From Polychytrium aggregatum (Eukaryota > Chytridiomycota > Chytridiomycetes > Polychytriales), in the NCBI RefSeq assembly GCF_025602895.1, contig NW_026516209.1, positions 310,001-374,000 of the forward strand: a stretch of 64,000 nt of DNA, in the 5' to 3' direction. How positions within the stretch are numbered: the first letter of the stretch is position 1; each line of letters starts with the position of its first letter. The notes below the pieces were generated by a model that saw nothing but the letters and a program-made list of their open reading frames with translations, had not been told where the DNA came from and did no database searches. This document shows, in pieces, positions 1 through 64,000 of this stretch. Position numbers and translations under genes: made by a program.

Positions 1-1229
1 CAAACAAAACCGGAAAGAGCGACCGGACAGCCATCCTGCGGAGGACCAAGATGAGATGAGCCAGAATGAGCGAGCGCCAGCCAAGCCGCGGGAACAAGCA
101 GCCGGAGAAACGGGCATTGCCAGAGAGAAGGCCGGGCTGGGCCGGGCTGGGCTGAGCGGGGCCCAATACAGACGAATCGCCCGGCTGCAATGGGCCGATG
201 GAAGGGATGGGCGGATTCCATCCGGCAGGCTTCCATGCCGGCCCGCCCTGGCCAAGACGAGGCTGCTGCTGCTGCTGCTGTTGCTGCCGGCGAGCACTGG
301 GCAACAGATCGCCGCGCCAGATCGCCACACCAGAGGCGGCATACGCCCAGCCCCAGGACACCCCCAGATCCGAAAGCCAGAAGCAGCCCGCCTGTCGTGG
401 GCGCGCAGGACACAGCGCTGCGGGGCCTCTCACGAATTCCAGGCGTGGCACCACGGCCGAGACACAAGGGCCGGACGAGCCGACACGTGACGGCCATGTC
501 CGGCTGTGCTCGGTGCGGGTGGGGCTGGCTGCGTGTGCGGGTGCAGCACTGGGCCTGGAGGCCGATGTGGCTGCTTGTACAGACCGCGTCGCAGCGAGGG
601 GGAATCCAGTTGACCACCACCACCATCACTATCGCCATCACTATCGCCATCGCTATCATCACCGTCGGCCAGCGCAGGAGGGCATTACAGCAACAATGCG
701 ACGACACCACGCCCACACAGCAACACCACAGCAACTACCTCGCAACCACACAGCAGCACCACACAGATAGCGGGCCGCGGCTCAGAACAGCATGTCCAAG
801 AATAGCGCGGCGCTAATGCAGTGGCCGTGTCGCGCTGCCCGCGCGCCTGTGCGCCCTTGTCGCGCCCACCCACCCCGCGCCGCCATTGGCTGCAGCACCC
901 CCGTGCGACCCTGTTGGTGTGACCCTGTTGTGCAACCGCCCCTTCCCAAGTGCTTTTTTTTGACTTTCCTTGCCCGCCTGCCCGTGGGCGTCATCCTCGC
1001 TCCCGCGGCGTCCTGTCTCCTCGCCGCCACACCGGCCCCCCCTCCTGGCCACGTCCTTATTTCGTGTGTCTGCTCTGCCCAAAACCACCACCGGGTCGTC
1101 GCTATCTTTTCCTTTCCTTCGTCTGCTCTTGCCCGGCCTTCGCTGCTGTCGTCTGCCGTCCCGTCTGCCGCTCCGCCTCCCTCCCCGCTCCATCTTGCCC
1201 CTTGCCTCGTCTTTCCCTTGGCCGCCAAC
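1..1229. other. Gene-free upstream region of the Ras gene
   Basis: I see no supported gene here. Open frames exist on both strands, but they overlap one another and translate into His/Thr/Pro/Arg-rich low-complexity strings without domains, as GC-rich repetitive DNA tends to do. The stretch has a CTG run at about 262-286, CAC/ATC-rich sequence at about 610-770, and a C+T-rich tract from about 940 to 1225 just before the Ras start, which is the likely promoter and 5' leader. A tail end of an upstream gene cannot be excluded. Confidence 0.5.
262..286. repeat. CTG triplet run
   Basis: About eight CTG-type triplets, with one TTG interruption, lie in non-coding DNA upstream of the Ras gene. Confidence 0.8.
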
Positions 1230-3403
1230 ATGGTTATGAAGATTGTCATGCTCGGTGACGGTGGTGTCGGCAAAACAGGTGTGTCTCGTGCTGGCCAATG
1301 CATTCTTCTGCTGCTGGCCAATCCACGCTTCTGCTGCTGGCCAATGCATCCCATAGGCTGTCGATGTCTCCCCACTTCGGTCGGCGGGCCACCTTGGATC
1401 TGGGCACTTGCTCCCGTTGGTTGTCTGGACCGACGGCCGTTGTCTTGTCCAATGGCCCAGCACAGCTGCAAATCATGTCTCTAACTCTGTGTGTTCTGTT
1501 TCTTAGCCCTCACTATCCAGGTATCGTCTTGGGCACACCGGCATTCCTTCGGCTGGCGGATTGCTGCCTCTCTCTGCTTCCGATACTAACATGCACATGC
1601 ATCCTTCCATATCAACCCATCCACACACCCCCCCCCTGGCCTGTCGCTGCCGCCAAATATCGACCTGCTGCTCATCCATTCGCCGCCGCCAATCGTCATT
1701 TCTCCGTCTCGCTGCGGATACGAAACTCTTCGACTCGCTTCTGCCTTCTCTTTTTGCGCCACCGCATACTCCACGGATGCCTCCGACTCTCCCCAAACCA
1801 CGCTCCATGAACACATCGCTGGTCATTCCCAACCGAACTGGCCCGAACCGAACCGAACCGGACCCGGCAATATCCGCATCGATCCCGACTCCCTATAGTT
1901 CTGTCGCAATGAGTTTGTTGGTATGTGTGTCTCTCAACCAAGGGCAAGGGCAGCGGCATGTCTGGTTGGGTGTCGATCCTGGCCGCTGCGGCCGTCGGTG
2001 GTCGGTGGTCGGTGGTCGGTGGTCGGTGGTCGGTCGATTGGTCCCCGCGACTGCTTCAGCGGCCCATCGTACGCAAGTCGAGTCTCCAAAAGCCTGCGCT
2101 GAGCCGCAGTGTCCTCACCAATTCATCTCTTATTCTCGGCCCCCATTGACACTCGGGTGGTTGCATTCGTCACCGTGAACCCATTCTCGTGCTACAGAGG
2201 TAGGTCGCCGTCCGTTCAGCGCACATGCGGCAGCGTTCTCTCGTGCAAGCCCCCTCTCCTGGTCTGCATGTGCGCCCCTCGCTCTCACCCTCGTCCCTCG
2301 CACCCCAGTCCGTGATGCTCCCGCTAAGGCCTTTGTGCATATCTCTGCAGGTCTACGATCCTACCATTGAAGACTCGTATCGAAAGCAGATTCTGGTCGA
2401 CGGAAAGCCGTGCCAGCTGGAAATCCTGGACACGGCCGGACAGGAAGAGTATATTTCGTATGTGTCACACAGGCCGCATGCCCTCAATCCGCCAGCAGCG
2501 ACCCGCCACCACCCGCCACCACCCGCACGGCAAAGCCGCCACCCGCAGATTGGTTCCGCTTGTGCCGATGCCGCCGAGTCTCTGCGATAGTGCTCAATCG
2601 TCCTGGGCTGCCGAGGTGCTGCAGCGACGCCTTCGATGCGCAGAGTCAACACACTGCTGACACGCTCCCGGTCCTTCCGCTGATGCACAGTCTCCGCGAC
2701 CAGTGGATTCGTGATGGCGACGGATACGCCATCGTCTATTCGATCAACGACCGGAACACATTCGAGCGTATCGAAAAGTTTGCCCTCCAGATCGCCAGGG
2801 TGAAGGAGAGCGAGTACTCGAGCCTGCTGCTCATCGGAAACAAAATCGATCTGGACTCCGAGCGCCAAGTCTCGAAAGAAGAAGGTGCCGCCAAGGCCCG
2901 GCAGCTTGGTGCCGAGTTCATCGAGACCAGTGCAAAGACCTCGATCAACGTCGAAAAGTAGGTGCTGCCCAATGCGGCCGAGGGTCTTCGAAGCATTCCT
3001 TGTGCGGCCGGCTGGCCGTTGGATATATCCGTGCATCGCTGACCAGGCGCGATTCTCTTCCGCGTGCCGACGCTGCTTCTGGTATTGCGTCTGGCATTGC
3101 TGTCGTTGTCAAACACAGGGCGTTCCATCAGGTATAGCCAGCATCCATCTGTCGCCGATCTGATACCCATCTCCCAGATCCTCGACCTCGCCGTCTCCTC
3201 GCACGTGCCCACTGTCCGCTCGCCTGCCTCGCCTGCCTCGCCTGCCTCGCCGTCTCGCTGGTCAGTCTCGCGCCCGCATGACTCATCGATATGCCTCGGC
3301 CTCTGTATAGATCATTCGCAGCTTCCGTCGATATGCAACCGGCGGAGCTACCAGCGGGGCGTCCTCAAAGAAGTCCCAGGGATGCCACTGCATCATTGTT
3401 TAG
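1230..3403 (+). CDS. Ras-family small GTPase (8 exons, 188 aa)
   Basis: Membrane-anchored GTP switch. Proposed exons are 1230-1278, 1509-1522, 1899-1920, 2198-2199, 2351-2457, 2691-2957, 3119-3131 and 3311-3403. All phases match and all introns are GT-AG. The product is 188 aa, against 189 for human H-Ras. Visible motifs are the P-loop GDGGVGKT (residues 9-16), switch [22 protein letters not shown] and ETSAK. The C-terminus is CHCIIV: a CaaX box (CIIV) for prenylation with an extra upstream Cys that could be palmitoylated. The start has a good context (GCCAACATGG). Without the 2-nt exon the protein loses frame or residues just before switch I. The family call is near certain; the exon at 2198-2199 is inferred from homology and splice-site consensus. 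Confidence 0.93.
1994..2035. repeat. Heptanucleotide tandem repeat (GTCGGTG)n in Ras intron 3
   Basis: About six near-perfect copies of the 7-mer GTCGGTG sit in the intron between Ras exon 3 and the proposed microexon. Confidence 0.85.
2198..2199 (+). other. Proposed 2-nt microexon (AG) of the Ras gene
   Basis: Exon 3 ends at 1920 in phase 1 before a consensus GTATGT donor. Exon 5 begins at 2351 in phase 0 with the codons for [10 protein letters not shown]. Two bases are needed between them. The sequence CTACAG-AG-GTAGGT at 2192-2205 supplies an acceptor, two bases and a consensus donor, making a GAG codon (Glu). The Ras frame and its exact family spacing before switch I are then restored. 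The alternative donor GTTGGT at 1917 would delete two residues. Acceptors at 2219 or 2249 would insert 34-44 foreign residues. Confidence 0.6.
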
Positions 3404-4565
3404 GCAACGTCCTCTGGCTCTACCCTTCGTCCCGCCTTCTCGACTGTCCTCCTGTCCAGAACCCACCAGCCTTCTCCAAACGCATGCGATTTCGCTGCTC
3501 GAGTGTCTATTTAATTGCTCGCTTCCCTTGCCATGCTCCCAGATGCTCTTGTCCTGCCTTGCCATTCTTCTGACCCAGCAGGTCCTCCAACCGGCCTTCC
3601 CGTGTCAGATACGGCGCTCTTCCTGTAGTTCCTCCACGCACCACCTTGTCAGGCCTGTGGCCTGCCATTCCCTCATGGGCTTGCACTTTGTCACCGACAC
3701 GGAACCTTTTGCTTCCACACGCTCACCAAGCAACGCCGATCCCGATAGATGCCTCCATAATATCACCCGCCCATTGTATTATCCCGATGTCGCTGCCTCG
3801 GTCCCTTGACCGATCCCTTTCAAATGTTGGCGTCTTGCTCCCTCTTGCCGTCGGCGTCGCTGTCAGTGTCCTTGCCATCGTCGCCGGCGGCGTCGCTGCC
3901 GTCGTTGCTACTGTCCTACCCATGCCGATTTTCCTGCTATAGCTGTGCTTCCTGCGGTCTCTCTCCACATTTGTCCCCTTGTTTCCCTGTCGGTTCCTCG
4001 TTTTACTCTTTTGTCTTTGTTCTTTCTCTGACGATTGCCATCTTGCTCATCTCGCAGCCTCTCCCGCCCCCTGTTCTGTTTCCTTCCACAGTGAAGACCA
4101 ACAAATCCCAACGGCCCGGAAACATTGGCGATGCAGAATTGGAGAGGAGGCAACTCAAACTGCTGCACTTGGCTCTTTGCTGCATGGGCTTTGCCTGGCC
4201 TCATACAGTACAGCCGCTCCCTCCTTTGCGGAAGGGGCAGAACAAAAATCCAAACCTGACAGAATAGAGCCAAGCCCGTTGTTGTATTGTTTGAGCACGC
4301 CCCCACTTGTCTGTTTCGCTTGCCCTTTCTCAGTCATCTCAGGGTTGAGCCCTTCTTTTTTTGCCAGTCGGTCAGTGTCCTTGGTCGGCCCTGGACCCTG
4401 TTGCATTGGTGATTTTCCTTTTGTCCTTGCATCTCCTTCCTGTGATCTGGATAACAATATCACAGTCGCATACATGTCCAATACAACCCTCCTATCCGCC
4501 CATCCGTGAGTGAGGCCACGAATACCAATTCCGCTTGGCTTTGCGCTTCGCCAATGCCCTCCATC
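3404..4565. other. Intergenic, pyrimidine-rich, no gene seen
   Basis: Between the Ras stop and the retrotransposon insertion point I find no domain, no conserved frame and no convincing exon. The plus strand is strongly C+T-rich, with CTGCCTCGC-like repeats just upstream at about 3220-3250. The open frames translate into Ser/Leu/Pro/Cys-rich strings of the kind expected from biased composition. It probably holds the Ras 3' UTR and part of the next promoter. Confidence 0.5.
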
Positions 4566-4579
4566 AGCCGTTGGCTGGT
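4566..4579. repeat. Target-site duplication, left copy
   Basis: AGCCGTTGGCTGGT, identical to 7575-7588. The first A is ambiguous because the right copy follows the poly(A) tail, so the firm duplication is 13 bp. Confidence 0.92.
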
Positions 4580-7470
4580 ACATCCTGGTATCCAGGAACC
4601 TGGCCCGACCCCCGCCCGTCCTCCAGGTGGACTCGAAGCGAGGATACGGTGAATCAGACCACAAACCGATCTGGACCAAGATCAACATTGAACCCGAGCG
4701 ATATACCAAAACGGACTGTTGGAGATGGCGGATCGGCATGATTCGATACCCCAAAGTCAAGGGAAAGTACATACGCGCATTCAACGCCGCCAAACTCGGA
4801 TGCACCGAGCTGATGGAACAGGCTCTCACGCCCATTCAACAGGGCAGCCAGATTGCCATCAGCGAAGCCGCAGCCCAGAAGTCCATGGACGACGCGTGGA
4901 GCATCTTCAAGACCACGATCGACCTGATCGCCAGCGAGACCATCGGAAGCGCCAGCATCAGCCCTGGTCGGATCGAGGGCACACAGGGGCCCGAAATTCG
5001 ACGCCTGGAACGAGAACGGCGATGCCTGAGCAGAATGCTCGCCCAGACCCCCGAGTACGACACGGAAGAGCTGGACGACCTGCGTCGTCAGCTTCGGTCC
5101 ACGAGAAAGGCCATCACCCAGCTCAAGCGCAAGAACGGCATACGGTCATGGAAGGAATCCATGGCCACCATGGACACCCAGAAGTGCTCCGAGATGACCA
5201 AGACCATCGGAGCGATGCGCACGAGGAAGGAGAGGGAAGGATCACATCTCTTTGACAACTCGGATCCGACTCTCGAGAAACTCGTGGTGCACTTTGGCAA
5301 GGTATCCTCTGCCTCGCAGGACAGCGGGACAGAGTACGACAGAAGTATAACCCCACCACCCCTGAGCACGGAGGCGACCCTCCTGCCGCCCGACAAGCGG
5401 CTCCCAGAAGTATCGCTGGAGCACATCCAAGAGACCATCGAGAAGGCACCACGCCGCAAGGCAACGGGATCCGACAAGATCAAGAGCGAAATGCTCATAC
5501 CAGTCGCACCAGTGATAGCCGAGTGGCTCCGCCTGATCATCATGGCGGCGCTCAAGGCCAGTGTGGTGCCAAGCGAATGGAACAGCGTGCTGATCCACCC
5601 AGTGTACAAGCAGAAGGGATCGACCCTGGACCCGGCCATGTATCGCCCTATCGGCCTCACCCAGACCTGCAGGAAGATCGTGGAAAGGATCATGCTCCCC
5701 TTCCTGGCAGAACAGGCAGGAGACATGGACGTCGCCCAAGGCGGATTCCGAGCCAGACGAGGAACCCTTGACCAGATCGTCGCCCTGGACACCCTGATCA
5801 AGCACCACAAGATGAACGGTGAGGAGTACTCTCTGATCTTCCTCGACATCAAAGCCGCCTACGACACAGTATGGCGCGAGCGACTTTGGACCAAGCTCAA
5901 GCAGCGAAGAATGAACGGCATCGCCCTCGGCTTCCTCAAAGCCATGTTTGACCGGGTATCCATCCAAATGGTCAGCAAGGGCAGAAGATCCAAGCCAGTA
6001 TGGCTCCAGAAAGGACTGATCCAAGGATCGGTGCTGAGCCCACTCATGTTCAGCGCCTTCATCGACGATCTACCAAGACGTCTTCGAGATATGGGAGGCA
6101 CTCCCCTCCAGGGACGCAACGGGGCCACCATCAAAGTGAACTCACTGTGGTTCGCCGATGACGGTGTCCTGATCTGCAAACCTGGACAAGCACAACCACT
6201 CCTCAATCTGTGCGAGGCCCACAGCCGGAGAAACCGATACAGGTTCTCACCCCCAAAGTGCGAGGTCATCTTCTCAGACCACTGCACCGACAAACAAACG
6301 GGTTTGCGCCTCTATGGCCAAAACCTCCCTGAGACCAAGATCTTCAAGTACCTCGGCGCCATGATCGACGTCAATGGATTCCGCATCGACAAACAAGTCG
6401 ACCGAATGGTGACCAGGACAAGAGAAGCAGCATCCAACATGGCCAAGATGGGCCTGACCCTTGGGAACCTCACGGCTAAGACCCTAACGATTGCATACCG
6501 CACGTTCCTGCGGCTAATGATGGAATACGGCCTCGCCCTCGACGCCATCCCAAAGAACGAACAGAAGCGGCTCCACCGGACACAAACCTTCTGCCTGAAC
6601 TTACTGTTCCGCACCGCTCGCACGACTTCACACGGAGCACTGCACCTCAATTGCGGATTACCCACGATGGCGACAAGAGCCAAGGTCCTCGGCATCCAAT
6701 GCCGAGCACGATGGGAAGACGTCGCCACACACGACGACAAAATGATCGCCCTCATCACCCGCTTTATCCGATCCACGGCGATGAAGGACCAGCCATACCT
6801 TGGCAAGTCCTTCTACGAAAGCATCCAATGGAACCTGACCTGCACCCGCAAGGAGAAGAACGCCACGTTCTCGATGTCCATGGCCTTTGCCAAGGACGAC
6901 GACTCGACCACGGATCGCACACAGATTCTGTCGGTCAAAACACTCATGCTGACCCACGATGCCCACACATCGTTCAAGCGAGGACAGCAGCTGACGGCTG
7001 CGTGCACACCAAGAACAAAGATGTCGGGAGTCTGGACCCAACTTGGACCAAGCATCCCACGAAGACTACACGTAGTAATGGTGTGGTGGAGACTGGGGGC
7101 ATTCCCCGGGCACCCACACGGCAAGTACCGCCTCTGCAAAAAGTGCAAACGCAACGGCGAAGGCCGAATCGAACTGAGCAGATCCCACGCACAGACGTGT
7201 GTGGATGAGGAAGACGCCTTGGACGCCCTGGTACAGGGCTATAAGGATATTTTCACTGGATGGACCGAGCCCGAGACCGAAGGTGTCGGGCCTATTGATA
7301 AATTGTTGGATATGCTGGGAGAGGTTGGCAAGCTGGAATACGAAGAACCCATCGTGGGACAGGCCTTCAACGGTCTGTGGACTGATCTGGAACAGATCTT
7401 CCATACCCTGATGTGGAGACTCGCTGGATGGCAAGCCAGGCCCGGCGACATTCCTGAGTGGGACATTTAA
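4580..7470 (+). CDS. LINE ORF2 fragment: endonuclease tail, reverse transcriptase, CCHC finger
   Basis: Partial polyprotein without its own start codon; the open frame runs in from flanking DNA. Order: end of an APE-type endonuclease (SDHKPIW), a charged linker, then the reverse transcriptase core from about 5480. The RT shows VYKQKG and MYRPIGLT, the FLDIKAAYD block (first catalytic Asp), GLIQGSVLSP, and the FADDG active-site block near 6150. The C-terminal part (7130-7200) has Cys-X2-Cys-X13-His-X3-Cys, a CCHC knuckle typical of LINE ORF2 tails. It stops at TAA 7468-7470. The frame is intact, but the protein is probably not made as a functional enzyme because the N-terminal endonuclease is missing. 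Confidence 0.93.
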
Positions 7471-7528
7471 ACACTCGATGTACTCCATGAAGAGCGAGAT
7501 GCCGGGGACCACGGGGTCCTGATGGCTA

Positions 7529-7550
7529 GTGCGCCGCCACGGCGGCGCAC
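7529..7550 (+). other. 3' hairpin of the LINE
   Basis: GTGCGCCGCC and GGCGGCGCAC form a perfect 10-bp stem around a 2-nt centre (so a practical loop of four or more). It lies immediately before AATAAA (7551-7556) and the A-rich tail. In several LINE families a 3' UTR stem-loop is the recognition site for the element's own reverse transcriptase; that role here is inferred. Confidence 0.75.
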
Positions 7551-7574
7551 AATAAAGAAAGAAAAAAAAAAAAA

Positions 7575-7588
7575 AGCCGTTGGCTGGT
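7575..7588. repeat. Target-site duplication, right copy
   Basis: Second copy of AGCCGTTGGCTGGT directly after the LINE poly(A) tail. It marks the 3' boundary of the insertion. Confidence 0.92.
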
Positions 7589-8192
7589 CCCTTCCAAGGC
7601 ATCGCGCCCTCAACTATCGTCGCTGCCCGTTCCCACGACTTTTCTCGCATCCTGGGTGGTGCCAACCGCTCGGCCGCCGTCTCCCGCTCTTCCAGACCGA
7701 AGGAGCAAGGATCGGACCCTGATCGTCCCCGTCTCGGCTCGAGCTCCGCAGCCCGCACCACTCGGCCTTGGTTGCAGGATGCTGATATGTCGTCATGCTG
7801 TCGCCCGCGTCGTATGCTCTCCATCCCACCCACTTGCACCCGCACCCATGCCCTCGCGCTCCTGCGGTAGCCATGCTTATCCAACGGCCATGGGAGACGA
7901 GGTTTTGGGGCGGAGGGTGGCTGGGAGAGGTCTCTTGGAACGGGACAGACATTGCGGTGGCCGCTTATGGATATCGACGGCGCTCGCTCGAGAACCGCTG
8001 CCATCCGCTGCATCAACCGCCCAGATAAAAGCTCTGCGCGAACTGCATGTCTCAGACGCACATGCATTTGCAGAAGCAGAAGCGGACACAAACGCAGACC
8101 CAGATGCAAATGCAGACGCACAACTGATCATATCTGGACCTGTATCGCAATTCCCTCCACTTGCATCCTCGCCAATAGCCGTTCCAAAAACA
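7589..8192. other. Upstream region of the Pyr4-like gene
   Basis: No supported gene. It continues the DNA interrupted by the LINE. An open frame runs to about 7870 but has no domain. Imperfect GCAGA/CAGAC hexamer-like repeats occur at about 8065-8125. Probable promoter and 5' leader of the gene starting at 8193. Confidence 0.45.
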
Positions 8193-9303
8193 ATGAACCT
8201 CACGTGGGATCTGCTTCTACTTCTTACCGGCGGCATTTTCTGGATTGCTGCATATGCGCTGATCGTCTGGGTCTCGGTGCGGGACAAGTCCTATGGGATG
8301 CCGTTGTTTGCGCTGGGTATGATCGGTGACACACCATCCTTCTCCGCAGCCTGTGGTTCTGGTTTATATCCTTCGCTCGGTCCCTTGGTGCAGAACAAGT
8401 CGAGTCTCTTCCGACTTTGACCCGCTCGCCCACACCACGCTCTTTTGCTTCGATGCCTTGCCACACAGGCCTCAATTTTACCTGGGAGTTTTGCTACTCG
8501 GTACTCGGTCCCTACCATCTCGCCGACGGCAACATCAACCCAAACGTAGCCCTCAATGGCGTGTGGCTGGCCATCGACATAGTGATCGGCGGCGTCACAC
8601 TCTGGTGTCTCCAGCAACGCCGGATCTTGAACCCCGGCTGCACCGAGTTTGCATGTCGCCATCCAATCGCCACACTCGCGGGTATCGTCGCCCTGGCCCT
8701 CTCGCTGAACCTGTGCTTCAAATACCAGCTCCAGAACGGCGGCTACCCAGCCACCAACTCCAACTACTCGGCCTTTGCCATCAATGCCTATGACTCGCTC
8801 GCCTTCATCTTGATGCTGCTGAACCGCGGATCGCTCCGAGGCCAGCACTGGGGGATCGCTGTCTGCAAGTTCATGGGGACGCTTCTCTCCTCCATCGGCA
8901 CTGCCAGGTTCGTGGATGCGGCAACGGAGCAAACTCGGGCAGCCGGTTCATTGATTGCTGCTGCTCTACTGGACCACCAAGGTGTGCGTATCTATCGATG
9001 CACCGTCATGGGTCTCCACAACAGTGTTGCCACCACTTCGAGCATGGCCGTTTGTTTGACATATCAAATATGCGGTTGGCTTCCGCCCCCGTCTATCGCC
9101 ACCGTTGCCGTAGATACTTTCGGTCCTACGTCATGACATGGCTCTATGTGTCGACGGCCGTGCTCGACCTGGTCTACCTCGTCATGGTGGTGAATTTCGA
9201 ACCTCGTGCGGCCGAATCGCCGCCAATGTCCGCAGAGACCAAATGCGACCACCGCAATCAATCCGATTGCCGTTCCGATGATGGTCTCGGCCGTGTTGCT
9301 TGA
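8193..9303 (+). CDS. Pyr4/PaxB-like integral membrane protein (terpene-cyclase-like family)
   Basis: Multi-pass membrane protein. Proposed exons are 8193-8316, 8469-8907 and 9114-9303, with matching phases; the second donor (GTTCGT) is weak. The N-terminal half has a hydrophobic helix, then KSYGMPLFAL joined across intron 1 to GLNFTWEF. This Trp-Glu block after a basic YGMP loop is the hallmark of the Pyr4/PaxB/AtmB family, in which the Glu is catalytic in fungal meroterpenoid and indole-diterpene cyclases. More helices follow, with a Tyr/Asp-containing late helix (TAVLDLVYLVM). No prenyltransferase, P450 or synthase lies nearby, so a biosynthetic role is not implied by context. The C-terminus after about 9190 looks poorly coding and may be mis-modelled. 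Confidence 0.62.
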
Positions 9304-9799
9304 TGCTGCAATCCACAGTATCGTTGGAAATACACAGCTCGCATCGAATGCTGCAGGGCGTTGCGTCTCAGTCACTGGTAGCACTGCTGTCCCATGCATC
9401 GACTTTGGATGGTCGTACCATGCTTTCGCTGGCCGTTTCCCAGGGTCCCACATCATTTGCCAACACCATTTGCCCACATTGCTCGACACACATTCCGGGG
9501 CGGATCTCGCTTCTGTCTCGCTTGCCCCTCGCTGGCTCCTCGCTTTCGAGTCTTTCTCCATCCTGTCCATCACCATTCTCCGCCCCTCCATCTCCCTCCA
9601 TCACACCTCTCCAGCACCCATCCAGATCGGCCCGATACCGACGTCCTCTGCCAGCATTCCCGCCTCTCCCTGCTCCGTCCTCAGAGACCGCTCGCCCCAT
9701 TCGGACGCACGCTGTGGCGCATTACCTCGTCGCTGCGGCTCCTTTGGCTTCGTCCTCAGCATCCTGCTCGATCCCAACCCCAGCCGTTCCTGATCGACC
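9304..9799. other. Intergenic, promoter and 5' leader of the CEP350-like gene
   Basis: No gene seen. The sequence becomes C+T-rich towards 9800. A last exon of the preceding membrane-protein gene could be hidden at its left end. Confidence 0.4.
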
Positions 9800-12700
9800 A
9801 TGGAGCCCAATCCCAGGAGAGCAGCTTCATCCGATAGCTCGACAGCGAGACCAACGATTCAGCCGATTCGCCTCAGCGATCCGCAGTATCCCGCCCCCGA
9901 AATCCGAATCGCTCAGCCGCCGTCTCGTCCAGCGGTCAACCTGAGCAGAGCCAGACGAGCCCCCATTCCCGGCGCATCTACTGCTGTGCCAGCCGCCGCT
10001 GCCCCGCTTCAATTCATTCCCCCAAGTTCCGTCAATGGCTCCCACACCCATAGCCATGCTCCCGGCTCTCTGCCAGAGGCAGGCATTCATCCCCCTCACA
10101 CCTATCATCAATATTCATCATCACACCATCCGCACTTTGCCCATCACCTCCATCGATCCCAAGGCAATCCCGCCGGCGATGTCCGTGGAGATGCATCCCA
10201 CCATCACTCGGCTCCAGTCTTTCCATTGTCGTCGGCTTCATCCGCCCAGCGACGCCTTCCATCCGGCAGGCATCCCAAGGTGCGTAAGGTTGCCCATCTG
10301 ACACTGCCGGATGCACCCACTCCCTACCGAGAGAACATCTACCAACCGACCGAGTCTCTCCCGACTCTGCGGTCTGCTCAGGGCTCCGAGAGGACTCGCA
10401 TGCCGCACGACCAGGAAGCCGCCCTCTCTGCTCGCCATTCGCGATCTCTGCATCCGGCCGCTGCAGCCCGCTCGCCTCTGGAACCCGAGCAACCTCCCTC
10501 GGCATTGGGTCGACCCCAGTCTGCCGCCAGTGCATCCGCTAGTGCATCAGCCAGCATCCATTCACACTCGCTCGCCCAAGCACGTATGGGCTCAGTTGAT
10601 CCTATGGCTTCCAACACCCCACCGGCCAACCTGCGATTTACCCGACCCACACGGCCGTCAATCCAAACCGATCGGACCAGAGCCGCGGCCCTTCAGCACC
10701 AGTCCGTTGTCTCTCCCCAGGAGGCCCAAGAGAATCTGCGGCAGCTGAGGGAGCTGCTTCAGAACGAACTCACCTCCACACTGCATCCGACTTCCACCAA
10801 CCGACATGCTGGTACACAGCCGCCGCAACGCTCTGTTCCAACGGCGCCCGAGCCCTCGACCAGCGCCTCGGCCGGATCCGCCAAACACAAGCCTTACGAT
10901 CCAGAGGCGGTTCGTGCGTACATGCAGCGGAAGCTTGCGGAACGGGAGCGACTGAAACGCCAGATGGAAGAAGAGCGACTGGAGCGCGAAAGGCAGAAAC
11001 GAGCCAAGCTCGAGCAGCTGCAGAACTACCGGCGAATGCAGCGGAAGGCCCCGAGTGTGCCGCAAAAACCTGACCCGGCCTCGGCTATGTCGCTGTCTCC
11101 ACGGATCAGCGGGCTGGGCTCGGCATCGGCAGAGCGGCTGGCATCTCATGGCGACTTTGACTTTGACGACACCAACGAGAACCATGGCGATCTGTACCCG
11201 GAGCTTGGTCCAGAGACTGAGTTTAGGGACGGCATCTTCGATACTATGGCTTTGGACGACAGCGATTTCGATTCCGAGGTTCTCTCTCACAGCCCATTCC
11301 CCCAGCAAGTCCCTCAGCAGGTTCCCCAGAACATGGCCTCGCAGTCGCTTCGCTCGCACGTCGAGTCCGTCGATATTGCCAACGGACCACACCGGAGTAT
11401 ATCGCGGCGGCAGCAAATGGTATCTGCGGAAAGCGAGTCTGTCGGCGCCAAGTACACGTATCGAGAGACAGCAGTGCGCCCTGATGCTGGAACTTCTGGA
11501 TATCGAGCGCCATCAGCACACAGCAGCGCTGAGGGCACTGGGACTCATCCCTTCCGAGTTCCCACCCAAACGGCACCCGCAACTGAGCGAAAACCTGTGC
11601 CGCCGACCGTCGCAGACAACAAGGCGCTCCTGAAGAACTCCTATGACCGCCTGGATGCCCTCTTGCGGACGGCCGAGACAGTACAGAGCCAGCTCTCGGC
11701 GCTGAGCGGCCGAGCAAGCTACCAGCGACGCTCTCCTCCGGCCGAAGTTGCGGGGATTCGGGAACAGCCTTCTGTTGCTCGAGTCGAGCCGTCGCCGCCC
11801 CCACGTCCACCATCGCCATACAACCAGTATCCTGCCCGCACCGAGTCGCCCAGGTCATATTCCCCGCCGCCCAAGCGGCCCCTCTCTGCTGCAAGCTCGT
11901 ACTCGAACATGTCCCAGGGCGATGAGGCCTTCGCGGACATTGGCGTCGGCTCCTTCCGCGCCTTCACCAAGCACTATGCCGAGCGCCGCAAGTCCATGAG
12001 TAGCATCGGCACAGCTCCCGACGCCGATGCAGCTGCCGAAGCTTTCGAGATCCAAAAGTCTGCGCGGCATGTCCCTGATCAAAGCATGGCGTCCCTGGAC
12101 GATCATGATGGCGATTCGGAGCTCGAGTCGTCGCTCTATGACGTGAGCTATTCGAAGGAGCACGAGTATGCGCTCCTCGACCGTCCAGGATCCTCCCGCC
12201 CAAGCTTCCTTGATCTGGCGGAGCGCACACCCCCTCGCTCCAAGCCGTCCCTGCACGACTTGGTGCGTGCCCACGATATCTATGCGCCAAGACCGGCCTC
12301 GCCTCGGCACACCTCTGGAGATCCCTACAGCACCATCAACATATTCGAGCGCAAGTATCGGCAGCAATCGCATCGGCGGTCGTCTCAGTCAAAGGAGCCG
12401 CTGAAGGCCCTCCCGGATGGATACCCGGCACTGCCAAGCGGCACTGCGTCCCCGGCGCTGTCCAGCATATCCGACATCCATGATGCCTTTGAGGCCTCCA
12501 CCGGCAGTGTATTGGTGAAGGCAGACGAGCTCCAAGTCGATCCTGATCACGGCCTGGGTGCGGACGCTGCCAGACTCCAGGGCCCGGTTCCCGGCCGCTT
12601 CAGCTTCCCCGCGAGCGCAGATGTCCCAACCGAGAGCTGGATTCGAGACTCTGTCAACGAAAGCGTCATTGAGGCGTCCATGCCTTCCATCGTATCCGAG

Positions 12701-15700
12701 ATTGAGCATGTCGGCAGCAAGCCGGCTGTGGGTGTGCCCATCGGAACGAATGTGCAGCCGCCAGTGACCCGTCGCCCTGTGGCCACCGAGCAATCGATGC
12801 ACACCACCGCGACATCGCGCAGTGACCAGGCTTCCGGCCGTGACCCCACCACCAGCACCTTTGACTCTGAGACCACTTCATCTCGGACACCGTCCGGCAC
12901 AAGCTACTCGGAGCCTTCACAGTATGGTCGCGGTTTCCACCACCATCAGCAGCAGCACCACCATCACCACCATCAGCAGCCGCAACAACAGCATTCTTCG
13001 CATGCCCATCTCAATGCTGGTCTGCGACTTTCCCCTCGGTCGCTGTCACGAAAGTGAGTGAGGTGGCACAACTAACTCCACGATGCCCCGCTGACGCCCG
13101 TGGCAGACAGCACCAGCAGATTGCTGCTCAAGTCATGTACCAGTCCTCGTTCTGACTCCGTTCCTTCGACGTGACACAGGTTGATGGCCGAAATCCGTGT
13201 GCTCGAAGTCATCGAGGAGTCTCGCGTCCAGCTCGAACAGCTGGATCATTATCGCGGCGTCACAATCGCACAGCAGGAAACAGTCGCGTATGTTAACAAA
13301 ACGTCCTCGCCAGCTCTCGCAGCTTGGCCTGGCATCGGTGCTGTTGCTTTCAGCTGGCATTTTGATATCGCTGACCAAGTCGCCTGTGCCTCTGCCCTCC
13401 TTTCAAACCCACATCGCAGGCTTTCTCAGCTCATGCTTGATCGCCAACGGCGCCATGAGATGGATCTAAAGTTGGCACAACTTGACCGCGAGCGGCAGGA
13501 GGAACAGCACCGCAGTCGTCGCGTGCCGTCACCACCCCAGGGGCATGACCACGAGTACAGCTCAGCATCGTTCGAAGACATATCCTCGCTTGGCTCGTCA
13601 GAGGGAAGTTCCGATACAGCCACACCTGATCTCGATCGGTACAAAGTTGCCCCGGGGCGGTCGCCAGATCCCCGGCTCGACGCTGTCGACGCAGATATTG
13701 CGGAGGAGATTGGTCAAGACACAGCACAGGTGTGTATCGTCGGATGCCTATATGCTGGAACGGGTTCTCATTGACCTTTGTCTCTCGCTTGCATGTGCCA
13801 GGACGAGTCTGTTGTGTACATCGAGCCAGTCTCGGAAGCTGTGGTAAGCTGGGAAAGCGGTGGTGTCCGAGTGCCTCGATCTCAGCTGGATTGGTATCGG
13901 CGCTGTCTGTCCGCTGCGACGACTCACCAAGCCAGCTATACACTTGATGTGTGGTTGTTTGATCCAGATCGAAGATGAGAGCAGCGCGCCGGAGATGATG
14001 GAAGTGGACGAGCACCAAGTAGGTTACGGGGAGCATCGATCGCTTTGTGATGTACAACGCATCATCCGAGCGGCACACTGTGAAAGAGAGGCCCGACCAT
14101 ACCGATAGCCACTGACCGAGCGTCTGGATCAGGCCGCAGACGACCAACGCACTCGATTGCACCACGATACCACGTCTCTCTCGGTAAGTCCACGGACAAA
14201 TGGCCACAACAGACACTGCATCAGGCGATCACGCCGATCGACATTTGCTAATTTAAGCACGTGTGCTCGGTCTATGCAATCACCGTTGTGGACCCGGCAG
14301 GCCAGCGGCAATTTGGCGATGGAGCTGAAGCGGCGCGAGTTGGTGCTTGAGGAGCGGCTCAAGGCCGAGCTGCACGCCATTCAGCTCGATCGACAGCGTC
14401 ATGCCACGGATCCAAGACACGACGACTTGGGCCACAGTCTGGTATGATATGGGTGCTTGTGGGATCGTCTGTGCATAGCACGATCCAATGCTGCCCGAAC
14501 AGTCAATCGGCACATCCTCATCTGATCAAACATTTGACCGTCCCTCTCGCAGGAGCATGCGCTTTATATGCAGTATGCGGCGGAGAAGGCCGAGATCGCC
14601 CTGAAGTGGAATGCGGTGCGTTGCCTGAACGGTTGTTGCCTGCGGGATGCCGAGTGCTTGTTGATGTCGGCCGAGTATCGAGCATGTCAAGTCGACCGCT
14701 CCACCTGTGCCGCTGGTGCATGAGGCGCTTACCGCTGTTCGATCGCTCAACAGGCCCTTCGAGAAGAGCGTCAAGAGAAATCTGCGATTGCTACTGCCGA
14801 ACAGCTCACTGCACAGCATGCATCTGCCCCGGAGTCGGTCTTGGAACCCATCACAAGCGGCGTGGACGTGGCCGAGCCCTCGGAACGCACCCAGCCAGCC
14901 GAGTGCGTCAAGGGCCCTGTGGCCGATTTCGGCATCACCCCCGTGGACGAAGCCATCAATCTGATCGCCACTCTGAACAAACAAGGGCACGACTTTCGTG
15001 TCCCGATACCGCCGCCACTCTCGATGCCTGGGACAGAGTTTAGCAAGCAGACGAGTCACGGTTCATCGGCCTTGCCAGCAGATGCGGCTCAGAGTCCCTT
15101 GCCTGGGTCGCCGATCCAAAGCGCCGATGCCGGCGCGCTCTCGTACCGTCCTGAAGAGTCATTTATGTCGATCGAGGAGGACGTCCCTCTGGATCTGGGC
15201 TCCGTCGAGATCGATGCGGAACGTGTCTCTGCACAAACGGCACAGTCGCTGATGAGTACGGAGGAGCCGGTTGTCTCTGTCACCGAGACCTCGTTCCAGG
15301 CGGGTCGCTCTGCTCCACCACCTGCAATAGCTGCGTTTGGCCGCGAGAGCGATTCGGACTCGTCGCTGCTTCGAGGAAAAATCGAACTCGCCCGGCAGAC
15401 AGTGCAGTCGGATGCCATCGAGCGGAAGAAGGCAAAGTTGGCCGAGTCGCGGAAGCTTGCTGAAGGCCTGCTTGAGGAGCGACTCAATCAAGATAGGCAG
15501 CGACGAGAACTAAAACGCGAAACGAAAGAGATCAGTCGCCTCCTGGACAAGATCCTGAGCCCAGCTCCGCTGCATCAAGGCACGGAGAGTAGGTCTGTGT
15601 CGGCCGAGGTGCCTGGAGCCGCAGCACACAGCATCCAGGCTCCAGCCGAAGGATTCGCCATTGCGAGTCTTCAGGGCCAACTCACCGCCTCCAAGTACAC

Positions 15701-18700
15701 ACCTGTCGTCGCCCGCGCCGACACGGCAGTCAAACCGATTCCCACTTCTGGGAGCGTGTCTCAAGATCACCATCGCCATGCGAGCATTCCTGAAAGCATT
15801 GACTTTGTGAGCGATGCTGCAGAAAGTCTCGGGTCTATAGCTGAGAGCGTCGTTGTCGAGTCCGAGATCGCGACGCCGGTCGCCCTTCAGCCCTCCGAGC
15901 AACCGGTGCATATCCAGCACGATCCAACGGCAGTCACCCTTTCCGCGATACAACCACCCGACCAGTCAACTGCACCCGAGGTCGCTACCGACGAAATCAT
16001 CGAAGAGCAGTCAGCCCAGCCGATTTCATCCGTCGCCAGCTCCGGTGTTCCGCTCTCAGCCAGAGACTCTGCAAGATTCGGTGCTTCGTTGCTGGAAGCG
16101 CCTGTTGGTGGCATGGCGTCAGACGGACGACCGGCAGAAATCGTCAGCCAAGTCCAGCATCCCGATCTACAGTACACAAGCATTGTCGCCGACACCGAAC
16201 CCCAGTACCCAACTGATTTTGAAGATTTCGAGAAATCCGCTGCAGCGGAAGAACAGGAGGACAGTCTGTCACTGGAAGGCGAGTGCACACATCTCTCGCT
16301 CGCTCGTTGTGTCTATGAGACAGTTTCGGATCGCCATTGTTTGGCGAGGGCGATATCACTGATAACACTTCTCCCGGCTCTGCCTTTCCATATGCAGATT
16401 TAGAAATCAAGACCCGGATCCTGGCCCTCCAAAAGGAGGTGCTGCTCAAACGAAAGCAAGCCGATGAGCTGCTCCAAAAGAAGCAGCTGCAGCGAACACT
16501 TGCCAAGCAAAAGATGTATGAAGCGGAGCTGAAGCTCAAGAGCGAGCTCAGTTTGCTTGACCACTTTATCGAGAAAACCTCGACCGAGATTGACCATCTG
16601 GGCGGCCCATCGAAATCGATTGACCAGCTGCCTCCATTTGATATCAACGACGTCAAGCGCACGGGCAAGGCAAAGTCCAGCGTGAGCCCAGGCCCAAATG
16701 TCCCACAGGTCGGCTCTGCTTCTCAAACACCAGCCAGTCATTCTACTCATCCCATCGACGCCGAACCCAGAGCTATGTCGCCGCGTGTTCCCGACACCTT
16801 GCCGGCGAGTGAGTACGCGGCCAAGACATCTCCGCCCCCAGAAGAAAGCTTGATCGAAGAGCATATCTCCCAGGCAAACTCGGTGGACATGTCCGCGGCC
16901 GACTCGATCAGCAGCTTCCATGTTGATGTCCGCGAACCGATCATCCCAGACGATCGGGCTGACGCAGTTTCCCGAACAGCGGCCGACGCGCCCGGCGCTG
17001 ACGTGGATATGAATGAAGTCGAAGAAAGCATTGTGTCGACACCTGCGACCGACAACAGTCAGGTGGATCGGATGTCCCTGGAACAACCCGTGCCAACGAC
17101 CATTGAGCATGCTGCCAAAGCTCTTGCAATCGGATCAGCAGCACCTGTCGACGGATCGATGGACCTCTCGATGCCGGAAGAGCATGCCGAGGTCTCGGTG
17201 GCCTACTCTGACGATGCCTTCGAATCACTCGATCTTCGGCCTGACGACTCGGAGCAGGCTTACCAAGCATCACAGACACCAACTAATATCCCGAACCATC
17301 AGCCTGTCGAGCAACCTTCTGTGGATCGACTCAGGAAGTCAAAGACCCCACATGATCCCCAGCAGCCGGAAACCAGTACTGTCCTCGTCAGCGAGGTCTC
17401 AGAGGATATTCAGGAAGATATCGTGCCCGAAGAACCCAGGTGCGAGAGTCAAGACGATATCGCTCTCGAGGGATCCGGACACCTTGAGTTGCAGGCGGCG
17501 CAGAATGTCGCCGAGATTTCGTCGGAGATGGCGCAGGATGCTGTCCGTCGGCGCGACTCCGATGCTGTCTCCCAGCCGGCCTCTCAGAGCAGCCTGAAAG
17601 ATGCAGCATTGAGCGACAACGATGCAGCCGCTGGGTCGCATCCACCCATCACAGCCAAAGTCGAAGCGTTGCCCTCAAGCCATGTGCCAATGGACGAGTA
17701 CCCCGAGTTGTTTGAAACTGATCACATCTCTGAAGAAATTGAGGGCCGCTCGGAAGGGGCCATTGCTGAACAAGCCCTGACCATCGATCAGCCGCTTGAG
17801 CCCGCTACAGGCACCTCACAACTAGCTTCTGCCCCTGCTTCCAATGAGCCCGAACCACATCTCCGAGCGGGCGATCTTGACGCAGATACTGTCGATGAGG
17901 TCCAGAGCGCTCCAATTGACTCGCAGATGTTGTCATCCTGTGATCAACGGGCAGCCGAGCCAGCGCATGGCAAGGAAGCTGAAGATATGGACCACGCCAT
18001 GGGACAAGAAGCTGAAGACCAACGGCTCGACACATTCTCACAGCCACTGATTCGAGATGTGGACCTTTCCGAGATGGCTCAACCCATTCGATTGAATGGG
18101 AGACAACAACCGCCGTACACCCTCAGACCAGACACCTGCTGATTCGCCGACAGAGAAGAGCCTCTTCAGCGATCAAGATCTCGCACCGGTGCCACTGGGG
18201 TCGGAACTTGAGAGTGTCATTCCAATGAGTCCTATTTGCCAGCACCACCTAAGGACCTTGTCGACGACCACATTGAAGAAATCATTTCGGAAAAGCCTTT
18301 CGACAGCAGCCTTGAGCTCGAGAACGAGTACGAATCGCAAGGTCGTGTCATCTGAGTTGACAAGCGAAGCTCGGTACATCTCTGGATTATCGACCGAATC
18401 GCTCATAAGTATCCGTGAGCACCTCGCGATCCCAACTGAGGAGTTGGACCAAGCGCCCGGCAAAGAACTGGCCCAAGTGCTGACCGAAGCGGCCTCAAAT
18501 GTATGGCCTGACATGCCGAGTGAAGCAATAGCCGAGAAGCCAGCAGGTGGACTGCCAGCAGAATCGCAGGGCGTGGCACTCTCTAAACCTGAAACGAGGC
18601 CAGGCGTAAACAGCACGAATAGGCTTGGCTCAAAGTCCACCCAACGAACCCCTTGATGTTTGGGACACCCATGACGAGCCTCTCATGGTGAAGGGCGTTT

Positions 18701-19905
18701 TGATAACCGAAGACCGACCGCAGGCCTGGCTTGGATAGCAACACGAACGGGATGAGGGAAGGGATTCCTGCCGTACACATGCCAGCTACTGAGATCCAGA
18801 GCGCAATGGCACTGCAATCACGCCGACCATCGGAACGAGCAAATGGCCGAGCACATCTGCGATGTTATCTTTGAGCCGCTACTAGACGGATCCGTTGAAG
18901 GTATGTCTTTTCGAGGCTCTCTGTCATGCGTCTTGTCGGAACAGCCGCTAATCCAGTCTTCACACAGCTATGCTGAAACTACGGCATCATGTCGCTGCGA
19001 CCGGCAATGTTGCCCGCGATAACTCGGCTGCAGAGCAGCAGTTGGCCCTCGACGCGCGACCAGAACAACCGCAGTCTCAAGCCCAATATAACGAGTCAGT
19101 TGTCGACATCATCACGGATATGATCCTCGCCGATATACTGAAGGATCCGGCGTTGGATGCTCTGTCCAAAAATCAAGACGCTCCGGCAGCTGAAACGGCA
19201 ACTGTGCAAGGGCAATCCGCACCCCCGACCGAGTATATTCAAACAGAGACCCAACCTATCGAATCAGAAGGGGAGCAGCCCGTGGCGTTGCCAGAAGCAA
19301 TCGTACTGAAACCAACAGTCGAAGCGCACACGACTATCGTCGAGCCACGGCCACCCAGCGAGCCAACCGAGGCAGCATCACTCACCCCGGAATATGCCCT
19401 GGGTGTCGTTGACTTGATTCTGAAAGAATACGAAGCCCACAAGGCCTCGGTATCGAAGCAGCAAGGCGTCACTCCGGCGTTGCATTCGACGTATATCTCG
19501 CGGCGATTCATGCGCACGCTGAGCCAGAGCACGCCTTTCCGCAACCCAATCTTCAACCAACTCGTTGTTGACGCCTTCAACCAGGCGACGAAGGAAATGG
19601 CACCGTTCACCAACCAAAGCATCAGTCAACTCCTTATCTGCCACAAAACGGCAGTTACCGCAAGCACGAGCACCGACATCCAAAACGTAAAGAGCATCAT
19701 TGTGGACTGGATGCTATACTCGAAGGAGTATGGGGAGAATTTGGATGCGCTACTGATCAAAGAAGTCAAGGTGCAGGAGCGGCGGTGGCTCAATACCGAT
19801 CTGATGGCACCGCTCGTCAAGGAGCAATGTGCAGAGAGCATTTGGCAGCGTCTGCTCGAGGACACTGTCGCCTGCGTCCGACGCACCACTCAAGCCAAGT
19901 GGTAG
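9800..19905 (+). CDS. CEP350-like centrosomal / basal-body protein (long coiled-coil, multi-exon)
   Basis: Scaffold-type protein of over 3,000 residues. Resolved exons are 9800-13053, 13107-13136, 13180-13287, 13420-13729, 13802-13843, 13968-14018, 14133-14183, 14301-14441, 14553-14615, 14754-16282, 16324 to about 18142, an unresolved part, and 18968-19905. Coiled coils occur around 10900-11050, 14320-14400, 15370-15540 and 16400-16590. Acidic YSDDAFESL/YPELFETDHISEEIE-like motifs recur, as in CEP350. The C-terminal domain (about 19500-19905) has the pattern seen at the CEP350 C-terminus: LVVDAF..., WML, KEV..QERRWLN.D...LVK...A..IW..LLEDT. CEP350 anchors microtubules at centrioles, which fits a flagellate fungus. 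I see no CAP-Gly domain. The frame is not continuous between about 18100 and 18960. Confidence 0.62.
12938..12993 (+). repeat. His/Gln-coding repeat at the end of CEP350-like exon 1
   Basis: CAC/CAT and CAG/CAA runs encode a His- and Gln-rich segment within the long first exon. Confidence 0.8.
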
Positions 19906-21636
19906 AAGGCAGCTTCACAATCCGCCCTGTTTGAAAGACGACAGTCCGGAACACGGATGGGTTGGATAATATTTTCGGCCGCTTGGTTGAATGGCGTTGA
20001 TGGGCACTCACACGGTTATGATGTGCTGGGTTGGTGGGATATGGGCGGCAGATATTGGGCTTGACACTATGGAGCAGAGATAATAATACCGACTTGGTCG
20101 TATGTGTATCCCCAGCCTTGGACTGTACGAGATGCGCCGAATCTATGCTCGATCCAGCGGGTGTCTCGCATTGGATCGTCTTGGAGCCTGGTCCACTCAT
20201 GTACAACACCAGCACAACACCAGCACAACACCAGCATAACATCTGTACTCAACGAAGCCACCACGACCTGTTCTTGCATCCCGCTCGACACCAGCACTCG
20301 TCCCTGCCAGTTAGTTGCACCCTGGATCGCACTGACTCCCTTTACTCCATCTGGACACCCCGACTGTCTCTCCATCCACACCCAGTCCACATTCTCGATC
20401 CAGCTCGAGACCAGCAACCCCTCTGACCAGCTGTTCCCCAGCACCACACCAGCCACATCATTGGTGCTGGTGACCGAGATGCATCCACCCCCTGACAGCG
20501 CCCACCTGACAGCCACAATCCTCGACAACACAATCCTCGACAACACAACCCCTGGCGGCCACAACCCCTGTCGTCCAACTCTGGCCACATCAACCCAAGC
20601 CCCCGCCAGCACGTTGCTGTCTCGCGGCCAGCACAAACATCAACACCCAGGACACACCAGCAGCCCAAGCAGCGCCCTGTGCCGAGCACCAACTACACCG
20701 GCATTGGCCCAACTCTATCGACCACTGCCGACCACTCCTCTCCACCCCTCCCCCTGAATCCAGCTGACACCACAAATGCACATCCACCCCCCACATCCTC
20801 GTGCATCGCACCGCCGGGGATTGTGGGCTGAGTCGGGTGCAGTTGCATCCATGCCTGGCACCTCCCAGCGATCCAACATCCACCCCTTTTGTTGACGATC
20901 GGGTGCCTGCTCTCCCCGACATACCCGTGCGATCTCGCCGTCGGGCGACAACAGCACCAACAACTGGACCCTTGCATGCCACTGTTGGCGCCTTCCGCCC
21001 GGCAGGTGCCTCGGCTGCCCGCTTTGAAGCAGGCAGTCGTCTGAGCCCAGGAATAGCCGGTGCTGGCGCATAACGCTTCGCTCGCATGCCTCTTGCTGGG
21101 CTGGGCTGAGCACTCGATGCCTTGGGCAATCAGCGATCATCTGCCGCATATAGCAGACCCGCTTGGCTGTTTGTGCTGGGCCGTCTGAGTGCGGCCGCCA
21201 TATATCACGGTGCGCTCCCTGCGGGCCAGCGGGCCTGTGAGTCAGAGACTGGCTCCGGCCATGGGCATTCTTCGGTTGAACCGGAGTAACTGCACAGCGA
21301 CAACTGGACCGAGTATCGCCATCCCCAGCCGATCCCGCGCCAACTGCCCTGCAAACGAGGCTGCGCTGTAAGCCCGCCGACTCTCTGTCGTCTGCGATGC
21401 TGTCGATGCTGTTGTGCGGTGTGCTGACTGTGAGTCTTGGGCTGCCAGGCTGATTGCTGGCTGGCTGGCTGACTGGCTGGGCGGGTGTACCGCAAAACTG
21501 GCTACGGTGCAGGCCGCTTCCGACACCTGCATTTCTGAGCAAATCCTCGCGTTTCGCAGCGCTGGCGAGACTCGCCCTCAGGCCTCGTCCCAGAGCCCTC
21601 CTCTTCCATCTTGCTGCCCTCCAGACCGGATCCAGC
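19906..21636. other. Intergenic with minisatellite-like repeats
   Basis: No gene supported on either strand. The left part has an 11-bp unit ACAACACCAGC in about three copies at 20203-20237, and CACAATCCTCGACAA repeats at 20516-20550. GGCTGGCTGGCTGACTGG occurs near 21460. Open frames here are Thr/Ser/Pro-rich and lack motifs. The right end is presumably the promoter of the Zn2Cys6 regulator. Confidence 0.5.
20203..20237. repeat. 11-bp tandem repeat (ACAACACCAGC)n
   Basis: Three near-identical head-to-tail copies in intergenic DNA. Confidence 0.75.
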
Positions 21637-24600
21637 ATGGACCCACCGGGTCCTCCCAAGCCCGCCCCCACCCCGAAAACCAAGCGGGCGTGCGATGGTA
21701 TGTGCCGATCCCATCTGCCCCCAGATCGCTCCCGGCCCCGTTGCCGATATGTCCGTCGACTGCCAAACGCCCAGATTAGCCGCGAGTCGCCGCTCACAAC
21801 CACACGCCTGCATCTGCATCTGCATCTGCATCTGCACAGTCTGCCGCATCAAGCGGGTCAAGTGCATCGGCGAATACCCATGCGAAGCCTGTCGGGCAAG
21901 CGGAATCCTCTGCAGTGAGTATCGAGCGGGCGAGCAGCCTCACTCCATCCCATCGATCGCGATGCGACGACGTCAACCCAGGTGTCTGGCTCTGGGCCCT
22001 CGCAATCACTGCTCACGACGTGCAGCTGCATCGAGTTGCAGGCACCAGCCAGACATCTTCCTCATACTGTGCACATCTCCATGCTGGCCTGCGTCCCCGC
22101 TGATCCGCATGCCTGCTTGCTCTCCAGCCTACTACACTCCTCCGAGGAAACGCGGACCGCAGAAGACTCGCCATCACCCAGCTGCAGGAGACTCGTCCAA
22201 CTCGTGGATCAGCGCGACGGCCTCCAATTTGCCGGATATCAAAGCCCTTCGATCCGAGTCTTTGATGCAGCCTTGGCAGATTGGCTCGCACAGGACGCCG
22301 TGGCTGCTCCCGATCGATCGACGCCGTTTGGCCATGGTGCGCCTCCATGCCGATCGCACTCGCTTGGCTCGACCAAGGACAAAGCAGAGGATGTAAAACT
22401 AACCACCCGCCGTCTTCGCAACGGAATCATCAACCGATGCAGGGCAAAACACCCTCGGCATTTACTGGGGTATGTGACCGACTGCTGATGCTGCAGATGG
22501 TGCTGCGGCGGATGGCCAAGCCTGCGCTGCACGGACGACGTCGGCCTCTGGGGCAGATCAGCATCAGCATCAGCATCAGCATCGCATCGGCATCGACATC
22601 GGCTTGCTGTGGCAGAATGAATACTGGTGGGAGTGGGTGTGGCGCCGGCTGCCTGATGTGCACCGCGAGTTGCCATGACGACCAGGAAGCCGTGATCGCT
22701 GGAGCCGACCACTCACCCGACTTGCTTTTGTCCTGGCCCGCTCCGACCACCAATGCCGTCTCGCCGTCGATCCATCACGCTCGGCATCATTGGGCGGCAC
22801 TCCAACGTGCTGATCGGATACCGCCCCTGGCTGCCACCCGGAATCGTGCTCGTCGATCTGGCATCGGACCTGCCTGACCCGATCCACACCGACAACTATC
22901 CAATCGATGCCGGTGGACTCACCGCTCGCTCGCACAGTCAAGAGCACGACCAGCAACTCGGCAGTGCTCATGGGGGCAACTGCCATGGGCGGAGCCACCC
23001 TCGTCGAGCGTTCCTCGGTCTGCACGAGGAGCCATCGACATTGACTCTGACATCGCATGCCGTCCGACGGGCAAGCCCGAGGCACCGACATCCGAGGTCC
23101 TTCCATTCCCACTAAATGCCACCGGGCAGATCACTGGGATGTTCTTTGAGCACCTCGGACTGACAATGGACTTTGTCGACCCGGCTGCGTTCCGCGCCGA
23201 GCTGGCCAGGGAACGCTACTCCGAGGTACAGACGATTCTGGACAGGGCGACAGCGGGTGGTTTGGACGACGATTCGCAGGAGGAGACGGAGACGGAGGTC
23301 GTGGGATAGGTGTGTGATTGGCGAGCCAGACAGTAGCAAGTCGCTCTGATCGATGCCCGCCGGATGCTGTGCATGGTCGCGATGCAGAAGTCGTCGATGA
23401 CACCGAGCACACATCTGGCCATATGGAGGCAACGGCGGCCGCTCTGAACAGCAAGGCGATCCAGAGGACGACCAGAGCACGGCATCGATGCTGTGGAACG
23501 AATCAGGATGGCATTGTGGATCTGGATGGCGTCGCTGTCTCGGTGATCGGTCGGGAGCCAATCGACAGCCGCAACGTCCTCGACTGCCTCTCCCACAAGC
23601 CCACCCATGTCTCCATCTGCCTCGCCATGCGCCTCGATTCCCGAGCAGACACTGACGACTCGCCACTCTCTTGCATCTCCAATCCACACGCACACTCAAG
23701 CCCTTCCTGTTCCTCGTCTGGTCCATGTGTCTGGCGGTCGCTCACGACGACCGTCTCAGCGCATCCCTCGGCCTCTCGGCCCCCGCCCACACCGGAAAGC
23801 CTTGGCCGACCAGTGCCGCATCTACACCCAGCGACTCCACGACCACCCGTGTCTGCAAGTCTTGCAAGCCGTGGTCATCATCTGTGGAACGAGTCTGTCG
23901 ACTGGATCCGGCGCCAGCACCGGCCACACCTACTACACAGGTAACACACTGCTGATCATTGGATCCTGGCTCGCGATGCCTCGCTGTTCGTGGGAGTGAC
24001 TCGATCCCCATCATGCAGGGCTCGCCTGGAACATGGCCCAGGATCTCGGGCTACATCTCAGTCTCGACAGCCACGGCAGTTGGACTGCTCCGGGTCCGCA
24101 CCACACAGGATCGGCCCTGAGTCACCCATCCGAGACCCCACTGCCACAAGCACCCACGGCATCCGCCTCTTCGCAGTCTGCACGCCCCAACCCAGAATGC
24201 CAGTCACTATCCATTCCCATGGCACGATCTGGAACGACAAGCCGTGTGTCCTCGGAGCTGCGATATCGCCGGATGACGCTTCTCGCCCTGATTCTGTTTG
24301 ATCGTCTCGGAGCTCTGATGGCTGGGCGATGCCCGGTCATTCCCGACGATGGTAAGGACGCAGCCGCCCGACACCGAGCGCCATCTGGTCTGCGAGCAAC
24401 CACAGAGCCCCCATCCTGCCTCGTCGCCGTCGCTTGGGTCTCTGTGGCAGCATTCCCCTGCACCGTTCCCCCTGAAACGCAGCGCCTCAAGGGATCGTCG
24501 CGTTGTGACACCACCCCGTGAGGCGCATGCGCCACGCCACACGGCCCTGGCTGTCGCTGCGAACATGAGCCAGGATGCCGGCCAGGGCGGGCTGGCGGTG

Positions 24601-27600
24601 CTGCTGCCCAGGGCCCTGGCTCCCCGTGCTGCATCGCTCCCGCACAGATGCAGGCACGGATGGGGTGTGGCGCACGCTGGTCCGAGATGCATTCTGCTGG
24701 TGCAGGCGGGCAGGCGTCTCGGTCGTGCCGATGCCTTTGCTCCCCTTGATCCATCCCGCTGATCCTGTCTCCTCCATCGCCTCGCTCAACGGTGCAACTC
24801 GGCGACAACACTCTGGATGACTCGATGGCTCCGCTCGCCAACCACCGTCGCTGCAACACCGTGCCGGTGCATCGGCCATCCAACCCTGTCCTGATCCCGG
24901 ACCCGCACAATCTGACCATCGGCACCCGCACCAGGCTGGGACTCGTCGTTCCTGCTCGATGGATTCGACTCGCTCTACGAGGACATGTGCATATACGTCC
25001 ACCTCGCCCACATCAGTGGCAGGCTCTCGTCCTTGATGGTGTCCCCGGTGCTGACGAGCCACCAGCGGGCAGATGGGTGCCGCCGAGGTCATTGTCGGTC
25101 TGCGGCCAGTGGTGGAGCAGTCTCTCGCCCGAGCACCAGCAATCGCCCAAAGGTGCCCTCGGCCTCCATCACCACCTGCACTCGTATTTTCACTCCCTCA
25201 ACATCATTGCCCAGCGCCTCGCCTCGACGGCCCTCGCGGGTCGCTCCCACGGCCAGCCATTGCACAGGACCAACAGCGACACAACACCGCTCAACTCACA
25301 CCCAAAGCAGACCAACGCCGATCCAGGGCTCCTGGTTCATCCACATCCACATCCACATCCACGACATCATAGCGGCCGTGGAGAAGCAGCAAAGGGTGGC
25401 ATGTTCGAGAGCAGAAGCAGCCCTCTGCCCCAGACGGTGTCGGGATCGAGCCCGGTCGCTGGCGAGCCCGACACATGCAAAGCACCGGCATCACTCCACA
25501 ACAGACCCACTGCGACCGCCATCATCCATTCGTCGGTAGCAGATCGTCGCTCTCTTGAACTCGATGCTGGCGATCTCTTGGAGAACCGTCTTGCGACCCC
25601 AACAAGCGCCTCGTCGGAAGAGCGTGCCGAGTCCGTGGAAACGCATGCGAACTCGGCAAGCCGATCCTCGGTCGATGCCATCGGCGACCAGACCACGGGA
25701 AGCAGCACTCTCTCGTCGAATGAGACGCATCCAAGCACTCGGGCAAGTGTCTCCGTCAACCACACAAGCGCCCTCGAGAGCGCAAAGTACATTCTCTCCT
25801 GCGTCGGCATCGGATCGGCATCCGCCTCGTCCGGGTTGGGTCTGTTTGACTCTGATCGCACACTCCAGGAGAACATGCCTTCCGGCCCATCCTCCCTGCT
25901 CCTCCCGGGCATGTCCTACTTTGTCATGACCGCCGCTACGGTGTACTTGGACACACTGGGCCACTCGTCCGACAGGAATCTGGCCCTCTCGGTTCTGGAC
26001 TGCATCCTCGATTATCTCGATCAGGCACACCACCGTGGCGAGACATATGCTCGCCTGATCAGAGCGACCATTGAGAATGCACATCGGTCTCCATGCCCGC
26101 CGACAAATGGCGGAGATGCAGGTGCAAGTGTCAGTCCTGGCACAAGAACGCCGCTATGGCCTGGCGGGCTCGCGATGACGTCGGCCGACGAGCCTGGCAT
26201 CGGCGCTGCCTCTTCCGCTCATGCTCGCCCCACTCTGTCGCCAACAGCATCTCGACCACGGCCCGCTGCACATATCCTGGACATTGCTGCTTCTGTTGCC
26301 GCTGAATTGCCTCCATCTGGATGCCACGATGCCGCCGGTCTGCAAATGCCGCTTACAGGATCGGCCGTCGGCGTGTCTGATGCACATCCTCGCGGCCATC
26401 TGGATGAGTTCGTCTGGCTTCTCCCTGGTCATTCCACTCTACCCACGATCGGTGCTGTTCTTTCGGCACCAGACAGCAACCAGCATGTGTCGCCGCTGGG
26501 AGAGACACTGGTGCTTGGTCGGCCGTCGAGGCTCCCTGCTCATGGAGTCTCATCACCAGGGACGACACCACTATTCTCGACGACAATGGCTGCTCGCCAC
26601 GGAGACATCTCGATGAACCCATTATCGATCCCGGCGCCGACTCTTGGACAATATCCCACTGCTGCTGGACCATTTCCGACAGCTTCTCATTCGCACTCTG
26701 CCCATGACTCGCTTGCCTGGCCGGCATCGTCGCTGATGGCTCCGACTGTAGCGCCCGACCCTGTGGCTGTCGAGTCGATCACTCGCCACTCCCGACTCCA
26801 TCCCCATCCCTATCGCCGCCGCTCGCATCCCATTCACTCCATCGAGGGCCAAACACCATTGCAGCATACTCAGCATACCCAGCATCACTCGCAGCATATT
26901 CAGCACCACTCGCATCCCGCCCAGCATCAGCTGCATCCGTATCAGCCGCAGCCTCGTCAGTCCATCCACGACCCTGGTATCAACAGCAACAGCCTTCTCA
27001 ACGCCGGATCTGTCTGTGCTGGCGATCAAACCAACGGATTCTTCTTCAAGGCAGCCCATTCGTTTGATCAAATGCACCACTGGCTTTCTGGCTCGTTTCC
27101 AAGCGATCCGCCGGGGTTTGGTCATGATCTCTCCGAGGCATATCCACCAAATCACCTGGCCCTGTTCCAGCATCTCAGCAACACCACCAGAGCCACAGGT
27201 TCCAGTCGGCTCTCGGCAGCTATCGATACTACTGCAGCCAGGCTCGCTGGCCATGGAGGCTTTCTGGTGCCGCCTCTTGCCTCCGATCATGTGTCCAAGC
27301 CTGGTATCTCCAGCATATCGTCATCGACTCCAGCGCGAGTGTTGACACCATTGATCCCAATGGGTGTATCAACGCCGTCGAATGCCAACCCACTCGCTGC
27401 ACAAGCACCACATCATCTCAAATCGTCACCAATTCTGTCCAATGCGACCACAGGCACCAACCAAGTCGGTCCGAGCAGGAACTGGAACAAGATGCCAGGT
27501 GCTGTCCGCCTGAGCAACTACAGCAGCTCCCACATCGGCGCTGAATCGGTTCCCGGAAGCACTTTTGCTGGAGATGCATCCAGCATGGAGGTCGACGAAG

Positions 27601-28184
27601 TACTCGGCGGTGGCGACGACCGGATCCATATCGACCCAAGAAGCACCCCTGATTCATCGAGACACTCTCTGTCGACGATCCCTGGTGCTCCAGCAGCCAA
27701 GACGGCCGTGGCAGCTGGTATGGGAAGTACCATGGATGCGACGGACGATATCGGCTCTCGTCAGGACAGCACTCAACAACCAAGTCTCAAAGACGCTGCC
27801 AACGTCGACACCAACCTGGTCGGCCAGATGCCAGCCATCAATCTGCCGCAAGGACTGCAGACTCCAGTTTCCTCTGGGCTCGTTGATCGTATCCCGGACA
27901 AAGTGAACGGACATGGAGCCGACAGCGCCGTCGTCCCAGCCAGCCATGACAGCACCATTCTGATGCAGACTAACAGAGAGACTGGTCCGAGTAATAAACC
28001 CACCGGTCTCTGCTACTCTGAGCACCCGAGCGTCTTTGACGTGGCCGCTGCCGGGTCAGCAGTCGACCTGGGCTCGCTGATGAGCATGGCCATGGCGGAC
28101 TGGGATCCGAGTGTCGTCGATGACACCGACATGCCGTCCGGCTGGAGCACCATCAAGACCACCCTTCCCGACGACCGGCTTTGA
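21637..28184 (+). CDS. Zn2Cys6 fungal transcription factor with middle homology region
   Basis: DNA-binding regulator. Exon 1 is 21637-21697 and exon 2 is 21840-21914. Joined in phase, they give a textbook cluster, C-X2-C-X6-C-X5-C-X2-C-X6-C, preceded by KTKR. Exon 3 starts at 22128 with TPPRKRGPQK, the basic linker that follows such clusters. Pieces of the fungal_trans (MHR) domain follow: ITGMFFEHLGL...DFVDPAAFRAEL (about 23128), ALADQCRIYTQRL (about 23800), GLAWNMAQDLGLHLS (about 24020) and LRYRRMTLLALILFDRLGA..GRCPVIPD (about 24260-24350). Next come HLAHISGRLSSLM (about 25000) and, in the large last exon (about 25088-28184), CGQWWSSLSPEHQQ. The last exon also holds a His/Gln-rich tail. 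Several conserved blocks lie in frames that no clear intron connects (near 22165, 22195 and 23800). Confidence 0.8.
21810..21838. repeat. CATCTG hexamer run ending at the intron-1 acceptor
   Basis: Four to five CATCTG units run directly into the CACAG acceptor of regulator intron 1. Confidence 0.8.
22559..22605. repeat. GCATCA / GCATCG repeat
   Basis: Imperfect hexamer repeat within the regulator locus, in a part where no exon could be assigned. Confidence 0.75.
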
Positions 28185-29053
28185 CTCGCGCCAGACAGGC
28201 CGGCACAGACTCGCTCGATGTGCATCTTCAAGTAGGTATGTTCCTGATCCTGGTCCTGATCTTGATTCCGAATCTTCCAGAGGTACCAGCAGCACGGACC
28301 ATCCGAGCAGACACTGTGAACGCGAGACATCCAAGCAGAACCCTGGTCGATGCTGCCAGATATCGGCGCATTGGCCCGATGCAGGGTGGAGGATAGAGCC
28401 AAGCCGTCCCTCGACTGCCATATCTCGATCCTGGCTTGTGGAAGCCGGGGTGCTGGTGCTTGACGATGGCATCTGGGCATGTTGACAATCGTCGCCATCC
28501 ATCTCACCCGCATCGCCGGTGATCCTGCCATTCGCTTTCCCAGTCTCATCCACATCCAGCCCCAACAACAACCACAAGACGGAGCTATTCGTTTCCGATC
28601 AAGCGTCAGTATGCATCCTTGCAATCTGCAATCCAAACAGATCGACCATGCCTCTCAATCCTCGACTGAACTGAACCATCCTGGCCAGCAAGTCCACATC
28701 TGTCTCTCACCCGCATTCCCACTCCTTCACCTTCACAAACCCTGTGGCTCACCGAGGGCTGCTCTTCCGTGGCCATCACATCTGCCTCTTTGAACCATCG
28801 TGGCTTGGATCCCATCCGGTAGTACTCCCAGGCGAGGCCGAATGCTGGGACGCAGTGACGCACTCGCTGTCAGTTGCCCATCGACACTCTCATGCCGGCC
28901 ACCGCCACTACTGCCGCCTCAATCTGCACCAGCATCCCATCTGCATCACTTACATTCACCTTTGCTTGTGGAAGCAGCCCGTGTGTGCGACAGTCTAGAT
29001 CTAGAGAGACATACCTCGTTCGATGTCTGGAGGAAGCTGCGGTTGAACCCACG
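28185..29053. other. Intergenic after the regulator gene
   Basis: No gene supported. CA- and TC-rich sequence with short open frames on both strands and no motif. Confidence 0.45.
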
Positions 29054-30141
29054 ATGGCCGACCGGGAACCCCTCCTCCCTTTCCCGCCTTCCAACACGAG
29101 CAAGCATATGAATTACATTACCCGTATGTCTCCGAAGCCTTCCGAGCCATCTGGACTGTTCGTAGCCCTGTCTGGCTTGCAGTGTGGTGCTGAGGGTGGG
29201 CTCGAAGGGGCGGTGCTTCTCTCGGGCCATGAAGGACAGGATACCACCGGCGACGGCAGACTCGCCAGAAGCCAATCAAGATGATTCAGGATTACAGCGA
29301 GGACCACAGCGAGCATCTTTCGAGCACAGAGGATACGCATAGCAAGTTGATCGTTGGTGAGAAGCAGACGATGCCTCGGACCAGCCAGAGTCGCTGGATC
29401 GAACGAGACAGCCAACATCACAGCAACAATGCACAGCAAGGACCGAGCAGGGACTGTGGCAAGAGCACGAGCAGGATACGGACATTCTGCTGGTCCTGGC
29501 TACAGGTAGCCTGCCTCAGAGAAGGGGGCTGGGGACAGCCAGGGCATCGATCAGCAGCCAATCTGAGGGAGGGACGAGTCCGGGGAACGGTTGGGCAGAT
29601 GAGGGGAAAGGACAATGGCGCGGCCATCCAAGGCGCGGATCGGGAGTTGAGATGCCTGCGAGCGAGCGAGCAAGCAGCTTGTGTCGACGGCAGCCGGGAA
29701 TGTCAGGAACTGCCGGGCAGTACTGCAGGCAGCACGCCCGCTCGTCTGCGGCTCAGGTATGTGTATCTACAGCTGGCGAATGCAGCAGCGTCGGCGCTGG
29801 GGAGTCAAAGTATGTCGAATCCAAGGCAGTCCCAGCAAACATGGTGTCGGGAATGAGTTCCCCGGCTCGCTCTGGCGGTGTCAATCTCACGGAATCAACC
29901 TCAACAGCAACGAATCACCATCATGCAGGGGCAGAGGCGGCCGGTGTCTGTATCGGGCAACTCACTCACTCACCCCCAGCACAAGTACCGACCAGCACAG
30001 GAAGTGCCGTGCATTCATGACCAAGAGCATTCCAGCCAGCTGCCCCAGGAAATGGACCATCATGAACCCTGTATCTGCTCGGGACGGAGTCACTTGGATG
30101 TCTTGCTCAACAGGTGGCAGCCACAGTGCATTATGACATAG
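29054..30141 (+). CDS. Possible multi-exon gene, unrecognised
   Basis: Weak case. An ATG at 29054 opens a short coding-like start (MADREPLLPFPPSNTSKH) followed by a GTATGT donor near 29125. Downstream segments that read like protein are IQDYSEDHSEHLSSTEDTHSKL at about 29281-29350 and EQDTDILLVLATGSLPQRR at about 29465-29530. A long Ser/Ala/Gly-rich frame runs to 30020, and an alternative frame to 30141. I could not join these into a clean model and recognise no domain. It may be a small unknown gene, or biased sequence without a gene. Confidence 0.22.
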
Positions 30142-30608
30142 CTGACAGCTGACTGGCACAACGGACTGGCACAACTTCATATCGCAGCAGTGCAGAACGA
30201 CCGGGATACCAATGGCAATGCTCTCACAGACGATGCATTTCTCCAAGGAACTCTTCTTTCACCATCACCGCAGCCTGCATTCGGTTCGTCATACACAATA
30301 CTTTTCGCTGGCAATCAGCTTGCCCCTTCTAATTATTGATATTGCAGCCCAATCGACAGGAAGCTACCCCGGTTACCGGCTCTCACGTTCTTCGGTTGTC
30401 GAAACGATTGTGCAGTATTGCGCCAACCGACTTTGCTATGGGCTTCAATCGAATGGTCTTATCTGCGAGATGGATACGGTACAGCGCAGTCCACAGCAAG
30501 CAGCCCATTTGTCTCTGAAAGTAGATCGGTGATATCAGTGATCCGTGCAGTGGCATTAATTCCGTCCAGATCGCCCGTTCTAGTCAATCAATACCACAAT
30601 CGTGTCCA
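30142..30608. other. Intergenic, no gene seen
   Basis: Less GC-rich than its surroundings. No convincing exon on either strand. It lies between two weak gene candidates that would be convergent. Confidence 0.4.
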
Positions 30609-32010
30609 TCACGCGTTGTTAGCGATGCTACCTTCAAGCAGAGGAATGATATGCTCGTTCAGGACAGCAACTTGTTGATGGTTTGTGTTAGCCTTTGTGA
30701 TAGTAGAATCACAGAGCGCCAGTCCCCTTGATATCAAGATCTTTGCCTGCTGAGATCTCACCATGGTCGGGATGGACATCGTACGCTTGCAAGTGCTGAT
30801 CGTCCAAACCAATCGGAATCAGTGCTCTGTATTGCAGTCAACCGGATCGAAGCCATGCACCGACAGACGTACCTCTCGAGTCTCAAACTCGACCAGAAGG
30901 ACTGTCGACCGCAGAGACGAAACCGTATGAGCTCGACCGGACCAGACTCAATCCCGCTTCTCGTGACGATGGCAAACATGCAAGAATCGAGCACACCGGC
31001 ACAGAAGCAGAAGCAGAAGCAGAAGCAGAAGCAGAAGCAGAAGCAGAAGCAGAAGCATCCCAAGATCTCAAGACCACGTCACTAACCGTGAGTGTATCCT
31101 TGTCCGTATTCGTGCTCAAAGTTCTCTCCGGCTTCGATCTGGGGATCGGATGACTGTCTGGTGAGTAGCGGCGACAAGACGACCCAAGGCACATGCTGCA
31201 TCATCCTCAACCGACGACCGTGGCTGCCTGCGAGATGTTGCTGATGAAGAGACCCACCCTGGTTATTCCGGAAAGCTTCTTTAATCCATAGAGCTCCTGG
31301 ATCATCCGATCGATAGCAGGCTTGGGAGCATCAGCTCGGATTCTGAACAAAACTGCATTCGTCGATGAGCCAGGGCCTGCCGCTTGGACAAGACACACTA
31401 TCGATGGCGGAGTCTCTGTGTCCAAGGTCAGCAGTGTATCGATCCGGCGAAACCAGCTGTGGACTCTGGGCAAAGGGCATACCAATATGCAAGATAGCCA
31501 TGTCTGGTTGGGGCGGATGCTTGATGGCGGTCCAAGCCGGGCGAATGCCGGTCTTTTTGGCTGCCGTCCACCAAACCAAACCAGGCGTGAGCTTCTGGAC
31601 CCTTTCATCCATCACTCGTGCTGGCAATCCACCGTTCCCTCGATATCTGCGCAACGTTGAGATGCAGTGCGTTGACAATCGAGACCCATATTCCCTGGCT
31701 ATGGAGCGGTGCGTCCAAGAGCGCTTCCGTCTCGTCCATTTTCAGCCCACCCAGGTGGCGTATCCCACCCCATCGACTGAAGAATCAGTACACCGCAACC
31801 GACGGACATCTCGACCCTTCTTGGAATAGCAACGCCGTCGCCGGACGCCAGAGTCGACGGATAGAAGTTCCCATTGACACTCGAGATGAATGTGTATTCG
31901 GGATCCAGAGTAGCATCTCGCGGAGCTTGGACTGGGCGACCTGTCTCGCGGTTTCAACAGATCGAGGTTCGCCCATCGGCGGCTCTTCGAAGCACTTGGC
32001 GAAATATTAC
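30609..32010 (-). CDS. Possible minus-strand multi-exon gene, unrecognised
   Basis: Several minus-strand segments look coding. In 5'-3' order they contain DPEYTFISSVNGNFYP (about 31920-31870), GIWVSIVNALHLNVAQ (about 31710-31660), PDMAILHIGMPFAQSPQLV (about 31500-31445), APKPAIDRMIQELYGLKKL and GLFISNISQAATVV (about 31330-31210), and PQIEAGENFEHEYGQGY (about 31145-31095). The last contains LIRFRLCGRQSFWSSLRL joined by a GT-AG intron to ALIPIGLDDQHLQAYDVHP (about 30930-30750). Possible stops are near 30692 or at 30609. Exon joins beyond that last one are not resolved. I recognise no domain. A (TTCTGC)n run would lie in one of its introns. It could also be two genes. Confidence 0.33.
31003..31057. 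repeat. Hexamer repeat (AGCAGA)n
   Basis: About nine perfect AGCAGA units. On the minus strand this is (TTCTGC)n and would lie in an intron of the possible minus-strand gene. Confidence 0.9.
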
Positions 32011-32086
32011 CTATGAGGTGGGCTGTCAGCGCAGCAATACTGTGGATGCATCTATCGACAATCCGATCGGTGGACTTCTGTGAATA

Positions 32087-33519
32087 TCAGACTGAGTAGT
32101 TCACGGTCTGGATGATTGCCTTCTTGTGATCCTCTGGTTCGGGAGTGAGATGCTCTTCTCCTGAAAACTGGGGGAGGATCTGTTTGACCATCATCGGAAT
32201 GATGCGATACAGCATGAACCACGCAATGATTGCATACGAGGTCAGGAAGAGGTTGCCAGTGCGAAGGAAAATCATGGACAGATTCGGCAAGAACTTGGTA
32301 GTTGCAGCCGCTCCGATCATGACCAGGGTAAAGCCGCTTTCACGAATCAAGCAAATGGACGGAGAGACGGGCGAGCGGGTGTGTTAGCGAGCGCCATATG
32401 TAGAACCGGATGAGGGCCGTGTTCCCATCGAGCAGCTGCAGTCCATTCATGCCACAACAACGGCTCTGTTTCTCTTGGAGAACTCATGCCATCGCGACTT
32501 CCCTCCGCAACTCACCAAATGGCCGTGAGCGAATAGAAGGCAATTCTTGTCTGCCGGAGCTGAAGGGCAGTATTGGCCCGCGCTAGTGTTTTGACTGCCA
32601 GTTCTTTCGAAATGCTTGACTTTTTCGGAGGATTGCTGGGTACCGGGTGTTCACTCGCGAGCTGGTGTATGGTTCTCAGCACAATCCAGCAGCTGACGAG
32701 CCAGGACACAAGAATAGTTGCAGCGCCGATGGTTTGAGCCACTGTTCGCCAGACAGCGAGGTCATCATCAAGCACGAATGCCATGAACGTCACATAGAGT
32801 CCAATGTTCAAGCAATACGCAACATAGTCCTGGAATCAAGTGGCGTAAGCATTGATGCATTGGCGACAGCGCGGCTTGCTCGATGGATTGCATGGTATAA
32901 GCTCGCCGCTCACCAAAGCTGCGGGGTATGTGATCATTGGCTTCATCAGAAGGATAGATCGATGTGAAAAGTGTACCGACAGCAGTCCATACAGGCCAAT
33001 GAGAGAGTTGGAGAGCTTCGTCATTATCCGGTAGGCCTCAGTCTGGTTATTTTGTGCGATGAGCGAAAGTGAGGATGCTGAGAAGTCCACGAGACAGAGT
33101 CGATACTGCACGCAGACACTACAGCCTAGCTCTCCGACAAGCCATACCGTGGCCGAGTCGGCTTCACCGTCTATGATGGTTATCTGAGACGACACCCAAA
33201 CGATGGTGATGATGTGCACGGCCGGTGTTATCTGCACGCATTCAACAAGCGCGCTATTCGTTAGCAAATACGATGTTCGACTGATTATTGTACCGTTATT
33301 CCTGCTCATGGCCATGAGAACATATGCTGGAAGAGTGAATGAGCCACGAGATCCACTTGCCACAACAACGAGGATACAGAAGAAGAAGTTGGTGAAATCA
33401 CAACGCGGTGGCCATCCGAGCGACTGCAGAAAGACTTGGAGGAAGAAGAGGTGGAGCACACAAGTGAGGCCCAGGAGGGCGTACTGCCCTCCAGCAGAGG
33501 CCGCTGCAGATATGTCCAT
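32087..33519 (-). CDS. Multi-pass membrane protein, orphan
   Basis: Starts at complement 33519. The first exon runs to a GT donor near 32975 (after GLIGLYGLLS). The second, about 32836-32516, begins DYVAYCLNIGLYV and ends before GTGAGT at about 32516. The last starts near 32340 and ends at the stop 32087. I count roughly eight or nine hydrophobic helices, for example YALLGLTCVLHLFFLQVFL, FFFCILVVVA, IGAATILVSWLVSCWIVL, FTLVMIGAAATT and LTSYAIIAWFMLYRIIP. A basic loop with KKSSISKEL and a soluble acidic tail follow. No known channel, transporter or GPCR signature is visible. Helix number and loop layout would allow a 7TM receptor-like protein, but that is only a possibility. Confidence 0.6.
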
Positions 33520-33566
33520 CGAATTTCAGACCGAACAGGCTGGACAAGACTGAGAATTGTCGTCAA

Positions 33567-34164
33567 ATCGTCTCTCGAGGAAACGATGCAGAGCTTGGTG
33601 ATTTAGGACAATATCGGTGTGCTCTGATTCCGGGGGCGGCGGCTGGGGGCGAGTCGGATATTTGGCCATCCCGCATTTTCGACTGAGCTATATCAATTGC
33701 GGTCAGCTTGCTATTCCCGATTGTCGATTACCAATTACCAATTGCCGATTGCCGATTGCCGATTGCCAATCAGACATGCAGCTTGGATCGGGTGGTCCTG
33801 GCGAATGAGCGATTGCGCGTCAAGTTCTCCATGAGAACACCCTACCAGCCACCTTTTGGATGCGGGCCCTCATGCACCACCCGCAGTATCCATCCATTTT
33901 ATCAAGATTCAGAAGAGCGCTTGCGGCCGAGTTGTGTGGAATAGCAGCGTCAATGCAGTGCGTCATGTGAAGGCGATTACAACGAGATTGTGGAGACCGG
34001 AGAGCGATCCGATACACGCCAAGCAGCGCCCGCCCATCCCAGTTTCGCAGCCATCTCGCTCCTTGGGATTGATCTCCTCTCGGCCCAACCCGCCAGCCTT
34101 ACTGTCGTCTCGTCTTGCCGAGCCGCCTGCTCGGACGGATCCAATTCAAGACCCACTGCAGCCC
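33567..34164. other. Divergent promoter region with heptamer repeat
   Basis: Lies between the starts of the orphan membrane protein (minus) and the TMEM94-like gene (plus), so it should contain both promoters. No exon is seen. A CGATTGC heptamer repeat is present. Confidence 0.5.
33717..33771. repeat. Heptamer repeat (CGATTGC / CAATTAC)n
   Basis: Seven to eight imperfect copies of a 7-bp unit in the divergent intergenic region. Confidence 0.8.
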
Positions 34165-37100
34165 ATGCACACGGCAGTCACCGTCGATTCCGATCCGGGC
34201 GACATTGGCCTCCAGCCTCTGGCAAGCCATGTCGAAACCTCGTTGTCTGGATCGGCAGCATATCCGAGCCATCTGTCGAACGCCTCGGCCTGCATGTAAG
34301 TAATTGCACCTCGACCACAGATTTGTGCAAATCGTTGGCTAGGATCACTGCCGCCAATCGCCGATCCCGTGCTGGTGAACTCGGGAGCATGATGGCGGAT
34401 CTGTTGCGCCTTTCGATCGCTTTGCGGCTTGCGAACGACCGCTCGCTTATCCCCTCGGGCTGTTGCCGAACAGGGCCCTGCACAAAATCGCAAACGAGGA
34501 ACTAAGCAACCACCGTCGCAATCTCGACGGAAAGACCGGTAGGATGCGGCGCTCTTTGCCTTCCGGCGGCTTTGGCAGCCATCCTCGAGTCACTGCAATT
34601 CCGATTATGCTCTGTGTCGACTCGATGATGGAGCTCGGCGACATTTTAACGAATCCACATTTTGCTGGCAACCTGAACCCATCCTGGCACGCCATAGACA
34701 TGAAAGCCTTCCTGCTGTCGCCGGACAAGGCTATCGCTGTCCTGTGCGCACTGATCCTTGTGGCATTCTACATTTCGGCTTTGCTTCTGAGCAACCCGTA
34801 CCAAGGACGGGCCAGCTGGGCTCTCTTTGAGGCCGGCATTCTGCTCCTGTTTCTACTCTGGAACATATGGCTTTTCCGACGAGAGCAGCGCCTGACATCG
34901 CATGAGATGACGACCCGGCTCCAGGCCATCGCCGACCAGCTGCAGACTCTGACCATCAACGATCGATCGGTGAGCGCATTGGATCCTGCATCGCAATCAG
35001 CCGTAGAAACGGCGAGCAGAGTCTTGGTGGCATTTTCTGCAAAGGCAGTCCATCATGGCTGCTCGACAGAGCCATTCACGAAGCTGACCGCCTGTTCGGG
35101 GAACCCAACTCGTCCACTCACAAACTCATGGCCGTCGCGATGCAAACAACTGCCCCCGACGACGGATCGCAGAACTACAAGATCCCAACAACCATCCCGA
35201 CGGTCTCTGTGGCTCGGGTGGTGCGCGACAACCAAATCTTCATTCTGCCCCACAACATGCTCTGCGAAGGGGATATTGTCCTCATGGCCTTTGGCGATAT
35301 CTCTCCCGGCACATTGAAGTACTCTTCGTCCTCAGGAACATACACTCTTCTGCCTGGCGATATATTCAAGCCAGAGATCTTTGGGGTGCCGTCAGGGCAA
35401 ATCGACCATAGCGTTTTTGTGGCCATGGCACAGCAAAAAGGCTACCTCGGCTTCCGGCTCTCGGATACGCCGCTCCGCACGACGATCCGACAGGCGCTGG
35501 GACACAGTCGCCCGGCAACCGTGCTCACTGGACAGCTGGTATCGCTCAAGAAGATACTTGAGCAGAAGGTGCTCTGGATCATTCTCGTGATCTCTTTCAT
35601 CATCAACATCACGCGGTTCTCGCTCCTGGGACGCGGACCTGGCGGCTACTACTACAGTGCAATTGTGGAGTACGTATTTGTATTTCAGGTGTATGCCATC
35701 CTTCCGTTTCTGCCCATGTCGATCATGGGACTGGTCTTGATTGCACGGAGCTTTGGAAACGCCCAGCTCCTGAGCGTTCTCGAAGCCCTGCAGACATCCA
35801 AGGTGCAGTTCGAGGACGAGGATGACGTCGATGAGTTTGACGCCGCTCCTCCTCCCATGAAAGAACTGGATTACGACTGGGGTAAGCCGACGTCTGGAGC
35901 ACGTCCATCGAAAACATTGGTGGTAACGAGCAATCACTTGCTTGTTGGGTTGCTTGACACTTACCGGCGCTGACACTTACCGGTGCTGACACCTAGGTCA
36001 AATATGGAGGAGATTTGTGGACCAGCTGGTCCGTGTGGATATCTCGTTTCTTGCCCGTACCACGGGGCTGGTTGAAACACTTGCAAACATAACTGTTATA
36101 TGCACCATCGACCGAGAGGGCACGATCAGCCAAGTAAGTGTTCGCCCACGAGTATTGGATAGTTGCTACTGTTGCCGCTGCTAGTGAGCATTTTGGCAGT
36201 CAAGCAGCGGCAGTGAGAGGCACGATATTTCGCATGTCTCTCTGCTTCGCCGAGTTCGCACTGCCTTCTTGGCTCCACATCATCTGCTTTGTTGATGACT
36301 CTCCTCATTCGTACCGTTTGGGCAGCTGAGCCAGACGACCAATGTGCTTATTCGCCATCTTGTGCCTCGCTGTTTTCACCTTCGCTGTGGCTGCTCCCTG
36401 GCGCTCTTGGACAGACCTTCCCATCGATCGAGAAGCTGTTTTTCATGGCCGATGGAGGAGAAGCCGTCACTCTCAAGATCGCGGAGGATCCGGCGGCCGA
36501 GTTCGGCATCAAGTTTGAGGATCGCGATTGGCGAAAGTATTCGAGGTGCGGTTGTGCTCGCACAGCCCCGATGTTTCGTGTGCACTGGACAGGATACTGA
36601 CGGCGATGCGCCCATAGCAATCTCAAGGCCATGGGACTCGAATTTCTGCTCAACACAGAGTGTACGAACCTCTACGGCAAAACCCGCCTCGATAACCATC
36701 GCAAGTCCTCCAATCGTGATGGCAAAGTGCCTCCCGCGAGCCAAAGTACGTGTGCGATCCAGCTTTCTCGACCGCTGCTGCTGTTCCTGAGGCTGCCGTG
36801 AGAACAAAGCGGCAATCGTATTCGTATAGTTTCGCGCCTTCCACCGAATCACAAAGAGCGATTGGATAGCTCGCCATGCGCCGTACGGCACGGCTCCTAT
36901 CTCTGGGTCCTCCGAACGGCCCAGTCTCCAATGTTTGAATGCTAGCTGATTGAAACATTACTGTGGCGACCAGCCTGCCTGTGTCGACTCGCAAAGGAGA
37001 TTGGCTTCAAATCAAACGTGAGCGCGCAGTACAGGCTGAAGAAGACAATCATGCAGCAGTGCCCCTTCCAGGCCCATCTCAAACTCGACAACCTCTACCA

Positions 37101-40100
37101 CTACGACATCCCTGTAACGACCACCCGTTTTTATGAGGTCGAGTCCAACAGTGCGTACCTTTTCCCGTGCTTTGTTCGGCCGGCACAACTCCTCACAGCT
37201 TGCGAGATGGGCTTGCTGCTCGAACCATTGCTCGAAGGTCTCACGCAGCCATCGATGCCGAAAACGCATATGTTCATCCAGACGCCATTCAGGATTTTAG
37301 TGAAGGCGACCTTTTCCTGATTTTGAATTCATGCTCCGACTACTGGAATGGCGACAAGATTCTGGCGATGGACGAAACGGTAGGATGCGACAGTCAGACT
37401 GCGAGCGAACGTGCCTTGGAATGCCCTCTTCGAGTCGCAGGATCGGTGTGATCACGTCATATACCCGGCCATGTTGTTCTTTGCTCGAACGAATTTGGAG
37501 CTGATGCTTTTCGAGCTGCAACTGAAATCCTGGCATCGTGCAGGTGGAGAAGCGCATCTTGGACTTTTACCAAAAGTCCATCATTGGTGACATGAAGGTA
37601 GTTGCGTACTCGTACTCGCCGCTCCTCAGCGACCATCAGTACGTACAGGACACGATGTGGCCCGGGCTGCTGATCATGACCGAGGACTTTTATCCGTTTG
37701 AGGAACGCTCGTCCATGGCCAGCGCTATTGAATCGCCTATGATGGGTCCGAGTGATCTGAATCAATCAGGCACCGACATGCCGAGCCTGCCTGTTGATCC
37801 ACTTGTGAAGACGATCCACGACTACCGGAAAGACAGGGGTCGATTTCGAGGGTACAAGTCCGTTCACAGCCAGGCCCCTCCCAGACGTCCCTCCGAAATC
37901 AATCGCTCCGCCAAGAATCTAGCGGACGAATATGAGGGCTTCATCAACGAAAGTGTCTTCAAGGACCGCACATTCTTGTGCATGGCTGGATTCTCTTGTC
38001 GTCCCAAGCCAGTGAGTAGATTACAGGGTTGTTTTGAGCGTCGTGGGCACGCTACGTCTGCGCAGAACGCAACTGACCCTGTTTGGATCTGCAGGACGTC
38101 GTGAGCATCATTGAGGACCTGGGTCTGGCTGGTATTCGCTTTGTATACTTTTCCAGTGCCCCAGAGCGCGAGAGCAAAGGCAAGTTATTGCGATCAGCTG
38201 AGGAAGTGTCGCGATTCCACTGAGCCTCCCTGGGATATGATCTTGCAGTGTATACGTGGTTGTTGGCATCCAGTTGCGTGCACAGCGATCTTTGACTGCG
38301 ACACTTGATTGTGTGCCATGAACGCCTGCGCCAACTGGGTGTCGCTGGTAAAACCAAGCCGACTCTACGCCCTCTCTCGGTATTGACACTGCTGCACGTT
38401 CTTCTACAGCATATGCGGAAAGACTGGGGCTCGAGATCGATTGGAATAGCTGCATCCTGCTCAGCCCCGCGACCGAGGGCGTCGGCTATCTGGAGCTCCA
38501 CGACATCAAGGCGCGATTGCCGCGTGGTGTCGAGAACATCCGACCGCACATTCGCACCGTGGACGATATCCCTTTGCATGTGTCGCTCTTTGCCGAATGC
38601 ACCCCGCCGTCCATTACAGAGATGGTCCGGATCTTCCAAGAGAACGGCGACGTGGTTTGCTGCATTGGCAGCTCCCTGAACGAGATGAACGTCGAATGCT
38701 TTGCTATGGTATGAAGAGCCTGCAAGAGCCTTGCCCCGTTGTTTTGGAGAGCTCAGCCGTATCTGACATGCCTTCTTCATCATCGGGCCGCCAGGCCGAC
38801 ATCAGTGTCTCTATCGACCCGCTGAGTCTGAACAAGATGCGTGGCGGAGGGAACTCACAGACGGCGCTGCATCTCGGTGCGGCCTTTACAAGCGCACCAT
38901 GTGCTCTGACGCTGAACCATGACGTGAGCTTGTACACGCTCACCCAGCTCATACACGAAGCTCGCACCTTGGCCGAGAATGCAAGACAGGTGTGTAGATG
39001 CTGGCGCGAGCTTGATAATGCCGAACGAAGGCGGATCGCTCCTGGTTCGCCCGTTGCTGACAAGAGTGCCAATCCATCTGATCGACTCGTTCTCCGGTGG
39101 CGGGCGGGGACACTGGCCCTGTCGATTTTCCAATGCTAACGAATGAATCTGGCTCGACTGCGCCCCCTGGATCTTGTGTCCAGGGATTCTCGTTCCATAT
39201 CGGATGCCAAGTGGCTCTGTCCCTGATGATCCAGCTGTCCTATATCGTGCTGCTCCCGCCCATATTCACGGGATATCAAATCATGTGGATGGTGTGGGTG
39301 ATACTGCCGATCCTGTGTTTTTCGTTTCTGTTCACACCTCCAGACCCAGAAATCATGACGCATATGCCCGGTAAGTGAGATGCTGGTGGGATGGGCTTGG
39401 TGGGCTGTCGGTTTGGATAATTGCTGGCTGATGAGCCAGCCCGGGTCAGCTCGGGCGATAGCACTGAGGATGAGGGCGGTTTGTCAGGTTGACATCGATA
39501 CGGGTCTGGTAGGGGCTCTGACGTGGCAGCATTGTGCTTCTCTAGTAAAAAACACAGCCCTCCTCAAAGACAAGATGCGGTTTACATACTACTACATTGT
39601 GCGGTTCGCGGTGCCAGTCCTCACATGCATCGCCCTCTATGCCCTGTAAGTGTCTTGTTTTAGCCTGTGCGCGTGGAAATAGAACTCTGCTCCTGGGACC
39701 GCAACCAGGCTGCAGTGTTTGCGTATCCATCGCATTGAGGCTATGGCCCTAACCGTCACTGTCATATCAGAACACTTCAAAGCCTGCAAGGCGGGCCCTC
39801 CCTCGTCCTTGGGACTTTCGGACTGGATCTGATGCAGATGAGCGTGGCCGAGCAGTGGGCGCTGCTTTACGCGCAGAACGTTGCGCTGTTTTTTGCGGTC
39901 TTCTATTTCGGTAGGTCAAGACGAGAGCCGGCCGCTTGGTTGCTGTATCTGGTCTGTGATTGCGTCACCCGAGCCCTGGGCTGGATAGCACGCCGCCAAC
40001 TGACCTATTCGTCTTCCAACGAATGCATTCAGTGATAATCTCGTTCACTTATCTTCAGCGAACACTCCCGAGCCTCTCAAAAACAAAGCAGTTCAAGCCG

Positions 40101-40573
40101 ATCGACAAATGGATGATTGCTGCCGCAGTCTGGTGAGTCGTGCAGCCGGAGAGACCGGGGACTTGGCCCGTGTGTTCGTCTCGCGATGGCTCGACTGCAG
40201 TATGTTTGGACAGAGTGGCTTACCCAAGTTGCTGCTGTGGATAGTCTCGTGCTGCAGATTGCCTTCACAGCGATCTCGCTTTTCTCGGGCCCACGGTCCC
40301 TCTCGGAGCTGCCCTGGTATATCTGGGTGCTTGGATTTGCGTCCCCGGTGGTGTTTGTACCGATCCAGGAGGCGATGAAGGTGCACGACAAGAAGGAATG
40401 GGACAAGTTCCAGAAGAGAAGCAAGCTCGAGTTCAATACCAAGCTGTAAGTCAGCTGCGGTGTCTCTGCGAGCACGGGCCGGCAGTGGAGTGGGTCTTGG
40501 GCGACATGGCTCTGCGGCACTGCTAACCGATGGCCACGATGTTCTTGACAGCGGCATGCATTCCCCTTTATGA
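34165..40573 (+). CDS. TMEM94/ERMA-like P-type ATPase (ER Mg2+-pump family)
   Basis: Proposed exons: 34165-34295, 34543-~35044, ~35045-35881, 35997-36133, 36415-36545, 36618-36661, 36974-37150, 37249-37379, 37544-38011, 38095-38179, 38410-38708, 38795-38989, 39184-39370, 39546-39645, 39771-39910, 40033-40132, ~40236-40446 and 40552-40573. The N-part has two helices and an actuator-like segment (FILPHNMLCEGDIVLM). The phosphorylation motif is degenerate, ICTIDREGTIS in place of DKTGT. Family blocks follow: AEFGIKFED, MGLEFLLNTEC, LILNSCSDYWNGD, ILDFYQKS, IIEDLGLAGIRFVYFS, YAERLGLEIDWNSC, and a helical C-part ending FNTKLGMHSPL. This order and the C-terminal tail match TMEM94. In animals the protein is an ER P-type ATPase linked to Mg2+ uptake. 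One frame change near 35045 and the junction near 40133-40236 are unresolved. Confidence 0.85.
38180..38409 (+). other. GC-AG intron of the TMEM94-like gene
   Basis: Exon 38095-38179 ends in phase 1 before GCAAGT. The next exon starts after TTCTACAG at 38410. Joining them gives ERESK-AYAERLGLE, which follows the family without a gap. AAAG|GCAAGT is the usual context of the rare GC donor class. No GT donor nearby keeps the frame. Confidence 0.8.
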
Positions 40574-41265
40574 ACGAATGAATACTCCGGCTCTGGTGTC
40601 CGAGTTGATGGGCGCATGTGGCGGAGTGACGCTGCGGACGGATATGTGAACCGCCGGCACATACAGCCAATTAAATAGAAGCGGGACACCCTGGTTTGAG
40701 TTGTCGTTATTTCGTGCATCATGAGTGCGCCCGAGTATTCGATATCGAGCGGCCACAGAGATGTCGAGGTGGTCGAATGCATTCACTGCACTCTCGTTTC
40801 GTTCTGAACAAGCCGAAAGCCGTGCCTTGTTCGGTGAGCGACGAGCCTCTGGTCTGATGAGTGGGGGCGCATCGGCCTTGTTGGTATCCCATGGCGCAAC
40901 CGGGCGCTTGCTCGGGACGGCCGCCATTGGGCCGCATAACAGTCGCGCCGTGCAACACCCCACATCCAGTAAGGCTGTCGGTCGCACCAGGCCATATCGG
41001 GCCGTGTCTGTGCCCCACCCACGGTATTGTTTGGAATACATCGCACATCCGCCACAGCGCGCACCCGTATCCTCCTTGCTGCCCCTTGTGTGCCGTGTCC
41101 CTCGCCTTGTCTGCTGGAGGCGGCCCAAAAACGACCCGTCTTGACGCCCGGCTCAGAGCCCCAACGCCGCTTCCTGCTCGCTCGCCGCTGTCGTCCCCTG
41201 CTGCTCCCCATCATCTTTCCCTGCTGCTCTCCATCATCTTTCTCTGCTGCTCCCCATCGCCCACA
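40574..41265. other. Upstream region of the GH16 gene
   Basis: No gene seen. The frame of the GH16 gene stays open upstream to 40861 without a nearby ATG. An imperfect 25-bp-scale repeat (CTGCTGCTCCCCATCATCTT-like) lies at about 41200-41262. A TTAAATA element at about 40671 could be part of a promoter. Confidence 0.45.
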
Positions 41266-42444
41266 ATGAGCTCCACCCCTGCGGTCTCTGCTGGCTACAG
41301 CCTCATCCAGGACTTTGGTGTTGCTGGCGCCTTCTATGATAACTTCAACTTCCAGAACACCGGCCGCACCAGCGGGTTCGCCAACTACGTCGACCGTGCC
41401 ACCGCCGAAGCCAGCCATTTAATCAACTCGTCCGCCTCCAACGGCACCCTGCTCACTGTCGACTCCACAAATGTCTTCAGCCCAAACTCTACCGGCCGCC
41501 CTTCTATCCGTCTCGAGTCCAAGAACCTCTACGGCTGGGGTTTGTACATCTTTGATGTCGCCCACGTTCCTTCTGGCTGCGGCGTCTGGCCGGCCATGTG
41601 GTTCAAGAAGGCCGACTCGAACGACACCATCATTGCCGAAATCGATGTCATGGAGACCATCAACCTCCGCCAGAAGAGCGAGCACAACCTCTTCAGCGGC
41701 AAGGGCTGCTACGCTTCCCCCGACCGGCAGCAGCTCGGCACGGCGATGGGCACGGATTGTGATGCGACCAAGCCCCGTGTGCAGGGTACCGTCTACGGCT
41801 GCGAGAACGAGGGCGACCCCAATGCGGGCGGTATCGGACCTGCCTTCAATGCCAACGGCGGTGGAGTCTACGCCATGAACCTGGATGCTCGCGCCCTCAA
41901 CCTCTACTTTTTCCCACGCAGCTCCGTGCCCGCTGACATTGCTGCCGGAACTCCCAACCCGGGCTCGTGGACGGTTGAGCCCACCATCAACTTCCCATTC
42001 GACTGCTGCTCGCCGGACTACTTTGACAAGATGACCATGGTCATCAACACCAACTTTTGTGGCAGCTGGATTGCCCTCGGAACGGACCAAGCCACCTGCC
42101 CCATGATGACTGCCGATCCCGCTGCCTGCAGCGCCTATGTCGGGGCCAACCCCTCGAGCCTTGGCGAAGCCTACTGGCAATTCAACTCGATCAAATACTA
42201 CAAACCCACTGTGCCGCCTGCGTTTGCCCCCAACACCACGGCAACCTGTCCGAGCGATGCCATCGTTACCTCGAGCCTTAACGAGAGCCTGCCCGTGAGC
42301 GCCTCGGCTCCATTGGGCTCGGCTCCCACCGGTGCCTCTGTGGCGGCCAAGAGCCAGGCCATGGGTGGTGCCAGACTTGCTTCCAAGGCGCTGCTGACTG
42401 CGAGCCTCGTCGGCATCTGCGGCTGGGCGTTGTCCGTGCTCTAG
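41266..42444 (+). CDS. GH16-family endo-beta-glucanase, GPI-type C-terminus
   Basis: Single-exon gene of 392 aa. Secreted or wall-bound enzymes of this family cleave beta-1,3(4)-glucans. Visible family features are a jelly-roll start (YSLIQDF...FYDNFNF), the GCGVWPAMWF block (residues about 105-114), and the catalytic EIDVME (about 125-130; nucleophile and acid/base Glu). Paired cysteines also occur. After about residue 310 the protein becomes Ser/Thr/Ala-rich. It ends in a hydrophobic stretch (ALLTASLVGICGWALSVL) with small residues upstream, as in GPI-anchored proteins. The chosen ATG gives no signal peptide. A hydrophobic segment (LSLLLSIIFLCC) lies in frame just upstream, but with no nearby ATG, so a start by another exon or a non-AUG codon is possible. 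Confidence 0.9.
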   Translation: MSSTPAVSAGYSLIQDFGVAGAFYDNFNFQNTGRTSGFANYVDRATAEASHLINSSASNGTLLTVDSTNVFSPNSTGRPSIRLESKNLYGWGLYIFDVAHVPSGCGVWPAMWFKKADSNDTIIAEIDVMETINLRQKSEHNLFSGKGCYASPDRQQLGTAMGTDCDATKPRVQGTVYGCENEGDPNAGGIGPAFNANGGGVYAMNLDARALNLYFFPRSSVPADIAAGTPNPGSWTVEPTINFPFDCCSPDYFDKMTMVINTNFCGSWIALGTDQATCPMMTADPAACSAYVGANPSSLGEAYWQFNSIKYYKPTVPPAFAPNTTATCPSDAIVTSSLNESLPVSASAPLGSAPTGASVAAKSQAMGGARLASKALLTASLVGICGWALSVL

Positions 42445-43111
42445 CTCGACAGCCATGGTTGCTACTTCGACTCACGCCGTTCTCCCGTCGCCTCGACGTG
42501 TCTCGACAACATATCGATTCGAATCATTCTAAACTGATTATTATCACTCTACTTACACCTGGACACATTATATATCTACGATCTGATAGAAAGCAGTCCG
42601 GCAGCTACACTATGCAACACCTTGCCATGTTCACTTTTCTTTGGCCTGGCACGGACCTGGCTTTGTCCGTTGGCTCCCCCTTTCGGCCACTGCAGTATCT
42701 ATGAAACAATACCTTTGATCCAATACAAAGCGCATGGGCCTACCGTCTTACCCAGTGCTTTCCCCAGAAGCGGGCCGACTGCACCGCTGGTGGCATGGGT
42801 ACTTGCTTGCGTCTCCGACACTGAGCTCGGGCGGCTGCTCCTTTGGGCCTGCCCCCCGCTGGTTCGAATCCACGCGCACGCAATTGCCAGCGTGCCAGGG
42901 ACGACGAGGGCGCTTTGGCCGGAAATCCGCCTTTTTCGTTTTTGTCTCGCTTGGCATCCGTCGCAGAAGCAGCACCAGCACCAGCGGCAGCAGCAACGCC
43001 CTCCGGTCCGCCCAGCCAAGGCTCGCCAACAGACGCAGCATCGGCCCTGGCGACTCCACCTCTCGCATTTAGCATCGCACGGTCGTCGATAGCGATCGCA
43101 ACGGGGCACAG
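42445..43111. other. Intergenic, no gene seen
   Basis: 3' flank of the glucanase gene, including an AT-richer patch at about 42530-42590 that may hold its polyadenylation site, then the promoter of the Miro gene. Overlapping open frames on both strands lack motifs. Confidence 0.5.
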
Positions 43112-47493
<4,382 letters not shown>

Positions 47494-47505
47494 CCATGTC
47501 GGGTG

Positions 47506-47558
47506 TTGGCTTGGCTTGGCCTGGCTTGGCCTGGCTTGGCTTGGCTTGGCCTGGCTGG
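47506..47558. repeat. Pentamer repeat (TTGGC/CTGGC)n
   Basis: About ten 5-bp units just after the Miro stop codon. Confidence 0.9.
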
Positions 47559-47671
47559 CAGCCCTTGCTCTCACTTGTATCTGGTTCCTGGACCACGCAA
47601 TCGATTCATCTCATAGTCCTTTACTCCGAGCGCGGATCTGCATCGCCGCGCCGTCTCTGCCTCTGCCGCTC

Positions 47672-47707
47672 CGAGTGCGAGTGCGAGTGCGAGTGCGAAT
47701 GCGAATG
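47672..47707. repeat. Hexamer repeat (GAGTGC/GAATGC)n
   Basis: Six 6-bp units upstream of the kinase gene. Confidence 0.9.
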
Positions 47708-48178
47708 CTGGACGGGCCGGCACAACGGAGCTGTCCCCGCCCTCCGCCGGCCATCCGCCGTTGCTCGTGTGAGGGGCTGGCACCAGAAACGTGGTCACCG
47801 CTCTTGTCATGAATCTCCGGTGCCTGGATTGCTCTCCGCGCAAGTTTTTTTTTTTCTGCGGCCTGCGCTGGCCGTCTGTCCCGCCTTGCTTGTCGATCCT
47901 GCAATGTTGCTGCTGCCGCTGCCGATGCGCATATCCCTGTGATCTCTCCAGTCGGCCAGCGTATTCGCACGCTAGTCCCACAGCCCCTCCCCGTCTGCAT
48001 CGATTCCCTGCCAGCTCTTTCCCAGCCAATCTTGCTTCTGGGCTGTGGAACGAGCGTTCACTCCCGTGTCCAGAATCGCCGTATCGATCAAAGGCCGTTC
48101 CAGCGTTCTGCTTCCTTTTCGGCCTGTTGCTCTCCAGCCCCCCCCCCATCCGAGCTTTCAACGGCCTAGTGTTGGACT

Positions 48179-50396
48179 ATGGCCAGCGTGCTTCGACCAA
48201 CGCACGAGCGCTCTTATCAGATGGATCACAACCGCCAAGACAGCGACTCTATCTTCCAGGATGGCCGGTCTATGCTGTCGTCTTCGCCTCAGCAGCTAGA
48301 CCGGACCCTGTTCCTCGACCAGCCATCCTCGGCCGGCCCTGCAACCCCCATCGTCGATCCCGCTCGCAAGGCCTCCAAAAACTCGATATTCGAGGTCTCC
48401 CATGCCATCCCCAAGCCGCTCTCGAAAATGTCGGCTGAGGAAGCATACCAACTGCTTTCCCCCTCGGCAACCCCTGTCACCCCGGCCCCGTCCGGCGATA
48501 AGCGTCCCTCACGCAACTCCATCTTCGAGGTTTCGCATGCCATCCTCAAGCCCGCCCTCAAAATGACGCCCCTGGAGGTCGAGTCCCTCCGAAGGGGCAC
48601 TTATTCGGAGGCCAACACCGGCAGCCCCCAAGCCACTTCAGGTGCCTTCGATAGTATCACCATCCCCGTTGCCTCGCCATCCTTCCAGAACCACAGCAGC
48701 TATGTTTCCTTGGGCATTGTCCCAAGCGACAGCCCACGGGAAATCACCAGCCCCGGCCGCCCGCCTCCCTTCCTGGCCATGCCCTTCACTGCCGCTTCCC
48801 CAAGCGAAACGGACCATTCGTTCGCCGGCAGCGGCCTGGACTGGGCCTTTATCGACAATCCCGCCGCCCGTGGCATGCGAAAGTCGCACACCCAGCCCTT
48901 TTCGATTCTGGGCGAGGGCAGTACTAGCAGCAGTACCGGCAGCGGCGGCGATAGTTACAATCCGTGGGTCGTCTCCTCGCCAGTCTCGTCCCCAACCACG
49001 ACAGATGCACCGCCATTGCCGATAAAACCCAACCACAGCCGCTTTGCCTCAAATCCAGTGCGCCAGCTCACGGTGCCTGCAGATCTTTCCAGCATCACCA
49101 TCCCCAGGGACAACGACAACATCAGCCTGGCCTTCATCCCGTCTCGACAGAACTTTCTCGGCGAGGGCCGCTATGCTTCGGTTTACGTCGGACACTACAT
49201 TCTGCACGACGACGCCGATGGCTCGAACTCGTCCAGAGCCCCGGCCACGACCGCCACGACCGCCATCCAGGGAACAGAATGCGACTTCAAGCCATGTGCC
49301 GTCAAGGCCCTGCACGCGACCGAGGAGAGCCAAGCCATCGGTCTGTGCGAATACGAGATGCTTCGGCGGCTCAAGCACCCGTTTGTCATCAAGCTCATCG
49401 GCTTCAAGCGAAGTGGAGACTTGGCGCAGCCCGACCTCGCCAGCGAGGCTGCCCATCTGTCCTCGCAGTCAAAGTCGCTCCGACGCAAGAGTTTCTTTGA
49501 AAATACAGCAGCAGCAGCAGGGATCCCGGATTCCAACATGCTTCTGATCCTGGAGTATCTGCCCAACGGCAGTCTGTGGGACTGGTCGCAGAAGAACCCG
49601 ACCGCTGTCGGCCGCAAGCTCTTTGTCAAGTGGGCTGCAGAGCTGCTCTCGGCCATAGAGCACACCCACAGCCTCGGCATCATCCACCATGACATCAAGC
49701 CGCACAACATCCTTGTAAGAGCTGACTCCCTGCTTGGCTTTCCCCTGGGTTGTGCTTTGTCTGCATGCCGTTGACTTGATGGGCAACTTGGCGAAGAATC
49801 GGCGAATGCAACGCTGCCGCTGAGAGCGAGGATGGAATCCTGGGGATCTGGTGATCTGGGCCGCCTTGCTGATCAATCGTCTGCTCTATCGATGGCTGCT
49901 GCAGCTCACCGAGTTCCTGGACATCCGGCTGGCCGACTTTGGAAACGCGTGCCGGATTCCTGAACCGCAAACCCCACGATCGCCCGAGGTTCAGGACTAC
50001 GCCGGATCGCCCGTCGTCGCATCGATTCCGTTCCAGCTCCGCGACGGCCTGGGACGAGGCACACAGGCCTACACTGCGCCCGAGCTGTTCACCACCGATC
50101 CCTACGGCACCGCCGTCGATGTCTATTCCGCCGGTGTGACCCTCTACACCCTCATCTCGCTTGTCGAGCCCTTCAGCCGCTCCAAGACCAGCGTGCAGAT
50201 GCTCCTCGGAATCCGGCGTGGATTCTTTGAGTCTGGTCTGCAGGCGCACGAGGAGCTGGACGAGCGTCTGGTCCGGTTCGGCAGTGGCGAGAAGGTCGAG
50301 AGGCTGATCTGCGATGCAGTCACCCAAATGGTCAAGTTTGCCCCGGCCGAGCGCGGCTCAGCCAAGTATTTCGCTCGCCTGTTTCACGATCTCTGA
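48179..50396 (+). CDS. Serine/threonine protein kinase with long disordered N-terminus
   Basis: Exons 48179-49714 and 49905-50396, phase 0, 675 aa. The kinase domain spans about residues 320-670. It has the glycine loop GEGRYASV, CAVKAL (ATP-binding Lys), the catalytic loop HHDIKPHN (His-His-Asp in place of the usual HRD), DFG in RLADFGNA, and APE in YTAPELF after a long Ser/Pro-rich activation segment. An insert of about 45 residues lies in the N-lobe. The N-terminal 320 residues are low-complexity but hold two copies of NSIFEVSHAI.KP...KM near residues 68 and 113. The kinase group is not assigned. The overall plan, a disordered regulatory head and a C-terminal kinase, is common in fungi. 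Confidence 0.92.
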
Positions 50397-51139
50397 GGCT
50401 GTCCTTGCGTGGTTGTATTGCTTATCGAACCTCTGGACACCAAAGGACACTGGCGCACCAAAGGACGTTAGATGCCGTCTCATCATTTCGGGGGGGGGGG
50501 TTTTTTACTTTGACTTGCTGCTGCTTTTGGGATGGGTCATGGTGCGCGGCTGCGTGCTCTCGTTCGCTGACACTGCGGCTCGTGCTTTGATTCTTGTCCG
50601 GGCGACTCTGTTTCTTTTCTGTTTCTGTCGAACCGAGCCAATGTACGCTTTACACATGGGCAAAATGGACACCTTTCATATTCCCGCATGTCAGCGCAGT
50701 ATGGGGATGGCTTGCATCCTACTCAGCCATGTGCAATTCGACAGATCGCCAGCGAGGTGTCGAAACTGATTGGTCGAGGCTAATTTGGCTCCCATGTTGT
50801 CGATGTGAGTGGCGACGGTGATGTTTGAACTGCTCAAGGTACCGAGCAAACCGCTGCCTCCTTTCCACCCTGAATGCTGCTGTCAGAGCTGCGAGCAGAC
50901 CACCGAGCACTTGCTCGAAACACTGATTTGGTTTGAGGATTGTATTTGCTTGGGCAATTACGGCTGAGATGTCAGCGTGTGATTGTGGGCCGTTCCATAC
51001 ATAACCAACGGACAGCGCATCTCCATCCTGATTGATCCCTGCAGCAAGAGTCCGTTCCTCCGCCCACCCCGAGCCCCAATACTGGAGAATACGACCAGTC
51101 GAGTCAGGACGCGAAGGAAGCGAAAGGAAGGCAAACCAT
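50397..51139. other. Intergenic between convergent kinase and PMT genes
   Basis: No gene supported. A G-run of 11 followed by a T-run of 6 occurs at about 50490-50506. Remaining open frames are short and lack motifs. It should hold the 3' UTRs of both genes. Confidence 0.5.
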
Positions 51140-54100
51140 CTAGTCGTCCTCGTCCTCGTCGTCATCATTGTCGCTCGAATAGTCGACCGGGCTCTGCTCC
51201 GGGATGATGGCATCATCCGAGGTAGGCGAGACTGAGGGCGCGTCGGAGGTGGGAGGGACCACAGCCGCGTGGGTCTCGGTGTGCAGAGGGATTCGGTTGC
51301 AGTCCCAGTCCCAGGTGGATCGCCACTTGATGGACTCGCAGTGATCTCGGGTCATGCTCGTGCCGTATGTGATCGGGCTGAAGAGACGGAACACATGCAG
51401 GGCAAAGATGACGATGATGATGGTCATGCCCCACTTGACTTGGCGCGGGAATCGCACAGTGACCATGTCAAAGAGCGAGCCGACGAGCAGGATGCTAAAG
51501 TACAGGGCAGGGAGATAGTGGTGCAGGAAGAGCTGGGAACACGCGGGTTGATTAGTGGCGAGGCCGCCGACACGCTCTGCTTGACCTCGACCTGTTGCTG
51601 CCCACTTGCATCAGACTCAACAACAGCATGGCCAATCCATTCCAGCAGCGGGTACCAAGCGCAGCTGTCTGTAACCTTACCTGACGGGCCATCAAGAAAA
51701 ACGGGAAGTAGTGGAAGGCCCAGCCAGAGAGCAGGAGCACTGCGCCGCCAAACTCTTGGTTGAAGTAGTCGGCAATCACTGAACAAGACAGGCAACAGAT
51801 TAATCAGCATCATCGGTGGACCAACAGAAGCCACTGAACAACGGATGTGCGAAACCTTCAAGCACAGGCCCGTTAGGGAGTGCCTCGCTCTTTGCGCACA
51901 GTGTCAACGAGTTCTGCAATGCATGGACTACTTACCGCCGCGCGTGGGGATGTAGCCGCGCTTGTCGAGCACAGCACGGATGACCAGGAAAGCAATAAAG
52001 ACGACATAGGAGGCGGCAGCGATCCACCACACGAATGGGTTGCCGAGCAGGTAGATTTGGCTCGAGTTGCCACCCTTGCCAGTCCAGAAACTGATGCCTC
52101 GACGGAGTCCGGGCCACGCATCTGCCGAGGAGCGGGTTTGGAGGAGAACGGGGATCAGCATCAGAAGAGTGCTCCTGTACGAAGCGTTCATATGCAGCGC
52201 CGCTTGTCACACATATCGACAAATGGCGAGAGAACTCACTCGGTCGCGACTCGTAGGCATGGGGCGAGGTCAGGCCAGCGTTGGTGACCCACATGACCTT
52301 GTGCAGCTCGAGGAATTTGCCAAGGAATCCTGGCTTTTTGTAGTTGACCTTGGGGGCGTTGGCAGGAACTGGGGTTGGGGACGATGGGACTTAGCGACAC
52401 GGCCAAGGACGGTCGACAAGATCAAGGCGGCTGCTGCTCTCCTCGCACCCGCTGGGCATTACACCAAGGCCACTTACGCAAGTCATGCTGGCTCGCCTCG
52501 ATTCTCCAGCTGCGATGACGGGATGGTGGGTGAGATGGTGTCGTGATGGTGTCGTGGTGGCAAAGCAGATCATGGCAGGGGGGACACGATGCCTACCTGG
52601 TGAGCGAAGCCTTGCCCTTCTTTGAGCAAGTAACCTCCTGCTGCTCGAAGCCTGGTGCGACAACAATGGGATAGGGACATTGGTCAGTCAGACAGTCTTT
52701 AATCACTAGTAACAAGTCCGATGTACGACTGGCTTTCATCGAGCAGACCGCGGGTCGATCGATACATACCCCACTTGGGGAGCTTGACCTTGTGCGAAAA
52801 CAGCTTGCAACCCTGCATGGCAGAAATCAGCCGGATGTTCTTGCCGAGGGTATAGACGTAGGGGTCCTTCTCGTTGTTGTCGATGATTTCGACTCGCCAG
52901 TGGTCATTCGCGTCTCCCAGGAAGGTCGTATCGCCGTATCCGGAGACTTCGTTGTGCTCCTTGTTGTCGGTGACGGGAGGTCTGGAGGACCCGAAATACA
53001 ACGGGTAAGACGATCCGAGTGGCAAATCGGCCGTATCGAGGCGCCAAATGCGGTATCACAAACCTGATGTCGTGCGTATGGAGGCGCTTGTGGGTGGCAA
53101 TGTGCTCGAGGCGGATGATGTCGTTGTGCTTGATTCGGGTAAACTCAGTGATGTTGGGCTCGACTTGGGCACCGTGTTCGTCGGTGGTCAGAACAGGTCG
53201 GATGATCCATTCGCTGTTCTCGTCGCGGAAGGGATAGCAAGTGATGTGTTGCTGCTTGGATCCGGTGGGATAATCGCCCTTGTGGGAGTGGAGATAGCCG
53301 CCACCGGTGCCATGGTGGCGGATGAAGACACGAGAGCCATATCCAACGTCTGCCACGGCACGGGATCGTGGTGTTAGGGGCGATCGATGCGCATTCGGAA
53401 TACTGGGCATATCGCGGGGATGCGTATGCAGCAAAGGTACCTCGGAAAGTGTCGGGAACTTCGTTTCCCTGGAGGGTGGCCTGGAACTCGGGGCTCATGA
53501 AGCCGTTTCCGTTGCCAGACTTATACAAGACCATAAAGTGCACTTGGAACAGCAAGGCGTAGACAACAACGGGCAGGACGATCAGGCAGAGGGCGCGGGC
53601 AGCAAAATGTCGGCCAAACTTGGACTGTGCAAGAGATATGTGTGTTTGGGGGGCAATGAGATATCGGGCAAACGAGCAAGGAAACGGCGACATGCGTGTA
53701 CCGATAGTTTCACGGGCTGAGCAGCGGCACTTACAAAGCTGACGGACTCGTCGCCGATCACGTTCCACAGATTGACGATCGTGGCGACACCGATGGTGGC
53801 GATCAGGAAAAGGCCTGCAAACCAGTTCGTGTGGATCAGCACAAGTGCAAAACAACGTTCGGCATCGAGGGCATACATGCCGATACTTACCAACCCATTT
53901 GACGCTTGAGGCCAGGCCGAGGGAAACGCCGGTCAGGGCAAGGCTGTACCACCAACTGGCAGAGAAGGGTCTGGGGATCCAGAACAGATTGGAAATTGCA
54001 GGCGGCAGGTGAGGACGAGTCGAAGCTCTGGGCAGAGGTCGGGGCGGCGACGACCACGTACCTGTCCTGGTGGATCAAAAACTCGGTCCACATCATCACG

Positions 54101-55636
54101 GTCAAGGCGGTGAAGAAGATGAGCATCGGATCCTGCAAGGAAACGGCGTGATTAGAGCTTGCTCAGCGCGTATGGACACTCAATCCAGAAACGGCATGTG
54201 CAACTTACAAGCAGGATCAAGCGAGATTGGCTATGACGAGCAGCGCGAGAAAGGAAAAGGTGGGTCAGTGTGTGAATGAGCTGAATCAGCATGGGCTGTG
54301 TGGGCACAGAAGCAAACTAGGACCGCCCTTACGCTGCGAAGCCGTTTTCTGGTGATAACAGAGTGGCGCCATAGGGTTAGTCGGGTTAGTCGAGTGTGCT
54401 ATTGGCTCGATCATCGTCAGCGACGATCTTGTGCAAGATCGGCGTTGACCTGGCCGACCGACAGCTGGAGCAGCTTCCGGCAATACAGCGACAGACCCAC
54501 GACAACGCACGAATACCGAGTGATCGAGCGCTCGATCAGTACAGCTACATACCAAAGAGCACAAGGAAGGCAGAAAGAATCGAAGCAGACATGGAGTAGC
54601 CGAGATTGCGCATAGTCACAAATGCAATCTGGGCGATCCCAAGAGTCAGTCGCGAGACTCCGGTGGCGGATTTGCAATCGACAGTCGACAGCCGCTTTCC
54701 TCACCCCTCACGAGCACCCCGAAAGAATTAATGTGCTTACAGGAACGAGCAGGACACCCAGGATGCCCTGGAAGAGGCGCATGGTGATATAAGGCACTCG
54801 GGGCTCGACGTAGTCCATTCCAATGTCCTGTGGGGCAGCGGGAGAGTGAGTGTCGCGAGCGCAATCCCGCATAGAGCTCTGCGAGCGAGCTACTCACCTT
54901 GAAGGAGAACGAGCCATTGTAACCAGCAACAGCTCCGCTGGCGGCAACCAGCAATTTTCCAAGCTGTGGACAGAAAGCAGTATCAGCACCATGTCGATGC
55001 GTTGCTCTGGCGAAGTGCAAAGGGCCAGAGCTGCAGCTCGGAGACGCCCAAGGGGGCTTACCGGCGGATGCACATCCATGAAGAACTCGCCCTTGATGTA
55101 GTGGCTACCGAATCCACCTGTGTGTCGAACGAGCCGTTGAATGATTATGCGTGGGAGCAGTCGGGGGAGGATGGAAACAAGGCACTCGGCAATATGCACG
55201 GATGATCCTGGGCCGAGACCAGAGACAAAAGATCTAGCCGGTGCATACCGAAATGAACTTCGTCAAAGACAACCTCGCTCGGGTTTGAGATGCGGTACAG
55301 ACGAATCAGAGCCGCGACGATGGTCAGGGCGATGACGACGTTGATGTGGTTCTGGCGGACGCCGACATCCTTCTGGGCATTGAACTGACGAGTCACGGTC
55401 CACAGCGGTTAGATGGTGCGCTCTGCGAGATCCTTTGGATCGTGCAGATATGCCCTGCTCGGTATATCTGATCCCGAGAGGGCAGGTGGCTGCGTCTGGA
55501 GCCGGGGTGGCCAGAATACGGGCCGCAACCCCGAGGGCGGCCTTACTTTGTCGTACTTGGAGTCCGGGTCGAACGCCGGCTGCGCCTTGGTGGGCAGCAC
55601 AGACGACTTGGGCTTCCGATGCGTGACGGAGCTCAT
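51140..55636 (-). CDS. PMT2: Protein O-mannosyltransferase, Pmt2-type
   Basis: ER membrane enzyme that moves mannose from dolichol-phosphate-mannose to Ser/Thr of secretory proteins. Starts at complement 55636 ([10 protein letters not shown]) and stops at 51140. About a dozen exons. Order: TM1 then FDEVHFG with the conserved Asp-Glu pair, [59 protein letters not shown] built across a 16-nt and a 22-nt exon, and then [18 protein letters not shown]. The MIR domain follows ([54 protein letters not shown]). C-terminal helices end with [10 protein letters not shown] and an acidic tail. The [12 protein letters not shown] pattern and LGK after DVHPP suggest the Pmt2 subfamily; the PMT family call is much firmer than the subfamily. 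Confidence 0.92.
54333..54348 (-). other. 16-nt microexon of the PMT gene
   Basis: On the minus strand CAG-(16 nt)-GTAAGG. Phase 1 in and phase 2 out. It supplies ENGFA between LVLF and AQSRLILL. The neighbouring exon at 54209-54230 is 22 nt. Together they rebuild a conserved PMT block without gap. Confidence 0.85.
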
Positions 55637-55983
55637 GAGCAGCAGGGGCGTGGCAGGGAGAGGGCCAAGGCTTGGAGCGGGGCAGGCGGTTGGCTTTGGG
55701 CAAGAGCAGGCGCGGAAGGACAGCGCCGGGCGGTCTCGGAAAAGGCAAGATGGCGAAAGTTGCGCTGGCGGAATCTCGGCCGGCCACAGGAAGCACAGCC
55801 GCACTGTGGCCGGCCAGTGCGCAGCATGTGCTTCCCGTTATCTGCCTCTCATTGCTGGTCTGCGACCGACATCGACTTGGACCGCCCCGGGACTGCAGCA
55901 GAAGCGACAGAAGCAACAGCGGAAGCAGCAGCAGAAGCAGAAGCAGCAGAAGCAGCAGAAGCAGCAAAAGCAGCAACACCGCA
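55637..55983. promoter_or_regulatory. Divergent promoter region of PMT and HIS6
   Basis: Only 347 bp separate the two start codons, so both promoters and 5' leaders must share it. The HIS6 side ends in an AGC/AGA triplet-hexamer tract (about 55913-55978) directly before the ATG. Confidence 0.6.
55913..55978. repeat. AGCAGA / AGCAGC repeat next to the HIS6 start
   Basis: Imperfect hexamer tract ending about six bases before the HIS6 ATG; probably transcribed as 5' UTR. Confidence 0.85.
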
Positions 55984-57852
55984 ATGGCCTCCCGCTCGAT
56001 TTTCAAGCCGTGCATCGACCTGCACAACGGCGCCGTCAAGCAGATCGTCGGCGCCTCTCTCTCCGATGATACGCCCTCGATGCTCAAAACAAATTTTGTC
56101 TCTGAGTAAGGCGATCGGTCGATCGGTCGCGCCGAGCTGCAGAGGGTCTGCTGTAGATGCTATAAAGAACAGCCAACGCACCACTGAGAGCGCAGGGACA
56201 AACTTCTCTGCTCGATTCAAGCGATCGTGCTTGCATAGGCACCGAACTCATCATCGCTTCTCGCAATGCACCTTCCTTTCGGATCTCAGGGAGCCTCCCG
56301 CTTTCTACGCCAATCTGTATCGCACACACGATCTCCGGGGTGCGCACGTCATTATGCTGGGCCCAAACAACGAGCAGGCAGCCAAGGAGGCTCTTGCCGC
56401 ATGGCCAAAGGGACTGCAGGTCGGCGGCGGCATCAGTATCGACAATGCCCAGCACTGGCTTGACTGCGGCGCTGACAAGGTCGGTTGAGATTGCAGCATG
56501 TCTCGACGTTGCCTCCCAGGCGCTCGGTCGACCAACTGGCCGCTGGTACTGGCACGTTCTCATCGGCAACATCGACCCCTTCCAGGTCATTGTCACGAGC
56601 TGGCTCTTCCCTGAAGGCAAGCTCTCGATGCAGCGACTCAAGGATCTGTCGGCTCTCATCGGCAAGGACAACCTCGTCATCGATGTCAGGTACGCATGGG
56701 TTCTCCCAAGGCCACCTAACCGATTCTGGCTCGTCTCCACCCAATCAACATGACGGCCACACGCACGAGACACCCACACCCACACCTATGATTAGAGCTG
56801 ATTTGCGTCTTCAACAGCTGCCGAAAGAGGGGAAGCCAGTGGTTCGTTGCCATGAACAAGTGGCAGACGATTACCGACGTCGAGGTCTGCCGAGGTACGC
56901 ATCAAATCATCGGCCCGAGTGATTGCGATTCTGTGCGGCTTCGATCGCTGCTTTGCCAGGGTTTCCGCTGTGCTTAACATGGCAACTATACATCTCAGAA
57001 ACACTTGTGGACCTCGCGCAGTACTGCAGGTAGGAGCAACAGGTTGTGCTGAGCAAAGAATCGTCGTGCGCATGGTACATTGACTGGACAGCGCCTGAGA
57101 AGTGCAATCAATATTTCTCGCAAACCCTGGTTGACATGATCCGGCCCATTCGGATACGCAGCGAATTCCTTGTTCATGCGGCGGACGTGGAAGGTCTTTG
57201 CCAAGGCATCGACGAGGAGCTAGTTCAAAGTATGTACCTCTCTTGTGTGCTGCGCTACATTGCATTTGCTGGACTGCACCTTGCGGCAGTATCATCCGTG
57301 CCGTACATGTTGTGAACGAGCGCATGTCGACTGCCTTTACACAGAGCTCGGAGAATGGTCAACGATTCCCTGCACATACGCCGGTGGTGGTAAAGGTACG
57401 TGCTACATGACGGCGTAGAACGGAGGGCGCCGCAGCAACGGGTATCTCAGTCCAAAGCTCTTGACGATTTCGCCCATCCGTGCCTGGTCTCGCAAGCGAC
57501 GAATAATCCTCATCCCGTGTATCAGAAATCGAGGACCTGAAGCTGGTCCACGAGCTTTCGAATGGCCGAGTCGATCTAACCTTTGGAAGGTAACCGCGGG
57601 TGACGCTTCGTTGGCGGCTCCGGATAGTGCTCCGAGGCCGCATGCGATGATGCTCTCGCACATTCTGCGCTGCCTGGATCAGAATCCGGCAACGATCTTG
57701 CCATCCAACGCCCTATTCGACTAACGAGCGCTTCACCTTTGGATCGGACCGTGGCCATGCGTGGCTGCCACAGTGCCCTTGATATCTTTGGAGGATCCGG
57801 CGTCAAGTTCATGGACGCAGTGGCCTGGAACAAAGGCGCGCTTGTTCTCTAA
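55984..57852 (+). CDS. HIS6: HIS6: ProFAR isomerase of histidine biosynthesis
   Basis: Cytosolic (beta-alpha)8 enzyme for the fourth step of histidine synthesis, turning ProFAR into PRFAR. Exons begin 55984-56105, 56290-56479, 56586-56689 and 56818 to about 56896, with smaller ones to 57852. The joined protein carries [18 protein letters not shown] (first strand with the catalytic Asp), [121 protein letters not shown] and [12 protein letters not shown]. All are in the order of yeast His6. The donor after GADK (GTCGGT at 56480) is unusually weak. Convergent with INTS7, 184 bp between stops. Confidence 0.95.
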
Positions 57853-58036
57853 ACATCTGCAATCGACGCAGTGGCCAAGTGTATCGCGTTCATTCCCCGC
57901 CTGTGTGGCTCGAATATAATCTCGAACATGGCCCTCTCACGAAGGGTCCTTTGTATTATACCGATACATACTTTTGGCTCTTTGAGCAAGCCTGTACCGA
58001 CCAGAGTTCAAGTACTCGTGGTGGCGAGCGCTTCTG

Positions 58037-61000
58037 CTACGTTCGGAGCTGAATCGGCAACGCGATGGACGGCCCAACTTCCCACTCAATGCCGTCATCG
58101 TCGATCATGCGGATGTCGATGTGGATCTCTGCCAGATCGCCCTCCAGCATGGTGACGGGTGGAAACTGCACAATAGTCGAGAGTGCAAAGTAACTATCGA
58201 CCACTGAGACGCGGTGATCTTGCATGCTGTACTTCTACAGCGATGGCCGGATGGTTCGTTTGACCGTTGGCCGAAAGTGTCCGCAGACCCATGGACGAGA
58301 ACACAGTCGAGACGCATCAGAGACTGCTCGATTGCTATGCCGTCATCGCGCACACATCAGCATCACCGCGAGGACATGAAACCTACCGTCTTCTCAGCGC
58401 CAGCGAGGCTCGTTTGTGACTCTAATGCAGTCACCCATATGAGACACCGGCATTGCACTGCCTTGCGACAAATGCCCCCTGATCGATCCGAAGAGATTGC
58501 AGAGTCGAGTCAGAACGAGTCAGAACTAAGCGCATCATGCTTTCGGCCGTGAGACACTGAGCAGCGTATTTCTGCTGTCATCATGACCTCCGACCTGCAT
58601 CCAACAACTGCTGCTGGCGAGTGACGATGCCCTCGAGATTGAGTACGAATCGCTTGAAGCTTGCCACAACCAAGGGCTCGTTCCGCTTCCATCGAGGAGT
58701 CACGATGAGCTGAACATGGCGTGTACATGGCGCCAAAGGAAAGCAAGTTAGTGTGCTTCAAGGGCACATACCATTCGCTGGCAGCAACCCAAGCGAGTAT
58801 TGCGCAGACACCTACCTCGATGGTGTAGTTGGGCTGAGTCACGAAAAAGTGTGACGGGATGCGCAAGTGCTGCTGCATCATTAAGCCGAGCCAGGAGACC
58901 AGGTCCTGCAGAATGGGGTCGTATCCACCATCACCCGGTTCGTTAGTTTCAAATACAGCCACAGCCGCAAGACGCGTCGGACCAATCGAGCCGCAAGCAC
59001 AATCTCCATTCGAATATCTTCAGGAGCGGTGAAGCATCATGGCCGCAGTTGGTTCTAACGCACCCCAGTGGCGACAGTTTGGCTCGATGCGGCATCACGA
59101 ATCGACAGAAGCGACTGCATGTCGTGTCCGGGACCATGATCTTGACTCTCGGATGCCTGTTGCTCAAGGATCGCACCGAGTTTCCAGTCACTTATGGCAC
59201 TGCAGGATGCAAAACGATTAATCGCTGGTTGTCTGCGTCGCCGATGCACCAGCCAGAGTCATTTAGCTTGCCTACCTGGGGGGATGCCCAACACGCACAA
59301 GAATCTCGGACAACAGCCGAGTCGCGGCCTGCCATGTGAAAACAAATACAACCAAGCCGGACGACAACGGGGAGAGGCCCAAGGCGCTCGAGTCAAGGAT
59401 ACATCAAAACCAGTCAACAGCTCACAGGCGATCCAGTCTGGCACACACACACACACACACAGCCTGGGCCCATCAACATCGTCGCATTGAAAAGGATATC
59501 GTTCAAGGACCGAGAGACTCGTTAGGCTGATGTCAAAATTCATCCGGCTGAGACGCCCAAACTGCCCCGAGAGCTGGAGTGCGCGTATGTTGAGGTCCCG
59601 AAGGGCGACAAGCGAGCTTGGGGAGGCATCGGCAGATGCCGTGTGGCTCAGTATATCATTGGCAACCGCAGTGAATTCGGAGAAGAGCATGAGAAACTGC
59701 CTCTGGAATATCCGCGGTCCATCGATTGCTTCTAATTTCTATCGATAGAGTCATACATGTACGCGTTATCGAGGATAAGCATGCCGTCTCCATCTGGAGC
59801 TACGAAGCTGAGTCAACACGACCCAGCCAAAAATGACCACGGCAGTAACCTGCAGGTGGAGCACCATTCGTTTCGGCAAAGTAGATCATCAAAGCAACAT
59901 CGGGTTTCAAGATCTTGGCCAGTGGTGCCGCTGCGTACCTCGTGCGCTTCTCGCGCCTGTTTCGCGAACTGGACAGCCGAAGCAGCATCGCCCTGTTTCA
60001 GCCCGCTGTGGGCCAGCGACAAGTTGGCCAGAACATTCAACCAAACGACATGCTGATTTGCTGACGCGCCGTTCTGCCGATTTCGAGTGCCGACGCGGTG
60101 CGTGTGGGTGGGAAACAGATCGATCGAGTCAGCCAGAGCACCATCATGGACAGTGAGAACCCTCCGAGCTCAGAGTAGTGCGCATCATGGCGAAGCTGGC
60201 GTACGATGCGATTCGAGATTACCTCCGCAAGCCGTTTCTGCAGGTCGCCAAATACAACAGCAGCAAGTGTCGAGTTCTCGGCACATAGCGAATCTTGGCC
60301 AAACAAATACAGCTGCTCGCCGTTTAGCCTTTGGAGCTGGGCTGAAATCAAGGCGGCTCGGGCTGGATCGTCGGTCAGGTTGTGGACCAGCTTTGTGATC
60401 AGAGTCGCCAAATAATACTGGAAGGTGACAACAAATGACTGTTCAGTCTTCCACAGCCCATGTGATGCCAGTTGATCGAGGATCAGGGGTCTGCTCTACA
60501 GCCGTAGCTCATGGGGCACAGTGCCGTTTGGTGGCGACAGGATGTATGCACGTACAACGCGAACGGGGTCGGAAGCATGATGCAGAGTGTCGAGCAGCTC
60601 CTGTTGTGGGAGAGAGGCAATGTGCGGAAGCCGCGCATGCAGATTCAAGATTGTCTCCAATAGCGCTGGATGACCTATGCGGCAGGAAGGGCGTGTCGAG
60701 GGGGTGGTTATTGATGGCAACGCAGCGAGCAAACGGGCGATGCCGACAATTCCATCTATCCACCCACCCAGAGGTGCATGTGGGTGGGCTTAACCTACGG
60801 TGCTCGATCCGAAGCAATCGGAGACACATTTCGGGGACATCCGCCGCCGAGTCCGAGTGCAGCGACATGCACAAAAACGACTTGGCCAGGTTTGTAATCT
60901 GGATTGGTGCGAGCATGCAGAACGGGTTCAGTCTCACCACAGCCAGACTCACAAGCGATGATGGACAGATCCAAGTATATGAAGCCAGCATTCGGTCCGC

Positions 61001-63551
61001 AGAATCATGGATTTCCAAGCACTGCCCCGATTGGGAACAGCAATACTTGCCTTGGAATTGTCACAAGCGCCAGCGTGGTGCTCGATGGCAGATACAATGG
61101 ACTCGAGTAGGTCACGATAGACCATGCGTTCTGGGCATCGCATCGATAAGAATCAGTCAAATCACAACGCAGGGCCGCGTATTCAAAATCTTTGGTCGCT
61201 TCTCTTCGGCACTTACTTTTCTGAAGCACCATGGTATCAGCCTCGTCGAGGCTCTGCAGGACCTCCACAACCACGACTGAAGCGTCGTAGGAGCTTTCGC
61301 CTCCGCTCTGAATCTCCTTCTTCATGACGGTGAGCCACTCGGACGACTCGGGCGTTGCGAGCCCTGAGGTCCTCAGCAGCATCTGCGAGAACGCCTCGGT
61401 GATGGAAAAGTTCTTGCACAGCCGACGGAGAATCGGAAGACACTTTGGGAAGACGCTGACGGCGGTTCCGGCGATCCGCAACACAAACTGTGCCCGATCA
61501 ACCAAGCAGAGCGATATCGGTGATCATGATGCGACGAAAGAGACAAGCAGTCGTCACTCCTGCACCGCTGAACGCATACACCAGACAAAGGCGTGCCTCT
61601 AAAATCATACCTCAAAATCGTTGAGCGTAAAGTGGTCATACCGCTGAGCGAGTATCCAGAGGTTTTCAAACGCCGAATCGCGAACTATTCCGTCTGGATC
61701 GGCACTTGCAATCGACAGCAGTAACTCGATCTGGTGGGCGACAGGCAAGGCGGAATGTAAACCAACAGATCCAACAAGAACTCAAGACCGGACTCGGTTG
61801 CAGCTGTCGGCATCCGTCCGAGCAAGTAGCGCGCCGGTCGTACCTGGGCCGAGGTGTGAACTTGGGACCGGAGAGACAGAATCGTCATGGTCTTCAGGAC
61901 GTTGGCGACAAAGACCGGCCGCTGGCGGGTCAGGATCAGCTTACGACACTCGTCCATCGCCTGGGTCCAAAGGGTATGAGTGTCAAACGCACATTTAGCG
62001 GTGTGCTCGGATCTCGCTACGAAAGCCGAGCTGTTGCTGTAAGGCTTACTCGTTCGGCGGTTTCGTAATCGTAGTGCATGTGACGGTACATTCGTATGAG
62101 CTTGGATGCCACCGACGGATGCTCTGTTCGTTCGAGTACGAGAAGGCATTCAGCGCATTGTCTGTTTGGTTGGTGCCCATGGGGCTGCTGTTCATCATGT
62201 GCGAGGCAACTGACGAGGACCAGCTGCTATCCGACCCCACTGAAACTCACTGTGGACGAGGCGAGAGATCCGGATGCAGATAGTCCGGGCGAACGCAGGC
62301 GAAAACGGGCAGAGCCGATCGGCTGCAAAGGCTGCGGCTTCGAATTCCTCTGGGACCTCGGAATTCAGTGCCTCCTGGATGCTGTGTGGTCAGATAGGTC
62401 AGCATCCACCGCAACCCCCATCGAGATCGAGACGGAGAAGTCTGAGTCCGGGCTTGAATATCGATCTGCCGTATCTCTGGACGCCGAAGAACACTCGACC
62501 GCACCTGTGACAGACTTCGATTTGGGTGTGAACTGCCGCGCACATGTGCCCGAGGAACCTGTGGATGGCTGCGTGAGTCGGATATCTGTTGCGGCGTGCG
62601 AGTTCTCAACTGTCCACGGCTCCCGTCTCTGTCCGAACCTGAGGGTCAGGGCCTTGGCTATCGGATCGTTGCTCGTGAGAACCACACAGATCCGCCGCGA
62701 GAATCGATCGATGCTCTTGATCTTGGAGTGCGACAAGGTGCATTTCTTGATGGTCTTGAGAATTTCCTGGCGGATAAAGTTGTTCCTGGAGTTCGACAGG
62801 GCCGGTCCAAAGACGTCAGATCACAAAGCCGGCAATGTTGTAGATCGATCAGAGCCTCGCTGCCATGGCTGTCCTTGCAGCCGACAGCGACTTTGACGAG
62901 GTGCTCGACACCAGCGAGGGCTCTGACGTGAAATGGGGTCGTTCTCCCAGCGACGACGTTGATTTGGCTCCGTGCGGATGAGTGGCGACAGTTACCCGAT
63001 CTTCCACAGCTCGGCAAGCTTGAGATATCCTGAGTGATGCAGCGCAATCGAACAATCAAATCGACAGCGAAAGGGTGCAAATCGGAGGGTTGTGATTCAA
63101 TCAAAACGGAGGCAGGTGATAACGATGGAAGAGGATATCGGTGTCAGTTGTCTTGCGGATATTACGAATGTGCGGGCTTCCGAGAGCAAGCAGGGACGTG
63201 GTCAGTAGATCGATGGGTGGTTGTGTGGGCGGATCGAGGGATGGGTGAATGGGCGGATCGATGGATGGGGTAGGCCAGTTTGCAGCCACTCTGTCATCTG
63301 TTTGGCAGCCATGAAGCAACCTCAATGCCTCGCCCGATTGTGCATATTCAATGCATCTGGACCACCACAGTACCGAGATCGATGAGCACTGGAATCGGGA
63401 ACTGCGTGAAAAAGTCTGGAAAGTGGAGGATGGCTTCATGCTGCTCGTGGAGCTTGCCGGAACGACAGGCTTTATCAAGCGCCCCGAAGAACAGGTTGCC
63501 TCGCTCAAGGAGATCGTCGAGGTTGCCTGCGTTGTCGTCGCTGTTGATCAT
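58037..63551 (-). CDS. INTS7: Integrator complex subunit 7 (INTS7-like)
   Basis: Subunit of the nuclear Integrator complex, which cleaves nascent RNAs at RNA polymerase II. Starts at complement 63551. The N-terminus has ALDKACRSGKLHEQHEAILHFPDFFTQ-type sequence (about 63500-63400), which follows animal INTS7. NSRNNFIRQEILKTIKKC then VLTSNDPIAKALTLR (about 62800-62640) match its armadillo-like repeats. Further coding blocks lie at 62149-61700 (TLWTQAMDECRKLILTRQRPVFVANVLKTM), 61505-61200, 60411-60050 and 59690-59520. The end has LRIPSHFFVTQPNYTIEV (about 58870) and VDSYFALSTIVQFPPVTM to the stop at 58037. Many short introns; I did not resolve all exons. A CA run at 59439-59461 lies in an intron. 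Confidence 0.85.
59439..59461. repeat. CA dinucleotide run
   Basis: About eleven CA units within the INTS7 locus, probably intronic. Confidence 0.9.
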
Positions 63552-64000
63552 GGCTGGTGGGTAGACGAGCGGCGGGTGTGTAGGCAGATGAGGCCGGTGC
63601 TGCGAGATCGAGGGCTGTGGATGGATGGGCAGGATCCAGGCACGACGAGGACGGAAGGCGACCCCGAAATCCAGGACGCCGCGCTGTCACTTGCTCGCGT
63701 TGGCTGTTTGATCGTCTGCGACTCGGCGCAACTGTCTGAGCGACCAGGTTGCCGCATGGATATCACTACCGAGTCGACGATGGGCAGAGTGAGGGGCAAC
63801 TGATGTATCGGACAATGCTGTTGGTTAGAGCTATTGTGTGGAAGTAGGTGGTGTATTCTGCGACCTGAGATGCACACTGGGAAGCAGCTTCTTGGGAACA
63901 GGATACTAGAGGGAAATCATAGCGTGCGAGCACAGAATGGAAGGGCAGGGGTGGGGCAAAGGTGGCCGGAGACACTGCTCATTAGAGGGTGTACTTGAGC
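63552..64000. other. Window end, upstream of INTS7
   Basis: No gene seen. Short open frames on both strands lack motifs. It should include the INTS7 promoter. Confidence 0.45.

Follow-up and report, generated by a model that had tools for sequence, protein, structure and literature searches.

A probable two-nucleotide exon in a Ras-type GTPase gene of Polychytrium aggregatum and in its diverged paralogue

A gene of a Ras-type GTPase occupies positions 1230-3403 of the window, i.e. the whole 64,000-nucleotide stretch of Polychytrium aggregatum DNA analysed in this study, which starts at base 310001 of contig C386 (the assembly comprises 64.7 Mb in 418 contigs). Based on the genomic data, we are highly confident that the dinucleotide AG at positions 2198-2199 truly is an exon of this gene, 2 nt long and probably used constitutively, and that it originates from two adjacent intron positions, both of which are occupied. 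Its sequence, its phase, the strength of its splice sites and the occurrence of the same exon in a diverged paralogue were all observed directly. The AG probably belongs to a rare but already known kind of exon, of which it is a very small representative.

The gene was modelled as eight exons (Table 1), which together make up 567 nt, that is 188 codons and a stop, with GT...AG ends at all seven introns. The 188-residue model with every phase correct, put forward in a sequence-only reading of the window, can therefore be retained. The product is predicted to be a Ras family GTPase with a full Ras domain and a CAAX-type end: the Pfam Ras profile (PF00071, E=1e-55) is matched over positions 1-160 of 162, and the C-terminus, CIIV, is CAAX-like. 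Its best solved relatives are R-Ras2 and K-Ras. The glutamate whose codon is completed by the AG corresponds by alignment to K-Ras residue 30, just before switch I, and no gap falls on that residue in any of the three alignments with structural relatives shown.

Table 1. Exons, two introns and a repeat of the Ras-type GTPase gene (window coordinates)
Feature	Position	Strand	Description
Exon 1, 49 nt	1230..1278	+	16 residues and 1 nt; P-loop
Exon 2, 14 nt	1507..1520	+	Tandem paralogue: same exon, also of 14 nt; L023: fused with exon 1
Exon 3, 22 nt	1899..1920	+	TTCTGTCGCAATGAGTTTGTTG; codes for FV at its end, followed by G (phase 1); both paralogues likewise have a 22-nt exon
Intron 3, 277 nt	1921..2197	+	GTATGT...CTACAG, phase 1; donor 7.8, acceptor 8.1
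Two 7-nt repeat units missing in the second assembled copy	1994..2007	+	Inside intron 3
Exon 4 (putative), 2 nt, AG	2198..2199	+	Second and third base of a GAG (Glu) codon; same exon at L023:1538-1539
Intron 4, 151 nt	2200..2350	+	GTAGGT...CTGCAG, phase 0; donor 9.1, acceptor 6.2
Exon 5, 107 nt	2351..2457	+	Starts GTCTACGATCC after CTGCAG; switch I
Exon 6, 267 nt	2691..2957	+	Splice-aware alignment and translation
Exon 7, 13 nt	3119..3131	+	GGCGTTCCATCAG; both paralogues have a 13-nt exon in this place
Exon 8, 93 nt including stop	3311..3403	+	Ends CIIV

A second assembled copy of the gene is present on contig C17. Over window positions 1001-3858 it shows no base substitutions and differs by one 1-base and one 14-base indel, both intronic. 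Intron 3 carries a perfect 7-nt repeat (GTCGGTG) at positions 1994-2034, which is two units shorter in the second copy. As contigs C17 and C87 are free of substitutions in the genes, neither of them provides evolutionary information. Among the genes used as queries, a transketolase-like gene gave near-equal match scores on four contigs (C79, C64, C390 and C397); the other query genes were usually found on two contigs each.

The exon is required by the reading frame. Exon 3 ends with FV and one further base before the donor GTATGT, and exon 5 begins in phase 0, therefore exactly two bases have to be supplied; the G of exon 3 joined to AG gives Glu. When the AG is omitted, the translation runs FVGLRSYH and then meets a stop, which leaves a product of 34 aa. 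This phase arithmetic had been proposed from the sequence alone, together with the arrangement CTACAG-AG-GTAGGT at positions 2192-2205 (acceptor 2192-2197, AG 2198-2199, donor 2200-2205), and direct reading confirmed both.

We used a splice-aware aligner whose sole requirements were an AG and a GT, for which GC could stand in at a cost, and which had no other preference for sites. Aligned with a Rheb-like protein from this genome, the gene was given the AG exon at 2198-2199 at all three intron penalties. The aligner also produced doubtful exons of 1 to 9 nt in several other loci, close to ends that aligned poorly, and one of 1 nt, likewise doubtful, close to the end of the tandem paralogue at the lowest penalty (see below). 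Splice sites were scored with a donor/acceptor profile that rests on only 45 introns, obtained by aligning 26 Ras-superfamily loci; the training excluded the target gene, its tandem paralogue and the two tested introns of the paralogue L023. The donor of the AG exon (9.1) is the best of the 42 interior GTs of the 430-nt gap between exons 3 and 5 (next best, 4.0), and its acceptor (8.1) is the best of the 18 AGs, the last acceptor counted. The same loci gave 85 introns, counting doubtful ones, with median donor and acceptor scores of 6.8 and 5.9, respectively.

The AG at 2198-2199 is the sole AG-NN-GT within the gap. When the gap was shuffled with dinucleotide composition preserved, some AG-NN-GT appeared in 3967 of 5000 sequences and AG-AG-GT in 173, and none contained a 2-nt exon with both sites this good. 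The score of the real gene model (419.5) exceeded those of all 200 shuffles scored in this way (maximum 417.2). Some exon of 6 nt or less was obtained in 188 of these 200, therefore the existence of a micro-exon solution proves little in itself; the case for the putative AG exon is carried by the strength of its sites and by the paralogue. Masking either site lowered the score from 419.5 to 395.8 and spoiled the protein. The best model without the AG exon, which used a 7-nt and a 17-nt exon giving QFVAAHRTQVYDPT, was about 24 units worse. Two further acceptors, at 2219 (score 6.8) and 2249 (2.9), were also considered. As no interior donor except that at 2200 scores above 4.0, no exon between either of them and position 2350 is supported. 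In a simple search for branch-point-like motifs, confined to the last 70 nt of each intron, intron 4 showed CTAAG, 27 nt before its end, and intron 3 only TTGAC, 52 nt before its end; neither L023 intron showed any.

The predicted exon finds its strongest support in L023, the third gene of the same clade, located at about base 51,000 (about 50.4k-52.4k) of contig C386. Its layout is as follows: TTC GTT G/GTAAGC, a 151-nt intron, ATCCAG/AG/GTAAGA, a 373-nt intron and GTCCAG/TCG TAC GAT. The AG at L023:1538-1539 completes the same Glu codon (G+AG) as in the target gene; its donor (9.4) is the best of 20 and its acceptor (7.7) the second of 17. None of 5000 shuffles reached both site scores, a test in which the start of the first intron was set one base late, and AG-AG-GT occurred in 113 of them. 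The model score, computed with the correct start, was 451.6 and was reached by none of 200 shuffles (maximum 447.0), 145 of which contained some exon of 6 nt or less. The first alignment of this gene, made with the first query and without site scores, contained a different 6-nt exon with poor sites; the 2-nt AG exon won after the site scores had been added. A second AG-NN-GT of L023, at 1638-1639 (GC; sites 4.4 and 0.6), was taken by the aligner only when the first AG was masked, at a cost of 15 units (436.5 versus 451.6).

The target and L023 proteins share 57% identity over 187 positions, and a blastn comparison of their introns gave no match better than E 1.9. Such diverged proteins, together with introns that are unalike, suggest that the shared 2-nt-exon arrangement is old and not a recent copy. 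At that divergence, an arrangement common to both genes is hard to explain by an assembly slip or by coincidence. The same AG in the same codon of L023 strengthens the 2-nt exon, favoured already by the sequence-only reading, as the best-supported model. Since the frame needs it, its flanking sites are above chance and it is conserved in L023, the AG would be classified among the ultra-short (1-3 nt) coding exons.

These observations also bear on the possibility that the gene is mis-assembled or decayed, i.e. that exon 5 should begin with AGAG, of which one AG is missing, the intronic AG-AG-GT being coincidental. A 2-base loss in an AGAG repeat would be the simplest source of a phase mismatch, and AG-AG-GT of any strength did arise in 173 of the 5000 shuffles. 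However, not one of those 5000 reached both site scores, every other exon of the target gene is intact through the CAAX-like end, and L023 combines the same mismatch and the same AG exon with a different start of exon 5 (TCG). In addition, the two assembled copies agree, although they may not rest on separate reads. We consider such a loss extremely unlikely.

Another explanation assumes a single long intron (1921-2348) with a non-canonical 3' end (...TCTCTGC/AG GTC), in which case the AG at 2349-2350 would be exon sequence. An AG does sit directly before exon 5, as it does in L023 (CC/AG TCG), and the resulting mRNA and protein would be identical to those of the 2-nt-exon model. Because this AG also ends the second intron, mature mRNA alone cannot separate the two. 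Nevertheless, a GT...GC intron would be needed in the target gene and a GT...CC intron in L023, and the presence of AG-AG-GT in both gaps, with a donor that is the best of its gap in both genes, would be left without an account. A long intron of this type is thus, in our opinion, very unlikely.

The 2-nt exon is best described as the strip between two intron positions that lie 2 nt apart and are both occupied. Each of these positions is used alone in other small GTPase genes, and they occur together in two Ras-like genes of the same genome. The first is found alone in the tandem paralogue of the target gene (L009, contig C386, 306.5k), whose start codon lies 4.8 kb upstream of the target. This gene shares the 14-nt exon, the 22-nt exon and the phase-1 intron with the target, and its next exon begins AC-ATT-TAC, the codon being that of Asp; the two bases belong to this next exon, there is no 2-nt exon and one intron suffices. 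About 1.9 kb upstream of its start codon, GCAATA is perfectly repeated about 35 times in a row (L009:396-608).

The second position is occupied alone in Rho-like genes. A Rho-like query was the best match for eight loci. In five of these (L016-L020, on contigs C386, C112, C35 and C68) there is a single phase-0 intron exactly at the alignment column of target intron 4; the exon before it ends with GAG in four of the five, and the next exon starts with GTC, as in the target, in two of the five. The phase-0 introns of the Rho and Ras genes may be due to shared descent or to parallel gain at an AG/G site. In a tree of nine proteins from this genome, the clade of the target, L023 and the tandem paralogue is firm (100/99), with its inner order left open, and the tandem paralogue may have lost intron 4 or may never have had it. 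A common origin of introns 3 and 4 by duplication was rejected, as the blastn matches between them are not longer than 8 nt.

All three genes of this Ras-like clade lie on contig C386, two of them in tandem, and they contain exons of 13, 14 and 22 nt; 10 of the 16 internal exons of the clade are of 25 nt or less. Nine loci aligned with eight E. coli proteins yielded no internal exon of 6 nt or less among 39 and a single one of 25 nt or less, which has a weak donor and lies in a poorly aligned end; some of the introns inferred in this comparison (33, 33 and 36 nt, with poor sites) are doubtful. A 5-nt exon, AGCAG, was found in the Ras orthologue L024 (contig C334, minus strand 2423-2427), where it has an acceptor of 7.7 and a donor of 9.7 and supplies part of E and Q of AMREQYM. 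In this small sample, very short exons seem to gather in Ras-type genes.

The splicing of the AG exon, its constitutive use and the order of the splicing steps are inferred. Introns 3 and 4 would both be ordinary complete GT-AG introns, most likely excised in succession, with the two ends of each intron paired to one another (intron definition). Two bases are too few for donor and acceptor factors to bind together, which makes exon definition unlikely and stepwise intron definition the natural reading. If intron 3 were removed first, TTTGTTG would be joined to AG, and the second donor would read GAG/GTAGGT both before and after this step, because the last base of intron 3 and that of exon 3 are both G. 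If intron 4 were removed first, CTACAGAG-GTCTAC would be formed and an ordinary acceptor, CTACAG/AGGTC, would be left.

Stepwise removal, which is likely in any case, and the adjoining acceptor and donor, which resemble a ratchet point, also raise the question of whether AG-AG-GT contains no exon at all but serves to cut the gap in two steps, as a recursive (ratchet) site or as one half of a stwintron. A ratchet site is a zero-length exon inside a long intron, and the ratchet points of Drosophila retain no bases, whereas here two bases must be retained, otherwise the frame is broken after FV, and the gap is only 430 nt long. As for a stwintron, introns 3 and 4 do not interrupt each other's splice sites, both having uninterrupted GT and AG ends, and with zero retained bases the frame is again broken. 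Hence, we find it scarcely credible that the site is anything of this kind. The sequence-only reading had left the choice between a 2-nt exon and a recursive splice point: the former stands, as the frame needs AG, and neither a recursive site nor special machinery is required, since both introns are complete.

It is conceivable, though improbable, that the 2-nt exon has been kept by selection as a splicing checkpoint, which would have tied Ras dosage to splicing kinetics in two paralogues since a deep duplication. In such a case, as the exon would not be recognisable from both sides, its inclusion would be set by the order and speed of removal of the two introns, and failed inclusion would lead to an early stop.

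The AG exon provides a natural test case of how the spliceosome includes an exon too short for both of its sites to be bound together. A single genome offers the comparisons: one sister gene also has the exon, another lacks it, and Rho-like genes carry an intron at the second position alone. Such a gene could also defeat gene prediction, as joining exons 3 and 5 directly results in a frameshift at switch I. The size of the exon is not a record, and the earlier view that exons this short are at or below the limit of splicing does not hold, because 1-nt exons with RNA evidence are described in passages of PMC4674806, PMC8831610 and PMC12940212. Literature phrase searches for printed 2-nt exons gave no paper that was on the topic by its title, and none is named in the passages of the review PMC13149111.

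In plants, APC11 and VPS55 are described in passages of PMC4674806 and PMC8831610 as containing 1-nt exons with RNA and construct evidence, and the authors of the former find intron definition with stepwise removal more plausible. The Ras exon resembles these in being ultra-short and in having relatives or paralogues both with and without it. It differs in its length of 2 nt, in its origin outside plants and in being known from genomic sequence instead of RNA and constructs.

Drosophila recursive splicing, according to passages of PMC8605326, uses ratchet points, in which an acceptor and a donor are juxtaposed and removal is stepwise, as we suppose it to be here; those points are placed in long introns, in contrast to the 430-nt gap of the Ras gene with its 2 retained bases. 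Stwintrons, the spliceosomal twin introns of fungi (passages of PMC9024468 and PMC12403724), are similar in consisting of two adjoining introns with presumably the same stepwise removal. A term search found no micro-exons in the passages of PMC9024468 that it covered. The internal intron of a stwintron interrupts a splice site of the outer one, while the Ras gene retains 2 nt between two complete introns.

A close parallel concerns the Fusarium CYP621A P450 genes, whose 1-nt exon is supported by RNA reads and conserved among orthologues (PMC12940212). In both cases a fungal gene contains an exon below codon length, directly flanked by an acceptor and a donor, which was recognised from a phase mismatch inside a conserved motif and is conserved among related genes. 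The Ras exon is longer by one base and is known from genomic sequence and a paralogue, not from RNA reads and orthologues. The Fusarium authors proposed that a cryptic exon made up for the loss of a base from an exon (PMC12940212). The AG exon may have had a similar origin, but this would leave the Rho-like intron position unaccounted for. Unlike in Fusarium, where a rescue was proposed, an explanation is offered here by two intron positions that are singly present in relatives.
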